Position numbers and translations under genes: made by a program. The notes below the pieces were generated by a model that saw nothing but the letters and a program-made list of their open reading frames with translations, made no database searches and was not told the DNA's origin. A stretch of 64,000 nucleotides of DNA, from the NCBI RefSeq assembly GCF_021249345.1, contig NZ_CP089588.1:744001-808000 (forward strand), read 5' to 3'. Source of the stretch: Halobacterium wangiae. GTDB lineage: Archaea > Halobacteriota > Halobacteria > Halobacteriales > Halobacteriaceae. Below, one piece after another: positions 1 through 64,000 of the stretch; the stretch's first letter is position 1; the number at the start of each line of letters is the position of its first letter.

Positions 1-619
1 TCGCGAGGATGGTGAGTGTCACCGCAGCAGCGGCCGCAAGGTCGTGTGCGGCCAGCGAGTGGTCGAAGCCCATCCTAGTCTGTTCGGCGCGCAGCAGCGT
101 GTGGTGGGGACCGCCGGCGACCTGCAGGAAGTAGTCGACGAGGTCGTTGAAGCCGTACCAGCCGACGGCGACGGCGACGGCGCCGACGGAGAACGTCGCG
201 TAGCGGTGGATGACGAACGCCTGCACCGCCATCCCGACGTGGCTCACGACGAGGAACCAGTACATCGCCCACCAGAGGCTGCCCTGGCCGTTGACGACCA
301 GCTGGACGAACGGCGTCCACAGTCCGAGTTTGAGACAGCCGAAGAACGCCAGCGCGTGCAGCCAGTCGGCGTCGTAGTCGAGTTTGTAGGCGGCCAGCGA
401 CAGCGCGATGAACAGCGTGGCGACGGGGCTGTCGGGGACGAGCGCCCACGCGACCAGCGGCGTCTCGACGAACTGGACGCGGTAGTACCAGAAGCCGAAG
501 GCGGTCCCCGCGAGGTTGACGGCGACGATGACCCACGCGAACCGGAGCGCGAAATCCTCCAGCCACTCGGGCAGCGGCGCGACGTACCAGGGGAGCGACG
601 CTCTCGACGGCAGCGACAT
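1..619 (-). CDS. DUF1405 family membrane protein (3' end off window)
   Basis: The reverse strand reads as one open frame from the ATG at 619 to the window edge, giving 206 residues without a stop, so the C-terminus is missing. It begins MSLPSRASLPWYVAPLPEW and then has about five hydrophobic segments (near residues 24-48, 57-75, 84-110, 112-135 and 140-165). Aromatic and His residues in the loops, such as GGPHHTLLRAEQ, fit the DUF1405 (YpjA-like) family common in haloarchaea. The function is unknown. It is transcribed in the same direction as the FNT-UspA gene just upstream, with a 57-nt gap. Confidence 0.7.
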   Translation of the reverse strand, partial: MSLPSRASLPWYVAPLPEWLEDFALRFAWVIVAVNLAGTAFGFWYYRVQFVETPLVAWALVPDSPVATLFIALSLAAYKLDYDADWLHALAFFGCLKLGLWTPFVQLVVNGQGSLWWAMYWFLVVSHVGMAVQAFVIHRYATFSVGAVAVAVGWYGFNDLVDYFLQVAGGPHHTLLRAEQTRMGFDHSLAAHDLAAAAAVTLTILA

Positions 620-676
620 AGCTGGTCGTCTCGCGAGCGGCGCAAAGCTCTGGCGGTCTCTCCCGTCGCGACGGCC

Positions 677-2488
677 CTACCGACCGAACAGCCGGTCGCG
701 GATGCTCCGGGGGGACGCACGCTCGGCCAGCAGTATCGACCCGTCGAAGTGGGTGACGACGTCGACGTGCAGCGAGTCGGTGACGAGCCGGGAGAGCAGC
801 CCCTGTTCGGTCGCACCCACGAGCAGGAGGGAGTGGTCGGCGGCCTCGTCGACGATGGCACCTTCCACGTCCCCGGAGTCGTCGACGACCAGGTCGGCGT
901 CCGACAGGTCGTGGTCGGCGGCCCAGTCGGCGAGGAACTGCTCGCCGGCCTCGCGTTCGTCGGGAAGGGGGGCGACCCGCAGGAGCGTGACGGCCGCGCC
1001 GGCGGTTTCGCGGAGCGCTCGCGCGACGTCGGCGTTCAGGTCGGCGTGGACGTTGTCCGCGACCGGCAGCAGGATGCGGGAGGCGTCCAGTCCGCGGTCC
1101 CGGAACACGAGGACGTCGGCGGGCAGCCGGTTCGTGAGTTCGTCGAGCGGCCGTTCCGCGCGGCCCTTCGACCAGAGGCGGTCCTCGGCCCACCCCATCA
1201 CCACGAGGTCCGCGTGCTCGCGCTCCGCGATGTCGAAGATCTCCTCGAACGAGCGGTGGGAGACGACGGTCGACGTCTCGTAGTCGACGTCGAAGCCCGC
1301 CGCTACCTCCCGGATGTCGCCGAGTAGTTCGTCGGAGTTCGCGACGATCCGGTCGCGCTGGTCGACGCGGTACCCCCGGGGCGTCCGGTCGGGCATCTGG
1401 ACGACGTGGACGACGTGGACGGTGGCGCCGTCCGTCCGGGTGGCGAGCGTGCACGCCAGTTCCACGAGGTTGGACTCGGTCCGTGGGTTCGAGATGGGGA
1501 CGACGATGCGGTAGTCGTCCTCACCGTTCCCGTGACCCTCGGCGGTGTCGACGATGGGAACGTACGAGCGGCCCACCAGTCCGCCGAAGAGCCACTCGCG
1601 GAGCGAGAGCTGTCGGTCCACGCCCTCGAAGCGGGCCGAGGAGATCCGGTGTTCCGTCGTCTGGAAGTAGTTGACGACGGTGACGAGGACGACTCCGCCG
1701 ACGGTGTTCCCCAGGAGTACGGGGAGGACGAACTCCACGAGGCCGACGGCCACCGCGAGGTCGCCTTCGAGGACGAGGTACACCATCTCGGTGAACGAGA
1801 CGACCGAGTGGTAGAGACCGCCGAGCGGAATCGCCAGGAACGCGATGTAGACGACCACGAGCCGTGATATCGTGTCCTGGGCGGCGTACTCGACCCAGAC
1901 CACGCCCGCGACGATGAACCCCGCGAACGCGGCCTTCGAGAAGAGGCTCCACCACGCGGTCCCGACGCCGGTGTGGCCGAGGTACGACGCCACCGCCGCA
2001 GCCTCCGGCGAGATGACGCCGCCGAAGACCAGCGCGGCCGCGCCGAGCGCCCCGCCCGTGAAGTTGCCGGCGAGCACGACCGTCCAGTTGCGCAACAGCG
2101 CCGGGACGCTCGCCAGTCGTTCGAGCGTCAGCGCGACCGGCGGCAGCGTGTTCTCGGTGTACAGCTGGTAGCCGCCGATGATGATGTAGATGAACCCGAG
2201 GGGGTACAGCAGTGCGCGCACCACGGAGTCGCTGCCGGTCGTCGCGGTCAGCGAGACGTACAGCATGAACGTGACCGTTATCGCGAACCCACCGGCGAGC
2301 GCGCTGAAGAACAGTTCGCGGCTGCCGGACGTGATCTCTTCGTCGGCCGCGGCGACGATGCGCTGGAATATCTCGTCGGAGGAGAACCGGTCGCGGACGA
2401 CCGACCCGACCGCTGGTGCACCGCTCCGAGAGCGCTCGACGGCGTCGCGAACGCCCGTCTCGGGGTCCCGCGGGTCACGGTCTGCCAT
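677..2488 (-). CDS. Formate/nitrite transporter (FNT) family channel fused to two UspA domains
   Basis: This 603-residue protein has a short acidic N-terminus and then a six-helix FNT-like channel domain (about residues 45-300). The channel part includes GGFAITVTFMLYVS, NFTGGALGAAALVFGG and a late LLGNTVGGVVLV half-repeat. Two universal stress protein-like domains follow (about 320-450 and 460-590), for example ADLVVMGWAEDR and HSLLLVGATEQG. FNT proteins are pentameric channels for small monovalent anions such as formate or nitrite; UspA domains often bind nucleotides. I infer a nucleotide-gated anion channel; the substrate cannot be read from sequence. A TATA-like box near 2508-2517 fits a leaderless start at 2488. 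Confidence 0.8.
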   Translation of the reverse strand: MADRDPRDPETGVRDAVERSRSGAPAVGSVVRDRFSSDEIFQRIVAAADEEITSGSRELFFSALAGGFAITVTFMLYVSLTATTGSDSVVRALLYPLGFIYIIIGGYQLYTENTLPPVALTLERLASVPALLRNWTVVLAGNFTGGALGAAALVFGGVISPEAAAVASYLGHTGVGTAWWSLFSKAAFAGFIVAGVVWVEYAAQDTISRLVVVYIAFLAIPLGGLYHSVVSFTEMVYLVLEGDLAVAVGLVEFVLPVLLGNTVGGVVLVTVVNYFQTTEHRISSARFEGVDRQLSLREWLFGGLVGRSYVPIVDTAEGHGNGEDDYRIVVPISNPRTESNLVELACTLATRTDGATVHVVHVVQMPDRTPRGYRVDQRDRIVANSDELLGDIREVAAGFDVDYETSTVVSHRSFEEIFDIAEREHADLVVMGWAEDRLWSKGRAERPLDELTNRLPADVLVFRDRGLDASRILLPVADNVHADLNADVARALRETAGAAVTLLRVAPLPDEREAGEQFLADWAADHDLSDADLVVDDSGDVEGAIVDEAADHSLLLVGATEQGLLSRLVTDSLHVDVVTHFDGSILLAERASPRSIRDRLFGR

Positions 2489-2634
2489 TGGTGGCGGTAT
2501 TTCGTTCGGAAACTAAGTGCTTGGCATCTTTGCTACTGGGAGCGTCACGTCGGCCATCGGTCGGGAACCAACTCGAGGGACGACACGCCTCCGCAACCGG
2601 TACGCATTAACAGTTCCCGGCGAAACCAACTCGT

Positions 2635-3543
2635 ATGGCTACCGAGACCGACCTCGAGGAACTCCGTCGAGGCAGCGAACTCGTGAAGCGCGGCTTCGCG
2701 AAGATGCAGAAAGGCGGCGTCATCATGGACGTAGTCGACGCCGAGCAGGCGAAGATAGCGGAGGAGGCGGGCGCCGTCGCAGTGATGGCGCTCGAAGCAG
2801 TCCCCGCAGACATCCGGAAGCGCGGCGGCGTCGCGCGGATGGCCGACCCCGCGGACGTGAGCGAGATCGTCGACTCCGTCTCCATCCCGGTGATGGGGAA
2901 GTCCCGCATCGGCCACACGAAGGAGGCCGAGATTCTCCAGGCGGTGGGCGTGGACATGATCGACGAGTCCGAGGTGCTGACGCCCGCGGACGACAAGTAC
3001 CACATCGACAAGCGCGACTTCACGGCGCCGTTCGTCTGCGGCGCGCGGAACCTCGGCGAGGCGCTCCGGCGCATCGACGAGGGCGCGGCGATGATCCGCA
3101 CGAAGGGCGAGGCCGGCACGGGCGACGTGAACCAGGCCGTCCACCACCAGCGCACCATCAAGGGCGCCATCCGCGAACTCGAGGGGATGACCCACGAGGA
3201 GCGCGAGCACTACGCCCGCGACATCGAGGCGCCCGCGGAACTCGTCCACGAGACCGCGGAGATGGGACGCCTGCCGGTCGTGAACTTCGCGGCGGGCGGC
3301 ATCGCGACGCCCGCGGACGCGGCGCTGATGATGCACCACGAGTGCGACGGCATCTTCGTCGGCTCCGGTATCTTCGGCGCGGAGGACCCCGAGGCGATGG
3401 GCCGCGCAATCGTGGACGCCGTGAACAACTGGGACGACGCCGAGCGACTCGCGGACATCTCCTCGAACATCGGTTCCGGCATGAAGGGCGAGGCGAACGT
3501 CGACCTGCCCGAGGAGGAGAAGATGCAGAACCGCGGGAACTGA
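2635..3543 (+). CDS. pdxS: Pyridoxal 5'-phosphate synthase lyase subunit PdxS
   Basis: PdxS condenses ribose 5-phosphate, glyceraldehyde 3-phosphate and ammonia to PLP and works with the glutaminase PdxT, which is not in this window. The 302 residues cover the whole family length. Typical stretches are [16 protein letters not shown] near the N-terminus, [31 protein letters not shown] (with a conserved lysine) and [17 protein letters not shown] for the phosphate-binding part of the TIM barrel. A TATA-like box at about 2604-2611 is 27 nt before the ATG, supporting a leaderless start. It ends facing the convergent membrane-protein gene. Confidence 0.96.
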
Positions 3544-3566
3544 CGGGCCGAACGTACCGACCCCCG

Positions 3567-3571
3567 TTTTT
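3567..3571 (+). terminator. T-tract between pdxS and the convergent gene
   Basis: A run of five T residues follows a C/G-rich stretch 24 nt after the pdxS stop. Archaeal RNA polymerase terminates at such U-rich tracts. The gap to the convergent gene is only 27 nt, so it is the only obvious candidate. Confidence 0.4.
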
Positions 3572-4374
3572 CAGAAGCCGCCCCAGCGGAGGTACACCAT
3601 CACCGCGACGACGGCGAGCTGGAGCACGCCCTGCACGCCCGCGAGTTTCGCGTTCCGCATGCCGATGTCGCCGATGAGCTGGACGTCCGGGTCGTCGGAG
3701 ACCATCTCCCTGTACATCCGGACTTCGCCGGGCATCAACACCCCGAACCCGACGACGGTGAGCGCCGCGACGATGGCGAGCGCGGCGGCGATGGCGTGGT
3801 TGGTCATGGCGAACCCGGGGAGCGCGACGGCGAGGTAGGCCCCGCTGCCGAGGGCGGCGACGCCGAACCACGCCTGCCACCGCCAGTCGCCGAACGCGTC
3901 GAGCTGCCAGCCGATGAGGAGCAGCGCCGGGACGAGCGTGACGGCCGTGAAGATGGCGAGCCACGCGTCAGCGGCGGGGAACAACGACATCCGGAGTGCG
4001 AGCGTGATGCCGCCCGCGATGGTGACGAGCGCGAGCGTCGGCAGCAGGAACGTCATCTTCGGGGTAAATCGCTGGAAGACGTTCGCGCGCTCGTCGACGT
4101 CGAGACCACCGAGGACGGGACCGAGCACCATCGCCATGAAGAGGTCGATGCCCGTCCAGAGCACGCCCGCCATCACGTGGACGTACGTGTGGTGGATGCG
4201 GTTCGCGACGGTCGTCGCGTAGACGAGCGCGGCCACCGGAACGAGCACTGCACCCGCGGCGAACGCCGGGTTCGCGCGCGCTGCCATCCCGCGAATCGTG
4301 CCGCGAACGGTCGTCCGCCGTCCTCCGCTGGTCGTGCCCGGTGGAACGTCGGGTCGTGACTCGTGACCTGCCAT
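3571..4374 (-). CDS. Seven-helix membrane protein, CopD/DUF2269-like
   Basis: The 267 residues start with a 30-residue polar N-terminus followed by about seven transmembrane segments. The second segment begins YVHVMAGVLWTGIDLFM, with a His before the helix and a Trp inside it, which recalls CopD and DUF2269 membrane proteins. That resemblance is my inference; no substrate can be assigned. The ATG at 4374 lies about 27 nt from a TATA-like stretch (4399-4409 on the reverse strand), so this start is preferred over the internal Met at residue 30. Confidence 0.6.
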   Translation of the reverse strand: MAGHESRPDVPPGTTSGGRRTTVRGTIRGMAARANPAFAAGAVLVPVAALVYATTVANRIHHTYVHVMAGVLWTGIDLFMAMVLGPVLGGLDVDERANVFQRFTPKMTFLLPTLALVTIAGGITLALRMSLFPAADAWLAIFTAVTLVPALLLIGWQLDAFGDWRWQAWFGVAALGSGAYLAVALPGFAMTNHAIAAALAIVAALTVVGFGVLMPGEVRMYREMVSDDPDVQLIGDIGMRNAKLAGVQGVLQLAVVAVMVYLRWGGF

Positions 4375-4820
4375 AGATAGTCGATTGTTTCAATCGCGTT
4401 TCATAATCGTTTCGCCGCGACCCGAGCGAGCGGGGAGTGGGACTGCGCGCGGCTCGCGGCTTCGCCGCTCGCTCGGTCCGCGATCTCCCTTCGGTCGACT
4501 ACGCGCGGTTCACGGTTCGCTTCGCTCACCGTTCACTCTATCCGCGGTCTCGCTGCGCTCGACCGCGCGCGCCGCTCGCCATCCCGAAAATCCCGCCACT
4601 TCTGGGTCGAACCGCGTCGATTTCTCGAATCGCCGACAACGAGACATACGGTGTCACCCCAAGACCTAATATCTCCTTTGAGGTGCCGCCGTCTTGCGAT
4701 TCGCTGAATCCTCCCCTGACGACCGTGAACGATTCCCGCGCGACAGCGTCTGTCAGGGGGAAACACGTAAATACGAGGGGGAGATGGGAGGTGGTACGAT
4801 GTCTCACAACGAGGCGCCCG
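4375..4820. other. Intergenic region with hairpin cluster and leuA promoter elements
   Basis: This 446-nt stretch has no credible gene. Between about 4440 and 4580 it holds several short GC-rich inverted repeats in a row, for example GCGGC-TTC-GCCGC and an ACGGT/ACCGT pair. Further down are a TATA-like TAATAT (4667-4672), an 8-bp inverted repeat CCCCTGAC/GTCAGGGG (4713-4720 and 4752-4759), a second TATA-like TAAATA (4768-4773) and a GGAGGTG Shine-Dalgarno (4787-4793). The reverse-strand promoter of the 7-TM gene is at its left end. Confidence 0.6.
4768..4773 (+). promoter_or_regulatory. TATA-like box upstream of leuA
   Basis: TAAATA is centred about 28 nt before the ATG at 4799, the spacing seen at many genes in this window. 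It would make that ATG the 5' end of the mRNA. A second box at 4667-4672 would give a leader of about 100 nt that includes the GGAGGTG at 4787-4793. Confidence 0.45.
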
Positions 4821-6020
<1,200 letters not shown>

Positions 6021-6052
6021 TGGCCGGCAACGATTGCGCGACCAGCAACGGC

Positions 6053-6058
6053 TTTATG
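6053..6058 (+). promoter_or_regulatory. TATA box of the ilvB leader transcript
   Basis: TTTATG sits 28 nt before the ATG at 6084, so transcription should begin at or next to that ATG. This is independent support for the short leader ORF being the first translated unit of the ilv-leu operon. Confidence 0.55.
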
Positions 6059-6083
6059 CGACGAGCCACTGCTGACACGTACG

Positions 6084-6155
6084 ATGCAGTCCCACACCGC
6101 ACTCCCCGGTTCGCCCGTGGTCAGCGGTGTGGCTGTCGGTATTGTAGGGGCGTAA
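6084..6155 (+). CDS. Putative branched-chain leader peptide of the ilv-leu operon
   Basis: A 23-residue ORF begins MQSHTALPGS at the predicted transcription start. Seven residues are branched-chain: L7, V12, V13, V16, V18, I20 and V21. Two hairpins overlap it: a perfect 9-bp stem (6092-6100 with 6124-6132), and a short stem at 6147-6160 whose GTAA loop contains the stop codon and which is followed by CCCTTTAT. This is the layout of a bacterial amino-acid attenuator. The leaderless promoter and the hairpins are what I see; the regulatory role is inference. It could instead be a chance ORF in a structured leader. Confidence 0.5.
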   Translation: MQSHTALPGSPVVSGVAVGIVGA

Positions 6156-6168
6156 GCTCCCCCTTTAT
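6147..6168 (+). terminator. Possible attenuator hairpin before ilvB
   Basis: GGGGC and GCTCCCC form a short stem around a GTAA tetraloop, with one G-U pair or a bulged T. C residues and TTTAT follow. The leader stop codon TAA lies inside the loop, so a terminating ribosome would melt the stem. The T-tract is short, so termination efficiency is uncertain. Confidence 0.4.
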
Positions 6169-6276
6169 CCATTCTCCACCGACCGAGTCGTTCCAGGAAA
6201 ATCCGACAGCCACTGCAGCATCCGCAATGAAACCGACAGCAACGAACCGCGACACGACACCACGGGAGGGGTATCG

Positions 6277-8085
6277 ATGACAGATCAGGGCGCAGTGCCG
6301 GAGTTCGGCGACAGCGAGCGTCCACACGAGGAGGAAGCGACCGAACGAGCGGCGGAGGACGACAGCTCCGCAGAGTCGACTGAAGACGCCGAGCCCACGA
6401 CGCGAACCGGCGCGGAGTCGGTCGTCGCGTCCCTGGAGACGGCCGGCGTCGACACCGTCTTCGGCGTGCAGGGCGGCGCCATCATGCCCGTCTACGACGC
6501 GCTGTACGACTCCGACCTCTCGCACGTGACGATGGCCCACGAACAGGGTGCGGCCCACGCTGCGGACGCGTACGGCTCGGTGACCGGGAAGCCAGGCATC
6601 TGCATGGCCACCTCAGGACCGGGTGCGACGAACCTCGTCACCGGCATCGCCGACGCCGACATGGACTCCGAACCGGTCGTCGCGCTCACGGGCCAGGTGC
6701 CGACCGACCTCGTCGGGAACGACGCGTTCCAGGAGACGGACACCGTCGGCGTCACGACCCCGGTCACGAAGTCGAACTACTTCGCGTCGAGTTCCGACAC
6801 GGTCGGCGAGGACGTCAGCACGGCGTTCGCGCTCGCCGAACACGGCCGGCAGGGACCGACACTCGTCGACCTTCCCAAGGACGTGACGCTGGGCGAGACG
6901 GACGTCGAACCGAGCGAGCCGTCGGTGCCGGACACCGTCAGCGTGCGCGAGCACGCCAGCGACGAGGACGTCGCGGCCGCCGCCGAGACCATCGCCGAAG
7001 CGGACCGACCCGTGATTCTGGCGGGCGGCGGCGTCGTGAAGGGCGACGCCACCGAGGCGGTTCGGGCGTTCGCGACCGAACACGAGATTCCCGTCGTCAC
7101 GACGATGCCTGGTATCGGCGCGTTCCCGGAGGACCACGACCTCGCCATGGAGATGGCGGGCATGCACGGCACCGGCTACGCGAACATGGCGGTGACGATG
7201 GCCGACTGCATGCTGGCGGTCGGCACGCGCTTCGACGACCGCCTGACCGGCGGCGTCGACTCGTTCGCGCCGGACGCGGAACTCGTCCACGTCGACATCG
7301 ACCCCGCGGAGATCTCGAAGAACATCGAGGCCGACCACCCGCTGGTCGGGGACGCGGGCACCGTCGTCGAGCAACTGGCCGACGCGATGCCGGCCTCCCC
7401 CGACACCGGGGAGTGGGTCGCGCAGTGCGCCGAGTGGAAGACGGAGTACTCGATGGACTACGCGGTCCACGAGGACGACCCGGTGAAACCCCAGTACGTC
7501 GTCGAGACCGTCGACGCGGCCACCGACGACGACACCGTCGTCACGACCGGCGTCGGGCAACACCAGATGTGGGCCTGCCAGTACTGGACGTACACACAGC
7601 CCCGGACGTGGATCTCCTCCCACGGCCTCGGGACGATGGGGTACGGGCTGCCCGCGGCCATCGGCGCGCGCGTCGCCGCGGACGACGACCAGTCGGTCGT
7701 CTGCTTCGACGGCGACGGGTCGTTCATGATGACCTGCCAGGAGCTGATCGTCGCGGTGCGCGAACAGCTCGACATCACGGTGTTCGTGCTGAACAACGAG
7801 GCCATCGGGATGGTCCGGCAGTGGCAGGACGCGTTCTTCGACGGCCGCCGGATGGCCTCGGAGTATCCCTGGGTGCCGAAGTTCGACGAACTCGCCGAGG
7901 CGTTCGGCGCGACGGGCTTCCGCATCGAGGAGTACGACGACGTGCCGGACACCGTCGAAGCAGCGCTCGCCGTCGACGGCCCCTCGGTCGTGGACGTCTA
8001 CATCGACCCAACGGAGAACGTCTACCCGATGGTGCCGTCGGGCGGCGACAACGGCCAGTTCGCGCTCTCGGAGGACCAGCTATGA
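6277..8085 (+). CDS. ilvB: Acetolactate synthase large (catalytic) subunit
   Basis: IlvB joins two pyruvates to 2-acetolactate (valine/leucine) or pyruvate and 2-oxobutyrate to acetohydroxybutyrate (isoleucine), using ThDP, Mg2+ and FAD. The 602 residues begin with an acidic, Glu-rich tail of about 45 residues before the PYR domain ([17 protein letters not shown] in [15 protein letters not shown] activates ThDP). The central FAD domain follows, then the PP domain with [12 protein letters not shown] and a downstream LNNEAIG that complete the ThDP/Mg motif. The stop codon overlaps the ilvN start (ATGA), so the two subunits are probably translationally coupled. Confidence 0.95.
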
Positions 8086-8708
8086 GCGAGCGACAGGACC
8101 AGCAGGGCCTGCGGGGGCCGGCCCCGGAGGACCGGCAGCGACCCACGGGCCGCCGGAACGCCCAGGGCATCCGCATCGACCCGGAGACGGAGGCCGAACA
8201 CCCGCCGCGCCGCACCGTCATCTCCGCGCTCGTCGAACACGAGCCGGGCGTGCTGGCGCGCGTCTCCGGGCTGTTCAGCCGACGACAGTTCAACATCGAG
8301 TCGCTGACCGTCGCGGACACCCAGAACGACGACTGGGCGCGCATCACCGTCGTCGTCGAGGAACCGGACCCCGGCATCGACCAGGTCGAGAAGCAACTCG
8401 AGAAGGTCGTCCCGGTCATCCACGTCCGCGAACTCGCAGCGGACGCCGTGACGCGGGAGCTCGTGGTGGTGAAGGTGGACGCGGACCGACCGAACGAGGT
8501 CCACGCCATCACGGAGATGTACGGCGGGAAGACCCTCGACGCCGGTCCCCGGACGATCACGGTCGAGTTGACCGGCGACGAGCAGAAGATAGACGACGCC
8601 ATCGACGCCTTCCGTCAGTTCGGCATCCGCGAGATCGCGCGGACCGGACAGACGGCGCTGGCGCGTGGCGAGACCAAGACAGCAGTCGTTCCAGAGTACC
8701 TCAAATGA
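8082..8708 (+). CDS. ilvN: Acetolactate synthase small (regulatory) subunit
   Basis: This 208-residue protein carries an ACT domain (about residues 46-120; [20 protein letters not shown] and [11 protein letters not shown]), the usual valine-feedback site of the enzyme, and a C-terminal ALS_SS_C region. About 45 polar residues precede the ACT domain. The start ATG at 8082 overlaps the ilvB stop, which fixes this start over longer upstream frames. It also overlaps ilvC by four bases. Confidence 0.93.
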
Positions 8709-9772
8709 CAGAGACAGATTTCACGCAGCCAGTGTACCACGAATCGGACGTAGACCGACGACACGTCGACGACAAGACCGTCGCCGTGCTCGGCTACGGC
8801 AGCCAGGGCCACGCCCACGCACAGAACCTCGCGGACAGCGGCGTCGACGTCGTCGTGGGCCTCCGCGAGGACTCCTCGTCGCGGTCGGCCGCCGAGGCGG
8901 ACGGCCTGCGCGTCGAGACGCCGACGCAGGCGGCCAGCGAGGCCGACGTCGTCTCGATGCTCGTCCCGGACACCGCCCAGCCGTCTGTGTTCGCGGCCAT
9001 CGAACCCGAACTGGACGCCGGTGACACGCTCCAGTTCGCGCACGGCTTCAACATCCACTACGGTCAGATCGAACCGCCGGAGGACGTCGACGTGACGATG
9101 ATCGCGCCGAAGTCGCCCGGCCACCTCGTGCGCCGCAACTACGAGAACGGCGAGGGGACGCCCGCGCTGCTCGCCGTGTACCAGGACGCCACCGGTAGCG
9201 CCCGACAGGAGGCGCTCGCCTACGCCCACGCGCTCGGTTGCGCCCGCGCGGGCGTCGTCGAGACGACGTTCCGCGAGGAGACCGAGACCGACCTGTTCGG
9301 CGAGCAGGCCGTCCTCTGTGGCGGCATCGCCGAACTCACGAAGATGGGGTACGAGACGCTCGTCGACGCGGGCTACAGCCCCGAGATGGCGTACTTCGAG
9401 TGCATGAACGAGATCAAGCTCATCGTCGACCTGATGTACGAGGGTGGGCTGGCCGCGATGTGGGACTCCGTCTCCGACACTGCCGAGTACGGTGGCCTCA
9501 CGCGCGGTGAAGCGGTCATCGACGACGCCGTGCGAGAGAACATGGAGGAGGTCCTCGAGGAGGTCCAGAACGGCCAGTTCGCCACCGAGTGGGTGGCCGA
9601 GAACCAGGCCAACCGACCCTCGTACCGCCAGCGCCGCAAGGCCGAGCAGAACCACGAGATCGAGGACGTCGGCGAGCGCCTGCGCGCGCTGTTCGCGTGG
9701 GCCGACGAGGAGACCAACGAGGAGACTGCAGAGGAGCGCGAGCGAGAGCCGGAGGTGTCCGCGGATGACTGA
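8705..9772 (+). CDS. ilvC: Ketol-acid reductoisomerase
   Basis: IlvC isomerises and reduces acetolactate to 2,3-dihydroxyisovalerate with NAD(P)H. The Rossmann motif [19 protein letters not shown] is near residue 29. The metal-binding C-terminal knotted domain has [32 protein letters not shown] and a conserved AEYGGLTRG region. At 355 residues it is a short class I enzyme with an acidic C-terminal tail of about 30 residues. Start and stop both overlap neighbours, so it is inside the operon. Confidence 0.96.
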
Positions 9773-10040
9773 GAAGACGATGCGGAGCGTCAGTCAGCGG
9801 AACCCCTCGGACCCCGCGAACGTGTTCGGACGCGTGTTCCGACGCGGGCCGACGGTCGCCACAGACGGTGGCGAACGGGAGGGCGCCGAGGACGCGGACG
9901 AGGAGACCGACGAGGAACGCTCGCCCGCCGAGCAGAAGATGAAGGACGTCGACCAGACCCCGCCGAACGAAGCAGACGACGTCAACCGCGTCTGGGAACG
10001 CGGCGGCGAGCCACCCGTACCGGAGACGGCCGAGGAGTAA
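9765..10040 (+). CDS. Small acidic protein of the ilv-leu operon, unknown function
   Basis: The 91-residue product starts [20 protein letters not shown] and is rich in Asp, Glu and Pro with no cysteine and no membrane segment. It begins inside the ilvC stop region (8-nt overlap) and ends 3 nt before leuC, so it is co-translated with the pathway enzymes. I do not recognise a domain. Its position between a reductoisomerase and an isomerase suggests a tethering or regulatory role, which is only an inference. Confidence 0.75.
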
Positions 10041-10043
10041 CTG

Positions 10044-11465
10044 ATGAGCGAGGGTACGCTGTACGAGAAGGTGTGGGACCGGCACGCGGTGACCGAACTG
10101 CCGACCGGGCAGACACAGCTGTTCGTGGGCCTCCACCTCGTCCACGAGGTGACGAGCCCACAGGCGTTCGGGATGCTCGAGGAGCGCGGCCTGGAGGTGG
10201 CGTTCCCGGAGCACACGCACGCGACCGTCGACCACATTGTGCCGACCGCCGACCAGTCGCGGCCGTACGAGGGCGCCGCCGAAGAGATGATGAGCGAACT
10301 CGAGGCGAACGTTCGCGAGGCGGGCATCCAGTTCGACGACCCGACGACGGGCCGCCAGGGCATCGTCCACGTGGTCGGCCCGGAGCAGGGACTCACCCAG
10401 CCGGGGAAGACCATCGTCTGTGGCGACTCCCACACCGCGACCCACGGCGCGTTCGGCGCGCTCGCGTTCGGCATCGGCACCTCCCAGATCCGGGACGTGC
10501 TCGCCACCGGCTGTATCGCCATGGAGAAACAGAAGGTCCGCCGCATCGAGGTGACCGGTGAACTCGGTGAGGGCGTCACGCCGAAGGACGTGATTCTCGC
10601 GGTCATCCGCGAACTCGGCACCGACGGCGGCGTCGGCTACGTCTACGAGTACGGCGGCCCCGCCGTCGAGGCGATGGACATGGCCGGTCGGATGAGTATC
10701 TGTAACATGAGCATCGAGGGTGGCGCCCGCGCGGGGTACGTCAACCCCGACGAGACCACCTACGACTACCTGCGGGGCCGCGAGAAGGTGCCCGAAGGCG
10801 AGGCGTTCGAGGAACTGAAGGAGTACTGGGAGTCCATCCGCTCTGACGACGACGCGACCTACGACGACGTCGTCGAGATCGACGGCAGTACGCTCGAGCC
10901 GACCGTGACGTGGGGGACGACCCCCGGCCAGAGCGTCGGCATCTCCGAGCCGATTCCCCACCCGGAGGACCTCCCGCCCGAGAAACAGGACGTCGCGCGC
11001 AACTCCCAGGCGCACTTGGGCGTCACGCCCGGCGACACGATGGACGGCTACCCGGTCGACGTGGCGTTCCTCGGCTCCTGTACGAACGCGCGGCTACCGG
11101 ACCTCAGAGCCGCGGCGGACGTCGTCCGCGGCCGCGAGGTCCACGAGGACGTCCGCGCGATGGTCGTCCCCGGCAGCCAGCGCGTGAAGGCCGCCGCAGA
11201 GGCCGAGGGCCTCGACGAGGTGTTCACGGAGGCTGGCTTCGACTGGCGGGACGCCGGCTGTTCGATGTGCCTCGGGATGAACGAGGACCAGCTGGAGGGC
11301 GCCGAGGCGTGTGCGTCGTCGTCGAACCGGAACTTCGTCGGGCGACAGGGCTCGAAGGAGGGGCGGACCGTGCTGATGAGTCCGCCGATGGTCGCCGCCG
11401 CCGCGGTGACCGGCGAGGTGACCGACGTGCGCGAACTGGCTCCGCGCGGGGAGGTGCGACAATGA
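10044..11465 (+). CDS. leuC: 3-Isopropylmalate dehydratase large subunit
   Basis: LeuC and LeuD together isomerise 2- to 3-isopropylmalate via a [4Fe-4S] cluster. This 473-residue subunit has the aconitase signatures [18 protein letters not shown] and the cluster cysteines in [13 protein letters not shown] and CSMCLGMN. The length matches the bacterial-type LeuC (about 465) rather than the shorter archaeal HacA type (about 420). The stop overlaps the leuD start. Confidence 0.95.
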
Positions 11466-12070
11466 GCGGTCCGGCCGACACCGTCCGACAGGTCTCGGGG
11501 ACGGGGATTCCCGTGCGCGGTAACGACATCGACACGGACCAGATCATCCCGGCGCGCTTCCTGAAGGTCGTCACCTTCGACGGCCTCGGGCAGTTCGCGT
11601 TCTTCGACCAGCGGTTCACGGACGACGACGAGCAGAAGGACCACCCGTTCAACGAGGAGCGCTACCAGGGCGCGTCCGTGCTCGCCGTGAACGCGAACTT
11701 CGGCTGTGGCTCCTCCCGCGAGCACGCGCCACAGGCGCTGATGCGGTGGGGGATCGACGCCGTCGTCGGCGAGTCGTTCGCCGAGATCTTCGCGGGGAAC
11801 TGCCTCGCGCTCGGCATCCCGACCGTCACCGCCGACGCCGCGGACGTGCAGGCGCTCCAGGACTGGATCGCCGCGAACCCCGACGGCGACGTCGAGGTCG
11901 ACGTCGCGGCGGCGGAGATCCGCTACGGCGACACGACCGTCGACGCGACCGTGGACGACGCACAGCGACGTGCGCTCGTCGACGGCGTCTGGGACACGAC
12001 CGCGCTGATGGGGTCGAACGAACAGGCCGTGCGCGAGACTCGCGCCTCCCTCCCCTACACCGATGACTGA
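11462..12070 (+). CDS. leuD: 3-Isopropylmalate dehydratase small subunit
   Basis: The 202 residues include [16 protein letters not shown] and [19 protein letters not shown], the swivel-domain motifs of LeuD. The ATG at 11462 overlaps the leuC stop by four bases (ATGA) and the gene overlaps leuB by eight. A C-terminal extension of about 20 residues is acidic. It is the partner subunit of the preceding LeuC. Confidence 0.95.
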
Positions 12071-13028
12071 GGAGATCGTGGTCATCCCGGGCGACGGCAT
12101 CGGCGCGGAGGTCCTGCCGGTCGCCGTCGACGTGCTGGGGGCCGTCGGCGACTTCGAGTTCGTGCGCGCGAACGCGGGCGACGCGGTCGCCGCCGAGACC
12201 GGCACGCCGCTCCCCGAGGAGACACGGGCGGCGGCCGAATCGGCCGACGCGACGCTGTTCGGTGCGGCCGGCGAGACCGCCGCGGACGTCGTACTGCCGC
12301 TCCGCGCGGCCGTGGACTCGTTCGTGAACGTCCGACCGGCGCGCGCCTACCCCGGCGTGGAGGCGGTCAAGCCGGAGACGGACGTCGTCTTCCTCCGGGA
12401 GAACTCGGAGGGCGTCTACGGCGGCCACGAGGCGACGATCGCCGACGGCGTGGCGACGACCACTCGCGTCATCACCAGAGAGGCCACGGAGCGCCTCGCG
12501 GAGTACGCCTGCGAGTTCGCGCCGGAGGGGTTCACCATCGCCCACAAGGCCAACGTGATGCGCGAGAGCGACGGCCTGTTCCTGGAGACGGTCGAGCGGG
12601 TCGCCGAGGAGCGCGGCGTCCCGACGGAGGCCGAGCTGATGGACGCGATGGCGACGCACCTGGTGCAGTCTCCCGAGGACTACCACACCGTGGTCTGTCC
12701 GAACCTCGCGGGCGACGTACTCTCGGACCTGGCAGCCGGCCTCGTGGGCGGCCTGGGCCTCCTCCCGTCGGCGAACGTCGGCCCAGAGCGCGCGCTGTTC
12801 GAACCGGTCCACGGCTCCGCGCCGGACATCGCGGGCGAGGGCGTGGCGAACCCGACCGCGGCCGTGCTGTCGGCCGCGATGCTGCTGGAGTTCTTCGACT
12901 ACGACGAGGAGGCTCAGCGCGCCCGTGATGCGGTCGAGCACGTACTCGCGGAGGGGCCGCGGACGCCCGACGTCGGCGGCGAGGCGACCACCGAGGAGAT
13001 GGGCGCCGCACTCGCCGACCGACTCTGA
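12063..13028 (+). CDS. leuB: 3-Isopropylmalate dehydrogenase
   Basis: LeuB oxidatively decarboxylates 3-isopropylmalate to 2-oxoisocaproate with NAD+. The 321 residues contain [12 protein letters not shown] at the N-terminus, [15 protein letters not shown] for substrate binding, the catalytic [14 protein letters not shown] and the adenine-binding [20 protein letters not shown]. It is the last gene of the cluster; a paralogous isocitrate or homoisocitrate role is less likely in this context. Confidence 0.93.
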
Positions 13029-13238
13029 ACGGCGCGAGTATCTCTTCGGTCTGGTCTAGGCGACGCTATCGATGAACGCTACCAGGCGGCGCTCTACTAG
13101 TCGAGAGGTGTCCTGCGACGGTGCGCCGCACGACCACGGGTCGCCGCAGGCCGTTCGCTACGTCACGGGCCGGGATGCTCCCGGCATGGTACTTCAACCC
13201 TCGGAGCGGGCAGTGCGTCTACCGGGACGGTCGCCGGT

Positions 13239-14114
13239 CTACAGGATCGTCGCGCCGTCTCCGATTGCGGTGGGGTAGGAGGTTGCGTCGACGCCGGCAC
13301 TCTCGAACCCCTCGACCAGCTCACTCGCGACGCGCCGTCGGTCGCCCGCCCGGCAGACGGCGAGGACGGCGGGACCGGCGCCGCTGATGGTGACGCCCGT
13401 CGCACCCGCGTTCCGGGCGGCCTCACAGGCAGCGTCGTAGCCGTCGACGAGCGCGGCGCGAGCGGGCGTGACGAGGTGTTCTTCGAGGCCGCGCCCGACC
13501 TGCGCCGGGTCGTCCCGGCACATCCCGACCGTGAGCGTCGCCGCGGCGCCGACCGTCTCCACGAGGTCCTCGATGGACGCGGACTGCGGGACGACGTCAC
13601 GCGCGTCACGCGTGGAGACGACGATCTCCGGGAGACAGACGACGAGCGGGACGTCGGCGTCGACCTGCTCGATGCCGTCCTCGCGGACGACCGTGAACCC
13701 GCCGAGGATGGCGGGCGCGACGTTGTCCGCGTGGGCGTCCCCGGAGGCGGCAGCCTCCCCCTCCGCGGCGATGCGGACGAGTTCTTCGGGGGTGTGCTGA
13801 CGGTCGTACAGCGCGTCGAGGGCGACGGCCGCCCCGGCAGCACTCGAGGCCGACGAGCCGAGGCCCGATGACGGCCGGACGCCCTTGTCGATGCGGATGT
13901 GTGCCGGCGCGTCGAGGGCGTCCGCGACGACACCCGCGGTGTTCTTCGCGGGGTCCTCGGGGACGTACTGGGCACCCATGCCCGTCACCTCGATGGTCGT
14001 CTCGGCGGCGCGTTCGACACTGACGAGGTCCGCGGGCCGGTCGAGGGCAACCCCGAACACGTCGAATCCGCTGCCGAGGTTGGCGCTCGTCGCCGGCGCG
14101 CGGACGGTAATCAT
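13239..14114 (-). CDS. thrB: Homoserine kinase
   Basis: ThrB phosphorylates homoserine with ATP on the route to threonine. The GHMP kinase fold is shown by RAPATSANLGSGFDVFG at the start, the P-loop PSSGLGSSASSAAGAA near residue 85 and GVTISGAGPAVLAV near the C-terminus. I chose the ATG at 14114 because the N-terminus then matches the family (MITVRAPATSANLG), and a TATA-like box lies about 27 nt upstream; longer in-frame starts add non-homologous sequence. The product is 291 residues. Confidence 0.94.
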   Translation of the reverse strand: MITVRAPATSANLGSGFDVFGVALDRPADLVSVERAAETTIEVTGMGAQYVPEDPAKNTAGVVADALDAPAHIRIDKGVRPSSGLGSSASSAAGAAVALDALYDRQHTPEELVRIAAEGEAAASGDAHADNVAPAILGGFTVVREDGIEQVDADVPLVVCLPEIVVSTRDARDVVPQSASIEDLVETVGAAATLTVGMCRDDPAQVGRGLEEHLVTPARAALVDGYDAACEAARNAGATGVTISGAGPAVLAVCRAGDRRRVASELVEGFESAGVDATSYPTAIGDGATIL

Positions 14115-14171
14115 GTCACGACGTAGCGGAGGGGCCCGCAAAAGCGTAGCGGGTGCGTGGGCGAGCGAAGT

Positions 14172-14225
14172 GAGACCACGTTCAGGCGAACGGCGACCGG
14201 AGGGAGCCGTGAGCCGCGTGGTCTC
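14172..14225. repeat. 9-bp inverted repeat between the histidine kinase gene and thrB
   Basis: GAGACCACG at 14172-14180 is the exact reverse complement of CGTGGTCTC at 14217-14225, with a 36-nt loop. It lies just after the histidine kinase stop (reverse strand) and upstream of thrB. It may act as an RNA structure ending the kinase message; there is no T-run. Confidence 0.4.
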
Positions 14226-14259
14226 CCACTGGTCGGCCACGGTTCGAACGAGCCGTCTG

Positions 14260-15915
14260 TCACTCGACCGTGACGTCGAACCGGGTGCCTTCGCCCGTTG
14301 CGGTCGTCAGCGAGAGGCCCCAGCCGTGGGCGTCGGCGACTTCCTGGACGATGGCGAGGCCGAAGCCCGTGCCGTTCTCGCTGGTCGTGTACCCGCGTTC
14401 GAAGACGTTCTCGCGGTCCTCCGCGGGGATTCCCGGGCCGTCGTCCGCGACGAAGAACCCGTCGTCGGTGGCACCGACGGTGACGGTCACGCTGCCGTCC
14501 GCCGACGTTCCGTCCGGGCTCGTGGTTCCGTGCTCGACCGAGTTCCGGAAGAGGTTCTCCAGCAGGCGGAGCAGCGCGGTCTCGTCGGCGACCACCGAGC
14601 CGTCGGTCTGCACGTCGATGGTCGCGTCGGCGTCGATCGTGTCGACAGCGTCCCACGCCGTCCGAGCCGCCGCGTCCAGCGACATCACCTCGCCGTCGAC
14701 GTCGGCGTCGCCCTCGCGGGCGAGCGTGAGCAGGTCGTCGATGATGCGTTCCATGCGGTCGAGTGCGTCGTCGGCCGTCTCGAAGTGGGCGTCGTCGCCG
14801 CTCTCGCGGCCGAGTTCGAGGTGGCCGCGCGCGACGTTCAGCGGGTTCCGGAGGTCGTGGCTGACGACGCTGGCGAACTCCTCGAGGCGCTCCTCGCGGA
14901 CCTGCCGCTCGGTGACGTCCTGGAGGAGGACGACCCGGCCGGTCCGCGCCCCCGCCTGGTCGACGGACGTGACGGACACCTCGTAGGTGCGGGGTTCGCC
15001 GGCGTGGACGGCCTCGCACTCGTAGGCCCCCGGCTTCCGCCAGCAGTCGTCACCGAGCACCGGCGTGAGCGCGTCGGTGGCGAGCGACCCGACGGGTGCC
15101 GCGGCGACGTCGCGGCCAGCGGGGTTCGCAGCGACGACGCGGTCGTCGTCGTCGACGACGAACACGGGACGGTCGAGCTGCCTGACGACCGTCTCCCAGG
15201 CGACCGGCGTGAGTGTGAACAGTTCGTTGCGGGCGACGCTCCACGCGACGACGCCCGCGGTGACGACGAAGGCGAGCACCGGGAGGTTCAGCGATGGAAT
15301 CGGGTTCACACCCGAGATGTAGACGACCCCCGTGATTGCAGGGGCGAGCGCACCGACGAGTAGCGCCGTTGTCTGACGGCTGTAGAGGTCGACGGCGTGC
15401 GAGCGGTGGCGGACGAGCAGCCAGACGGACGCGGCGACCAGCGCGTACACGTACGCCATGAACCCGTAGAACACTGGGCCGTGGTCGGTCTCCAGCGCCA
15501 CGAACGTGCCGAGGTCGACAGTCTCCACGCCCTCCCACACGAGGTGCGAGGCGGGGTAGGCGAGCGCGAGTGCGAACACGACGACCGGCGGCGTGGCGAG
15601 GACCACCCACCGACGCCGCGTGAGCAGGTCGTCGTAGCCGACGTACGTGAGGATGTACGCGAACCAGAGCAGCGGGACGGAGACGGTCCCGAGGTACTGG
15701 ACGCGGGCGAACAGCAGCTGGGCGTTCGTCGTCGTCACGGAGAGTTCCGCGGCGTACCCCAGCATCCACACCCCCGTCGCGGCCATCAGCGGCACCGCCA
15801 CCCGATCGCCCCGGTTGCGGGTGCCGGGCTGGGTCACGATGTAGACGCTGAATGCCACGAACGCCAGCCCGGAGGCGGCGAGCGGCAGCGTGTACGGGGT
15901 CGCCTGGAACGCCAT
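14260..15915 (-). CDS. Membrane sensor histidine kinase with N-terminal 7TM domain
   Basis: The 551-residue protein has seven hydrophobic helices (about residues 5-225), a PAS-like sensor region (230-330), the dimerisation and phosphoacceptor helix with SHDLRNPLNVARGH (His near 350), and an HATPase_c domain with LLENLFRNSVEHG, DDGPGIPAEDREN and GTGFGLAIVQEVADAHGWG. This is the haloarchaeal 7TM histidine kinase layout. The start ATG at 15915 gives an N-terminus leading straight into the first helix. No response regulator lies beside it, so the partner is unknown. The stimulus cannot be read from sequence. Confidence 0.9.
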   Translation of the reverse strand: MAFQATPYTLPLAASGLAFVAFSVYIVTQPGTRNRGDRVAVPLMAATGVWMLGYAAELSVTTTNAQLLFARVQYLGTVSVPLLWFAYILTYVGYDDLLTRRRWVVLATPPVVVFALALAYPASHLVWEGVETVDLGTFVALETDHGPVFYGFMAYVYALVAASVWLLVRHRSHAVDLYSRQTTALLVGALAPAITGVVYISGVNPIPSLNLPVLAFVVTAGVVAWSVARNELFTLTPVAWETVVRQLDRPVFVVDDDDRVVAANPAGRDVAAAPVGSLATDALTPVLGDDCWRKPGAYECEAVHAGEPRTYEVSVTSVDQAGARTGRVVLLQDVTERQVREERLEEFASVVSHDLRNPLNVARGHLELGRESGDDAHFETADDALDRMERIIDDLLTLAREGDADVDGEVMSLDAAARTAWDAVDTIDADATIDVQTDGSVVADETALLRLLENLFRNSVEHGTTSPDGTSADGSVTVTVGATDDGFFVADDGPGIPAEDRENVFERGYTTSENGTGFGLAIVQEVADAHGWGLSLTTATGEGTRFDVTVE

Positions 15916-15997
15916 ACCCCCGCAAAGCACGGCCCCCTCAAAGTGGTGGCGGCCCGGGACCGTAACGCTAACACGGAATCCAGCCCGATGATGTGGC

Positions 15998-17314
15998 ATG
16001 ATTGCCATCGTCGGTGGCGGTATCGCGGGACTCGCGGCCGCACACCGGCTCCAGTCCCACGGTCACGAGGCGCGCGTCTTCGAGGCGGCCGACCAGGTGG
16101 GCGGGCTCGCGGCGACCCAGGAGACCGCCGGGGACCCCATCGAGAAGTTCTACCACCACCTCTCGGCGTCCGAGGAGACCATCGTCGACCTGCTGGCGGA
16201 ACTCGGCCTCGGCGACGACCTTCAGTGGCCCATCGGGAAGAACGCCTACTACGTCGACGGCACGGTCCACCCGATGGACAAGCCCTGGGAGATCCTCGCG
16301 TTCCCCCACTGGAGCCTCTACGACAAGTTCCGCCTCGGGATGCTCACCCTCGACGTGGACGTCCGAGGCGGCATCCCGAGCTTCGACACGTACGAGCGCC
16401 TGGAGGACTTCGAGGACGTCCCCGTCGAGGAGTTCTGTATCGAGCACACCACGCGGAACGTCTACGAGACGTTCTTCGAACCGCTGCTGGAGGCGAAGTT
16501 CGGCGAGCGGATGTCGGACGTGAGCGCGGCGTGGCTGCTCGGCCGCATCAAGTTCCGCGGCGAACGGGACCTGCTGCGCGGCGAACCGCTGGGCTACCTC
16601 GACGGCGGGTTCGGCCGCCTGAACGACGCGCTCGTCGACGCCGTCGGCCACGAGAACATCGAGACGGGGGCGCAGGTCACCGAGATCTGGGACGGGGAGG
16701 ACGGCGTCGAGTCCGTGACCGTCCAGCGCGAGGGCGAAGCCCCGAAGACGGTCGACGTGGACGCCGTCGTCGTGGCCACGATGCCGAACGTCCTCGAGTC
16801 CCTCACTGGCTACGAGTGCGACATCACGTTCCAGGGGACTGTCTGCTCGCTGGTGAGCATGGACCGCCAGTTGACCGACACGTACTGGCTGAACATCGCG
16901 GACAAGGCGCCGTTCGGCGCGCTCATCGAGCACACGAACTTCGTCTCGCCGACACGCTACGGCGGCGAACACCTGCTGTACGTCCCGAAGTACATCCAGA
17001 GCCCCGAGGACGAGGTGTGGCAGATGGACGACGGCGAGGTGGCCGACCACTGGCTGTCGGGCATCGAGGACCTCTTCCCGGAGTTCGACCGCGACCACGT
17101 CAACTGGGTGGAGACGTTCCGCAACCCCCGGACAGCACCCGTCTACGAGCGCGGCTACCTCGACATGGTGATCCCCTACGACCTGGCCACGGAGGGCCAC
17201 GAGGGCGTCTACTACGCCGGGATGGCGTCGCGCGCCCAGTACCCCGAGCGGTCGCTGAACGGCGGCATCGTCGCCGGGTACGAGTGCGCGGACCAGATCG
17301 CCGGCGAGGAGTAG
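15998..17314 (+). CDS. FAD/NAD(P)-dependent amine-oxidase-like oxidoreductase
   Basis: A Rossmann dinucleotide fold opens the 438-residue protein (IAIVGGGIAGLAAAHRL, then EAADQVGGLAAT). The C-terminal FAD half ends YYAGMASRAQYPERSLNGG. The architecture is that of the protoporphyrinogen oxidase / UDP-galactopyranose mutase superfamily of flavin enzymes. No pathway genes adjoin it, so the substrate is unknown. It is divergent from the histidine kinase gene, with an 82-nt gap that holds the promoters. Confidence 0.8.
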   Translation: MIAIVGGGIAGLAAAHRLQSHGHEARVFEAADQVGGLAATQETAGDPIEKFYHHLSASEETIVDLLAELGLGDDLQWPIGKNAYYVDGTVHPMDKPWEILAFPHWSLYDKFRLGMLTLDVDVRGGIPSFDTYERLEDFEDVPVEEFCIEHTTRNVYETFFEPLLEAKFGERMSDVSAAWLLGRIKFRGERDLLRGEPLGYLDGGFGRLNDALVDAVGHENIETGAQVTEIWDGEDGVESVTVQREGEAPKTVDVDAVVVATMPNVLESLTGYECDITFQGTVCSLVSMDRQLTDTYWLNIADKAPFGALIEHTNFVSPTRYGGEHLLYVPKYIQSPEDEVWQMDDGEVADHWLSGIEDLFPEFDRDHVNWVETFRNPRTAPVYERGYLDMVIPYDLATEGHEGVYYAGMASRAQYPERSLNGGIVAGYECADQIAGEE

Positions 17315-17350
17315 TCGTCCCGTTTCGAGACGTTCCCGAGTCGTTTTCCG

Positions 17351-17602
17351 TTACGTCTGGGCGTGCCAGTAGTCGACGGTCCGGTAGAGCACGTAGAGGA
17401 CGGCGTTCAGGACACCGGTGAGTGCGAACAGTGGGCCGAGGCCGGCGATTGCACGCTCGAATGGCAGGCCGACGTCGGCGACGCCGTACGTGAAGACGGC
17501 CGCGATGGTCCCCCAGACGAGGAGGATGGCGGCGATGCGTGCGCCGTCGGCAACGTACGCCGAGACGGGTTCGGGGTCGGGAGTGGAGGGCGAGTGAGAC
17601 AC
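17351..17602 (-). CDS. Small two-helix membrane protein
   Basis: From the GTG at 17602 the product is 83 residues, MSHSPSTPDPEPVSAY followed by two transmembrane helices (about 22-42 and 52-74) and a short polar tail. It is convergent with the oxidoreductase gene. I recognise no domain; such small membrane proteins are common in haloarchaea. The more upstream in-frame ATG would add about 28 residues that look non-coding. Confidence 0.6.
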   Translation of the reverse strand: MSHSPSTPDPEPVSAYVADGARIAAILLVWGTIAAVFTYGVADVGLPFERAIAGLGPLFALTGVLNAVLYVLYRTVDYWHAQT

Positions 17603-17682
17603 GACGTCACGATGCGACGACACCGGCGTAAATCTGCTGGCCCGCTGCAGTAATCGAGAACCCCCGAGCGACCCGGGACGGG

Positions 17683-18342
17683 TCACCGCGACGGCGCGGC
17701 CTCGATGGCGGTGATGACGCCGAGCAGCGCCGTCGAGGCGCTCTGTACTTCAAGGTCGGAGTTCTCGAGGAGTGCGAGTGGTTCCTGGTTCCAGCGACAG
17801 CTGTGGTTCTCGTAGTGGGCGTCCGCCCGCCAGTCCTGGAACCGCGCGAGCGGGCCGACCGAACTCCGCCCGTGTTCGAGCAGGAGGACGCGGCCGTCCG
17901 GCTCGCACACCCGCGCCATCTCGTCGAGCGCGGCGACCGGGTCCGGGAACGTGCACGTCGACAGCGACGAGACGACGGTGTCGAAGCTGTCGTCGGGGAA
18001 CTCGAGGGCCTGGGCGTCCATCTCGTGGAGACCCTCGACGCGGTCCCAGGCGCCCACCCGGTGTCTGGCCTTCTCGAGCATCTCGGGGCTGGCGTCGATG
18101 CCCACGTAAGTGGTAGACGCCGGGAGGTAGCGGGCGTTCAGTCCCGTCCCGCAGGCGACGTCGAGGACGCGTCCCTCGGCACGCCCGAACAGGCGCTGGC
18201 GGTACCGGCCGGTGAACAGGTGGTTCAGCCAGCGGAACCGGTCCATCTGGTCTGCTTGCTCGGCGTACGTCTCCCGCACCTCGTCCAGCGAGTGGGCGCG
18301 GTGGTCGGTCGACGAACTGGTGTCCGTAGTCGTGTCGGCCAT
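17683..18342 (-). CDS. SAM-dependent class I methyltransferase
   Basis: The 219-residue product has motif I VLDVACGTGLNARYL (SAM-binding loop, about residue 60), post-I YVGIDASPEML and motif IV/V VVSSLSTCTFPDPVAALDEMARV, and GRVLLLEHG. It resembles UbiE/Methyltransf_11 enzymes, which act on quinones or small molecules. The start at 18342 is preferred because a TATA-like CCTATTTG is about 27 nt upstream; two further in-frame Met codons are rejected. The substrate is unknown. Confidence 0.85.
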   Translation of the reverse strand: MADTTTDTSSSTDHRAHSLDEVRETYAEQADQMDRFRWLNHLFTGRYRQRLFGRAEGRVLDVACGTGLNARYLPASTTYVGIDASPEMLEKARHRVGAWDRVEGLHEMDAQALEFPDDSFDTVVSSLSTCTFPDPVAALDEMARVCEPDGRVLLLEHGRSSVGPLARFQDWRADAHYENHSCRWNQEPLALLENSDLEVQSASTALLGVITAIEAAPSR

Positions 18343-18443
18343 GTAGACCGCTACGGCCCGAAGTGGCAAATAGGCGACTGCCATCGCCCGGGGCTGACGA
18401 CGGCTGCCAAAGCATAAGCGACTGACGAGCGAACTGTCCGCGT

Positions 18444-19115
18444 ATGACCGCGGAACTCCGCCCGGGCGTCTGGTGGCTCTCGCTGCGCGGCGTGAACGCC
18501 TACCTCGTCGAGGACGGCGACGACCTCACACTCGTCGACGCCGGGATGCCGTGGCAGGCCGGGAAGATTCGCCACGGACTGGAGGTCGCCGGCTTCTCGG
18601 CCAGCGACCTCGACCGCGTGCTCGTCACGCACTACGACCTCGACCACGTCGGGGGGCTACGGTCGCTGGTCGAGTCGGCGGGCGACGTCGAGGTGTACTG
18701 CGGTGCCCGCGACGCGGACGTGCTCACGGGACTCCGGAAACCGCCCCTCGGCAACCGGAAGGGGCTGTTCCACCGACTCACCGGCTTCCTCGTCCCCGCC
18801 GTCGACGCGCCGGTCCACAGCGTCGAGGACGGCGACCAGATCGGCGGCTTCGAGGCGATCCACACACCCGGCCACACGGTCGGACACACCGTCTACGTCC
18901 ACGAGGACCGCGAGGCGGCGATGCTCGGCGACCTCGTGCGTGCGAGCGACGGCTCCCTCGAACCGTCGCCTGCGCTCCTGTCGGTCGACACTGACGCCGT
19001 CGACGCGAGTATCAAGCGGGTGCTGGACCGTGCCCCCGACTTCCAGGCGGCCTGCGTCGGTCACGGCGACCCCCTGCGGTCGGGTGGCCGGGCGGCGCTC
19101 GCGGACGCTCGCTAG
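18444..19115 (+). CDS. Metallo-beta-lactamase-fold hydrolase
   Basis: The 223 residues include the metal-binding motif as THYDLDHVGG, where the canonical second His is Asp, then HTPGHTVGHTVYVHE and ACVGHGDPL, which carry later metal ligands. Members are glyoxalase II-like or lactonase-like hydrolases. The Asp variant of the first motif is seen in some of the family and should not abolish metal binding by itself. It is divergent from the methyltransferase and ends four bases into the convergent gene. Confidence 0.85.
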   Translation: MTAELRPGVWWLSLRGVNAYLVEDGDDLTLVDAGMPWQAGKIRHGLEVAGFSASDLDRVLVTHYDLDHVGGLRSLVESAGDVEVYCGARDADVLTGLRKPPLGNRKGLFHRLTGFLVPAVDAPVHSVEDGDQIGGFEAIHTPGHTVGHTVYVHEDREAAMLGDLVRASDGSLEPSPALLSVDTDAVDASIKRVLDRAPDFQAACVGHGDPLRSGGRAALADAR

Positions 19116-19684
19116 GCGAAGGGGCTGTCGTCGGGGTCGACGTCGTCCGGTTCCTCGACGTCACCGCGCCTGACCTCGCCGTCCTCGGTCTCGACGTACA
19201 CGTCGTCCTCGTAGCCGGCGGCGGCGTTCTCGAACGTCGCGTCGTCGAGTTTCTCGGGGGTGGTCGGCGCGTCCGGAACGCCGCCGGCCGGCCGGAACTC
19301 GCCGAGCGGGTCGTCGATGCTGATGCCGTGCGCGTCGAAGAATCCGGCGTAGCGGTCGTAGTGAGTGGAGAGTTCCTCGGGCGGGAACTCCATCATCTCC
19401 GCCCAGCCGTGGTTGTAGAAGTCGAAGTTCCCGACGACGTGGGTGATCTCGCGGGCCGAGGCCTCCGTGTACCCCTCCTGGAGGGCGGCGAGGTACATGT
19501 CCATCGTCGCGTCGAAGAAGCCCTCGAGGTGGTCCTCGCGCTCCGCGCGCTTGGCCTCGGGCGCCTTCTCGGCGAAGATACGGACGTGGAGGTCGACGAG
19601 TTTCGGCCGCACGACGTCGCGGAGCCCGGGCAGTTCGAGCGCCTTCCGGGACGCGAAGTGACGGACGTTCTGACGGATCTTCAT
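19112..19684 (-). CDS. Haloarchaeal protein, DUF6149-like
   Basis: A 190-residue soluble protein starting MKIRQNVRHFASRKALELPG, with a mixed alpha-helical N-terminal half and an acidic, disordered C-terminal third (TEDGEVRRGDVEEPDDVDPD). I believe it belongs to DUF6149, known only from haloarchaea; function unknown. It overlaps the MBL gene's 3' end by four bases on the opposite strand. Confidence 0.65.
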   Translation of the reverse strand: MKIRQNVRHFASRKALELPGLRDVVRPKLVDLHVRIFAEKAPEAKRAEREDHLEGFFDATMDMYLAALQEGYTEASAREITHVVGNFDFYNHGWAEMMEFPPEELSTHYDRYAGFFDAHGISIDDPLGEFRPAGGVPDAPTTPEKLDDATFENAAAGYEDDVYVETEDGEVRRGDVEEPDDVDPDDSPFA

Positions 19685-19738
19685 GGGGCGGCCTACGGAA
19701 CGGACGCTAAAGAACGTCCCGACCGGTGGAGACCGCGT

Positions 19739-19924
19739 TCAGTTGACGTAGGCGACTTCGGTGTCGTCCTCGAAGGGCACTCGAGTCACGCGCTTGAAGT
19801 ACGTGACCCGGACCCAGCCCGGCCGTTCGGCGGGTTCGACGACGACGTTCCCGTCGTCGGGGAGGTCGAGGTGGTCGCCGGGGCGGACGAGTTCGGAGAC
19901 GAGCCTGTAGTCCTTCTCTGGCAT
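19739..19924 (-). CDS. Small conserved-looking protein, 61 residues
   Basis: It begins MPEKDYRLVSELVRPGDH and has a beta-rich pattern with alternating hydrophobics (VRVTYFKRVTRVPF). No cysteine or membrane segment is present. A TATA-like GATTAC about 24-27 nt upstream fits a leaderless start. No function can be assigned. Confidence 0.6.
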   Translation of the reverse strand: MPEKDYRLVSELVRPGDHLDLPDDGNVVVEPAERPGWVRVTYFKRVTRVPFEDDTEVAYVN

Positions 19925-20150
19925 CTTGGGCGTCGTCGGCCGCGGTAATCCGCGGTTACCGACTACGGCACGCGTTAACGCTCGGCTACTAAGACTGTTT
20001 CGCCCCGCCGCCCCGCGGTACAGCGCGGTGACAGGACGAGTCGTGGAACCAGCACTGGCGAGGGCCGAAGCCAGCGCGTACGGCGCCGTGCAACCGGAGA
20101 AACACGCCCCTACTCTCGTCGTGCGAGCGCTGGCTACCGCGACGAGTGCG

Positions 20151-20169
20151 AAAAAAGCGGGAGTCCCGC
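20151..20169 (-). terminator. Hairpin plus T-run after hsp20
   Basis: On the reverse strand, just after the hsp20 stop, GCGGGA and TCCCGC form a six-base inverted repeat directly followed by six T residues. It is the clearest intrinsic-type terminator in the window and marks the 3' end of the Q/H/G-protein-hsp20 operon. Confidence 0.65.
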
Positions 20170-20170
20170 G

Positions 20171-20680
20171 TTACTGGAAGCCGATCTCGTGACGCCGTTC
20201 CTCCTCGTCCTTCGGGACGGTGATCTCGCAGACGCCGTCATCCTGCGTGGCGGTGGCTTCCTCGGGGTCGATGTGCGCCGGGAGCGAGATGCGGCGTTCC
20301 AGGCGCACCGGGCGTTCGGTGAGGAGCGGGCTCTCACCCTCGTCCTCGTCGAAGACGGAGTCCTCGGACCGGTCGGCAGTGAAGAACAGGTTGTTCGCGT
20401 CCGCGTGGATGTCGATCTGGTCCTCGCCGAAGCCGGGGACGTCGATGTAGACGACGACGTCCTCGGCGGACTCGACGATGTCGACCATCGGGACCGCAGC
20501 CGGCGTCTGTGAGCCGACGCTCTCGCCACCCCCCAGAGCCGGTGGCGGCATCGACGGCTGCGAGCTTCGCTGTTGCTGGCCGGACATCGGCGGCGCCTCC
20601 ATCGGTGGCTGGCCGGACCTGGCTGCCGAGCCGACGTTTCTCGGCGGGTCCTCCGGCGAGCGGTCCTGCTCTCGGGTCAT
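20171..20680 (-). CDS. Hsp20/alpha-crystallin small heat-shock protein
   Basis: Small heat-shock proteins are ATP-independent holdases that bind unfolding proteins. The alpha-crystallin domain spans about residues 65-165 (VDIVESAEDVVVYIDVPGF, then RRISLPAHIDPEEATA and CEITVPK), and ends with HEIGFQ. The first 60 residues are a Pro/Gln/Ser/Gly-rich, weakly charged arm (SGQQQRSSQPSMPPP), unusual for a halophile. It overlaps the upstream Q/H/G-rich gene by four bases (ATGA), so translation is coupled. It is a different protein from gas-vesicle GvpH. Confidence 0.9.
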   Translation of the reverse strand: MTREQDRSPEDPPRNVGSAARSGQPPMEAPPMSGQQQRSSQPSMPPPALGGGESVGSQTPAAVPMVDIVESAEDVVVYIDVPGFGEDQIDIHADANNLFFTADRSEDSVFDEDEGESPLLTERPVRLERRISLPAHIDPEEATATQDDGVCEITVPKDEEERRHEIGFQ

Positions 20681-21774
20681 CGGTCTCGCTGACCAGTCAC
20701 TCGGGAGTGTCGGCCCCGTCGCTGTTCCTGGCTCCTCCGGTCCTGGGAGCCCTGCTGTTGCTGGCCGTGCTGGCCGCCCTGGTGCTGGCCGTACTGCTGG
20801 GAACTCTGGCCACCCTGCTGCTGGCCACGCTGCTGGCCCTGTTGCTGGCCGTACTGGTGGGTGCCCTGGTGGGCGCCCTGGTGTTGAGTCCCCTGCTGCT
20901 GACCCAGCTGGCTCTGGCCGCGGTGCTGCTGGCCGTACTGGGTGTCCTGCTGGCCGGTCTGCTGCTGTCCGCGCTGCTGGCTCCCCTGGTGCTGTCCGGA
21001 GCGGCCGTGCTGCTGGCTGCCCTGTCCGGACTGGAACTGGCCCCCCTGGTGTTGCTGGGTCCCGTGCTGGCTGCCCTGCTGCTGGTGGCCCTGGTGATGC
21101 TGCTGGCCGCCCTGCTGCTGGTGGCCCTGGTGTTGCTGACTACCCGGCTGTTGCTGGCCGTGCTGCTGGCCCTGCTGGCCCTCGATCCAGTTCTGCTGGG
21201 AGTACTGGTCGTGCTCCTGGCTACCCGACTGTCCGTGCTGCTGCTGGCCGGCCTGCTGCTGCCCGCTACCGCGGTGGCCACCCTGGCTCTGTCCGAGCTG
21301 GCTCTGGTGTTCGGTAGTCTGGTGCTGGGAACCCTGCTGACCCATCAGACCGTGGTGCTCGGTGCCCTGGCGTTGCTGGCCCACCTGGTGCTGCTGGCTC
21401 CCCTGCTGCTGGCCACCCTGGAACTGGGAGCCCTGTTGCGGACTGCCCTGGTGTTGGCCCATCTGGCTCTGGCCACCCTGCTGGGGCTGCTGACTGCTCT
21501 GGTGCGGGTTCTGCTGCTGGCCGCTCTGGTAGGGGCTGTGCTGTTGACCACTCTGCTGTTGACCACTCTGCTGTCGCCCCTGGTGCTGGCCACCCTGGCC
21601 CATCTGTCGCTGCCCGCGCTGCTGGCCGCCCTGCTGGTGGCCCTGATGTTGCTGGCCCTGCTGGTGCTGGCCCTGCTGATGCTGCTGACCCTGGTGATGC
21701 TGCTGGCCCTGCTGTTGCCCCTGTCGATACTCCTCTGTGTGTCGTGACTGTCGGCGTCGGTTCTCGTCGTGCAT
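20677..21774 (-). CDS. Gln/His/Gly-rich low-complexity (prion-like) protein
   Basis: The 365-residue product starts MHDENRRRQSRHTEEYRQ and then consists almost wholly of Gln with Gly, His and Ser in variants of GQQHQ and SGQQ. Roughly two residues in five are Gln in the first hundred. There are very few acidic residues, which is striking in a halophile. The C-terminus is Arg-rich (RRSQEQRRGRHSRV). It has no hydrophobic core. The TATA-like GTTTATTC at 21824-21831 gives a leader of about 25 nt, and the stop overlaps hsp20. Composition resembles eukaryotic prion-like domains; a role in condensates or as an Hsp20 partner is inference. The opposite strand also has a long frame, judged a shadow. 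Confidence 0.75.
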   Translation of the reverse strand: MHDENRRRQSRHTEEYRQGQQQGQQHHQGQQHQQGQHQQGQQHQGHQQGGQQRGQRQMGQGGQHQGRQQSGQQQSGQQHSPYQSGQQQNPHQSSQQPQQGGQSQMGQHQGSPQQGSQFQGGQQQGSQQHQVGQQRQGTEHHGLMGQQGSQHQTTEHQSQLGQSQGGHRGSGQQQAGQQQHGQSGSQEHDQYSQQNWIEGQQGQQHGQQQPGSQQHQGHQQQGGQQHHQGHQQQGSQHGTQQHQGGQFQSGQGSQQHGRSGQHQGSQQRGQQQTGQQDTQYGQQHRGQSQLGQQQGTQHQGAHQGTHQYGQQQGQQRGQQQGGQSSQQYGQHQGGQHGQQQQGSQDRRSQEQRRGRHSRVTGQRDR

Positions 21775-22123
21775 AGTTGGAATCAGCCCCTCGTCGGGAC
21801 GACTCGAACATCCACGGGAACGCGAATAAACGCGGCCGATAGTTCAACCGAGTTCAGCCGGTAGAAGCCCTGTAGCACACACTTACCGGATTTCGTGGCA
21901 TCGACACACACACGCGAAGGCGCCACCCAACGGGCAGTCGTACGCGTCGTTACCGACGAAAGTCGGGCCTACTGGCGGTTTTTACGCCGGCGTCCCGGCG
22001 GTTCTTCGCCGGCTACCGGGAGCGTCCGAACGTAACGCACAGCGTTACGCAGAGGTGCCCCCAGGGGTCGCTACTGCCGGGCAGATAGCAATCCACTTTA
22101 ACCCTGAAGGCTTCACTCCGAGT
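21775..22123. other. Divergent intergenic region with palindromes
   Basis: This 349-nt gap separates the Q/H/G operon (leftward) and the FAD oxidoreductase gene (rightward). It holds the leftward TATA at 21824-21831, a CCGGCG/CGCCGG hairpin at 21995-22012, the palindrome CGTAACGC-ACA-GCGTTACG at 22031-22049 and the rightward TATA at about 22096-22101. I see no gene in it. Confidence 0.6.
22031..22049. promoter_or_regulatory. Palindromic operator candidate CGTAACGC-n3-GCGTTACG
   Basis: Two exact 8-bp arms with a 3-nt spacer lie about 50 nt upstream of the TATA box of the oxidoreductase gene. The form suits a dimeric helix-turn-helix regulator. No regulator gene is adjacent. Confidence 0.45.
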
Positions 22124-23377
22124 ATGAGCGAGTCGTACGTGATAATCGGTGACGGCATCGCGGGCAGTTCCGCCGCCGAGGCCCTCCACGAAGAGGCCCC
22201 CGAGGTCGACATCACCGTCGTCACCGACGAGGGTGAGACCCTGTACAATCGAATCCTCATCAAGGAGTTCGCGAAGGGGAAACTCCCCGAGGCGCCCATC
22301 AGCATCCACGAACCCGACTGGTACGACGAGCGGGACATCGACCTCCGGCTCAACACCCTGGTCACGGACGTCGACCCCGAAGCCCACACCATCCAGACCC
22401 ACGAGGGCGAGGAGATCTCCTACGACAAACTGCTGGTCGCGGCGGGCGGGACGCCAAACCAGCTCCCGATCGAGAACTCGGAGGCGGAGGGCGTCCACCA
22501 CTTCTGGACGTTCGAGGACGCGCGCCGCATCCGAAAGCACGCCGAGGAAGCCGACACCGGCGTCGTCGTCGGCGCGGGCCTGCTCGGCATCGACCTGGCG
22601 GCCATCTGCGGCGGCCAGGACGTCGACGCGAAGTACCTGATGCGCGGCAACCGCTGGTGGCGGTACGCGCTCAGCGAGGACGGCGCCGAGATCATCCACG
22701 AGGGGCTCCGCGAGAAGGGCGTCGAACCCGTCTTCGAGTCCGGCGCCGACCGCTTCGTGACGAACGACGACGGCGAGGTCGTCGCGACCGTCGACGGCAA
22801 CGGCGAGCGCCACGAGTCGGAGTTCGTCGGCGTCGCCATTGGCCTCGACTTCAACGTCGAGATCCTCCAGGACACGGAGGCAACCATCGACAACGGCGTC
22901 CACGTGGACGAGTACATGCGGACCGAAGTGGAGGACATCTACGCGGCGGGCGACATCACGCAGTTCTTCGACACCATCATGGGTCAGCGCGCCCAGAACG
23001 GGTCGTGGGGCTCCGCGAAACAGCAGGGCGCACTCGCGGGGAAGGTGATGCTCGCGGACAACGGTCACGACGTCGACCCCGATCCGTTCCGCTGGGTCTC
23101 CTCGTACTCCATCACACACTTCGACTTCCCGTTCCTCTCCTTCGGCTTCCCGACGATGGGCGACGACGAGTGCGAGCGCAAGTACAACGACGGCGAGTGG
23201 CGCCGCCTCACGTTCAAGGACGGCAAGCTCATCGGGGGCGTGCTCATCGGTAACCTCGCCCCGCAGTCGAAGTACAAGCAGCTCATCAAGAAGGAGGCCC
23301 ACGTCGTCGACCAGAAGGACGTCCTCCTCCAGGAGAACTTCGAACTCGACGAACTCGCCATCCCGCAGGAGCAGTAG
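22124..23377 (+). CDS. FAD-dependent NAD(P)H oxidoreductase, nitrite-reductase-like
   Basis: The 417-residue product is a pyridine nucleotide-disulphide oxidoreductase of the NirB/rubredoxin-reductase type. It has the FAD motif VIIGDGIAGSSAAEAL, the ATG motif as YDKLLVAAGGTPN, the NAD(P) motif VVVGAGLLGIDLAAIC and the late FAD motif IYAAGDITQF. The first 400 residues cover the whole fold and no [2Fe-2S] or siroheme domain is attached, so it is probably a stand-alone electron donor. The ATG at 22124 is 26 nt after a TATA-like TTTAAC, so the longer in-frame start is rejected. Confidence 0.85.
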   Translation: MSESYVIIGDGIAGSSAAEALHEEAPEVDITVVTDEGETLYNRILIKEFAKGKLPEAPISIHEPDWYDERDIDLRLNTLVTDVDPEAHTIQTHEGEEISYDKLLVAAGGTPNQLPIENSEAEGVHHFWTFEDARRIRKHAEEADTGVVVGAGLLGIDLAAICGGQDVDAKYLMRGNRWWRYALSEDGAEIIHEGLREKGVEPVFESGADRFVTNDDGEVVATVDGNGERHESEFVGVAIGLDFNVEILQDTEATIDNGVHVDEYMRTEVEDIYAAGDITQFFDTIMGQRAQNGSWGSAKQQGALAGKVMLADNGHDVDPDPFRWVSSYSITHFDFPFLSFGFPTMGDDECERKYNDGEWRRLTFKDGKLIGGVLIGNLAPQSKYKQLIKKEAHVVDQKDVLLQENFELDELAIPQEQ

Positions 23378-23481
23378 CTACGTCGAACGGAGCGTCGTTT
23401 TCCGGAACCCCACTCCCCCGGCGGTAGCTTTATGCGTTGCTGTGTTATACGGTAGCACGGCACACGAGTGCCGGTGACCCG

Positions 23482-23694
23482 ATGAATCCGATCCTCGAAG
23501 CGACGGAGACCGGACTGGTGACCGACGAACAGACGGTCCGAGACTACGACGAGCTCCGGGAGCCAGCGAAGGCGGCGCTCCCCGCGGCCGTCGAGCGCGA
23601 GGCCGTCTCGATTCCCGAAGCGGCCGCCGAGGACCTCACCGACGGCGAGGTCGTACGGTTCACCGGCTACTATCGCGTCAGCATCGGCCAGTAG
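23482..23694 (+). CDS. Small acidic protein, 70 residues
   Basis: The protein starts MNPILEATETGLVTDEQ and shows a helix-rich, Ala/Glu-rich middle with DGEVVRFTGYYRVSIG at the end. No domain recognised. The chosen ATG is about 33 nt after an A/T-rich GTTATACG, and the codon choice is typical of neighbours. It lies between the oxidoreductase gene and the next small gene, all rightward. Confidence 0.6.
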   Translation: MNPILEATETGLVTDEQTVRDYDELREPAKAALPAAVEREAVSIPEAAAEDLTDGEVVRFTGYYRVSIGQ

Positions 23695-23747
23695 GGGCCG
23701 GGACCCCAACCGAAGCCGTTTTTCCCGTCCGCACCCCACGTTCCGCC

Positions 23748-24167
23748 ATGAGCCAGTCTGGTGGGAGTACGGACATGACCCTCGCCTTCGAGCTGTCCGC
23801 GCTCCAGGAACTCGCCAAGCCCGGCACCGCGTTCGCCGGCGCGCGCCAGTGGACGGAGTACGTCGGCGTCGTCTCCGACGAACCCACCTACGTCGTCACG
23901 AACTTCACGCGCAAGCGCCGCATCCGCCAGGACTTCTTCTCCGGGCCGAAGGGCCGCGAGGAGAGCCTCGAGTCCGTCAAGCGCCAGTTCGACACCGAAC
24001 GCCACGTCTTCGTCGGCGTCGACGACGAGGACCGGGCACTCGCCGAGAAGGTGGGCTGGGAGTACCTCCCGCTGGAGGACGCCGCGGAGAAGGCCGACTG
24101 GGAGCTCGCCGCCGAGGCCGACGAGGAGGAGACGACGGAGGAACCCGTCCGGGACGACTGGCCGTAG
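23748..24167 (+). CDS. Conserved haloarchaeal protein, 139 residues
   Basis: MTLAFELSALQELAKPGTAF near the N-terminus and VVSDEPTYVVTNFTRKRRI mark a small alpha/beta soluble domain; the last 40 residues are very acidic. I recall a haloarchaeal family of this shape (a DUF) but cannot name its function. The upstream sequence GCCATG follows CCGTTTTTCC, a possible terminator tract of the preceding gene. Confidence 0.6.
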   Translation: MSQSGGSTDMTLAFELSALQELAKPGTAFAGARQWTEYVGVVSDEPTYVVTNFTRKRRIRQDFFSGPKGREESLESVKRQFDTERHVFVGVDDEDRALAEKVGWEYLPLEDAAEKADWELAAEADEEETTEEPVRDDWP

Positions 24168-24278
24168 TTCGACAGTAGCAGCCCCGCAGCCCCTGTTTGC
24201 AGTGTGACTGCCGACAGAGCCAAACTGTTTAGGCAACTGAGAGAAGGGGGTGGGCGTTCTCTTCTCCCACGAATCCCG

Positions 24279-24479
24279 ATGGCGAGCCAGGCACCAGAAA
24301 CCGACAAGATGGTCGAGCCGTGCGCGAACTGCGGGCGAGAGACACCCCACACCGTCACGGTCGAACTGTGGACGGAGAGCGCGGGCGGGGAGAACGCGTC
24401 GTTCTCCCGCGAACCGTACCGCGTCGCCGAATGCCAGATCTGCGGCGAGGAGTTCGTCCAGCGGATGAGCAACGCGTAA
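24279..24479 (+). CDS. Small zinc-ribbon protein
   Basis: The 66-residue product has two paired cysteine knuckles, CANCGRE near residue 15 and CQICGEE near 53, which can bind one zinc ion. It starts MASQAPETDKMVEP. Such one-zinc-ribbon proteins are abundant in haloarchaea and probably bind nucleic acid or protein partners. The upstream sequence has a TATA-like TGTTTAGG about 50 nt before the ATG and an A/G-rich GAGAAGGGGG. Confidence 0.65.
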   Translation: MASQAPETDKMVEPCANCGRETPHTVTVELWTESAGGENASFSREPYRVAECQICGEEFVQRMSNA

Positions 24480-24544
24480 CGACGGGTGACGAGGCGGACG
24501 TTGCTCTCCCCTCCGGCCGACGCCGATCTCGATTCTACCGACGC

Positions 24545-25342
24545 TCAGTTCACGTCCTTCCGGCGGAAGTACCACTGACTCCCAGCGACCAGCGCGAGCG
24601 TCGCCCCGGTCAGGATGGCCGCGCCCGCCAGGTCGTAGCTGCCGTCGACGAGGATGGCCGTGGGGTCGAAGTATCGCATCGGCGCCACGGCACCCGCCCA
24701 CGAGTAGTCCGTCGAGGAGACCAGTGACTCCAGCAGGAAGAGCCCGAAGACGACCGCCATCGCGGCGCGCTGGGCGACGCTCGCGCGGTCCGCGAGGACG
24801 CTGAGTGCGAGGCCGATTGCGGCGCACGCGAACAGGTACGGCAGCGAGAGGGCGTGGACGATCACGAGGTCCGCCGTCCCGATGGGGTAGCCGATGGCGC
24901 GGGTGGCGACCCACGTCACCGCGGCGACGACGACGTTGATGACGAGGATGCCGGGGACCAGCGAGAGGTAGCGCTCGCCGACAATGCGCGCCCGCGACAC
25001 CGGCAGCGCCAGCAGGAGGTCCATGCGGCCGTCCTCGACGTCGCCAGCGATCAGCGAGGCGGCGCTGTACGCGAGGTAGAGCCCGAGCAGGATGACCCAC
25101 GCGAACTGGTAGAGCTCCGTCGCGAGGAACCCCTCGATGGTGTCGAACGCACGCAGGCCGAACGCCTCCACGAACACCGGCGGGAGCGCCTCGACGTACG
25201 CCTCGATGTCCAGGGTCCCCTGGAACGACGGGAAGAACGCGGCGTACAGCGCGCTGAACGCCGACAGCCCGATAGACAGCGCCAGCGCACCCTTGAAGCG
25301 ACGGCGAGCGCCGTACGCGGCGAGTTCAAGCACTCGCCTCAC
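24545..25342 (-). CDS. ABC-2 type transporter permease
   Basis: The 265 residues contain six hydrophobic helices with the ABC-2 permease pattern (N-terminal FKGALALSIGLSAFSALYA, a long loop, then helices around 70-90, 110-160, 175-200 and 235-260). It starts inside the ATPase gene's stop region (17-nt overlap), so both are one operon. It is probably the membrane half of a drug or lipid exporter; the substrate is unknown. Confidence 0.82.
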   Translation of the reverse strand: MRRVLELAAYGARRRFKGALALSIGLSAFSALYAAFFPSFQGTLDIEAYVEALPPVFVEAFGLRAFDTIEGFLATELYQFAWVILLGLYLAYSAASLIAGDVEDGRMDLLLALPVSRARIVGERYLSLVPGILVINVVVAAVTWVATRAIGYPIGTADLVIVHALSLPYLFACAAIGLALSVLADRASVAQRAAMAVVFGLFLLESLVSSTDYSWAGAVAPMRYFDPTAILVDGSYDLAGAAILTGATLALVAGSQWYFRRKDVN

Positions 25343-26225
25343 CCCCGTAGAACTGGAGGAAGACGTCCTCGAGCGGCGCCTCCTCGACGTCGAGTTCCTG
25401 CAGCGAGTAGCGGTCGAGTTCGTCGACGAGCGCGTCCACGTCGCCCGAGAACGTGAACGACACCTGCGTGGCGTCGTCCACGTCCCGGTGGGTGAGGTCC
25501 GCGACGCCCGGCAGGTCGAAGGCGTCGGCGGGGAGCCCGCCGGCGACGGTGGCCCGGACGAGTTTCCCGCTGCGGTCGAGCAGCGTCTCGACGTCCTCGA
25601 TGGCGACGAGTCGCCCCTCGCGGATGATGGCGACGCGGTCGCAGACGCGGCGCACCTCGCTGAGCACGTGACTGGAGAACAGCACCGTGACGCCGCGTTC
25701 GCGTTCGTCCCGGAGGAACTCGTTGAACCGCTCCTGGAGCAGCGGGTCGAGCCCCGAGGTGGGTTCGTCCATCACGACGACGTCCGGGTCGTGCATGAAC
25801 GCCTGCACGATGCCGAGTTTCTGGACGTTCCCCGTGGAGTACGCCCGCACCTTGCGGTCGAGTGGCGGGTCGAACAGTTCGAGGACGTCCTCGCGACGGC
25901 TGCCGCCCTTCAGCGACTCGTGGAGGTCGAGCACCTCGCGGCCGGTCGCCTGCCCGTCGAAGCTCGGGTGCGCCGGCAGGTAGCCGGTCCGGGCGAGCGC
26001 GTCGAGGCGCTCGCTCTCGACGGTCGTGTCGGCCCCGAGCACCGACAGGCGCCCCGCTGTCGGCGCCTGCATCCCCAGCAGCGTGCGGATGGTCGTCGTC
26101 TTCCCGGCGCCGTTCGGCCCGAGGAAGCCGAACACCTCCCCCTCCTTCACGTCGAACGAGAGGTCCTCGACGGCGACGAGGTCGCCGTACCGCTTGGTCA
26201 GGTCCTCGATTTCGATGACGCTCAT
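25326..26225 (-). CDS. ABC transporter ATP-binding protein (ABC-2 exporter)
   Basis: The 299-residue ATPase has Walker A GFLGPNGAGKTTTIRTLL (about residue 36), the signature region with LGIVQAFMHDPDVVVMDEPTSGLDP containing Walker B, and switch H FSSHVLSE. The last 90 residues are an acidic extension typical of drug-exporter ATPases. The ATG at 26225 gives MSVIEIEDLTKRYGDLVAV, the normal start of the fold, so long upstream frames are rejected. Confidence 0.92.
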   Translation of the reverse strand: MSVIEIEDLTKRYGDLVAVEDLSFDVKEGEVFGFLGPNGAGKTTTIRTLLGMQAPTAGRLSVLGADTTVESERLDALARTGYLPAHPSFDGQATGREVLDLHESLKGGSRREDVLELFDPPLDRKVRAYSTGNVQKLGIVQAFMHDPDVVVMDEPTSGLDPLLQERFNEFLRDERERGVTVLFSSHVLSEVRRVCDRVAIIREGRLVAIEDVETLLDRSGKLVRATVAGGLPADAFDLPGVADLTHRDVDDATQVSFTFSGDVDALVDELDRYSLQELDVEEAPLEDVFLQFYGGEASA

Positions 26226-26344
26226 AGGTCGACAACTCGGCTCTCCCGCTTGAAGATTCCCCACGCCGCGAGCGGGGGAGCAACTGGCGGACGTTCCGGA
26301 CAGTGGAACAGCCGACAGCCTGGCGGATCGAAAGGGCGAGGCGG

Positions 26345-26372
26345 GCTTTCTGGCGGTAGCTTTCTGGCGGTA
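26345..26372. repeat. 14-bp perfect tandem repeat
   Basis: GCTTTCTGGCGGTA occurs twice in a row with no spacer, between the ABC ATPase gene and the DUF5815 gene. CTTATCC follows. It is in the region between two divergent promoters and may be a regulator site or a recent duplication. Confidence 0.7.
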
Positions 26373-26464
26373 CTTATCCACAGCGCCACGTTCTACGAAC
26401 CCTCGCCAGCCAACTAGCGCACATTCCGCGGGGCTTAACCGCCACGGCGGCCAACACCCGGGCA

Positions 26465-27022
26465 ATGACCGAGCCGCGCGTACCGGGCACGGAGGCAAAC
26501 GACGACCGCATCGACCTCCCGTGTGGCGAGCGCGCCGACCAGGGGACCTTCGACATCGGGATGCGGGAGTACGCCTGCACCTGTGGCGACCAGCACGCCG
26601 TCGTGATGGACATGCACCCGCCGTCGCGGTTCTTCCCCGAGTCCATCGTGAGCGTCCTGCGGGAGGCCATCGCACCCGCAGAGGACGACCAGTTCGACGA
26701 GTTCGGCACCCCACACCTGATGGGTGCCGTGATGGAACAGCTCCCCGACGACGTGGTCGCCGTCGACGGAACCGAGAACGGGACCGTCGGCTGGGCGATG
26801 CTGTGGGTGACCGAGATGGACGCCCGCGAGCTACACGGCGTCGTCGTCGAACTGATGGTGGAGCTGATGGACCACGCCGTCAGTCACGCCGACAGCGACG
26901 CGACGGCCACCGAGTTCGAGGAGCAGATGACCGACTTCGACGTCGCTGAGTTCGTCGATGCCTACCGGGAGGCCCGCGAGTGGGAGGACGAGAGCGGGCC
27001 ACGCGGCGGCGACGCGCGCTGA
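26465..27022 (+). CDS. DUF5815 family protein
   Basis: The 185-residue protein has a CACTCGDQHAVVMDMHPPS-like cysteine pair near residue 40 (ACTCGDQHAVVM) and helix-rich segments to the acidic C-terminus. I assign it to DUF5815, a haloarchaeal family of unknown function. A TATA-like GCTTAACC about 29 nt upstream supports this start. It is convergent and abutting with the DUF4112 gene. Confidence 0.72.
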   Translation: MTEPRVPGTEANDDRIDLPCGERADQGTFDIGMREYACTCGDQHAVVMDMHPPSRFFPESIVSVLREAIAPAEDDQFDEFGTPHLMGAVMEQLPDDVVAVDGTENGTVGWAMLWVTEMDARELHGVVVELMVELMDHAVSHADSDATATEFEEQMTDFDVAEFVDAYREAREWEDESGPRGGDAR

Positions 27023-27448
27023 TTACTGCTCGAACTCTTCGGCCGGCGTGGAGTCGGCGAGGGCCTCGACGGCGAGTTCGAAGTTGCGCTTGTTCGCCTT
27101 CCAGCCGGCGTCGAAGAGGTCCCCGACCGCGGGGATCGAGCCGATGCCCGCGTCGACAGCGACGTTGACGAGCATGGCGGCCAGGGTGTCGCGCTCGACG
27201 CCCTGGCGCGCGGACTCGGCGACGATGTACAGCGAGATGGCTGCGGTCGCGACGTCGCCCGCGATCGGGAGTACGCCGACGATAGGGTCGATGCCGACCT
27301 TGCGGTCCGTCCCCGGGACGGGGACGGCGTCGTCGAGCGCCCACGCGACGACCTGCATCCGCTTGACCGCCGACCGGTCCACGTGGTCGGGCAGTTCGTC
27401 GATGTCGAATTCGGCCTCCATGTCGATTTCGTCGTCGGTACTGGACAT
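27023..27448 (-). CDS. DUF4112 family membrane protein
   Basis: The 141-residue protein has DUF4112 features: VAWALDDAVPVPGT, then VGIDPIVGVLPIAGD and VDAGIGSIPAVGDLFDAGWKAN, each flanking a membrane segment (about residues 55-80 and 90-115). DUF4112 proteins are small membrane proteins of unknown function in bacteria and archaea. It is divergent from carB. Confidence 0.88.
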   Translation of the reverse strand: MSSTDDEIDMEAEFDIDELPDHVDRSAVKRMQVVAWALDDAVPVPGTDRKVGIDPIVGVLPIAGDVATAAISLYIVAESARQGVERDTLAAMLVNVAVDAGIGSIPAVGDLFDAGWKANKRNFELAVEALADSTPAEEFEQ

Positions 27449-27644
27449 ACAGTAGTGGAGGAGACGAGCACGGAAAAGGGCGCGGGCAGGTGTGTGAACG
27501 GCTCTCGGCGCGGTACGTCGGCTGAGAGACGCCGTCGAACTTGCCGGCAGGCTTCTCACGGCGAAGCCCGGTGACGCGTGCGGACCAGTGACGGCGAGTC
27601 GTGGGTGCCCTGTGGAACTGGTGTAGCGAGTACTCGTTACGATT

Positions 27645-27663
27645 TTCGTAATTGGGTTTCGAA
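27645..27663. promoter_or_regulatory. Operator candidate upstream of carB (motif shared with carA)
   Basis: TTCGTAATTGGGTTTCGAA lies 20 nt before the carB TATA-like GCTTATTA. It matches 17 of 19 bases of TTCGTAACTGAGTTTCGAA at 32464-32482 next to carA and lrp. Outer bases are near-palindromic, as expected for a dimeric regulator. Confidence 0.6.
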
Positions 27664-27716
27664 CAGCACACTGATTCGCTGAGCTTATTACGATGGGCGA
27701 ACTCCCCACGGATAGC

Positions 27717-30700
27717 ATGAGCGAGCACGAGGACCGGACGGTACTGCTCATCGGCAGCGGACCAATCCAGATCGGCCAGGCCGCCGAGTTCGACTACTCG
27801 GGCGCACAGGCCTGCCGCGCGCTCCGAGAGGAGGGCGTCCGAGTCGTGCTCGTCAACTCGAACCCCGCGACCATCATGACCGACCCGGAGATGGCCGACG
27901 CCGTCTACATCGAACCCATCACGACGGAGGCCATCGCGGAGGTCATCGCGACGGAGGACCCGGACGGCGTCATCGCCGGCCTCGGCGGTCAGACGGGGCT
28001 GAACGTCACCGCCGAACTGGCCGAGGAGGGCGTCCTCGACGAGTACGACGTCGACGTCATGGGGACGCCCCTGGACACCATCTACGCCACCGAGGACCGC
28101 GACCTCTTCCGCCAGCGTATGCAGGACCTCGACCAGCCGGTGCCGCGCTCGACGACCATCTCGCTGGCCGACGACGAGTCGGTCTCGGAGTTCGACGAGG
28201 GCGCACTCGCCGAGCGCGTCGAGGCGGCCGTCGACGACGTCGGCGGCCTCCCGGTCATCGCGCGCACGACGTACACGCTCGGCGGCAGCGGGTCGGGCGT
28301 CGTCGACGACATGGACGAACTCCTCGCCCGCGTGCGCAAGGGCCTGCGCCTCTCCCGGAACGGCGAAGTCCTGATCACCGAGTCCATCGCCGGCTGGGTC
28401 GAACTGGAGTACGAGGTGATGCGGGACGCCGACGACTCCTGTATCATCGTCTGCAACATGGAGAACCTCGACCCGATGGGCATCCACACGGGCGAGTCGA
28501 CGGTCGTGACTCCCTCGCAGGTCATCCCCGACGACGGCCACCAGGAGATGCGCGACGCGGCCCTCGAAGTGATTCGCGACCTCGGCATCGAGGGCGGCTG
28601 CAACATCCAGTTCGCGTGGCGCGACGACGGCACGCCGGACGGCGAGTACCGCGTCGTCGAGGTCAACCCCCGCGTCTCCCGCTCGTCGGCGCTCGCGTCG
28701 AAGGCGACCGGCTATCCGATCGCCCGCGTGACCGCGAAGGTCGCGCTCGGCAAGCGCCTCCACGAGATCACCAACGAGATCACCGGCGAGACGACCGCCG
28801 CCTTCGAACCCGCCATCGACTACGTGGTGACGAAGGTGCCGCGGTGGCCCATCGACAAGTTCGAGGAGACCGACTTCACGCTCTCGACGGCGATGAAGTC
28901 GACCGGCGAGGCGATGGCGATCGGCCGCACGTTCGAGGAGAGCCTCCTGAAGGCGCTCCGTTCCTCCGAGTACGACCCGGCCGTCGACTTCGGCGTCGTG
29001 GAGGACGACGAACTCCGCGAGGCGTACCTCGAACGGCCGAGCCCGGACCGCCCGTACGCGATGTTCGAAGCGTTCGAGCGCGGGTTCTCGGTCGACGAGG
29101 TCGTCGAGGCCACTGGCATCTACGAGTGGTACGTCGAGCGGTTCCACCGCATCGTCGAGGCGAGCAAGGTGGTCGTCGACGGGGAGTTCACCCCCGCAGC
29201 GACCGCGGGCTTCACCAACGCGGAGATCTCCGCGCTCGCGGGCAACGTCTTCGAGGACAGCAGCCTCACGTGGCTGCCCGAGACGCGCGGCGCGTGGCGG
29301 GAGGCCGCGGAGGTGCCCGCCGGCGACGCCGACGCACTCCCCGTCTCCGCGGAGCGCGCGGGCGTCGGCCAGGTCGAGGCCGCGGTGCCCGGCCGGACGT
29401 ACAAGCAGGTCGACACCTGTGCCGGCGAGTTCGAGGCGTCGACGCCGTACTACTACTCCTCGCGGCAGCCCGAGTGGTTCTCCGGCCCCTACGAGGGCGA
29501 CGCGGCCGCCGGCGAACTCCGCGTGAACCGCGACGTCGAGAGCGTGGTCGTCGTCGGCGGCGGCCCCATCCGCATCGGACAGGGCGTCGAGTTCGACTAC
29601 TGTTCCGTCCACGCGGTGCGCGCGCTCCGCGAGCAGGGGATCGAGGCGCACGTCGTGAACAACAACCCCGAGACCGTCTCGACGGACTACGACACCTCCG
29701 ACGGGCTGTTCTTCGAGCCGATCACCGCCGAGGAGGTCGCCGACGTCGTCGAAGCGACGGGCGCGGACGGCGTGATGATCCAGTTCGGCGGGCAGACCTC
29801 CGTCGACATCGGCGAGCCACTGGCGGCCGAACTCGACCGCCGCGGCGTCGACTGCGAGATCATGGGCACGTCCGTCGAGGCGATGGACCTCGCGGAGGAC
29901 CGCGACCGCTTCAACCGCCTCATGGACGAGCGCGGGATCGCCCAGCCCGAGGGCGGCAGCGCCACGAGCGAGACGGAGGCGCTCGAGCTCGCCCGCGACC
30001 TCGGCTATCCGGTGCTCGTCCGCCCGAGCTACGTGCTCGGCGGGCGCGCGATGCAGGTCGTCCACGACGACGCGGAACTGGAACACTACATCGAGGAGGC
30101 CGTCCGCGTCAGCCCGGACAAACCCATCCTCGTCGACGAGTTCCTCGAAGACGCAGTCGAGCTGGACGTGGACGCCGTCAGTGACGGCGAGGACGTGCTC
30201 GTCGGCGGCGTGATGGAGCACATCGAGGCGGCGGGCGTCCACTCGGGCGACTCCGCCTGCGTGATTCCGCCGCGCTCGCTCGACGACGACACGCTCCGTC
30301 GCGTCCGCGAGGTCACCGAGGCCATCGCCTCGGCACTGGACACGATGGGACTGCTGAACGTGCAGTTAGCAGTACAAGACGACGAGGTCTACGTCCTCGA
30401 GGCGAACCCGCGGTCCTCGCGGACGGTGCCGTTCGTCTCGAAGGCGACGGGCGTCCCCATCGCGAAACTCGCGGCGAGGGTGATGGCCGGCGAGACGCTG
30501 GCCGACCTGGACGTCAGCGAGGGCGTGCCCGAGCAGTACAGCGTCAAGGAGGTCGTGTTGCCGTTCGACCGCCTGCCGAACTCCGACCCCCGTCTCGGCC
30601 CGGAGATGAAGTCGACGGGCGAGGTGATGGGCACCGCGTCGTCTCCCGAGATGGCGTACTGGAAGGCCCAGCAGGCGGCCTCGAACGCCCCCGAGGCGGG

Positions 30701-30977
30701 CGGCACCGCGGTCGTCGACCTCCCCGTCGAGGGGTACGACGACCACTTCGAGGTCGCCGAGTTCGCGGACGTCCCCGAGGCCATCCGCCGTGGCGACGTC
30801 GACTTCCTCGTCTCCGACGACCGCGAGGCACTCACGACGGCCGTCGAGGAGGAGATCCCCTACCTCTCGACCGTCGCGTCCGCGGACGCGATGGTGGCGG
30901 GCCTCGCCCACCGCGAAGACGACCTCGACGTGCTACCGGTCGGCGACCGGCCGATCCGCGACGAGTCCTGGGGGTAG
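27717..30977 (+). CDS. carB: Carbamoyl-phosphate synthase large subunit
   Basis: CarB makes carbamoyl phosphate from bicarbonate, ATP and ammonia supplied by CarA, feeding arginine and pyrimidines. The 1086 residues hold two ATP-grasp halves: RTVLLIGSGPIQIGQAAEFDYSGA and SVVVVGGGPIRIGQGVEFDY mark the starts (about residues 6 and 560). The C-terminal allosteric MGS-like domain is present. I chose the ATG at 27717 (MSEHEDRTVLLIG) because the TATA-like GCTTATTA at 27683-27690 puts transcription start a few nt before it; the ATG at 27693 would lie inside the promoter spacing. Confidence 0.97.
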   Translation: MSEHEDRTVLLIGSGPIQIGQAAEFDYSGAQACRALREEGVRVVLVNSNPATIMTDPEMADAVYIEPITTEAIAEVIATEDPDGVIAGLGGQTGLNVTAELAEEGVLDEYDVDVMGTPLDTIYATEDRDLFRQRMQDLDQPVPRSTTISLADDESVSEFDEGALAERVEAAVDDVGGLPVIARTTYTLGGSGSGVVDDMDELLARVRKGLRLSRNGEVLITESIAGWVELEYEVMRDADDSCIIVCNMENLDPMGIHTGESTVVTPSQVIPDDGHQEMRDAALEVIRDLGIEGGCNIQFAWRDDGTPDGEYRVVEVNPRVSRSSALASKATGYPIARVTAKVALGKRLHEITNEITGETTAAFEPAIDYVVTKVPRWPIDKFEETDFTLSTAMKSTGEAMAIGRTFEESLLKALRSSEYDPAVDFGVVEDDELREAYLERPSPDRPYAMFEAFERGFSVDEVVEATGIYEWYVERFHRIVEASKVVVDGEFTPAATAGFTNAEISALAGNVFEDSSLTWLPETRGAWREAAEVPAGDADALPVSAERAGVGQVEAAVPGRTYKQVDTCAGEFEASTPYYYSSRQPEWFSGPYEGDAAAGELRVNRDVESVVVVGGGPIRIGQGVEFDYCSVHAVRALREQGIEAHVVNNNPETVSTDYDTSDGLFFEPITAEEVADVVEATGADGVMIQFGGQTSVDIGEPLAAELDRRGVDCEIMGTSVEAMDLAEDRDRFNRLMDERGIAQPEGGSATSETEALELARDLGYPVLVRPSYVLGGRAMQVVHDDAELEHYIEEAVRVSPDKPILVDEFLEDAVELDVDAVSDGEDVLVGGVMEHIEAAGVHSGDSACVIPPRSLDDDTLRRVREVTEAIASALDTMGLLNVQLAVQDDEVYVLEANPRSSRTVPFVSKATGVPIAKLAARVMAGETLADLDVSEGVPEQYSVKEVVLPFDRLPNSDPRLGPEMKSTGEVMGTASSPEMAYWKAQQAASNAPEAGGTAVVDLPVEGYDDHFEVAEFADVPEAIRRGDVDFLVSDDREALTTAVEEEIPYLSTVASADAMVAGLAHREDDLDVLPVGDRPIRDESWG

Positions 30978-31001
30978 GCCGGGAGTACTGCTCCCACCCC
31001 C

Positions 31002-31268
31002 CTACGCGACGACGAACACGGCGATACCGCCGGCGAGGAACGCGGCGAGCGCGTACCACGGTTCTCTCCTGACGGTTCGACTCGCTGCGCTACCGTATCG
31101 AGCGACGCCCAGCGCCGCGACGACGAAGACGACGCCGAGGGCGACGCCGAGGTCCGGGTAGTCGGCGGTGCGGAGGTAGGCGGCGAACGCGCCCACGGCG
31201 GCCCCGAGCACGGCGGCGTGCCACTCGCGGAACGTCAGTTCGTTCGCCGAGAAGACGGACTCGGACAT
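31002..31268 (-). CDS. Small membrane protein, 88 residues
   Basis: It begins MSESVFSANELTFREWHAA and has three hydrophobic helices (about 18-34, 42-57 and 70-88) separated by short polar loops. No family recognised. It is convergent with carB across a 24-nt gap and divides it from carA. Confidence 0.6.
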   Translation of the reverse strand: MSESVFSANELTFREWHAAVLGAAVGAFAAYLRTADYPDLGVALGVVFVVAALGVARYGSAASRTVRREPWYALAAFLAGGIAVFVVA

Positions 31269-31362
31269 TGGTTTCTCGTATTTCGACGGTGAAGATAAGG
31301 CTTCGGGCCGCGGGCTCTCCGGCGCAGCGACGCGAGAACGAGGGGGCAGACAGCCGGCGCGG

Positions 31363-32424
31363 TCAGTCCGCGGCCAGCGACATTCGACGCGACTCGGCCA
31401 TCGCGAGCACGTCGTCGAAGAAGTCGAGGGTGTCGTTCGGGCCGGGGTTGGCCTCGGGGTGGTACTGGCGCGTGAGCACGTCCATTTCCGCGGAGTCCAG
31501 TCCCTCCGGGGTGTCGTCGTTGACGTTGATCTGCGTCACGTCGAGCGCGCCGGGGTCCGCGACAGTGTAGCCGTGGTTCTGCGTGGTCATCACGACACGG
31601 CCGCTGTCGTGGTCGAGCACCGGCTGGTTGACGCCGCGGTGGCCGAAGTCCATCTTCTCGGTGGTGCCGCCGAGCGCGCGGGCGACGACCTGCTGGCCGA
31701 GGCAGATGCCCGCGAGCGGCACCTCGCCGACGAACTCGTCGACGAGCGCCTCGGCGGCCTCGAAGTTCGCGGGGTCGCCCGGCCCGTTCGAGACGAACAG
31801 GACCTCCGGGTCGATCTCGGCGACCTCGGCCGGCGTGGTGTCGTGCGGGAGGCGGTGGACGGTGGCGCCACGCTCGACGAGGGAGTCGACGATGGACTGC
31901 TTGGCGCCGCAGTCGACCAGCGCGACGTCGACGTCGCCGTCTCCGTACACCTCGGGTTCGGCGACGCTGACGCGCTCGCCGACGTCGGTGACGTCGCTCA
32001 TGTGCGGGCAGTCCGCGAGCTGTGCGCGTGCGTCGGCGGGCGTCGCCTCGGGGCCGGCGGCGATGCCGACCTTCATCGCGCCGCCCTCGCGGATGTCGAG
32101 GACGAGGTCGCGGGTGTCCAGGCCGTCGACGGCGGGGACGCCCTCCGCGCGCAGCCAGTCGGCGACGTCGTCGGTGAGTTCGCGGGCGACGACGGCGCTG
32201 GGATGGACGCGGTCGGACTCGAATCGCTCGTCTCGGACGCCGTAGTTCCCGATGAGGGGGTACGCGAAGGTCAGCACCTGTGCCTCGTAGGACGGGTCGG
32301 TGAGGCTCTCCTCGTAGCCCGTGTACGCCGTGGTGAACACGAGCTCGCCGCGCGCCGTGCCGGGGGCGCGGGCGTTGGCCTCGACTACGTCGCCAGTTTC
32401 GAGCGCGAGGTAGGCGTCCGGCAT
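31363..32424 (-). CDS. carA: Carbamoyl-phosphate synthase small subunit (glutaminase)
   Basis: CarA releases ammonia from glutamine and passes it to CarB. The 353 residues have the N-terminal CPSase_sm domain (about 1-140) and a class I amidotransferase with the nucleophile in GICLGQQVVARALGG and the HPE pair in YHPEANPGP. The ATG at 32424 lies about 30 nt from a strong TATA ATTTATA (reverse strand, 32451-32457). Its gene is opposite to carB, so the two subunits are not in one operon; the shared operator motif may coordinate them. Confidence 0.96.
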   Translation of the reverse strand: MPDAYLALETGDVVEANARAPGTARGELVFTTAYTGYEESLTDPSYEAQVLTFAYPLIGNYGVRDERFESDRVHPSAVVARELTDDVADWLRAEGVPAVDGLDTRDLVLDIREGGAMKVGIAAGPEATPADARAQLADCPHMSDVTDVGERVSVAEPEVYGDGDVDVALVDCGAKQSIVDSLVERGATVHRLPHDTTPAEVAEIDPEVLFVSNGPGDPANFEAAEALVDEFVGEVPLAGICLGQQVVARALGGTTEKMDFGHRGVNQPVLDHDSGRVVMTTQNHGYTVADPGALDVTQINVNDDTPEGLDSAEMDVLTRQYHPEANPGPNDTLDFFDDVLAMAESRRMSLAAD

Positions 32425-32450
32425 TACGAGTTACCCATGGTGGAGCGGAG

Positions 32451-32457
32451 TATAAAT
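32451..32457 (-). promoter_or_regulatory. TATA box of carA
   Basis: ATTTATA on the reverse strand is centred about 30 nt before the carA ATG. The 19-bp motif at 32464-32482 abuts it on the upstream side. Confidence 0.65.
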
Positions 32458-32463
32458 CTTGCT

Positions 32464-32482
32464 TTCGTAACTGAGTTTCGAA
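32464..32482. promoter_or_regulatory. Near-palindromic operator candidate between carA and lrp
   Basis: TTCGTAACTGAGTTTCGAA is a palindrome apart from its centre base and one T/T pair. TTCGTAA recurs at 32484-32490, exactly 20 bp (two helical turns) further. It is between the divergent carA and Lrp-type gene, and a close copy sits upstream of carB. Confidence 0.65.
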
Positions 32483-32521
32483 ATTCGTAATCCTTTTTGT
32501 GTGGGGCTCGCACGTGAGGGT

Positions 32522-32935
32522 ATGGACGACATCGACCGGCGCATCCTGGACACGCTCCGACGGGACGCGCGGACGCCCTACACCGAGATCGCCGACGACA
32601 TCGGTGTCAGCGAGGGCACCGTCCGCAACCGCGTCGACAGCCTCGTCGAGAAGGGCGTCATCGAGCGCTTCACCGTCGCCACCTCCACCGGCAACGTGAA
32701 GGCGATGATCGAGATCGGCGTCGCGATGGACGTCAACACCCACGAGATCGGCGACCGGATGGTCGAGTGGAGCGAGGTGGACTTCGTCTGGCAGGTCTCC
32801 GGGGAGGACGACATCGTGCTCGTCGTCGACGCGACGGACACGGGTGGCGTCAACCAGCTCGTGACGAAGGCCCGCGAGCAGGAGGAGGTCGTGAGCACGA
32901 AGACCCGGCTCATCCTCGACGAGAAGATGGGGTAG
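32522..32935 (+). CDS. Lrp/AsnC family transcription regulator
   Basis: The 137-residue protein has an N-terminal winged helix-turn-helix (MDDIDRRILDTLRRDART, then EIADDIGVSEGTVRNRVDSL) and a C-terminal AsnC/RAM ligand domain (about 65-137; VWQVSGEDDIVLVVDATD). Lrp proteins bind amino acids and control metabolism genes. Its position beside carA and the shared near-palindrome suggest it controls carA, carB and itself; that target set is inferred. Confidence 0.88.
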   Translation: MDDIDRRILDTLRRDARTPYTEIADDIGVSEGTVRNRVDSLVEKGVIERFTVATSTGNVKAMIEIGVAMDVNTHEIGDRMVEWSEVDFVWQVSGEDDIVLVVDATDTGGVNQLVTKAREQEEVVSTKTRLILDEKMG

Positions 32936-32975
32936 AGTCGAAGCGCTATTAGTTCGGGTCCACCTCGGTGTGTCC

Positions 32976-33599
32976 ATGAGCGATACAGAGCCCAGCGTTC
33001 CCGTCGAGTCGTCGCGGGACGACGAGACCGCGGAGAACGCCGAACAGGACGTCGTCACCGTCGACCCCTACGACGAAGCGGAGGGACTCGCCAACCGCCT
33101 CGACGCCCACACCGAGGGCGGCATCCGCCACCGCGCGTTCACCTGCCTGCTGTTCGACGAGGACGGGCGGATACTGCTCGCCCAGCGCGCCGCCCGCAAG
33201 CGCCTCTGGGACACTCACTGGGACGGCACTGTCGCCAGCCACCCCGTCGAGGGCCAGACTCAGAAGGAGGCCACCCGCGAGCGCCTCGAGGAGGAACTCG
33301 GCATCACGGCCGACCAGTACGACGAACTCGAGGTCACGGACCGCTTCGAGTACAAGCGCCACTACCTCGACGAGGGCGTCGAGTGGGAGGTGTGTGCGGT
33401 GCTCAAAGCGACGCTCACGGACACCAGCGTCGACCCCGACCCGGACGAGGTCGGCGGCGTCCTCTGGGCGGACTACGAGGACCTCCACGAGAACCCGCGG
33501 TACTACCGCCAGCTACGCCTCTGCCCGTGGTTCGAGATCGCGATGCGCCGCGACTTCGACGGCGACGCCGACCCCGTCCCCGACGGCGTCCGCGAGTAG
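32976..33599 (+). CDS. idi: Isopentenyl-diphosphate delta-isomerase type 1
   Basis: Idi interconverts IPP and DMAPP for archaeal ether-lipid chains. This is the NUDIX-fold, type 1 enzyme of 207 residues, with the catalytic Cys near FTCLLFDEDGRILLAQRA and the Nudix-like stretch HPVEGQTQKEATRERLEEELG. The ATG at 32976 is 27 nt after a TATA-like CTATTAG. An acidic N-terminal tail of about 35 residues is typical of halophiles. Six Ts follow the stop (33608-33613). Confidence 0.93.
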   Translation: MSDTEPSVPVESSRDDETAENAEQDVVTVDPYDEAEGLANRLDAHTEGGIRHRAFTCLLFDEDGRILLAQRAARKRLWDTHWDGTVASHPVEGQTQKEATRERLEEELGITADQYDELEVTDRFEYKRHYLDEGVEWEVCAVLKATLTDTSVDPDPDEVGGVLWADYEDLHENPRYYRQLRLCPWFEIAMRRDFDGDADPVPDGVRE

Positions 33600-33607
33600 G
33601 GAGTCGG

Positions 33608-33613
33608 TTTTTT
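33608..33613 (+). terminator. T6 tract after idi
   Basis: A run of six T residues starts nine nt after the idi stop and ahead of the JAMM gene. Archaeal termination at such U-runs is well established; no strong stem precedes it. Confidence 0.45.
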
Positions 33614-33637
33614 CCGGTCGCCCGCCCAAGCAGGAGC

Positions 33638-34054
33638 GTGCTCGCGCTCTCGCGGTCGGCCTACGACGCGATTCTCGACCACGCGCGAGCAGACGCGCCA
33701 CGCGAGGCGTGTGGCGTCCTCGTCGGCGAACGTTGCGACGAGGAGCGACGAGTCGAGGCGGTGCGCCGGGTCCCGAACGTCGCCGCGGCGCCCCGCGTGA
33801 CCTACGAACTCGACCCCGAGGCCACGATGAGTGTCTTCGACGAGGCCGAGGCGACGGCACGCGACGTGGTCGGCTTCTACCACTCCCACCCCGCCGGCCC
33901 GAGCCACCCCAGCGAGACGGACCGCGAGGACGCGTCCTGGCCGGACTACGTCTACGTGGTGGCGTCACTGGCGGCGCGTCCGCCGACGCTGGACGCGTGG
34001 CTGTGGACCGGCGAGGCGTTCGAGCGCACCGACGTCGTCGTTCGAGAGAACTGA
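33638..34054 (+). CDS. JAMM/MPN+ metalloprotease (desampylase family)
   Basis: The 138-residue MPN+ domain has the general base Glu in PREACGVLVGE and the zinc motif HSHPAGPSHPSETDREDA, which has the His-x-His-x10-Asp spacing. This is the layout of haloarchaeal JAMM1, which cleaves SAMP modifiers off proteins. The start is a GTG at 33638, 24 nt after the T-tract. A SAMP1 gene is also in this window (56656-56931), 23 kb away. Confidence 0.85.
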   Translation: MLALSRSAYDAILDHARADAPREACGVLVGERCDEERRVEAVRRVPNVAAAPRVTYELDPEATMSVFDEAEATARDVVGFYHSHPAGPSHPSETDREDASWPDYVYVVASLAARPPTLDAWLWTGEAFERTDVVVREN

Positions 34055-34058
34055 GCCG

Positions 34059-34292
34059 CTACCCGCGAATCGCCGTCCAGACGCCGACCGCGCCGAGCAG
34101 GATGGCGGGGATCATCGGGATGGCGAGGTACGTGTCCCGGAAGCTCAGCCCGAAGCTCCCGGCGCCGACGAAGTAGACGTAGGCGGGCGCCAGCAGCCCC
34201 GTGAGGACGAGGACGGCGACGACCAGCCACTGGGCGCGCTTGCTCATCGCCCGCTCCGTCGTGGCCGCCTCGGGTTCGTGGGGGTTCGCCAT
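34059..34292 (-). CDS. Small two-helix membrane protein
   Basis: The 77-residue protein starts MANPHEPEAATTERAMSKR and has two transmembrane helices (about 21-43 and 53-74). Its start overlaps the stop of the upstream reductase gene by one base (TGATG), so they are one operon. Function unknown. Confidence 0.65.
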   Translation of the reverse strand: MANPHEPEAATTERAMSKRAQWLVVAVLVLTGLLAPAYVYFVGAGSFGLSFRDTYLAIPMIPAILLGAVGVWTAIRG

Positions 34293-35332
34293 CAGTAGTC
34301 GCTGTCTGGTCTTACGACCACCTTCCCAAAGCCCTCACGGTTCTCCAGCAGTTCGTGGGCGCGGGCCGTCTCGCTCATCGGGAGCACGTCCCGGATGCGG
34401 ACGTCGAACGTGCCGTCCCAGACCAGCGAGAGCGCGTCGTCGGCCTCCCCGGGCGTCGCCATCGTGGAGCCGAGCACGGAGAGCTGGTTCCAGAACAGCC
34501 GCTGGACGTGGGTCTCGGGCTTCCCGCCGGTGGTCGCGCCGCAGGTGACCAGGCGCCCGCCCTTCGCCAGCGAGCGCAGCGACTGCCCCCACGTCGCTTC
34601 GCCGACGTGGTCGACCACCACGTCCACGCCGCGCTTGCCCGTCCGGGCCCGGATCTCGTCGGCGAAGTCCACGTCGTCGTAGTCGATGGCGTACTCCGCG
34701 CCGAGTTCCTCGGCGTAGCGGCGTTTCTCCTCGGTGCTCGCCGTGGCGTAGACGTCGGCGCCCGCGTGGTCCGCGATCTGGACTGCGGCGTGGCCGACGC
34801 CGCCGCTCGCGCCGAGGACGAGCACGGACTCGCCCGGGTTCACCTCCGCACGCGTGACGAGCATCCGCCACGCCGTCTGGAAGACCAGCGGTGCGGCCGC
34901 CGCCGTCTCCCAGTCGACGCCGTCCGGGACGGGCAGGAGGTTGTCCTCTGGAATCGCTGCGCGCTCGCTGTGGACCCCGCGGACGTGCTCGCCGATGACG
35001 TGGAACGACGCACACAGCGGGTAGTCGCCGTCCCGACAGAACTCGCAGTCTCCGCAGTAGACGCCCGCAGAGAGCGCGACGCGGTCGCCGGCCTCGAAGC
35101 GCGTGACGTCTGGCCCGGTCTCGAGGACGACGCCCGCCGCGTCGCTCCCCGGGACGTGGGGCATCTCGAGGTCGAGGCCCGGCATCCCGCGGCGCGTCCA
35201 CACGTCAAGGTGGTTGAGCGCGCCCGCCTTCACGTCCACCAGCACCTCGTCCCGGCCGACCTCGGGGTCCGGTACCTCCCCGTAGTCGATGACGTCGGTG
35301 CCGCCGTGCCCGTCGAAGCGAACTGCCTGCAT
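34292..35332 (-). CDS. Zinc-type medium-chain alcohol dehydrogenase / quinone reductase
   Basis: The 346-residue MDR protein has the GroES-like N-terminal domain, four structural-zinc-type cysteines in YCGDCEFCRDGDYPLC, and the nucleotide motif VLVLGASGGVGHAAVQIA. It lacks the usual catalytic-zinc Cys in the loop that reads AGALNHLDVWTRRG, which is more quinone-reductase-like. The MQAVRFDGHG start at 35332 matches the family. The substrate is unknown. Confidence 0.85.
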   Translation of the reverse strand: MQAVRFDGHGGTDVIDYGEVPDPEVGRDEVLVDVKAGALNHLDVWTRRGMPGLDLEMPHVPGSDAAGVVLETGPDVTRFEAGDRVALSAGVYCGDCEFCRDGDYPLCASFHVIGEHVRGVHSERAAIPEDNLLPVPDGVDWETAAAAPLVFQTAWRMLVTRAEVNPGESVLVLGASGGVGHAAVQIADHAGADVYATASTEEKRRYAEELGAEYAIDYDDVDFADEIRARTGKRGVDVVVDHVGEATWGQSLRSLAKGGRLVTCGATTGGKPETHVQRLFWNQLSVLGSTMATPGEADDALSLVWDGTFDVRIRDVLPMSETARAHELLENREGFGKVVVRPDSDY

Positions 35333-35405
35333 GTCGCGGTGGTCGCGGGGAACGACCAAAACTGTGGGGTTCACGCTTTTGCCACGGGCCTCCGAAGGCC
35401 AGCAC

Positions 35406-36029
35406 ATGGTCGACTTCCAATCGAGGGACACGCGCCGCGGCACGGACGAACGGACGGACGACCCGCCGGACGAGGAGGAGACGGAGGAACTCGAAGAGCA
35501 CGCCGAACACGACCACCACCACCACCACCACGACGTCGAGCAGGTGGGTGCGGCCGTCGTCACCGTCTCGTCGACGCGGTCGCTCGACGACGACCCCGCG
35601 GGCGACGCCATCGCGGCGGCGTTCGAGGACGACGGCCACGAGGTCGTCACCCGCGAACTCGTCCGCGACAGCTACGACGGCGTGCAGTCGACGCTCGACC
35701 ACCTCGTGAGCCGCGAGGACGTCGACGTGGTGGTCTCCACCGGCGGCACCGGCGTCACGCCCGACGACGTCACCGTCGAGGCGGCGGGCGCGCTGTTCGA
35801 CAAGGAACTGCCCGGGTTCGGCGAACTGTTCCGCCGCCTCTCCTACGACGAGGTCGGGACCAGGGTCGTCGGGACGCGCGCGGCCGCCGGCGTCGCCGAC
35901 GGGACCCCGGTGTTCTGCCTCCCCGGTAGCGAGAACGCCGCGCGTCTCGGTAGCGAAGAGGTCGTCGTCCCGGAGGTCGGCCACCTCGCCGGACTCGCAC
36001 ATCCCCACAGGGACGACGAGGCCGAGTAG
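35406..36029 (+). CDS. moaB: MoaB/MogA-like molybdopterin adenylyltransferase
   Basis: The MoCF_biosynth fold is shown by AVVTVSSTRSLDDDPAGDAI and VVVSTGGTGVTPDDVTVEA. It should adenylate molybdopterin before metal insertion. A tail of about 50 residues precedes the fold; it is acidic and carries a run of six His (DHHHHHHD, about residues 36-43), a natural metal-binding patch. The 207-residue length with this tail is longer than bacterial MoaB (about 170). Confidence 0.88.
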   Translation: MVDFQSRDTRRGTDERTDDPPDEEETEELEEHAEHDHHHHHHDVEQVGAAVVTVSSTRSLDDDPAGDAIAAAFEDDGHEVVTRELVRDSYDGVQSTLDHLVSREDVDVVVSTGGTGVTPDDVTVEAAGALFDKELPGFGELFRRLSYDEVGTRVVGTRAAAGVADGTPVFCLPGSENAARLGSEEVVVPEVGHLAGLAHPHRDDEAE

Positions 36030-36101
36030 GCAGTACTGGGTGGCGTCGATACCGCCGAAAAAGCGCACGGAGTTCGGGTGGTTCGACCGCGACTCGCCGC
36101 G

Positions 36102-36503
36102 TTACGCGTCGGCCGACTCGGCGTCAGTCTCGCCGTCCGCCGAGAGCAGGCCGCTCAGCTCCGCCCCGAGGTCCTCGAGGTCACCGTCGAGGAACGCGTT
36201 GATCTTCTCGTGGACGTCGCTCACGCGGTCCGGGACGGGCGTCGGCATGTCGGTCGGCGGCCCCGCGTCGCCCGCGTTCTCGGACGCCGACGCGTTCCCC
36301 GCCTCGTCGGCGTTCCCGCGTTCTCCGACGTCGCCGGCCGCCGAGGCGTTCGCCGCGGCGCTGCCGTGGTCGGCGGAACTGTTGTCCGCTTCGTCCGGCG
36401 TCTCTGCAGCCTGTCCTGCTGGCGTCGCGGCGCCGGCCGCAGCCACACCGCCCACGAGGACGGTGACTGCGAGCGCGACGGTGAGTACTGTTTTCGCGTT
36501 CAT
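36102..36503 (-). CDS. Secreted Ala/Asp/Gly-rich protein with signal peptide
   Basis: The 133 residues begin MNAKTVLTVALAVTVLVGGV, a Sec-type signal peptide with Ala-x-Ala near residues 22-28. The mature part is acidic and Ser/Ala/Asn-rich (NASAAGDVGERGNADEAG) and ends in a helical segment VSDVHEKINAFLDGD. No lipobox Cys and no domain recognised. It may be a surface or secreted protein. Confidence 0.6.
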   Translation of the reverse strand: MNAKTVLTVALAVTVLVGGVAAAGAATPAGQAAETPDEADNSSADHGSAAANASAAGDVGERGNADEAGNASASENAGDAGPPTDMPTPVPDRVSDVHEKINAFLDGDLEDLGAELSGLLSADGETDAESADA

Positions 36504-36705
36504 CGCGTCTGGTCCTGGGTCGGCGACCCACTTCAACGGGGGAAGCGCTGAGGTCGAATTCCCTCGCGTCGGACCGTCTGAACCCCGATTAACTCGAATT
36601 AGTCGCGATTTGTGCCGACCGTGGAGGTCCACAGAGCCGACCACCCGTGGTTCGACGCGGCGCGTGGACTGTCCCTATTTGGGCGTCGGCCGTCTACCGG
36701 CGAGT

Positions 36706-37425
36706 GTGACGAAACAGGAGCTCCGCGAACGGGTGTGGAATAGCCTGGAGGACAGCGGCGAAGCCAGGTTCCCGTTCCCGCCCCACGGCCGCATCCCCAA
36801 CTTCGCCGGCGCGGACGACGCCGCGGCCCTGCTCGCCGAACAACCCGAGTGGGAGCGCGCAGCGACCGTGAAGGCGAACCCGGACGCGCCGCAGTTGCCC
36901 GCGCGCCGACGGGCGCTCGGTGACGGCAAGCGAGTCTACATGGCTGTGCCACGCCTCCGCGACGAGGACTGCTTCCTCGAACTCGACCCCGACCGCATCG
37001 ACCCCGAGAACTACGACGCTGCGCCCGCGCTGTCGAACGTCGACGACTACGCCGAGCAGGTCGGCCCGGACGCGCTCCCCCACGTCGACCTCGTGCTCAG
37101 CGGGAGCGTCGCGGTGACGCCGTCGGGCGCCCGCGTCGGCAAGGGCGAGGGGTACAGCGACCTCGAGTTCGCCATCCTCTCGGCCCTCGGCCTCGTCGAC
37201 GAGGAGACAGTGGTCGCGACGACCGTCCACGAGTCCCAGGTCGTCGCCGACGACGAGGTAGCGCCTGACGCCCACGACGTCCCGATGGACCTCGTGGTGA
37301 CCTCCGAGCGCGTGATTCGCCCCGACGGCGCGTACGACAGGCCGACGGGCGTCGACTGGACGGCGCTCGACGAGGAGCGCGTCGAGGAGATGCCGGTGCT
37401 CGCCCGTTTGCGGGCCGACCTTTAA
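36706..37425 (+). CDS. 5-Formyltetrahydrofolate cyclo-ligase family protein
   Basis: The enzyme family converts 5-formyl-THF to 5,10-methenyl-THF with ATP. The 239-residue product has TKQELRERVWNSLED at the start, ATVKANPDAPQLPARRRAL and VGKGEGYSDLEF near the active loop. Haloarchaeal members are distant, so the activity is likely rather than proven. The GTG at 36706 is 28 nt after a TATA-like CCTATTTG. Confidence 0.78.
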   Translation: MTKQELRERVWNSLEDSGEARFPFPPHGRIPNFAGADDAAALLAEQPEWERAATVKANPDAPQLPARRRALGDGKRVYMAVPRLRDEDCFLELDPDRIDPENYDAAPALSNVDDYAEQVGPDALPHVDLVLSGSVAVTPSGARVGKGEGYSDLEFAILSALGLVDEETVVATTVHESQVVADDEVAPDAHDVPMDLVVTSERVIRPDGAYDRPTGVDWTALDEERVEEMPVLARLRADL

Positions 37426-37451
37426 GCCCAAGAGCGTCGAACACGACTCGT

Positions 37452-37715
37452 ATGCCGGCCGGCGACGACGCGGTCGACGCGGACGCGACGAGCCACGCGG
37501 CCGATACGGAAGCCGCGGAGGCCGCGCTGTCGGGAGCTATCGACGGGACCGACGGCGACCCGATCTGCACGCTCTGCTCGAAGCCCGCGGACTACTTCCT
37601 CTACGACCCCGGCAGCGTCGAAAAGTTCGTCTGCTGGGAGCACGTCAGCCCGCACTCCGCGGCGGTGGACGGCGAGGACCCCCGGCCCGGCCGCCCGGTC
37701 GCGCTGTCGCTCTAA
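37452..37715 (+). CDS. Small putative zinc-binding protein
   Basis: The 87 residues start with a 35-residue acidic Asp/Ala-rich arm, then CTLCSKPADYFLYDP and FVCWEHVSPH, giving Cys, Cys, Cys and His that could hold a zinc ion. Short haloarchaeal protein of unknown function. Its stop overlaps the convergent cupin gene by four bases. Confidence 0.6.
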   Translation: MPAGDDAVDADATSHAADTEAAEAALSGAIDGTDGDPICTLCSKPADYFLYDPGSVEKFVCWEHVSPHSAAVDGEDPRPGRPVALSL

Positions 37716-38026
37716 CCCATCGGCGCCATCGTCGCCGTGAACACCGCCACGTCGTCGGTGTCGTTGCGCGCGCCGTGGGGGACGCCGCGCTCGTGGACGA
37801 CCACGCCCGGCGCCGCGACCGTCTCCTCGTCGTCGCCCTGCACGACGACGACTTCGCCCGCGAGGACGTGGAACGCGTTCGTCTGGTCGGCGTGCTCGTG
37901 GGGGTCGACGCTCGCGCCGGGACCGAGCGCGAACGCCTTCACGAGCGCGTCCTCGGAGAAGTACAGTTCCTCGGTGCGCACCTCGCCCGGGTCGGGGTCG
38001 AGGTCCGGATAGCGGTCGAGTGACAT
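37712..38026 (-). CDS. Cupin-domain protein
   Basis: A single cupin (104 residues) with PHEHADQTNAFHVLAGEVVV for motif 1 (His and Glu ligands) and GVPHGARNDTDD for motif 2. It may bind a metal and a small carboxylate or sugar; no pathway context. The start MSLDRYPDLDPDPGEV is standard; longer frames upstream are rejected. Confidence 0.82.
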   Translation of the reverse strand: MSLDRYPDLDPDPGEVRTEELYFSEDALVKAFALGPGASVDPHEHADQTNAFHVLAGEVVVVQGDDEETVAAPGVVVHERGVPHGARNDTDDVAVFTATMAPMG

Positions 38027-38069
38027 ACCGGACCGCACGCGGCCGAGGGGCTTCAGTGGTGGGGCGGTA

Positions 38070-39284
38070 TCAGACCGAGACCGTGACGTTCGCCGCGACC
38101 CCGGACGCTGTCGCGTTCTCGACGAACCCCTCGTAGCCGGAGAACACCACGGTCGTCTCGTCCCCGACGCGCTGGAGCGCGAGCGGTTCGGAGACGTTTG
38201 CCTCGAACTCCGCGAACGCGGTCTCGAACTCGTCGGCCTCGCTGGGGGCGTCCCAGCGGACGACCCACGCGAAGGCGTCTTCGTCGATGGACTGGAAGTG
38301 AATCGACCGGTCTTCGCCCCAGCCCGCGGCCGTTTCGGCCGCTCGGTCCCGCGAGAGCCCGTACTCCAGAACAAACCGTAGTTGCGCTTCGCCGCGGCGC
38401 TGGACGTCCACCACGGTGAGTTCGCTGTCATCGCTGGGGGCGCCCTCGACGCTGAGGTTCCGCGGTGGCTCGCTTCCGGGCTGGAGGCCGTGCAGAATCT
38501 GTTCGGCGGTCGTGGGCGGGTCCCCGTACAGCGACGCCAGTGGCGCGTCCGGGTCGGTGACGTTGCGTGCGTACGCCGCTCCCAGGTACTATCCCCCCTG
38601 GAAGTACCGCGTGTACGGCCGGCCGTCCTGGAACGACGCCCGACTAATCTCCTCGTGGTCGACGTCCGTGTACTGCGCTGCGTACTGCCACGTGGCGTGC
38701 TCCACGGCTCCCTCGTGGTCCGCGTGCTGGACGAACGTGCTCGCGTTCGACGGGAGCGCGTCGAGTTCGTCGTCGTAGTAGACGTGTGCGAACTCGTGGG
38801 CGAGCACGACTTCTAGCTTCTCGTCGGTCGTGTGGGAGTTCCGCACTAGTTCGACCTGTTCGGTGGCGGGGTTGTACCGGCCCCCGGCGGACTCCCAGGT
38901 GAACCAGTACGCCTCCGCGCCGAACGACTGCCAGAACAGCGGCGGCGTAATCTCACTGTCGGCGCTGCCGGACTGCACGACGACCGGCGGCGGAGCCGGG
39001 GCGTCGACGCTCAGGAGATCGTCCACTCGCTGCCAGACTGCCGTCGCGTCGACGTCGCCGAGGGTCGCGTCTCGTTCGGTGACGTCAACGCCGTCGGCGG
39101 ACTCGGTCGTCGTGGCCCGAATCGTCGTGTCGGTCTCTGTCTGTTTCGTCTCGGTTACGTCCGTCGTCCCGTCCGTACTCGTAGCTGTCGTTTGCGGGTT
39201 CTCCGGCGTGGCCGGAGAACCGCTTAGTCCGTTACAGCCCGCGAGGACTACCAGGGCGACGACGAGGAGGGCACGTTTTCGCAT
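38070..39284 (-). pseudogene. Lipoprotein metalloprotease-like gene (Hvo_1808-like) with one in-frame TAG
   Basis: From the ATG at 39284 the frame starts with a lipobox signal (MRKRALLVVALVVLAGCNGL), then a Thr/Asp linker and an LAHEFAHVYYDDE zinc motif at about residue 165. It meets TAG at 38589-38591. The same frame then stays open to 38070 for another 173 codons with normal codon use. One CAG to TAG change would restore Gln in GG-Q-YLGAAYARN. The promoter (TATA-like ACTTATAC near 39310) is intact. The likely family is the haloarchaeal Hvo_1808 surface protein. I call it a nonsense-interrupted gene; suppression or sequence error are alternatives. Confidence 0.7.
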
Positions 39285-39324
39285 CGCCCGACCGAGTTCG
39301 ACGAGTCAGTATAAGTATCTTTCT

Positions 39325-39639
39325 TCAGACCAGTTCCTCGGCGACGGCTTCGGGGCCGAGCAACTCGGGGTCGATGGCGAAGTCCAACCGGGACTTCACG
39401 AACTCCGGCATCGAGTCCGGCGTGTACGCGACGGTCTTCAGGTCCTCGTTGCGTTCCAGCGCGACCGGAATCGCGGTCGCCTCACCGGCGTCCGTGATGA
39501 CGAGCAGGTCGGCGTCCTCGACGCCGGCCTCGACGAGCCGTTCGCCCGACGCGATGCCCTCGATGCGCGTGACTTCGACGCCCTCTGCTTCGAGGGCGTC
39601 GGCGATACTGCGGTCGGGTCCGACGACGATGGCCTTCAT
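39325..39639 (-). CDS. Small Rossmann-like protein downstream of guaAb
   Basis: The 104-residue product, [20 protein letters not shown], has a NAD-binding-like beta-alpha-beta start and [19 protein letters not shown] in the middle, like a half TrkA/Toprim-type fold. The start at 39639 overlaps the guaAb stop by four bases (ATGA), so it is in the guaAb operon. Function unknown; a nucleotide-sensing role is a guess. Confidence 0.65.
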
Positions 39640-40553
39640 TCGTACTCGATGGTCGCGGGTGGTTTGTGCGTCACGTCGTAGACGACGCGAGAGACGTTGT
39701 CGATGGTGCCCGCGATGCGGGACTGGAGGCGCTGGAGGGTGTCCCAGTCGAGTTCCTGGGCGCGGGCGGTCATGCCGTCGCGGGACTCCACGGAGCGCAC
39801 GGCGACGACGTGGCCGTGGACGCGGTTGTCGCCCTTCACGCCCGTGGCCTTCCCGAGCACCACGGCGAACGCTTGCCACGGGTCGTACGCCTCGAGTTCC
39901 TCCTCGACGACGTGGGTGGCCTCGCGGGCGATGCGGACCTTCTCGCGGGTGACCTCGCCGAGCACGCGGACGGCGAGTCCGGGACCGGGGAACGGCATGC
40001 GCTCGCTGATGACCTCCTCGAGGCCGAGTTCGCGGGCGACCTCCCGGACCTCGTCCTTGTAGAGGTCGCGCATCGGTTCGACGATGCCCTCGAAGTCGAC
40101 GACATCCGGGAGACCGCCGACGTTGTGATGGCTCTTGATGTTCCCCTCGCTCTCGATGCGGTCGGGGTAGATGGTCCCCTGCACGAGATAGTCCGCGTCG
40201 ACCTCCTTCGCGACCGTCTCGAACTCCCGGATGAACTGGTCGCCGATGACCTTCCGCTTCTCCTCGGGGTCCGTGACGCCTTCCAGACGCTCGAAGTAGC
40301 GGTCCGCGGCGTCGACGACGCGGAGGCGCTCCATGTAATCGAACTCGCGGTGGATCTCCTCCGTCTCGCCCTTCCGCATCAGCCCCGTGTCGACGTAGAC
40401 GGGGACGAGCTGGTCACCGACCGCCTCGTAGGCCAGCGCCGCCGCCGTCGAGGAGTCGACGCCCCCCGAGAGTGCGATGACGGCGGTGCTGTCGCCGAGT
40501 TGTTCGCGGATCTCTGCGTTCGCGTCGTCGATGAATTCGTCGGTGTTCACCAT
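39636..40553 (-). CDS. guaAb: GMP synthase ATP-pyrophosphatase subunit (GuaA subunit B)
   Basis: GuaAb aminates XMP to GMP with ATP; the ammonia-generating glutaminase is a separate protein in archaea and is not in this window. The 305 residues have the PP-loop [26 protein letters not shown] and the C-terminal dimerisation domain ending [11 protein letters not shown]. The start [17 protein letters not shown] at 40553 shares one base with the pyrG stop, so the two nucleotide genes are translationally linked. Confidence 0.95.
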
Positions 40554-42193
40554 CAGTTGGTCACCTCGGTTCTCGCGTCCGGTCGGTCGAGCACCGCGTC
40601 CAGCAGGCCGACGAACGGCGGACTCGCGCGGGTCGGCCGGGACCGGAACTCGGGGTGGAACTGCGTCCCGAAGAAGAACGGGTGGTCGTCGTACTCCACG
40701 ATCTCCATGCGGTTGCCGGCCTTCCCGGAGAACGTCAGGCCGTCCGTGGTGAGGTCGTCGATGTACTCGGGGTTGACCTCGTAGCGGTGGCGGTGGCGCT
40801 CCGTGCAGGAGGTGTCGCCGTAGAGTTCGGCGGCGAGCGTGCCGGGCTGGATGTCCGTCTCGTGAGCGCCCAGGCGCATCGTGCCACCGAGGTCCTCGAG
40901 GTCGTACTGCTCGGGGAGCAGGTCGATGACCGGGAAGGGGGTGTCCTCGTCGACCTCCGCGGAGTGAGCGCCCTCCATGCCGAGGACGTTGCGCGCGTAC
41001 TCCACGACCGCCATCTGGAAGCCCAGACAGAGGCCGAGGAACGGGACGTCGTTCTCGCGGGCGTACCGGATGGCCTCGATCTTCCCCTCGGTGCCGCGGG
41101 AGCCGAAGCCGCCCGGCACGACGATGCCGTCGGCGTCCTCGAGGCGCTGCTCGTGGTGGTCGTGCATCTCCTCGGAGTCCACCCACAGCACGTTGACGTC
41201 GACGTTCTTCTCCAGGCCGGCGTGCTTGAGCGCCTCGTGGATGCTCATGTAGGCGTCCTCGAGGGCGTACTTGCCGACGAGTGCGACGTCCACCTCGCCG
41301 GTGCGGTCCTGCGTGACCAGGTCGCGCCACTCGGTCGAGCGCTCCTCGTAGGGGAGTGCCTCGTCCACGAGGTCGAATCGCTCCATCACGTACTGGTCGA
41401 GGCCCTCCTCCTCGACGGTGAGCGGGACGTGGTAGACGTCCTCGACGTCCGGGTTCGAGAACACCGCGTCCGTGGGCACGTCACAGAACAGCGCGATCTT
41501 CTCCTTCACGTCGGGGTCGAGGCGGTCCTCACAGCGCCCCACGAGGATGTCCGGCTGGAGACCGATGGACCGGAGTTCCTTCACGGAGTGCTGGGTCGGC
41601 TTGGTCTTCTGCTCGCCGTTCTTCGAGTACGGGACGAGCGTGACGTGCGCGAAGAGGATGTCCTCGTCGTCCTGCTCGTGGCTGAACTGGCGGAGCGCCT
41701 CGAGGAACTGCATCCCCTCGATGTCCCCCACGGTGCCACCCACCTCGACGATGCAGACGTCCGAGCCCTCGGCGGCCTCGCGCACGCGGCGCTTGATGTC
41801 GTCGGTGACGTGCGGGATGATCTGGACGGTCTTCCCGAGGTAGTCGCCGGCGCGCTCGCGCTCGATGACGTGCTGGTACACCTTCCCCGTGGTGACGTTG
41901 TGGTCGGAGGTCATGTCCACGTCGAGGAACCGTTCGTAGTTCCCCAGGTCGAGGTCGACCTCCCCGCCGTCTTTCAGCACGTACACCTCGCCGTGCTGGT
42001 AGGGGTTCATGGTGCCCGCGTCCACGTTCAGGTACGGGTCGATCTTCACTGCAGTAACGTCGAAACCCGCGTTCGAGAGCAGTCGTCCGAGACTCGCGGC
42101 CGTGATGCCCTTCCCCAGCCCCGACATCACGCCACCAGTCACGAACACGAACTTGCTCCCAAGAGAGGGGTCGTATCCGGTCTCCTTCGGCAT
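40553..42193 (-). CDS. pyrG: CTP synthase
   Basis: PyrG aminates UTP to CTP with glutamine and ATP. The 546 residues have the synthetase domain ([20 protein letters not shown] and [17 protein letters not shown]) and a C-terminal class I amidotransferase with the nucleophile in [16 protein letters not shown] and [13 protein letters not shown]. The ATG at 42193 gives [16 protein letters not shown]; the more upstream frame is not needed. It precedes guaAb. Confidence 0.97.
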
Positions 42194-42307
42194 ACTGACC
42201 GTCCGACAGGCGTGGCAAAAACCGTTTCGGGACGGCCGTCGCGCGCCAGGGCGTGCCACCCGACGGCGACGACGGCGCCACGCGCGCGCCGACAGCGGCC
42301 CTCCGGG

Positions 42308-42457
42308 TCAGACGAGGCTCAGCAGGTCGAGGACGTACTCGAAGTATTTGTCGAAGCGACCCTGCTCTGGCTCCTCGTCCGGGTCGTCGCCCCGCGAGGG
42401 TTCGCCGTCCGCTCGACCGCCGCCGGGTTCGTGTCGGCGTCCGTCGCTCGGAGTCAC
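42308..42457 (-). CDS. Very short protein upstream of pyrG
   Basis: A GTG at 42457 opens 49 residues, MTPSDGRRHEPGGG with an acidic middle and a helical, hydrophobic end GRFDKYFEYVLDLLSLV. The terminal helix looks conserved rather than random. It lies 114 nt before pyrG on the same strand. Could be a small regulatory protein or a shadow; moderate confidence. Confidence 0.45.
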   Translation of the reverse strand: MTPSDGRRHEPGGGRADGEPSRGDDPDEEPEQGRFDKYFEYVLDLLSLV

Positions 42458-42527
42458 GGTTCGAGACAGCGCGTGCGCCACAATAGGTGTTCGCCCGCCG
42501 CAGGCGAGAACAGACCGACGACGGTCC

Positions 42528-43130
42528 CTAGCACGCACGGACGAGGAACGGCCCGACGGCCTCCGCGACCGCGTCGAACCGCCCGATGAAGAAGTGGTCG
42601 GCGGACAGTTCGACGACCTCGCAGTCGAGTTCGCGGGCGGCGGCGACGACCGTTTCCCAGTTGGCGGTGTCGTCCCGCGTTGCGTAGACCACCTGCAGCG
42701 GGGCGGTGACGTCCTCGAGGGCGTCCGCGGCGTTCAGTCCCGCGGGGAGTTCGACCGCGGGCGCGAGCATCGACACCGCACAGAGGTCGACCTCGGTCGT
42801 CGCGGCCGCGAGCGCGGCGATGCTCCCGCCGAAGCTGAACCCGAAGATCCCCACGGTGTCGTAGCGCTCGCTCGCCCACCGGAGGGCGTTGCGGGCGTCC
42901 TCGCGCTCCCCCTCGCCTTCGTCCCAGTCGCCGTAGTCAAAGCGCAGCGCCGCGACCCCCCGCTCGACGAGGTACGTCGAGACGGCTTCGAGGCGGTCGT
43001 CGCCGCGGTGGCCCCTGTGCTGGGGGTGTGGCGGACACATGACGACGCAACTGCGCGACCCGTCGTCCGGTTCGTCGAGGGTCGCCTCCACGTCTCGCGC
43101 GCCGGGCACGAGCACGGTCTCCTGTCGCAT
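42528..43130 (-). CDS. Alpha/beta hydrolase, dienelactone-hydrolase-like
   Basis: The 200-residue protein has the nucleophile elbow GIFGFSFGGSIAAL (Ser near residue 98), an oxyanion region MCPPHPQHRGHR and a late SADHFFIGR that carries the catalytic His. Asp is likely in VVYATRDDTANWE. Substrate unknown; related to serine hydrolases of the DLH/Abhydrolase_5 group. It starts MRQETVLVPGARDVEAT, normal for this fold. Confidence 0.82.
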   Translation of the reverse strand: MRQETVLVPGARDVEATLDEPDDGSRSCVVMCPPHPQHRGHRGDDRLEAVSTYLVERGVAALRFDYGDWDEGEGEREDARNALRWASERYDTVGIFGFSFGGSIAALAAATTEVDLCAVSMLAPAVELPAGLNAADALEDVTAPLQVVYATRDDTANWETVVAAARELDCEVVELSADHFFIGRFDAVAEAVGPFLVRAC

Positions 43131-43264
43131 ACCGGACGTTCGGGGCGGCGGGGCTTATCGGTCCCGACATCCGGCGCCCGGAACGGACCGCCTCGACCCG
43201 CTCGCACCGATGCGAGGGACCGTTTCGAGTGGAGTTTTTACGTCCGCGGGCCGAACGCTTCTAC

Positions 43265-44104
43265 ATGGGTATCGTCTCACGACTATCGTACACGATCCGG
43301 TCGAAACTGAACGCTCTCGTTCGGTCCACCGAGGACCCGTCGGAGACGCTGGATTACTCGTACGAACGACTCCGGGACCGACTCCAGGAGGTCGAGACCG
43401 GGCTGGCCGACCTCACCGCCCAGAAGAAGCGCCTCGAAGTCCAGCGCGAGCGCCTCGCGCAGAACGTCGAGAAGCACGACGACCAGGCGTGGGAGGCCGT
43501 CAAGCAAGGGCGGGACGACCTGGCGCGGCGCGCCCTCGAGAAGAAGCGCGCGAAACGCGATCAGGTCGCGGAGCTCGACGACCAGATAGCGGACCTCGAG
43601 GGGACCCAGCGCGACCTCGAGGAACGGAGAGACGGACTCGAAACGAAGGTCGAGGAGTTCCGCACGAAGAAGGAGACGATGAAGGCGCGCCACGAGGCCG
43701 CGAAGACCCAGACGCAGGTATCCGAGGCCGTGACGGGGCTGAGCGACGACGACGTGCCGCGTGCCATCGAACGCGCGGAAGACCAGACCGAGGAGATGGA
43801 GGCTCGCGCGGCCGCGATGGACGAACTCGGCGACCGCGGTGTCCTCGAGGACTCGCTGTCCGACGACGACCGCATCGAGAAGGAACTCGCCGCAGAGCGC
43901 GGCGACGACGTGGAATCCGAACTCGCGGCGCTCCGCGCCGAGGTCCGCGGTGAGGGCGACGACGTCGTCGAACGGACGGCCAGGGAGACGGGGACCGAGG
44001 TAGTCGACGAGAACCGCAGCGACCGAGACCCCGACAGTAGCAGTGACGCCGACGAGGTCGAGGAGGTCCGGGCAGAGGTCCTGGACGACGAGCAGGAGGT
44101 GTAG
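43265..44104 (+). CDS. PspA/IM30 family protein
   Basis: PspA proteins coat and stabilise membranes. The 279 residues begin MGIVSRLSYTIRSKLNALV with the amphipathic first helix, then a long coiled coil (about 30-150) with LEVQRERLAQNVEK and an acidic, disordered tail after about residue 170. It is longer than E. coli PspA because of the tail. A membrane protein gene follows 51 nt later in the same direction. Confidence 0.88.
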   Translation: MGIVSRLSYTIRSKLNALVRSTEDPSETLDYSYERLRDRLQEVETGLADLTAQKKRLEVQRERLAQNVEKHDDQAWEAVKQGRDDLARRALEKKRAKRDQVAELDDQIADLEGTQRDLEERRDGLETKVEEFRTKKETMKARHEAAKTQTQVSEAVTGLSDDDVPRAIERAEDQTEEMEARAAAMDELGDRGVLEDSLSDDDRIEKELAAERGDDVESELAALRAEVRGEGDDVVERTARETGTEVVDENRSDRDPDSSSDADEVEEVRAEVLDDEQEV

Positions 44105-44155
44105 CCGGCCGCCGACCGCGAGTAACGTTTTGGGGCGCGCCGTCGTACGGACAGT

Positions 44156-45181
44156 ATGAGCGACGAGTCGGACGACAGCGAGTTGCGCGACCGACTCCCC
44201 GGCAGCCGCGCCCAGGTCTGGCTGGTACTGGACGCCGACCGCCGGGTCGTCGCCGCCGCGTTCCTCGCCATCCTGTTCGGGACGTTGATCGTCGCCGAAC
44301 TACTGATACCGACGCCGACGAGCACGCTGTTGACCCGCGGTGACCCCCACGAGACACTGTTCCAGGCGCTCGTGGGCTCGGTCATCACGGGCGTGACGCT
44401 CGTGCTCACGCTGAGCCAGATCGTGCTCTCCCAGGAGCTCGGTGCGGTCGGCGACCAGCGCGAGCGAATGGAGGGAGCGCTGACGTTCCGGGACGACGCC
44501 GCGGACGTGACAGGCAAGAGTGTCCCTCCGGCGGAGCCGGCGTCGTTCCTGCAGGACCTCGTGGCGTCGACCTGCGAGCAGGCCGAAACGTTCGCGGACG
44601 CCGCCCCCAGCGGCGACGTCGGGGACGCCATCGACGAGTACGTCGACGACCTCACCGAGAACGCGGACGACGTCACCGACCAGCTCGAGGGCGCGGAGTT
44701 CGGCAGCTTCGAGGTGGTGCGTGCGGCGCTGAACTTCAACTACTCGCTGAAGATCTACCAGGCAGAGCGCATCAGAGCCGCCTACGGCGACGAACTGAAC
44801 GAGGAGGCGTCAGACGCGCTGGACGAACTGCTGACCACCCTGGAGCTGTTCGGACCGGCCCGCGAGCACTTCAAGACGCTGTACTTCCAGTGGGAGCTCT
44901 CCGACCTCTCGCGCACGCTGCTGTACGCCGCGATGCCAGCGCTCTCCATCGCGGTCGTCGCACTCCTGCTGTTCGACCCGGCGGAGTACCCCGGGACGAC
45001 GCTGGGCGTGAACCACGCGTTCCTCGGGACGAGCGCCGCCGCGACGGTCGCCGTGCTCCCGTTCGCACTCCTGCTGGCGTACATCCTGCGCATCGTCACG
45101 GTCACGAAGCGCACGCTCTCCATCGGCCCGTTCATCCTCCGGCAGACGGACCGTTCGGAGGACATCGACTACAGCGAGTAG
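44156..45181 (+). CDS. Four-helix membrane protein, function unknown
   Basis: The 341 residues have two helices near residues 30-50 and 72-95, a 140-residue soluble acidic domain, and two more helices near 258-280 and 290-315. The soluble part has no known motif. It follows the pspA-like gene and may act with it in membrane stress; that is inferred from position only. Its end overlaps the convergent HPP gene by 13 nt. Confidence 0.7.
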   Translation: MSDESDDSELRDRLPGSRAQVWLVLDADRRVVAAAFLAILFGTLIVAELLIPTPTSTLLTRGDPHETLFQALVGSVITGVTLVLTLSQIVLSQELGAVGDQRERMEGALTFRDDAADVTGKSVPPAEPASFLQDLVASTCEQAETFADAAPSGDVGDAIDEYVDDLTENADDVTDQLEGAEFGSFEVVRAALNFNYSLKIYQAERIRAAYGDELNEEASDALDELLTTLELFGPAREHFKTLYFQWELSDLSRTLLYAAMPALSIAVVALLLFDPAEYPGTTLGVNHAFLGTSAAATVAVLPFALLLAYILRIVTVTKRTLSIGPFILRQTDRSEDIDYSE

Positions 45182-45660
45182 GGCGGCTTCCACGGGCCGT
45201 GGCGTCCGACGGCGACGTGGGCGCCGACGAGGACGAACACGCCGACCGCGAACGCCAGCACGTCGCCGACGCCGTCCGCGATGCCCAGCGAGACGATGAG
45301 GACGGTGGCGTACGCGGGTGGGTGGAGACTCTCGGTCGCGTACATGGCGACGGTGGCAGCGACGGTCGCGGCGAGCGCGGCGGCGACCCGCTGGAGGCCG
45401 GCCAGCGACTGGGGCGCGGCGTCGAGCAGCGGGGCCGCGCCGCTGGCGAACAGGAGTACGGCGAGGAACGCAGCGAGCACGCTGGCGAGCTGACCGACGA
45501 CGACGCGCCGCGGCTGGTCGTTGATCGCCGCGAGCACGTACGCTGACGGACCGAGACTCGGCAGCAGAATCGCTGTGCCGGTCGTCCACGCCAGCGCGCC
45601 CAGCACCGCCAGCAGGAATGCCACGTACGTCCCGACACCGAGGCCCACGCGCCACGTCAT
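45169..45660 (-). CDS. HPP family integral membrane protein
   Basis: The 163-residue protein has four to five helices and the HPP signature LHPPAYATVLIV plus LLPSLGPSAYVLAAIN. Some HPP members are nitrite transporters in chloroplasts; the substrate here is open. It is transcribed toward the 4-helix gene, opposite strand. A second HPP domain is in the UspA fusion at 60545-61993. Confidence 0.88.
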   Translation of the reverse strand: MTWRVGLGVGTYVAFLLAVLGALAWTTGTAILLPSLGPSAYVLAAINDQPRRVVVGQLASVLAAFLAVLLFASGAAPLLDAAPQSLAGLQRVAAALAATVAATVAMYATESLHPPAYATVLIVSLGIADGVGDVLAFAVGVFVLVGAHVAVGRHGPWKPPYSL

Positions 45661-45728
45661 TACCGCGACGGACTCGCTCGACGAAGATGTGGTTGGCGTT
45701 TCTCGGCGGTCCGAGCGGCGTTCTCCGA

Positions 45729-47651
45729 CTACTCGACGAAGTCCGGCTGCGTCCGCTTCTCGCCGACTTCGCTGTCGAGGTGGTCGCGGAACGTCTCGAG
45801 GTCGACGTCGTTGCGCTCGCGCTCCTGGCGGTCGCGCACGGAGACGGTCCCGGCGTCCTCCTCGTCGTCGCCGACGACGAGCATGTACGGGACGTTGTCG
45901 TCGTGGGCCTGCTGGATCTTCCGGCCGACCGTCCAATCGCGGTCCTCGACCTCGACGCGGTAGCCGTCGAGTTCGTTCTTCACGCGGTGGGCGTAGCCGA
46001 GGTTGTCGTCCGTCACCGGGAGGATGCGCACCTGCTCGGGCGCGAGCCACGTCGGGAAGCGGCCGTCGTAGTGCTCGACGAGCACCATGAAGAACCGCTC
46101 GTAGGAGCCGTACAGCGCGCGGTGGATCATCACCGGCTGGTGGGCGTCGTTGTCCGAGCCCGTGTACTCCAGTTCGAAGCGCTCGGGCATGTTGAAGTCG
46201 AGCTGGACCGTCGGGCCGTCCCACGACCGCCCGAGGGCGTCCTCGAACCCGAAGTCGATCTTCGGGCCGTAGAACGCGCCGTCGCCCGGTTCGACGTCGT
46301 AGTCCATCCCCTGCTCCTCGAGGACCGCCTGGAGCTGGCTCTCCGAGCGCTCCCAGATCTCGTCGCTGCCGACGGACTTCTCGGGGCGGGTCGCCAGCGC
46401 CACCTCGTAGTCGAGGTCGAAGGTGTCCAGCACCTCCAGGATGATGTCGATGAGTCGGCGCACCTCCTCCTCGACCTGGTCGGCGCGCGCGAACACGTGG
46501 CCGTCGTCGATGGTGAACGCCCACACCCGACTGAGTCCGGAGAGCTCGCCGCGCTGCTCCTTGCGGTACACCTTGCCGTCCTCGAAGTACCGCACGGGGA
46601 GGTCGCGGTAGCTCCACGACCCCTGGTTGAAGATGGTGGCGTGGCCCGGGCAGTTCATCGGTTTCAACCCGTACTCCTCGTCGTTCACGTCGAGGAGGAA
46701 CATGTCGTCGACGTAGTTGTCGTAGTGGCCGGACTGCTTCCACAGCTCCGTGCGGAACAGGTGCGGGGTCTCGACCTCGTCGTAGCCCATCCCGCGGTTG
46801 AGCTCCTGGACGTACTCCGAGAGCTCACGGAGCACCGTCTTCCCGTTCGGGTGGTACAGCGGGAGGCCGGGACCGGTGACGTCGGGGATGGAGAAGAGGT
46901 CCATCTCGCTGCCGATCTTCCGGTGGTCGCGCTCGGCGGCCTCCGCGCGGCGTTCGAGGTAGTCGTCGAGTTCGTCCTCCGTCGGGAACGCGGTGCCGTA
47001 CACCCGCGTCAGCGTTTCGCGCTCCTCGTCGCCGCGCCAGTAGGCGGCGGAGGTCTCCAGAACCTCGAAGCCACCGATCTCGCCGGTGGACTCGACGTGC
47101 GGGCCACGGCAGAGGTCCTCGAACTCGCCCTGCCGGTAGAAGCTCACGGGGTCCTCGCCCGCGGCCTCGGTCTCCAGGATCTCCCGTTTGAACGGGTTGT
47201 CGTCGTACTCCTCGAGAGCCGTCTCGCGGTCGTACTCGACGCGCTCGACGTCGAGGTCCTCGGCGACGATCTCCTCGGCCTCGTCCTGGATGGCCTCGAG
47301 GTCGTCGGCGTCGAGTTCGACGTTCGCGACGTCGTAGTAGAACCCGTCGTCGGTGTACGGGCCGATGGTGAGTTTGGCGTCGGGGTGGTGGCGCAAGATG
47401 GCCTGCGCGAGGACGTGCGCGGCGGTGTGCCGCAGCACGTCGAGGTACTCCCCGCTGTCCTCGGTGACGATCTCGATCCCGCAGTCCTCGGTCAGGGGGG
47501 TCTCCTTCGAGACGAGTTCGTGGTCGACCTTCCCCGCGACTGTGTCACGGCCGAGGCCGGGCCCAATTTCGTACGCTACGTCCTCGACCGTCGCGCCGGA
47601 CTCCATCTCGAGGGTGGAACCGTCCGGCAGCGTCACAGTGACCGTGCTCAT
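45729..47651 (-). CDS. thrS: Threonyl-tRNA synthetase (bacterial type)
   Basis: ThrS charges tRNA-Thr. The 640 residues are in the bacterial order: TGS domain (1-60, [15 protein letters not shown]), the editing domain with [18 protein letters not shown] and [10 protein letters not shown], the class II core ([23 protein letters not shown]) and the anticodon domain ([14 protein letters not shown]). Most archaea use another editing domain, so this is a transferred type, as known for Halobacterium. The start at 47651 gives [13 protein letters not shown]; a frame reaching 47933 is rejected. Confidence 0.95.
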
Positions 47652-47745
47652 ACAGGTGGTTCTTTCGCCGGGAAGCACCCATAAGCCTGTTGAGAGCGGA
47701 CGGCGTGTGAACGCGCCACACACCCCGGCGTCCCCGGTGGCGGCG

Positions 47746-48780
47746 TCAGTTCTCTTGCACGCCCGTTCCCGGGCGGTCGACGGCCTGCAGGTCGACGTGG
47801 CCGGCGGGCATCGGCACGCCCGCGAAGTCGTCGCGGTCGAGCAGCAGCGACCCGTCGAGGTCCGCGTAGTCGAGCAGCGGCGCGAGGTGGGCGGCGGCCG
47901 CGATGCTCGCGTTCGACTCCGCCATGCAGCCACACATCACTTCCAGCCCGTGGGCACGAGCGGTGTGAATCAGGCGCTTGGCTTCCCGGAGGCCGCCGGT
48001 CTTCATCAGCTTCAGGTTCGCGATGTCACAACGGTCCGCGATGTTCGGCACGTCGTCGGCGGTGATGCAGGACTCGTCGGCCGCGATGGGGAGTTTCGAG
48101 CGCTCGTAGACATACTTCAGACCCTCCGTGTGCTCGGCGGGAACGGGCTGTTCGACGAACTCGACGCCGTAGTCGTCGAGCCACTCGATGTTGCGGACGG
48201 CCTCCTTCGGCGTCCACGCCTCGTTGGCGTCCACGCGGAGTGTGGCGTCTGGCGCGGCGTTCCGAACAGTTTCGAGCAGTTCCTCGTCGCGGTCCGTCCC
48301 GAGTTTCACCTTCAGCGTGGTGTAGCCGCGGTCGAGGGCCTCGACGGTCTTCTCGTGCATCGTCTCCGCGTCGTCGATACCGATGGTGTAGGAGGTGTCG
48401 AGGCTGTCCTCGGCGTCGAGTCCCCAGTACTGGTACAGCGGCAGGCCAGCGCGTTTCGCCGCGAGGTCGTGGCAGGCGATGCTGACCGCGGTGCGGGCCG
48501 CGGGGTTGTCCTCGACGACCGTTCGCATCCCGGCCTCGACCTTCGCGACGTTCTCCGGGTCGTCGACGCGTTCGACGACGGCCAGGAGGTCCGGCATGAC
48601 GGCCTCGACGGTGCCGGCCGTCTCGCCGTAGTGCGCGGACGGCCCGGCGGCGCCGATGCCGACGGTCCCCTCGTCGTCGTGGACGCGGACGACCACGACC
48701 TCCGCCGTCGTCTGCGTGCCCCGCGAGATAGTGAACGGGTACTCCAGGGGGAACTCGCGGCGCTCGAACTCGGTGTTCAC
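47746..48780 (-). CDS. dgcA: N-acetyl-D-glutamate racemase-like (enolase superfamily) DgcA
   Basis: The 344-residue enolase-superfamily enzyme is of the dipeptide-epimerase (muconate-lactonizing) type. It shows [14 protein letters not shown] with the KxK acid/base pair, metal ligands in [20 protein letters not shown] and IAADESC, and LKLMKTGG with the second catalytic Lys. It overlaps the upstream DUF1611 gene (GTGA). The DgcN-DgcA pair was described as a D-glutamate breakdown route in marine bacteria. A plain L-Ala-D/L-Glu epimerase is the alternative. The start is the GTG at 48780. Confidence 0.78.
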
Positions 48781-49790
48781 ATGATCACCTCCAGAACGTC
48801 GTCGGTCCCGAAGCGTACCGGGTCGTCGGCCGGCACGCCGATACTGTCCGAGAACTCGGCGACGGCGTCCTCGGCGTCGGCGTCGTCGTCGACGCTCCGC
48901 GTGTTCAACATCCCGGCGGCCACCGGGCTGTCGCTCACCGGCTCCGCGAACGTCTCGTAGCGCTCGGGAAAGGAGTCGACGGGCGGGAGCGCCTGGTCGT
49001 ACCCGTGGACGGAGTCGCGGCCGACCTCGTGGCACAGTACCTGGTAGTCCGGCATCGACCCGTGGACGATGCCCACGGTCACGCCCGAGTACGCGGGGTG
49101 GACGATGCTCCCCTGACCCTCCACGAGCACGTAGTCGTGGTCCTCGGCGGCCTCGACCACCATGCGCTCGACGGCACCGGCGGTGAAGTCCGAAATGACG
49201 CGGTCGACGGGGATGCCCGACCCCTCGATGAGGATGCCCGTCTGTCCGGTCGCGACGAACGCCGCGTCCATCCCGCGCTCCTGGGCCGCCTCGTACAGCT
49301 CCCGGGTGGCGGTCATCTTCCCGACGTTGCAGTCCGTACCGACGGTCGTGACGACGGTGGCGTCGACGTCGGCCGCGACGCCGTCCGACACGCCCAGGTC
49401 CTCGGGTGGCTTGCGGACGTCCCACAGTTCCGCGCCGTGCTCGTCGGCGAGTCCGGCGAACTCCTCGTCCTCGGCGAGGAAGTAGTGGAGGCCGGCGTAG
49501 ACGTCACAGCCACGTTCGAGCGCCGCGCGGACGTCCGGGCGCCAGGACTCCTCGAAGCCGCCGCCGATGGGGGCGACGCCGATGACGAGCGCGTCCACGT
49601 CCGCCTCGACGTCGTCCATCGACGCGACGACGGGAGCGTCCTGGACGTCAGGCAGGGAGTCGTTGACCCGCGTGCCCGCGTTCGTCCGGTCCAGGACCGC
49701 GACGACGTCGTAGTCGGCGTACCGAAGGACGCCGACGGCGGTCTTCGCGTCGTCGGGGAACTTCTCGTGCGCGAGGAGCGCGACCTTCAT
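48777..49790 (-). CDS. dgcN: D-glutamate N-acetyltransferase-like (DUF1611) DgcN
   Basis: DgcN acetylates D-glutamate with acetyl-CoA; DgcA then racemises the product. The 337 residues of the DUF1611 family have a P-loop-like VGTDCNVGKMTATRELYEAA, an N-terminal Rossmann-like part (VALLAHEKFPDDAKTAVGVLRYA) and LVEGQGSIVHPAYSGVTVGI. The paired overlap with the epimerase-type gene is the strongest hint of function; direct proof in archaea is not visible here. Confidence 0.78.
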   Translation of the reverse strand: MKVALLAHEKFPDDAKTAVGVLRYADYDVVAVLDRTNAGTRVNDSLPDVQDAPVVASMDDVEADVDALVIGVAPIGGGFEESWRPDVRAALERGCDVYAGLHYFLAEDEEFAGLADEHGAELWDVRKPPEDLGVSDGVAADVDATVVTTVGTDCNVGKMTATRELYEAAQERGMDAAFVATGQTGILIEGSGIPVDRVISDFTAGAVERMVVEAAEDHDYVLVEGQGSIVHPAYSGVTVGIVHGSMPDYQVLCHEVGRDSVHGYDQALPPVDSFPERYETFAEPVSDSPVAAGMLNTRSVDDDADAEDAVAEFSDSIGVPADDPVRFGTDDVLEVIM

Positions 49791-49838
49791 GCTTCGACCG
49801 TCTCCGTCCGCGCCCTTAAACGTAGCACCGGTGGCAAC

Positions 49839-50720
49839 CTAGAGGAGGGAGAGCGGTACCGTCCAGAACGTGGCGCGAGCGTCGTCGAGTGCGGCCTCCG
49901 GTTTCCCGGTGGCGTCGACCGCCGCGGTGACGTCCGCGTCGAACTCGTCGAGCAGCGTCGACTGCCCGACGACGAACGTACGGTCGGCCTCGACACCTGC
50001 GAGCGCGGCCTGGCACTTCTCGACGTGTTCGCGTATCTGGCTCTCGCGGCGGCGCTCGAAGCGGTCCTGGGAGAACCCGCCCTTCGAGTGGGCTCCCTTC
50101 ACGTCGCTCTCGAACCCCTCGTAGTGGACGCGTTCGTCGCCCTCGAACACCCCGAGCGCGAACAGGTCCGCGCGCACGACGGCGAACGCGTACCGGCCCG
50201 TCGGTGCGAACCACGCCCGCTCGATGCGAGCGCCCTCGTCCCACTCGCAGAACGCCGCCGGCGGGTTCGGCGGGCGGAGCGCTGCGGAGACGACTCCCTC
50301 GCGGTCGCGGACGACGAGACACGGCGCGGCGCGTTCGACGAGCGGTGCGCGGTCCCCGAACGCCTCGCGGACTGCTTCCGGCGGGTCGTCGGGGACGTAG
50401 GCGGTGAGGACGCTCTCCGCGCCGGCTTCGAAGCTGTCCAGCAGCGCGAGCACGCGGTCGCGGCGCTCGCCGCGGAGGTCGGCGCGGCGCCGGAACTCGG
50501 GTTCGGCGTCGTCGCCGCCGGTGCGGTCGACCCGGTCGGTGAGTTCCGTCACGCGGTCCTCGAGTTCGTTGACGCGGCGCTCGGCCGCCTGTCGGTCCCG
50601 GACTGCCTCGCTGCGACGCTCGCTCTCGGCGTCGAGCTGGTTCCGCAGGGACTCGGTCTCGGCCTCCAGTTCCTCGATGCGCTCCTTGAGTTCCGTGCGC
50701 CCGAGGAGGTCGTCCAGCAT
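49839..50720 (-). CDS. Vms1/VLRF1-like release factor, putative peptidyl-tRNA hydrolase
   Basis: The 293 residues start with a coiled coil (about 5-70, ELKERIEELEAETESLRNQL). A beta-rich catalytic domain follows with KGGFSQDRFERRRESQI at about 212. A Gly-Gly-x-Ser-Gln-like loop with a catalytic Gln is the mark of the Vms1/ANKZF1 and eRF1-like group, which cut nascent chains from tRNA on stalled ribosomes. Assignment rests on this motif and layout. It is divergent from the K+ channel gene. Confidence 0.65.
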   Translation of the reverse strand: MLDDLLGRTELKERIEELEAETESLRNQLDAESERRSEAVRDRQAAERRVNELEDRVTELTDRVDRTGGDDAEPEFRRRADLRGERRDRVLALLDSFEAGAESVLTAYVPDDPPEAVREAFGDRAPLVERAAPCLVVRDREGVVSAALRPPNPPAAFCEWDEGARIERAWFAPTGRYAFAVVRADLFALGVFEGDERVHYEGFESDVKGAHSKGGFSQDRFERRRESQIREHVEKCQAALAGVEADRTFVVGQSTLLDEFDADVTAAVDATGKPEAALDDARATFWTVPLSLL

Positions 50721-50841
50721 GGGCCAACCGCGGGTGGCCGCGGGCTTAGGCGTTTCCCCACTCCACGAGCGATGCGCAGCCCGCTCGCACCCCCGGCATT
50801 ACTTTGTTGCGAGCGGTCGAATGAGGAGACAGGACCATCGA

Positions 50842-52500
50842 ATGCGCGAGTTCACGGACATTCGCGGTCTCCACTACCGCGACCTGACGGGACGGCAGCG
50901 CCTCTTGTTCTGGTTCGGCGTCGGTCTCGTCCTGCTCGTCGGCATCTTCACCGTCGTCTACTACTGGGGGATAAACAACCTGGAGAACCAGCCGCGGTCC
51001 ATCTTCCAGGCGTTCAACGTCGTCATCGAGACGATGACCACGACGGGGTACGGCGCCGACTCGCCGTGGTCGACGCCGGCGATGAACGTGTTCGTCGCGC
51101 TGATGCAGGTGACCGGCATCGTCCTCGGGTTCGTCACGCTGCGCATCCTCGTCATCCCGCTGTTCGAGCGGACGCCGCTGAACCTCGACGACCGCCTCAC
51201 CAGCAAGGACGACCACGTCGTCGTCGCGGAGTACGAACGCGACACGGAGGTGTTACTCGACGAACTCGAGGCCCTCGACGTGGACTACGTCCTCGTCGAG
51301 TCCGACGAGGACGAGGCGCTGCGGCTCTCCGACGACGGCTACCAGGCGATCAACGGCGACCCCGAGGACCGCGACGACCTGGACCGCGCGACCATCGAAC
51401 GGGCGTCGCTGCTCATCACGGACGCCGGCGACAGGACGGCGAGCGTGGTCCTCACCGCCCTGGAGGCCAACGAGGACCTCCGCGTGGTCAGTTTCACCGC
51501 GTCGACCCGCCGGAAGGCCGCGCTCGCCGAGGTCGGCGTCGACCGGAGCGTCGCCCCGCACGCGCTCATCGGTCGGCGGCTGGCCGAGAAGGCGACGACG
51601 CCCGTGGCACTCGACGCGCCGTCGGCCGACGACGCGGTCGTGATCCGCGAACTGCTCGTCCGACGGGGGAGCCCGCTGCACGGCGTCAGTGTCCGGGAGT
51701 CGCCGGTCGCCCGCCACCCGGACCTGACGCTCGTCGCAGGGTGGTTCGACGGGGAGTTGCGCCTCCCACCGTCGCCCGAGGACCGCCTCACCCCGAACAC
51801 GGTACTGGTCGTCGCCGGACCGGAGCACTCCGTCGACGAACTCGAGAACGAGGTGGGCAGCGGACGGACGCCGCGAGCGGCGACGCAGTCACAGGTGATC
51901 GTCGCCGGGTTCGGCGAGGGCGGCCAGGAGGCCGTCTCCACGCTCCCGGCGGACGTCCCGGTCACGACCGTCGACCAGTCCGCCGACAGCGGGGCGGACG
52001 TCGTCGGCGACGCGACGGAACCGGAGACGCTCCGGGCGGCCGGCGTCGAGGGCGCGTCGGCGCTGGTCGTCACCGTCGACGACGACGCCACTGCGCTGCT
52101 GACGGTGGCGATGGCACGCTCGCTGTCGGACGACGTCGAGATTCTCGCCCGCGTCACGGACGCCGAGAAGGAGTCCGCGGCGTTCAGGGCGGGGGCCGAC
52201 TACGTGCTCTCCATCCAGCGGGTGTCCGCGCGACTGGTCGCCGCGGAGGTCCACGGCGAGCGCGTGATGGACCCCGCGGGACAGATCCGACTCGTTCGGG
52301 CCGAGGCGGACCGGTTCGTCGATGCGCCGCTGTCGGCAGCGCGTGGGAACACGGAACGCGGCTGGACGGTCGTCGGTGTCGCCCGCGACGGCCGCGTCCT
52401 CACCGACGAGCGCACCGAGATCCGGTCCGGGGACGACGTGTTCGTCGCGGGCAGCGACGACGCTATCCAGCGATTCGAGCGCACCGCCGACCGGAGGTAG
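50842..52500 (+). CDS. Two-helix potassium channel with tandem RCK/TrkA domains
   Basis: The 552 residues have TM1 (about 20-40), the filter TMTTTGYGAD and TM2 (about 75-100), followed by two TrkA-N/TrkA-C units. The first RCK has a degenerate Gly motif (VVVAEYERDTEVL), the second an intact VIVAGFGEGGQEAV. This is the MthK-like K+ channel layout, here gated by RCK domains within one chain. Met at 50821 is a possible earlier start; 50842 is chosen for its spacing from TATA-like TTACTTTG. Confidence 0.88.
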   Translation: MREFTDIRGLHYRDLTGRQRLLFWFGVGLVLLVGIFTVVYYWGINNLENQPRSIFQAFNVVIETMTTTGYGADSPWSTPAMNVFVALMQVTGIVLGFVTLRILVIPLFERTPLNLDDRLTSKDDHVVVAEYERDTEVLLDELEALDVDYVLVESDEDEALRLSDDGYQAINGDPEDRDDLDRATIERASLLITDAGDRTASVVLTALEANEDLRVVSFTASTRRKAALAEVGVDRSVAPHALIGRRLAEKATTPVALDAPSADDAVVIRELLVRRGSPLHGVSVRESPVARHPDLTLVAGWFDGELRLPPSPEDRLTPNTVLVVAGPEHSVDELENEVGSGRTPRAATQSQVIVAGFGEGGQEAVSTLPADVPVTTVDQSADSGADVVGDATEPETLRAAGVEGASALVVTVDDDATALLTVAMARSLSDDVEILARVTDAEKESAAFRAGADYVLSIQRVSARLVAAEVHGERVMDPAGQIRLVRAEADRFVDAPLSAARGNTERGWTVVGVARDGRVLTDERTEIRSGDDVFVAGSDDAIQRFERTADRR

Positions 52501-52547
52501 CGGACGCTGGTCGGCGCTTCGTCCGGCTACGGAACGCGCTGTCGAGG

Positions 52548-52886
52548 TTACACCGCGCCGATGTCCAGCAGGCGGGCCGCGTGCTCGCGTTTCGCCAGCA
52601 GGACCTCCCTGAGCGTCGGTGGGTTCGATACGTCGAGGTCCTCGAGGACGTCCTCCGGAACCGCGAGCGTTCGCTCGGGCACGTCGTCCTCGCCGTGGAC
52701 GGTGAGGTGCGCCGCACCGAGTTTCATCACGAGCGGGAGGTCCGTCCGGGAGAGTCCCGCGTCCGTGGTGTACAGTTGCTCGTTGACCAGCTCGTGCTGG
52801 TCGCGGTTGATCGCCGCGTACCCGCCTGACGCGGGTTCGACGTACAACCGTCCGAGGTAGTAGCCGCTGGAGAAGGCCTCGAACAT
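52548..52886 (-). CDS. DUF5802 family protein
   Basis: The 112 residues begin MFEAFSSGYYLGRLYVEP and include DLPLVMKLGAAHLTVHGED and a C-terminal helix EVLLAKREHAARLLD. I assign it to the haloarchaeal DUF5802 family; function unknown. Convergent with the K+ channel gene. Confidence 0.7.
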   Translation of the reverse strand: MFEAFSSGYYLGRLYVEPASGGYAAINRDQHELVNEQLYTTDAGLSRTDLPLVMKLGAAHLTVHGEDDVPERTLAVPEDVLEDLDVSNPPTLREVLLAKREHAARLLDIGAV

Positions 52887-53001
52887 GTGTGCGAACGTTT
52901 CGCACGGACGGTGATAAGCGCTCCGGGCAACCCTTAAGCCGTCGCGCTATTCGACCGGAGCAGACACCCTTATCCGCTCCGGCCGCTAACTTCGCGTGAA
53001 C

Positions 53002-53652
53002 ATGGACTCCGGGGCACTACTCGACCTTCTCGGGAACGAGAACCGGCGGCGCATCCTGCGCCTGCTGGCTCGCAAACCCTGCTACGTCACCGAGATCTCC
53101 GAGTACATCGACGTCAGCCCCAAGGCCGTCATCGACCACCTCCGCCGGATGGAGGAGGCCGGCCTCGTGGAGTCGCAGGTCGACGACCAGCGCAGGAAGT
53201 ACTTCCACATCGCCGAGAACCTCCGCCTGGAGGTCCGGCTGTCGCCATTCGACTTCGGCGCGAAGTCGGCGTACCCCGCGAGCGCGGACTTCGACCTCGC
53301 GCAGTTCCAGTACGTCTCCGTCCGCGTGGCCGAGCGCCGCGAGAACGACGTCGCGGAGCTCGCCACGAAACTGGAGGAACTGAAGGACCTCGAACGGGAG
53401 CTGTCGCTCACCCAGCGCTGGGTCCAGGGCCAGCTCGCGGACGTCCAGAACAGGCTCGCGGACACCGTCGGCGAGGGGACCGACCGCCTCTACGCGGACG
53501 TGCTCGCGGCGCTCGCGGACGGCGACCGGACCGTGGCCGTCCTCGCCGAGCGCCTCGACGCGCCGGAGGCGCTGGTCGAGGGCGTCCTCGAGACGCTCCG
53601 CGAGCGCGGCGTCGTCGCGGAGACCGACGGCGAGTGGCGCATCACCGAGTAG
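53002..53652 (+). CDS. ArsR-like winged-helix transcription regulator
   Basis: The 216 residues start MDSGALLDLLGNENRRRILRL with an ArsR/HTH_20 domain (about 5-80; PCYVTEISEYIDVSPKAVIDHLRRM). A central helical part follows, and a second helix-turn-helix-like stretch (DAPEALVEGVLETLRERGV) ends the protein, so it may be a two-winged-helix factor. A GTG six bases upstream (52996) is an alternative start. It is upstream of gatD. Confidence 0.85.
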   Translation: MDSGALLDLLGNENRRRILRLLARKPCYVTEISEYIDVSPKAVIDHLRRMEEAGLVESQVDDQRRKYFHIAENLRLEVRLSPFDFGAKSAYPASADFDLAQFQYVSVRVAERRENDVAELATKLEELKDLERELSLTQRWVQGQLADVQNRLADTVGEGTDRLYADVLAALADGDRTVAVLAERLDAPEALVEGVLETLRERGVVAETDGEWRITE

Positions 53653-53687
53653 CAACCTTTTCCTCCGCGCGCTCGGAACTTCGTTGC

Positions 53688-54959
53688 ATGAACGCAGGCG
53701 ACCGCGTGCGCGTCGAACGCGACGGAACGGCCCACGAGGGCGTGCTGTTGCCGTCGGCGTCGCCGGACCACCTCGTCGTCAAACTCGACTCCGGCTACAA
53801 CGTCGGCGTCGACCGCGACGAGGCGACGGTGGACGTACTGGAATCGGGCGTCTTCGACGTCGATGCCGAGGGTGGCGAGGAGGCGGCCTCCGAGGTCGCG
53901 TTCGACGACGGCCTGCCGACGATCGCGCTCATCTCGACCGGCGGCACCATCGCCTCGACGGTGGACTACCGGACGGGTGCGGTGACCGCGCAGTTCGACG
54001 CCGAGGACGTGCTGCGGGCGGTGCCGGACCTCGCGGGCCGCGCGAACTACCGCGGGCGCGTCGTCGCCAACATCCTCTCGGAGAACATGGAGCCGCCGAT
54101 CTGGCAGGAGCTCGCCGAGGCGGTCCACGAGGAGATCGCGGACGGCGCCGACGGCGTCGTCGTGATGCACGGCACGGACACGATGCAGTACTCCGCGAGC
54201 GCGCTCTCCTTCATGCTCGACACGCCCGTCCCGGTCGTGTTCACGGGCAGCCAGCGCTCGGCGGACCGGCCGTCCTCGGACAACGTGATGAACGCCGTCT
54301 GCTCGGTGGAGGCCGCCAAGAGCGACGCCGCCGAGGTGATGGTCTGCATGCACGCCTCGACGAGCGACGACCGGTGTGCGCTCCACCGCGGCACGCGCGT
54401 CCGGAAGAACCACACGAGCCGCCGGGACGCCTTCGAGACGGTCGGCGCGGAGCCCCTGGGCTACGTCGACTACGACGTCGCCAGCGAGGACGCGACCGGC
54501 GAGGCGAGCGGTGTCGAGTACACGAAGCCCTACGCCTCCCGTGGCGAGACGGAACTCGACCTCGACCTGGCCCTGGAGAACGACGTCGAACTCGTGAAGT
54601 TCACGCCCGGGATGGACCCCGCGTTCTTCGAGGCCTGCGAGGGGAAGGCCGGCGTGGTCATCGAGGGGACTGGCCTCGGCCACGTCCACTCGAAGTTCGT
54701 CGACACCGTCGCCGACCTCGTCGACGACGGCACGACGGTCGTGATGACCAGCCAGTGTCTCGAGGGGCGAGTCTGCGACCGCGTCTACGACACGGGCCGG
54801 GACCTCCTCGACGCCGGCGTCGTCGAGGGCGAGGACATGCTCCCGGGCACCGCGAAGGTGAAGCTGATGTGGGCGCTGGCGAACACCGAGAGCGTCGCCG
54901 AGACGATGCACACCCCTATCGCGGGCGAGATCACCGAGCGCTCCGTCCCGTGGGAATGA
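53688..54959 (+). CDS. gatD: Glu-tRNA(Gln) amidotransferase subunit D
   Basis: GatD is the asparaginase-like half of archaeal GatDE, releasing ammonia to convert Glu-tRNA(Gln) to Gln-tRNA. GatE is not in the window. The 423 residues have an N-terminal SH3-like barrel (about 1-70), then TIALISTGGTIASTVDYRTG (first catalytic Thr) and VVVMHGTDTMQYSASAL (second). The start at 53688 (MNAGDRVRVERDG) fits the family. It overlaps the GNAT gene by four bases. Confidence 0.94.
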   Translation: MNAGDRVRVERDGTAHEGVLLPSASPDHLVVKLDSGYNVGVDRDEATVDVLESGVFDVDAEGGEEAASEVAFDDGLPTIALISTGGTIASTVDYRTGAVTAQFDAEDVLRAVPDLAGRANYRGRVVANILSENMEPPIWQELAEAVHEEIADGADGVVVMHGTDTMQYSASALSFMLDTPVPVVFTGSQRSADRPSSDNVMNAVCSVEAAKSDAAEVMVCMHASTSDDRCALHRGTRVRKNHTSRRDAFETVGAEPLGYVDYDVASEDATGEASGVEYTKPYASRGETELDLDLALENDVELVKFTPGMDPAFFEACEGKAGVVIEGTGLGHVHSKFVDTVADLVDDGTTVVMTSQCLEGRVCDRVYDTGRDLLDAGVVEGEDMLPGTAKVKLMWALANTESVAETMHTPIAGEITERSVPWE

Positions 54960-55888
54960 GCCTGGAACTCACGATCCGGCAGGCGGAACTCGACGACCAC
55001 GAGGACGTGGTCGCGTTCACGAGCGAAACGTGGGCCGACCGCCGCGACAGCGGCGACTACATCCCACGCGTCTTCGAGAGCTGGGTCGAGAGCGACGGCC
55101 CGAGCCAGCGCACGCTCGTCGCGGACACCGGCGACGACGTCGCGGGCATCGTCCAGGTCGTCCTGCTCAGCGAGCACGAGGCGTGGGTGCAGGGGATGCG
55201 CGCGAACCCCGACTACCGCGGCTCCGGCGTCGGCCTCGAACTCGCCCACGCGGCCTTCGACTGGGCGCGCGAGCAGGGCGCCACCGTCGCTCGCAACATG
55301 GTGTTCAGCTGGAACGTCATGGGCCTCGGTCACTCGCGAGCGGCGGGGTTCGGCCCCGCGGCGGAGTTCCGGTGGGTCCACCCCGAACCAGACGCCGACG
55401 CCACTACCGACCGCGAGATCACCGACGACGTGAACGCGGCGTGGCGCTACTGGCAGCAGAGCCGCGCTCGCGACGCCCTCCGTGGCCTCGCGCTCCACAC
55501 CGAGGAGTCGTGGGCGCTCGCGGAACTCGCCCGCGACCACCTCGTGGCGGCCCGCGACGAACGCGACGGCCTGCTGGTCGTCCAGGACGACACCACGGGC
55601 ACGCAGGGGTTCACGTTCCGTACCCGCACCTACGAGCGCGAGGACGACGACGGCGACACCCAGACGTGGGTGGAGTACGGCGTCGCCGGCTGGGAGAGCC
55701 AGTCCGCCTGCGAGGATCTGCTCGCCGCTACCGCCCGGGACGCCGCGAGCGTCGGCGCGGACCGCACGCGCGTGCTGATTCCCGAGAGCGTGACGATGGT
55801 GAGCGACGTCGCCGTGACGCGCACGGAGATCGGCGAGGAACCCGACTTCGTGATGGCCGCCGACCTCACGAGCGACTACCGCAGGTAG
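54956..55888 (+). CDS. GNAT family N-acetyltransferase
   Basis: The 310 residues hold one clear GNAT fold at about 6-140 with the acetyl-CoA loop RANPDYRGSGVGLELAHAA. A second, weaker half follows (about 150-310) that may be a decayed GNAT copy, a common two-domain layout. It overlaps the gatD stop (ATGA), so it is coupled to gatD. Substrate unknown. Confidence 0.82.
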   Translation: MSLELTIRQAELDDHEDVVAFTSETWADRRDSGDYIPRVFESWVESDGPSQRTLVADTGDDVAGIVQVVLLSEHEAWVQGMRANPDYRGSGVGLELAHAAFDWAREQGATVARNMVFSWNVMGLGHSRAAGFGPAAEFRWVHPEPDADATTDREITDDVNAAWRYWQQSRARDALRGLALHTEESWALAELARDHLVAARDERDGLLVVQDDTTGTQGFTFRTRTYEREDDDGDTQTWVEYGVAGWESQSACEDLLAATARDAASVGADRTRVLIPESVTMVSDVAVTRTEIGEEPDFVMAADLTSDYRR

Positions 55889-55912
55889 ACCGCCCCACTT
55901 CTTCGAGCGGCC

Positions 55913-56656
55913 CTAGCCGCCGAGCACGTAGTCCAGCACGCCCGGGTAGTCGCTGATGACGCCGTCCGCGCCCGCATCCCGGCACCGCTGGGCGTCCCGC
56001 CAGTCGGTGACGGTCCAGACGTTGACGCTGCGGCCGTCGCGGTGGGCGTGGTCGACCAGGTCGGCGTCGACGGCGTCCAGGGGCGCGTACAGCGCGCGGC
56101 AGTCGAACTCGCTGGCGCGCGTCAGCCCCCGGTCGGTGTCGATGCAGAGCGCCGCTCTCGGGGTGTCCGGGGCCACCTCCTGGGCGGCCTCCAGCGCACC
56201 GTCGAAGAACGAGGAGAGGACGACCGGGGCCTCGCAGTCCGCCAGCGCGTCCGCCACGCGCTCGACGAACGGGCGCCACTGTGCGGCGCCCGGACCGGGG
56301 AGGCCGAGGCGCGCGTCCTCACTCCCCGGGGTCTTCAGTTCGACGTGGAACTCGACGCCCGGTGGCACGAGGGCGGCGACCGACTCGAGGTCGGGCACCG
56401 CCTCGCCCGAGTCGAGGACGTCGGCGTCGTCGAGCGTCTCCCGGTCGGCGTCCCAGACGAACCCGGACGCGTCGGTGACGCCCCGCGAGTCGCCCTCGTC
56501 GTCGAGTCGCTGGTCGTGGAAGACGACCGGCGTCCCGTCCGCTCGGGGCTGGACGTCCACCTCGATACCGTCGGCCCGGTCGGCGGCCGCCCGGACCGCG
56601 GCGGCGGTGTTCTCCGGGGCGACGCCCGCGAACCCGCGGTGTGCGATGGTGAACAT
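55913..56656 (-). CDS. Glycerophosphodiester phosphodiesterase
   Basis: GDPD enzymes release glycerol 3-phosphate from lipid head groups. The 247 residues have the catalytic HR in TIAHRGFAGVAPENTAAAV, metal-binding GIEVDVQPRADGTPVVFHD with the second His, and a later E in FHVELK. It starts one base inside the SAMP1 stop (TGATG), which fixes the start at 56656. Confidence 0.9.
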   Translation of the reverse strand: MFTIAHRGFAGVAPENTAAAVRAAADRADGIEVDVQPRADGTPVVFHDQRLDDEGDSRGVTDASGFVWDADRETLDDADVLDSGEAVPDLESVAALVPPGVEFHVELKTPGSEDARLGLPGPGAAQWRPFVERVADALADCEAPVVLSSFFDGALEAAQEVAPDTPRAALCIDTDRGLTRASEFDCRALYAPLDAVDADLVDHAHRDGRSVNVWTVTDWRDAQRCRDAGADGVISDYPGVLDYVLGG

Positions 56657-56931
56657 CAGCCACCGCTCACCGGCGGGAACATCGCCAGTTCGTCGCCGGC
56701 AGCGAGTTCGGTGTCCAGGCCGTCCAGGTTGCGGACGTTCTCCCCGTTGTGCAGGACGTTGACGTGGTGTCGCAGGTCGCCGTCCTCGGTGAGCACGCGG
56801 TCGGCCAGCGCCGGTCGGTCGTCGACGAGTGCGTCCAGGGCGTCCCCAACCGTCTCGCCCGGCTGAACGTCGACCTCGACGTGGCGGTCGCCGCCGACCT
56901 CCGCGAGGTCCGCGAAGAGCTTCCACTCCAT
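56656..56931 (-). CDS. samp1: Ubiquitin-like small archaeal modifier protein, SAMP1/MoaD type
   Basis: The 91-residue beta-grasp protein starts MEWKLFADLAEVGGDRHV and ends LAMFPPVSGG, the C-terminal diglycine needed for activation by an E1-like enzyme. In Haloferax SAMP1 is joined to target lysines and also acts as MoaD in molybdopterin synthesis. It is co-transcribed with GDPD. The desampylase-type JAMM gene is at 33638-34054. Confidence 0.92.
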   Translation of the reverse strand: MEWKLFADLAEVGGDRHVEVDVQPGETVGDALDALVDDRPALADRVLTEDGDLRHHVNVLHNGENVRNLDGLDTELAAGDELAMFPPVSGG

Positions 56932-56963
56932 GCCCGCCACTCGGCCGTCGCCCCCCATAGGTG

Positions 56964-58082
56964 CTACGGGGCGGTGGCCGCGCTGTCGAGTCGGCGCACG
57001 ACGTCCGGGCGGGCGACGACGTACAGCGTCTCGCCGGCCGCCAGCACGCGGCTCCCCTTCGGAATCGCCTCGACCCCGTCGCCCGTGCGGACAGCCGCGA
57101 CGGTGCCGTCGACGTCCCCGACGGTCCTCCCCTCCAGGTCGCTGCCTGCTCCGACGGACACCACGGTCATCGTCTCGTCGGCGTTGCGTAGCAGGCTGGC
57201 GAACTGGCGGTCGGCGCCGGGTTCGTACGGCAGGGTGAGCAGCCGGTAGTCGCCGCCCGCGATCGACCGGGCGTCGAACTCGTCGAGGGACAGCGTGACC
57301 GTGTCGTCTTTGACCGCGCGTAGCTCCGCCGTCGTCACCTGCCGTGGCTGCTCCCCGTCGGCCCGCCACACCTGCACGAGGTCGCCAGCAGCGGCGGTGT
57401 ACGGCGGGTCGGCGCGCACCGCGACGGCGGCCGTGCCGGGCGGGAGCGTCGGCCCGATACCGGCGGTCCGCCGCCCGAGCGCGAGGTAGGAGACGGTGCC
57501 GGCGGCGTCCAGTTCCACGTCCACGTAGCCGACCTCGTAGTCGTCTTTCAGGCGGGCGACGAGTCGGTCCTCGAGTTCGTCGACGGTGAGCCGGCGCGGG
57601 AAGATGAACGTCTTCCCGGCCAGTTCTCGCTTCGTCTCGGGCGTGACCGGGTCGTACCCCTCGATGTCCGCCACCTCCTCGGGGAGTTCGACCGCCACCG
57701 CACGCCCGACGGCTTTCACGAGCTGGCCGACCTCGCCCTCGAGTTCGCGGGTGCCCGTGGCCGCGAGCAACTGGATGCCGATGCGGTCGCCGGCGCGGAG
57801 CGCGGCCGGGACGAGGACGATGGCGGCGGCGAACACCGCGAGGTTCGAGCCGACCTCGGCCACCGACAGGGCGTCGGTACGGCCGGCGACGGCCTCACCG
57901 AGCGCGACCCGGGTGTTGAGGTAGAGCGTGACCACGGAGACGTCCACGAGCAGCGCCACGCCGAACGGGACGCGCTGGCGGAAGTACCACCGGAAGCCGG
58001 CCGCGAGCACGACGACGACGAGCGCCGCGACGACGGTGAGGCCGACCGCCTGCGCGACCGCGGCAGTCGTGACGGGGGCCAT
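56964..58082 (-). CDS. Membrane RCK/TrkA-C protein (first of a pair)
   Basis: The 372 residues have three membrane helices (about 10-30, 40-62 and 75-95), a 100-residue PhoU-like helical part and a C-terminal TrkA_C-type RCK region (DADETMTVVSVGAGSDLEGRT-like stretch near 300; VSVGAGSDLEGRTVG). No pore filter (TxGYG) is present, so it is probably a regulator or scaffold of a K+ system. It starts inside the upstream gene's stop. Confidence 0.72.
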   Translation of the reverse strand: MAPVTTAAVAQAVGLTVVAALVVVVLAAGFRWYFRQRVPFGVALLVDVSVVTLYLNTRVALGEAVAGRTDALSVAEVGSNLAVFAAAIVLVPAALRAGDRIGIQLLAATGTRELEGEVGQLVKAVGRAVAVELPEEVADIEGYDPVTPETKRELAGKTFIFPRRLTVDELEDRLVARLKDDYEVGYVDVELDAAGTVSYLALGRRTAGIGPTLPPGTAAVAVRADPPYTAAAGDLVQVWRADGEQPRQVTTAELRAVKDDTVTLSLDEFDARSIAGGDYRLLTLPYEPGADRQFASLLRNADETMTVVSVGAGSDLEGRTVGDVDGTVAAVRTGDGVEAIPKGSRVLAAGETLYVVARPDVVRRLDSAATAP

Positions 58083-59293
58083 CAGGCGACCACCCCCTCG
58101 AAGCGGTCGAGGGCGTCCCGCGGTCCGGTGACGAACAGTTCGTCGCCGACCCCCAGTTTCGCGTCGCCGCGGGGGGCGATGATCCACGACCCGCCGTTGC
58201 GGACCGCGAGCACCGCGACGCCGTGCCGGTGACGTACGTCGCTCTCGGACAGCGAGGTGCCCGCGACCTCGCTGTCCTCGCGGATGGTGAGTCGGCGGAC
58301 GCGCTGGCCGGCGCGCCTGAGCAGCCCCAGCAGTTCGTACTCCCGGCGGGTGCCGCGAGCCCGAACCACGACCCGGGCGTCGTCGGCCGTGAGCAGGCGT
58401 TCGGCGTCCGCCCGCGGGACGGCGACAGTGACGCGGCCGTCGCCACCGGTCGTCGTCGGGGCGGTCGTCCCCTGCACTTCGTCGTCCTCCGAGTCGGCGG
58501 CCGACCCGCCGACAGCGTCGCTCTCGCCGCTGGAGTTCGCCGCGAGCACCGTGCCGTCGACGTTGTCGTCTCCCGTGAGCACCGACACCTCGTCGCCGCG
58601 CGCGACGCCGGTCGGGACGAGCGCCGAGACGGAGACCGCGCGCTGCCCGACGGGCGTTCGTTTCGAGACGCCGGCGGCAGGCGGCGCGGCGGCGACGCTG
58701 GCGCGCGCCTGTCGGTCGAGGGAGACCGAGGCCTCCTGGAGGTCGAACTCCGAGCGGAGGCGGTCCGCGAACCGGGACTCGAGTTCCGACAGCGGGAGGT
58801 CCGCCGGGAACTGCCACTCGAGGGTCTTGATCTCCGTGCGGAGCGCGTCCGGCAGCGGCGGGTACCCCTCGACGTCACGGACCGGCCCCGTGACCGTGAC
58901 GGTGGCCTCGCGGCCGCTGCCCACGAATTTGACCACGTCCGCGCTCAGTGTGCGGTCGCGAAGCGACCGGAGACTGAGCCGTCGAGGGAGGTTCGCGCCG
59001 AGGCGGTCGCCGACCGCGTGCATGTAGAACGTCAGCAGCGCCACCACGAGTAGCGCCACCACGAGCGTCGTGGAGTTCGCCGCCTGCGTGATGGTCGGGT
59101 CCGCGAACGCGAGCAGGCCGCCGTTGACACCCGCGAGCGCGACGCCGAGCACGACGACACCGAACGCGGGGATCGAGAGCCCGGTCACGTACCGGAAGAT
59201 GAACCCGAACCCGAACGCCACGAGCGCCGGGATGACGCCCGCCAGCAGTCCGAGGTAGATTCCGTGCAGCACCTGCACGGGAGTCGAAGCCAT
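58082..59293 (-). CDS. Membrane RCK/TrkA-C protein (second of a pair)
   Basis: The 403 residues have the same plan as its neighbour: three helices (about 10-30, 38-60 and 72-92), a helical linker (GYPPLPDALRTEIKTLEWQF) and a C-terminal RCK_C-like part with VAGTSLSESDVRHRHGVAVL. It carries an acidic Ser/Asp insert of about 40 residues near 250. No pore filter seen. The pair likely form one complex; partner and ion are inferred. Confidence 0.7.
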   Translation of the reverse strand: MASTPVQVLHGIYLGLLAGVIPALVAFGFGFIFRYVTGLSIPAFGVVVLGVALAGVNGGLLAFADPTITQAANSTTLVVALLVVALLTFYMHAVGDRLGANLPRRLSLRSLRDRTLSADVVKFVGSGREATVTVTGPVRDVEGYPPLPDALRTEIKTLEWQFPADLPLSELESRFADRLRSEFDLQEASVSLDRQARASVAAAPPAAGVSKRTPVGQRAVSVSALVPTGVARGDEVSVLTGDDNVDGTVLAANSSGESDAVGGSAADSEDDEVQGTTAPTTTGGDGRVTVAVPRADAERLLTADDARVVVRARGTRREYELLGLLRRAGQRVRRLTIREDSEVAGTSLSESDVRHRHGVAVLAVRNGGSWIIAPRGDAKLGVGDELFVTGPRDALDRFEGVVA

Positions 59294-59387
59294 GTCGCCG
59301 ACCCACTCGCGCCGCGGCCAAAACCCTACCGTTCGGTGCCGACGTCGGGCCGCCGCCATTAAGAGGGGGGACCACGCCCGTGGAGGT

Positions 59388-60542
59388 ATGGACCTGCCGG
59401 GCGTCGAGCGCGTGACCGGGCGCGTAGCGGTCGCGTTGACGCTCGCAGTCGCGGGGCTGTCCGTCGTCGTCGGCATCCTCGGCATCGTCGCTCCCACGGC
59501 GAACTTCGGACCGGTCGCCCCCTACGTCCCCCCGGCGATCAGCCAGACGGCGGGGTTCACGGGCGCACTCACCGGCTTCCTGATGGTGATGAGCGCGTTC
59601 GGGCTGCGCCGCGGCCTCCGCGCCGCCTGGTACTCAACGCTCGTCCTGCTGCCGGTGACGGCCGGCCAGGGACTCGTGCAGGCGACGCCGTACTCCGTGC
59701 CGCTGGTCGTGCTCTCCATCCTCGCGTTCCCCGTGCTCGCGGTCGCCCGCAAGCGCTTCGACGAGCACATCTCGCTGACCACGAGCCAGCTCGCCGCCGG
59801 TGGCGCGCTGTTCGGCGTGCTGGCCTACGGCACCATCGGCACGTACGCCCTCCGCGGCGAGCGCGGCTTCGAGGAGGTCTCGACGATGCTCGACGCGTTC
59901 TACTACACGCTCGTGACCGCCAGCACCGTCGGCTACGGCGACCTCACGCCGACGACCCAGGAGGCGAGGCTGTTCTCGCTGTCCGTCGTCGTGCTCGGCA
60001 CCGCGAGTTTCGCCATCGCACTCGGCGCACTGCTCGGTCCCGCCCTCGAAGCCCGGTTCGCGAGCGCACTCGGACGCATGACACAGAGCGACCTAGAGTC
60101 CCTCGACGGCCACGTCGTCGTCGCGGGCTACGGCGACCTGACGGAACCGATTCTGAGCGAGTTCGCCGCGGACGGCCGCACGTTCGTCGTGCTCACCGAC
60201 CGCGAGGACCCGGTGGCTCGGCTCCGCGAGCGGGACGTGAACGTGCTGGTCGCGGACCCGACCGACGAGGACTCCCTCGACCGCGCAGGGGTCGACCGTG
60301 CGCGAGCCGTGGTCGCGGCGACGGACGATGACGGCGAGGACGCGCTGGCCATCCTGACGGTCCGGGAGTCCTACCCGGACGTCCACGTCGTCGCCGCCGC
60401 CACCGAGCGCGAGAACGAGGCGAAACTCCGGCGCGCGGGCGCGGACGTCGTCATCAGCCCCGCAGTCATCGGCGGCCGCCTCATCGCGCGGTCCGCGTAC
60501 GGCGACGAGGGAGCCGCGCGGGAAGCCGCGGAACTCGAGTAG
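59388..60542 (+). CDS. Potassium channel with N-terminal helices and a TrkA-N domain
   Basis: The 384 residues have several helices ending in the pore with filter TASTVGYGDL at about residue 183, then a TrkA-N domain (HVVVAGYGDLTEPILSEFA). It is a NAD-gated type K+ channel. It has more N-terminal helices than the 2-TM channel at 50842. A GGAGG motif lies just before the ATG at 59388. Confidence 0.88.
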   Translation: MDLPGVERVTGRVAVALTLAVAGLSVVVGILGIVAPTANFGPVAPYVPPAISQTAGFTGALTGFLMVMSAFGLRRGLRAAWYSTLVLLPVTAGQGLVQATPYSVPLVVLSILAFPVLAVARKRFDEHISLTTSQLAAGGALFGVLAYGTIGTYALRGERGFEEVSTMLDAFYYTLVTASTVGYGDLTPTTQEARLFSLSVVVLGTASFAIALGALLGPALEARFASALGRMTQSDLESLDGHVVVAGYGDLTEPILSEFAADGRTFVVLTDREDPVARLRERDVNVLVADPTDEDSLDRAGVDRARAVVAATDDDGEDALAILTVRESYPDVHVVAAATERENEAKLRRAGADVVISPAVIGGRLIARSAYGDEGAAREAAELE

Positions 60543-60544
60543 CC

Positions 60545-61993
60545 TCAGCCGACGTGGACGACGGCGATGTCCGTCTCGACGTCCCGGACGCGCTCGTAGG
60601 TCGGCCGCGAGAGGAACTTCGACGCCGCCGACCGGTCGGTGCTGGCGCCGACGAAGACGAGGTCGTAGTGGGCGTCGTTGCGTTCGAGGAACGACGCGAC
60701 GTCCGACCGCGAGACCCGCGTCTCGCAGCGCGTCTCGACCGTCTCCGCCAGGTCGGCCAGCATCGACTCCGCGCGCCGCCGGTCGCGCTCGGCGTCGATG
60801 CACGTACAGGCGCTGATCGTGCCGGTCCGGGCGGCGAGTCGCTGGGCGTAGTCGAGCATCGCGTGCGCGCCGTCGGAGGCGCTGCGCACCGGCACCATGA
60901 TGCGCTTCCAGCGGGTGCGCTCGGAGTCCGAGCGGAACGCCACGACGTTCTGGTCGCTGCGGAACAGCCCCCGGACGAGCGGTGAGAGACCCCCGTTACT
61001 GGTCTCGAACGGCGTCACGACGAGGTCGGAGTTCGTCTCCTCGGCGGCGGCGAGGACGGTCTGTGACGGGTCGCCGTCGGCCACCGCCACCACCACGTCG
61101 CAGGGGACGCCGACGCGCGTCTCGATCTGCGCCGCCTGCTGTTCGAGTTCCCGCGCGGACACGTCGGCGGCCTTCGCCTCGACGTCCGTCTCCGGGTCCT
61201 CGACGTAGTCGGCGTCCGTCTCGTCGCCCCGGATGAGGGCGCGCTCGGCCTCGGCGAGGTCCTCGTCCTCGACGACGTCCAGGAGCACGACCTTGCCGGC
61301 GTCGTGGGCCGCCGCGATGCGGGCGCCGAACATCGCCGTCTGCGGGGCCGTCTCGCCGCGCATCGGCACGATGACGTGGTCGTCGGCGTTCGTCGTCCGG
61401 TAGAGGTAGCGCGCCCGCTGCTCGTAGAACTGGGCGCGCCACACCACGAAGACGATGGCGACGAGGCTCGCCGACAGCGCGACGCCGACGACGTACGCGA
61501 ACTGCGCCGCGCCAGTGATGAGCACGAGCAGCGCCGTCGAGTACGCCGTCGGGAGTTCGAGGTGCAACAGCCACGTCACGACGCCGGTGAGCAGCACGGC
61601 GAGTGCGGCGGCGGTGGCGTCGACGCCGAGCGCGCTCGTCGGTACCCCGTAGACGTAGGCCGCCGTGAACTCGACGGCGCCCCACCCGCAGAGCGCGCCG
61701 ACGGTCATCCCGCCGACGAACTTCCCGGGGTCCGAGTAGCGGCCCTCGGGTTCCGAGAACAGCGTGTACGTCCCGGACGCCAGCGGCGGGAACAGCAGGA
61801 ACGACACCAGCGCGATGCTGTTGGCGAGCAGCGTCACGAGGCCGACGAGCAACGGCACGAACAGGAGCACGGAGACCCGCGTGAGGTTGCTCGTCGTCTC
61901 GATCCACCGCCGGAACTGCCGGACCTCCCGGCGCTCGAAGCGGGAGACGCGCCGCCGGGTGGCCGCGAGCCGTCGGCGCAGTTCCGGGAGCAT
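60545..61993 (-). CDS. HPP membrane domain fused to two UspA domains
   Basis: The 482 residues start with a basic helix, then an HPP-type membrane part (about 40-190: FPPLASGTYTLFSEPEG, the conserved AVEFTAAYVYG and a late helix VAIVFVVWRAQFYE). Two UspA domains follow (about 200-350 and 360-480; VIVPMRGETAPQTAM, LVVTPFETSNGGL, LVFVGASTDRSAA). It is close in plan to the FNT-UspA gene at 677-2488. Transport and nucleotide sensing may be coupled. The start at 61993 gives MLPELRRRLAATR. Confidence 0.85.
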   Translation of the reverse strand: MLPELRRRLAATRRRVSRFERREVRQFRRWIETTSNLTRVSVLLFVPLLVGLVTLLANSIALVSFLLFPPLASGTYTLFSEPEGRYSDPGKFVGGMTVGALCGWGAVEFTAAYVYGVPTSALGVDATAAALAVLLTGVVTWLLHLELPTAYSTALLVLITGAAQFAYVVGVALSASLVAIVFVVWRAQFYEQRARYLYRTTNADDHVIVPMRGETAPQTAMFGARIAAAHDAGKVVLLDVVEDEDLAEAERALIRGDETDADYVEDPETDVEAKAADVSARELEQQAAQIETRVGVPCDVVVAVADGDPSQTVLAAAEETNSDLVVTPFETSNGGLSPLVRGLFRSDQNVVAFRSDSERTRWKRIMVPVRSASDGAHAMLDYAQRLAARTGTISACTCIDAERDRRRAESMLADLAETVETRCETRVSRSDVASFLERNDAHYDLVFVGASTDRSAASKFLSRPTYERVRDVETDIAVVHVG

Positions 61994-62048
61994 TACCCTC
62001 TCGGTCGGTGGGTCGAGCAGTTGTGTGTTGTGGCTCCGGGACGGTGGC

Positions 62049-63023
62049 CTACGGCTCGTACCACGTGAGATTGCAGTAGCGACCGGGCAGCGTGTCTGGC
62101 GGCTGGATGTCGGCGACAGTCGTCCAGCCGCCGTCTCGTCTCCTGAGCACCGTACCCCGGTGCGTGACGGCGACGAGGTCGTCACCGACTGTCGTCCAGC
62201 CGACGACCACCTCGTCGGGACACGGGAACGCGACAGCCGCCAGTGTCGTCCCGTCTCGGCACTGGAAGACTGCGGGGTCGGCCTCCCGCTGGTCCCACCT
62301 GTTCGGCGGAACGCACGCAGCCGAGGTGTACAGGACCCCGTCGTGCGAGTAGACCGAGCGGAAGTACCGCTGTTCGACGGTCTCGTCGAGGCGCGTCCAC
62401 GAACGGCCGACGTCCGTACTCCGATACAGGCCTACACCAGTAGCGGCGACGTAGACCCGGTCGCGTTCGGTGTAGAGCTTGTGGACGTCGTCGTGCACAC
62501 CGTCGCTGCGCTCGTCCCACGTCTCCCCGCGGTCTTCGCTGACGTGGACGCCGCCAGGTTCGACACCGGCGACGATCCGGTCCGGCGAGTCCGGGTGGGC
62601 ACAGAGGCTCCGCAGTTTCGCGACGTTGTCGTGCCGGGGAACACCCCACTCGTCACGGGACGGGAGGTCGCGGAACCCCGCGAGTTCTCTCCAGTCGAGT
62701 GCCTCGGGACGGACGTGCCCGTCTTGGCTCAGGGACGACACGTACACGTGGGTCGGACGCGTCCCGGCGTAGATTCGCTCTCCGTCGGGTGAGACGACGA
62801 CTGCGTAGACGGTCTCCTCGGGGACGCGAAGGTCGACCCAGTCCGACCCGTCGCGCGAGTAGTAGAGGCCAGCCTTCGTGGCGGCGAACACGCCGTCTAC
62901 GGCGTCGAACTGGCGGACACGTTCAACTCTCGGCGCGTCGAGGACCTTCGCTACCGCCGTGTCTCCACCGCCCGCGAGACCAGTGACACTGTAGGCCCCG
63001 TCACCGGTTCCTGCGATGAGCAT
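62049..63023 (-). CDS. BNR/sialidase-like beta-propeller protein
   Basis: The 324 residues show repeated Asp-box motifs, such as SEDRGETWDERSDG and STDVGRSWTRLDE, in a blade pattern with GLYYSRDGSDWVDL and GVEPGGVHVSEDRG. No signal peptide is evident. It may be a WD40/BNR-fold binding protein; a sialidase activity is not implied. Leftward, between the HPP-UspA and uridine phosphorylase genes. Confidence 0.75.
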   Translation of the reverse strand: MLIAGTGDGAYSVTGLAGGGDTAVAKVLDAPRVERVRQFDAVDGVFAATKAGLYYSRDGSDWVDLRVPEETVYAVVVSPDGERIYAGTRPTHVYVSSLSQDGHVRPEALDWRELAGFRDLPSRDEWGVPRHDNVAKLRSLCAHPDSPDRIVAGVEPGGVHVSEDRGETWDERSDGVHDDVHKLYTERDRVYVAATGVGLYRSTDVGRSWTRLDETVEQRYFRSVYSHDGVLYTSAACVPPNRWDQREADPAVFQCRDGTTLAAVAFPCPDEVVVGWTTVGDDLVAVTHRGTVLRRRDGGWTTVADIQPPDTLPGRYCNLTWYEP

Positions 63024-63143
63024 ACGCGGCCAGTCACGGATGGTGCACTTGAGTGTTCACGGCACCGAGTTTTTGTAACCCAAGGTATGTTTTTCCCGGT
63101 GACGTCGGGGTCCTCGAACGCGGTCCGGCGTGTATCGGCCCAG

Positions 63144-63872
63144 TTACGCGAGGTCGACGACCGCGTCGAGTGCGATGTCGATGGCGCGCGCGACGTTGTT
63201 CTTGGCCTTGTCCGGGAGTTCGTCGTCGGAGTCGGCGCCCTTCTGGGTGCCCGCGACGAGGTTTCCGTCGACGGTACAGATGGCGCCCGCGCTGAGGCCG
63301 CGTCGGCGCGCCAGCGAGAAGACGGTGGCGGCCTCCATCTCGATGGCGAGCAGGCCGGCGTCGTTCCAGTCCGCGACGTACTCGTCGCTCTCGTTGTAGA
63401 ACGCGTCGTCGCTGACGATGGGGCCGACGTGCACCTCCTCGTCGTTGGCTTCCGAGGCGTCGACGAGACTCGTGAGGACGTCGTAGTCCGGGACGGCCGG
63501 ATACACTTCGGACTCGTAGCGCTTGCTCGTCCCCTCCTCCTTGGCGGCGCCGGTGGCGACGATCATGTCCCCGATCTCGACGTGCTCCTGGAGGCCGCCG
63601 ATGGTGCCGACGCGGATGAACGTCTCGACGCCGACGCGCGCGAGTTCCTCGACGGCGATGGCGGCCGACGGGCAGCCGATGCCGGTGGAGCTGATGGTGA
63701 GGTCGACGCCGTCGTAGGTGGCGTTGACGACCTTGTACTCGCGGTTCTCCGCGACGACCTCGCTGTCGTCGCAGTGGCTGGCGATGCGGTCGACGCGACC
63801 CGGGTCGCCGGGAATCAGCGCGATGTCGTGGACGTCACCCTCCTCGACGAGCAGGTGGGGCTGTTTTGCCAT
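63144..63872 (-). CDS. udp: Uridine phosphorylase / purine nucleoside phosphorylase family protein
   Basis: The enzyme phosphorolytically splits a nucleoside. The 242 residues have the phosphate-binding IALIPGDPGRVDRIA, GCPSAAIAVEELARVGVETFIRVGTIGG and the ribose-site LAIEMEAATVFSLA (Met-Glu). The base specificity is not fixed by these motifs; uridine phosphorylase is the usual label. The start MAKQPHLLVEEGDVHDI at 63872 is standard. Confidence 0.9.
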   Translation of the reverse strand: MAKQPHLLVEEGDVHDIALIPGDPGRVDRIASHCDDSEVVAENREYKVVNATYDGVDLTISSTGIGCPSAAIAVEELARVGVETFIRVGTIGGLQEHVEIGDMIVATGAAKEEGTSKRYESEVYPAVPDYDVLTSLVDASEANDEEVHVGPIVSDDAFYNESDEYVADWNDAGLLAIEMEAATVFSLARRRGLSAGAICTVDGNLVAGTQKGADSDDELPDKAKNNVARAIDIALDAVVDLA

Positions 63873-63935
63873 GCAACTGCGTTCGACGCCCGCGAGAAAA
63901 AGAGCGGGGATTGGGGCCGACGGCGAGCGTGGCCG

Positions 63936-64000
63936 TCACGACGCCCCGGTGTCCACCCGGTAGAGCGCGAGGAGACCGATGGCGACGAACAGTAACCCCG
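63936..64000 (-). CDS. C-terminal fragment of a putative membrane protein (continues beyond window)
   Basis: On the reverse strand the last bases before the window edge read GLLFVAIGLLALYRVDTGAS and then TGA. This is a hydrophobic helix with a short polar tail. The frame could be by chance, since only about 21 codons are visible. Confidence 0.4.
   Translation of the reverse strand, partial: GLLFVAIGLLALYRVDTGAS

Follow-up and report, generated by a model that had tools for sequence, protein, structure and literature searches.

A glutamine-rich protein encoded with Hsp20 in haloarchaea: a possible two-component sequestration device

In haloarchaea, whose salt-in proteome is acidic, one would hardly look for low-complexity proteins rich in glutamine, and the locus studied here raises the question of what such a protein does when its gene lies directly before an hsp20 gene. 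The two genes were found in Halobacterium wangiae, in the 64-kb stretch of DNA analysed in full (hereafter the window). The original prediction had described a 365-residue Gln/Gly/His/Ser frame with scarcely any acidic residue and an Arg-rich patch at its end, a four-base overlap with the start of an hsp20 gene whose product has a Gln/Pro-rich arm, a TATA box belonging to the pair and a hairpin-T6 terminator after hsp20. Each of these features was recovered on re-analysis, at the following positions (all on the minus strand).

21826..21846, minus strand: conserved promoter, TGAACTATC-N7-TTTAT, with one exact match in the genome, at this operon
21780..21805, minus strand: leader hairpin, core GUCCC...GGGGC at 21786-21800
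20677..21774, minus strand: Q/G/H/S-rich low-complexity protein of 365 aa, first gene of the operon (open reading frame call and composition)
20677..20680, minus strand: ATGA stop/start overlap of the Q gene and hsp20, in 8/8 Halobacterium loci
20171..20680, minus strand: Hsp20/alpha-crystallin protein of 169 aa, second gene of the operon (PF00011, E=1.5e-13, residues 67-163)
20504..20680, minus strand: disordered Q/P/S-rich N-terminal arm of Hsp20, residues 1-59 (pLDDT under 50, no secondary structure)
20228..20230, minus strand: Cys151 of Hsp20, in the motif GVC; kept without exception in the split and fused Hsp20s, with Leu (GVL) at this site in the 60 controls
20169-20151, minus strand: terminator-like hairpin GCGGGACTCCCGC followed by T6, after hsp20

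The TATA-like TTTAT of the promoter (21826-21830) stands 56 nt before the ATG of the Q gene. A hairpin of the GUCCC/GGGAC type was present in all eight Halobacteriaceae leaders compared (window, L006, L007, L008, L010, L011, L012 and L018), with one two-sided change, to GUCUC/GAGAC, in L012; these eight sequences, too few for more, suggest a conserved leader hairpin. It lies just upstream of the Q-gene start and may be a stabiliser of the 5' end or a salt- or heat-sensitive element. Hairpin-T sites resembling terminators numbered three in the region, compared to a mean of 0.7 in shuffles, and scanning the window against Rfam and for tRNAs returned no matches.

The protein encoded by the first gene is composed of 150 Q (41%), 74 G (20%), 37 H, 30 S and 22 R among other residues, with 13 D+E and neither K nor C, for a net charge of +9 and a GRAVY of -2.29. 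Its C-terminal Arg-rich end, QDRRSQEQRRGRHSRVTGQRDR, was detected among the partners compared only here and in Halobacterium G008. Prion-like Q/N-rich domains are recognised by at least 30 Q/N in 80 residues, and the maximum reached by this protein was 42. No other open reading frame in the window, and no non-partner frame in 313 kb of related DNA that was fetched, attained 24 Q/N per 80 residues. Against the sequestration reading put forward below, the window protein is poor in aromatic residues (2.5%) and nearly devoid of Asn, in which it departs from many prion-like domains of eukaryotes. Pfam and NCBIfam searches with the protein revealed no family match. The Q frame looks to be coding, since changes at its three codon positions relative to Halobacterium G008 numbered 65/75/124 (in a rough alignment of repeats) and since its promoter, start, overlap and composition, together with the leader, are kept in other species.

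The product of the second gene scored 51.1 bits against PF00011 over residues 67-163, above the gathering score of 20.8 for the family, and its predicted model has a beta-rich alpha-crystallin domain (ACD). This domain is common to archaeal small heat shock proteins (sHsps) of the Hsp14/Hsp16.5 type, and the nearest solved structures include 3w1z (Heat shock protein 16), 4yl9 (Hsp20) and 1shs (HSP16.5). By contrast to that type, the window Hsp20 has a Q/P-rich arm, the GVC motif and a Q-rich partner; against the Hsp14 equivalog NF041799 it scored 69.4 bits and its relatives 72-80, short of the cut-off of 100. The C-terminal I-x-I/V motif of the Hsp20 family is used in oligomer assembly. Its place is taken in Halobacteriaceae by IGFQ (as in the window, compared to IDIE/IEIE in the I-x-I type) or IAFQ; some other linked Hsp20s keep I-x-I/V, and controls carry IDI/IEI/IDV types. 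GVC (GMC once) was found in 23/23 split and fused Hsp20s and GVL in 60/60 controls. In a Cys-poor proteome, Cys151 might act as a redox or metal switch.

The spread of the pair was examined with a profile built from linked Hsp20s and run over 392 Halobacteriales genomes; the window Hsp20 (P0002) had found no relatives when used as the sole query against the genome contigs, and the profile did. Among the 26 best places examined, 21 proved to be split pairs with a separate Q-rich frame immediately upstream of Hsp20, the arrangement for which the original prediction had proposed a search, and the Q gene was seen in orthologous position and with like composition in 20 other genomes. The other five, distant members of the clade, have no separate gene and carry a low-complexity arm on Hsp20 itself: four are Q-rich, two of these being single proteins with about 220-300 residues of arm ahead of the ACD (L032, L098) and two having shorter arms (L036/L099, L101), and one has an R/E/P-rich repeat arm (L100 / L019, G019). 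This last arm, from the same family, is long and R/E/P/A-rich (EPRREAEPRREPRARRAP...), so that low complexity is kept and the chemistry is changed. A Q-rich frame was found at 0/60 lower-scoring control Hsp20 loci and at 0/4 of the loci of Hsp20 paralogues in the window genome, a contrast that does not amount to 86 independent trials and that follows ancestry, since linked Hsp20s were the source of the search profile.

Phylogenetic analysis of 60 ACDs, half of which (30) came from controls, placed the 26 linked Hsp20s in one clade (100/99) and, inside it, the 21 split-pair Hsp20s in another (97/83); many inner forks are weak on the 108 columns that the alignment offers. No strong member of the clade was detected outside Halobacteriales among 295 genomes sampled across the phylum. 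At the level of sequence comparison, these results show a dedicated haloarchaeal Hsp20 clade that is co-inherited with a Q-rich partner, or with such a module in its own chain. Most sampled haloarchaea are without the pair, which is thus dispensable.

Within Halobacterium, an hsp20 of this type was present in 8/13 genomes, and in all eight a Q-rich frame lies directly upstream with the identical ATGA overlap; hsp20 loci that lack a low-complexity gene, which had been named as a possible refutation of the pairing, were thus not seen in this genus. Profile matches include Halobacterium salinarum DSM 3754, H. bonnevillei, Halobacterium sp. TGN-42-S1 and CBA1126. The remaining 5/13 genomes have neither gene, and the conserved flanking genes (in the window, an FAD reductase at 22124 and a 'MKxxQNxxHFAS' gene at 19112-19684) adjoin each other. 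Since the pair occupies the same neighbourhood in L045, of another family, the probable history of these five genomes is loss of both genes, perhaps at a single stroke. In three Halobacterium genomes without the pair (L067, L068, L069) a gene for a trypsin/HtrA-like secreted protease lies one gene from the empty site, and in L068 it is apparently disrupted.

Across the relatives, partner proteins contain 23-52% Q and few charges, their composition being kept and their sequence not. Their full-length frames reached 27-61 Q/N per 80 residues, two falling below 30. A Q-rich partner is not peculiar to the window genome: Q/H/G, seen in the window protein and G008, is one flavour, and most relatives are Q/P/A-rich. 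Most Halobacteriaceae partners begin with an MxxQxxxQQPQLS-like segment and share a helical motif, VExADTxxLAxxLARRxGLTSQQLAQxxPQL, which scored strongly only at pair loci and is missing from the window protein and G008. Matches to the short partner motif A4 beyond Halobacteriaceae all had E >0.002 and were taken as chance. Partners from other families (L033, L034, L035, L095, L096 and L097; f5/f8) carry a distinct conserved helical C-terminal domain, LERTLEQANVYALENG...ERKLILRQSPFAES..., for which Pfam matches were weak and incoherent, with no confident family.

Published work on Halobacterium NRC-1 bears on this operon. The vng1801-1802 (hsp1) cluster was among those responding to loss of TbpD and TfbA, hsp1 dropping 10.3- and 15.8-fold, and its operon partner VNG1802 was described by the authors as without homology (PMC2121645). 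In a separate study, hsp1 rose 2.25-fold in low salt and hsp5 was the main heat-induced sHsp transcript (PMC1971269). An 18.53-kDa sHsp, named sHsp-2, was induced more than 2-fold by heat (PMC1475562); the Hsp20 of the H. salinarum pair, at a calculated 18,537 Da, matches that size, so sHsp names differ between papers. In H. salinarum DSM 3754, only one of the five sHsp genes found, that of the pair, has an overlapping Q-rich gene upstream. Because of this sHsp survey, the position near carB (VNG1814) and the consistent gene order, the two-gene hsp1 unit with its uncharacterised partner is very probably the orthologous operon. The Q-rich or prion-like nature of VNG1802, the spread of the pair and its fused forms are not mentioned in the NRC-1 paper (PMC2121645), and in a literature search on archaeal prion-like or Q-rich proteins beside Hsp20, of incomplete coverage, the prion-like partner of this pair was not found described. 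The module is real, conserved and largely undescribed in haloarchaea.

We favour, with confidence evenly balanced, a reading in which both genes belong to a single stress-linked operon for a two-component sHsp/prion-like 'sequestrase' that would work as yeast Hsp42 does, though divided between two proteins in trans. Its Q-rich chain, disordered and nearly charge-free, would self-associate through weak multivalent Gln/Gly/His/Arg contacts into a scaffold that forms reversibly upon a change in cytoplasmic salt, temperature or protein folding. Hsp20, with its own Q/P-rich arm, would join this scaffold and load unfolding proteins, which would be held in retrievable assemblies and not in irreversible aggregates; the prion-like module would usually be supplied in trans, by its own gene, and sometimes in cis. 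Sequence comparison establishes co-inheritance, a transcription-unit architecture in common, a dedicated chaperone clade and natural fusions; what we infer beyond it is that the Q protein and Hsp20 act jointly, one as scaffold and the other in client loading, with reversible assembly under stress. The functional pairing put forward in the original prediction is strongly supported by comparative genomics, and its 'client' is probably the wrong word, since co-inheritance and the existence of fusions point to a single device in two parts more than to a holdase with an aggregation-prone substrate.

Yeast Hsp42 is an sHsp sequestrase whose prion-like region drives sequestration (PMC13287201). Both systems are stress-linked and combine an alpha-crystallin domain with a disordered prion-like region, a combination that is made in haloarchaea by genetic linkage and fusions. 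They differ in that the prion-like region of Hsp42 is part of the ACD chain, whereas the haloarchaeal module is usually a separate protein of the same operon; the archaeal partner is Q/H/G- or Q/P/A-rich, and the prion-like parts are not orthologous. A broader proposal, which we advance tentatively and with some doubt, is that haloarchaea possess a dedicated, inducible prion-like condensate system, in which a Q-rich scaffold and a co-evolved sHsp, as separate or fused proteins, build reversible bodies for protein storage in near-saturated salt, having evolved apart from eukaryotic Hsp42 and from stress granules. The genetically fixed link to a chaperone clade of its own, with split and fused versions occurring naturally, would provide a compact prokaryotic model for the cooperation of chaperones with prion-like sequences. 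It also brings condensation at molar salt within reach of direct tests in H. salinarum, where published transcript data already tie the very probable ortholog operon to TbpD/TfbA and salinity.

Rather unlikely, in our estimate, is a hydrophilin or LEA-like role, in which the Q chain is a soluble, non-assembling shield against low salt, heat or drying whose only link to an ordinary holdase Hsp20 is co-expression. Hydrophilins are defined by more than 6% Gly and high hydrophilicity. With its GRAVY of -2.29, disorder and 20% Gly, the window protein agrees with this definition, but the family as a whole does not, as Gly is not conserved and makes up just 2-4% of partners L012, L029, L033 and L097. 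Conservation of composition rather than sequence would also fit such a protectant, as would the rise of hsp1 in low salt (PMC1971269). By contrast, a general protectant would not be expected to be tied to a single Hsp20 clade alone or to be fused directly to its members, and many partners have conserved helical segments.

Less plausible is that Hsp20 serves as a dedicated chaperone to a Q protein with another job, either structural or in RNA/DNA binding through its Arg-rich end, and keeps it soluble during synthesis; we regard this as improbable. It would explain the translational coupling, with the ATGA overlap and the Q gene placed first, and the window species does have a basic, Arg-rich tail. 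This tail is, however, present in no partner compared other than those of the window and G008, the fusions and the Q-rich Hsp20 arms point to a common function, and hsp1 responds to stress and to TbpD/TfbA. That the pair instead forms the coat of an inclusion, for example polyhydroxyalkanoate, in the manner of phasins and granule-bound sHsps, is very unlikely: the helical partner domain has a weak similarity to PhaP (E=0.049), but at 13.6 bits this is far below the cut-off of 109.3, no granule genes were seen beside the loci, and the window Q protein has no PhaP-like helical domain.

Finally, it is scarcely credible that the Q frame merely reflects repetitive DNA and that the real product lies on the opposite strand or does not exist. 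That strand does have an open frame of 412 aa, but this reading is opposed by the codon-position pattern of the Q frame, by the conservation of its start, of its distance from the promoter and of the ATGA overlap, and by the listing of vng1801-1802 as a responding cluster. Coding by the 412-aa frame (20509-21747, plus strand) was rejected on its substitution pattern relative to Halobacterium G008, since the third codon position of the Q frame falls on the first of the opposite frame. The frame is Leu-rich because it reads CAG and GGC codons in reverse, and automatic annotation could mistake it for a membrane protein.
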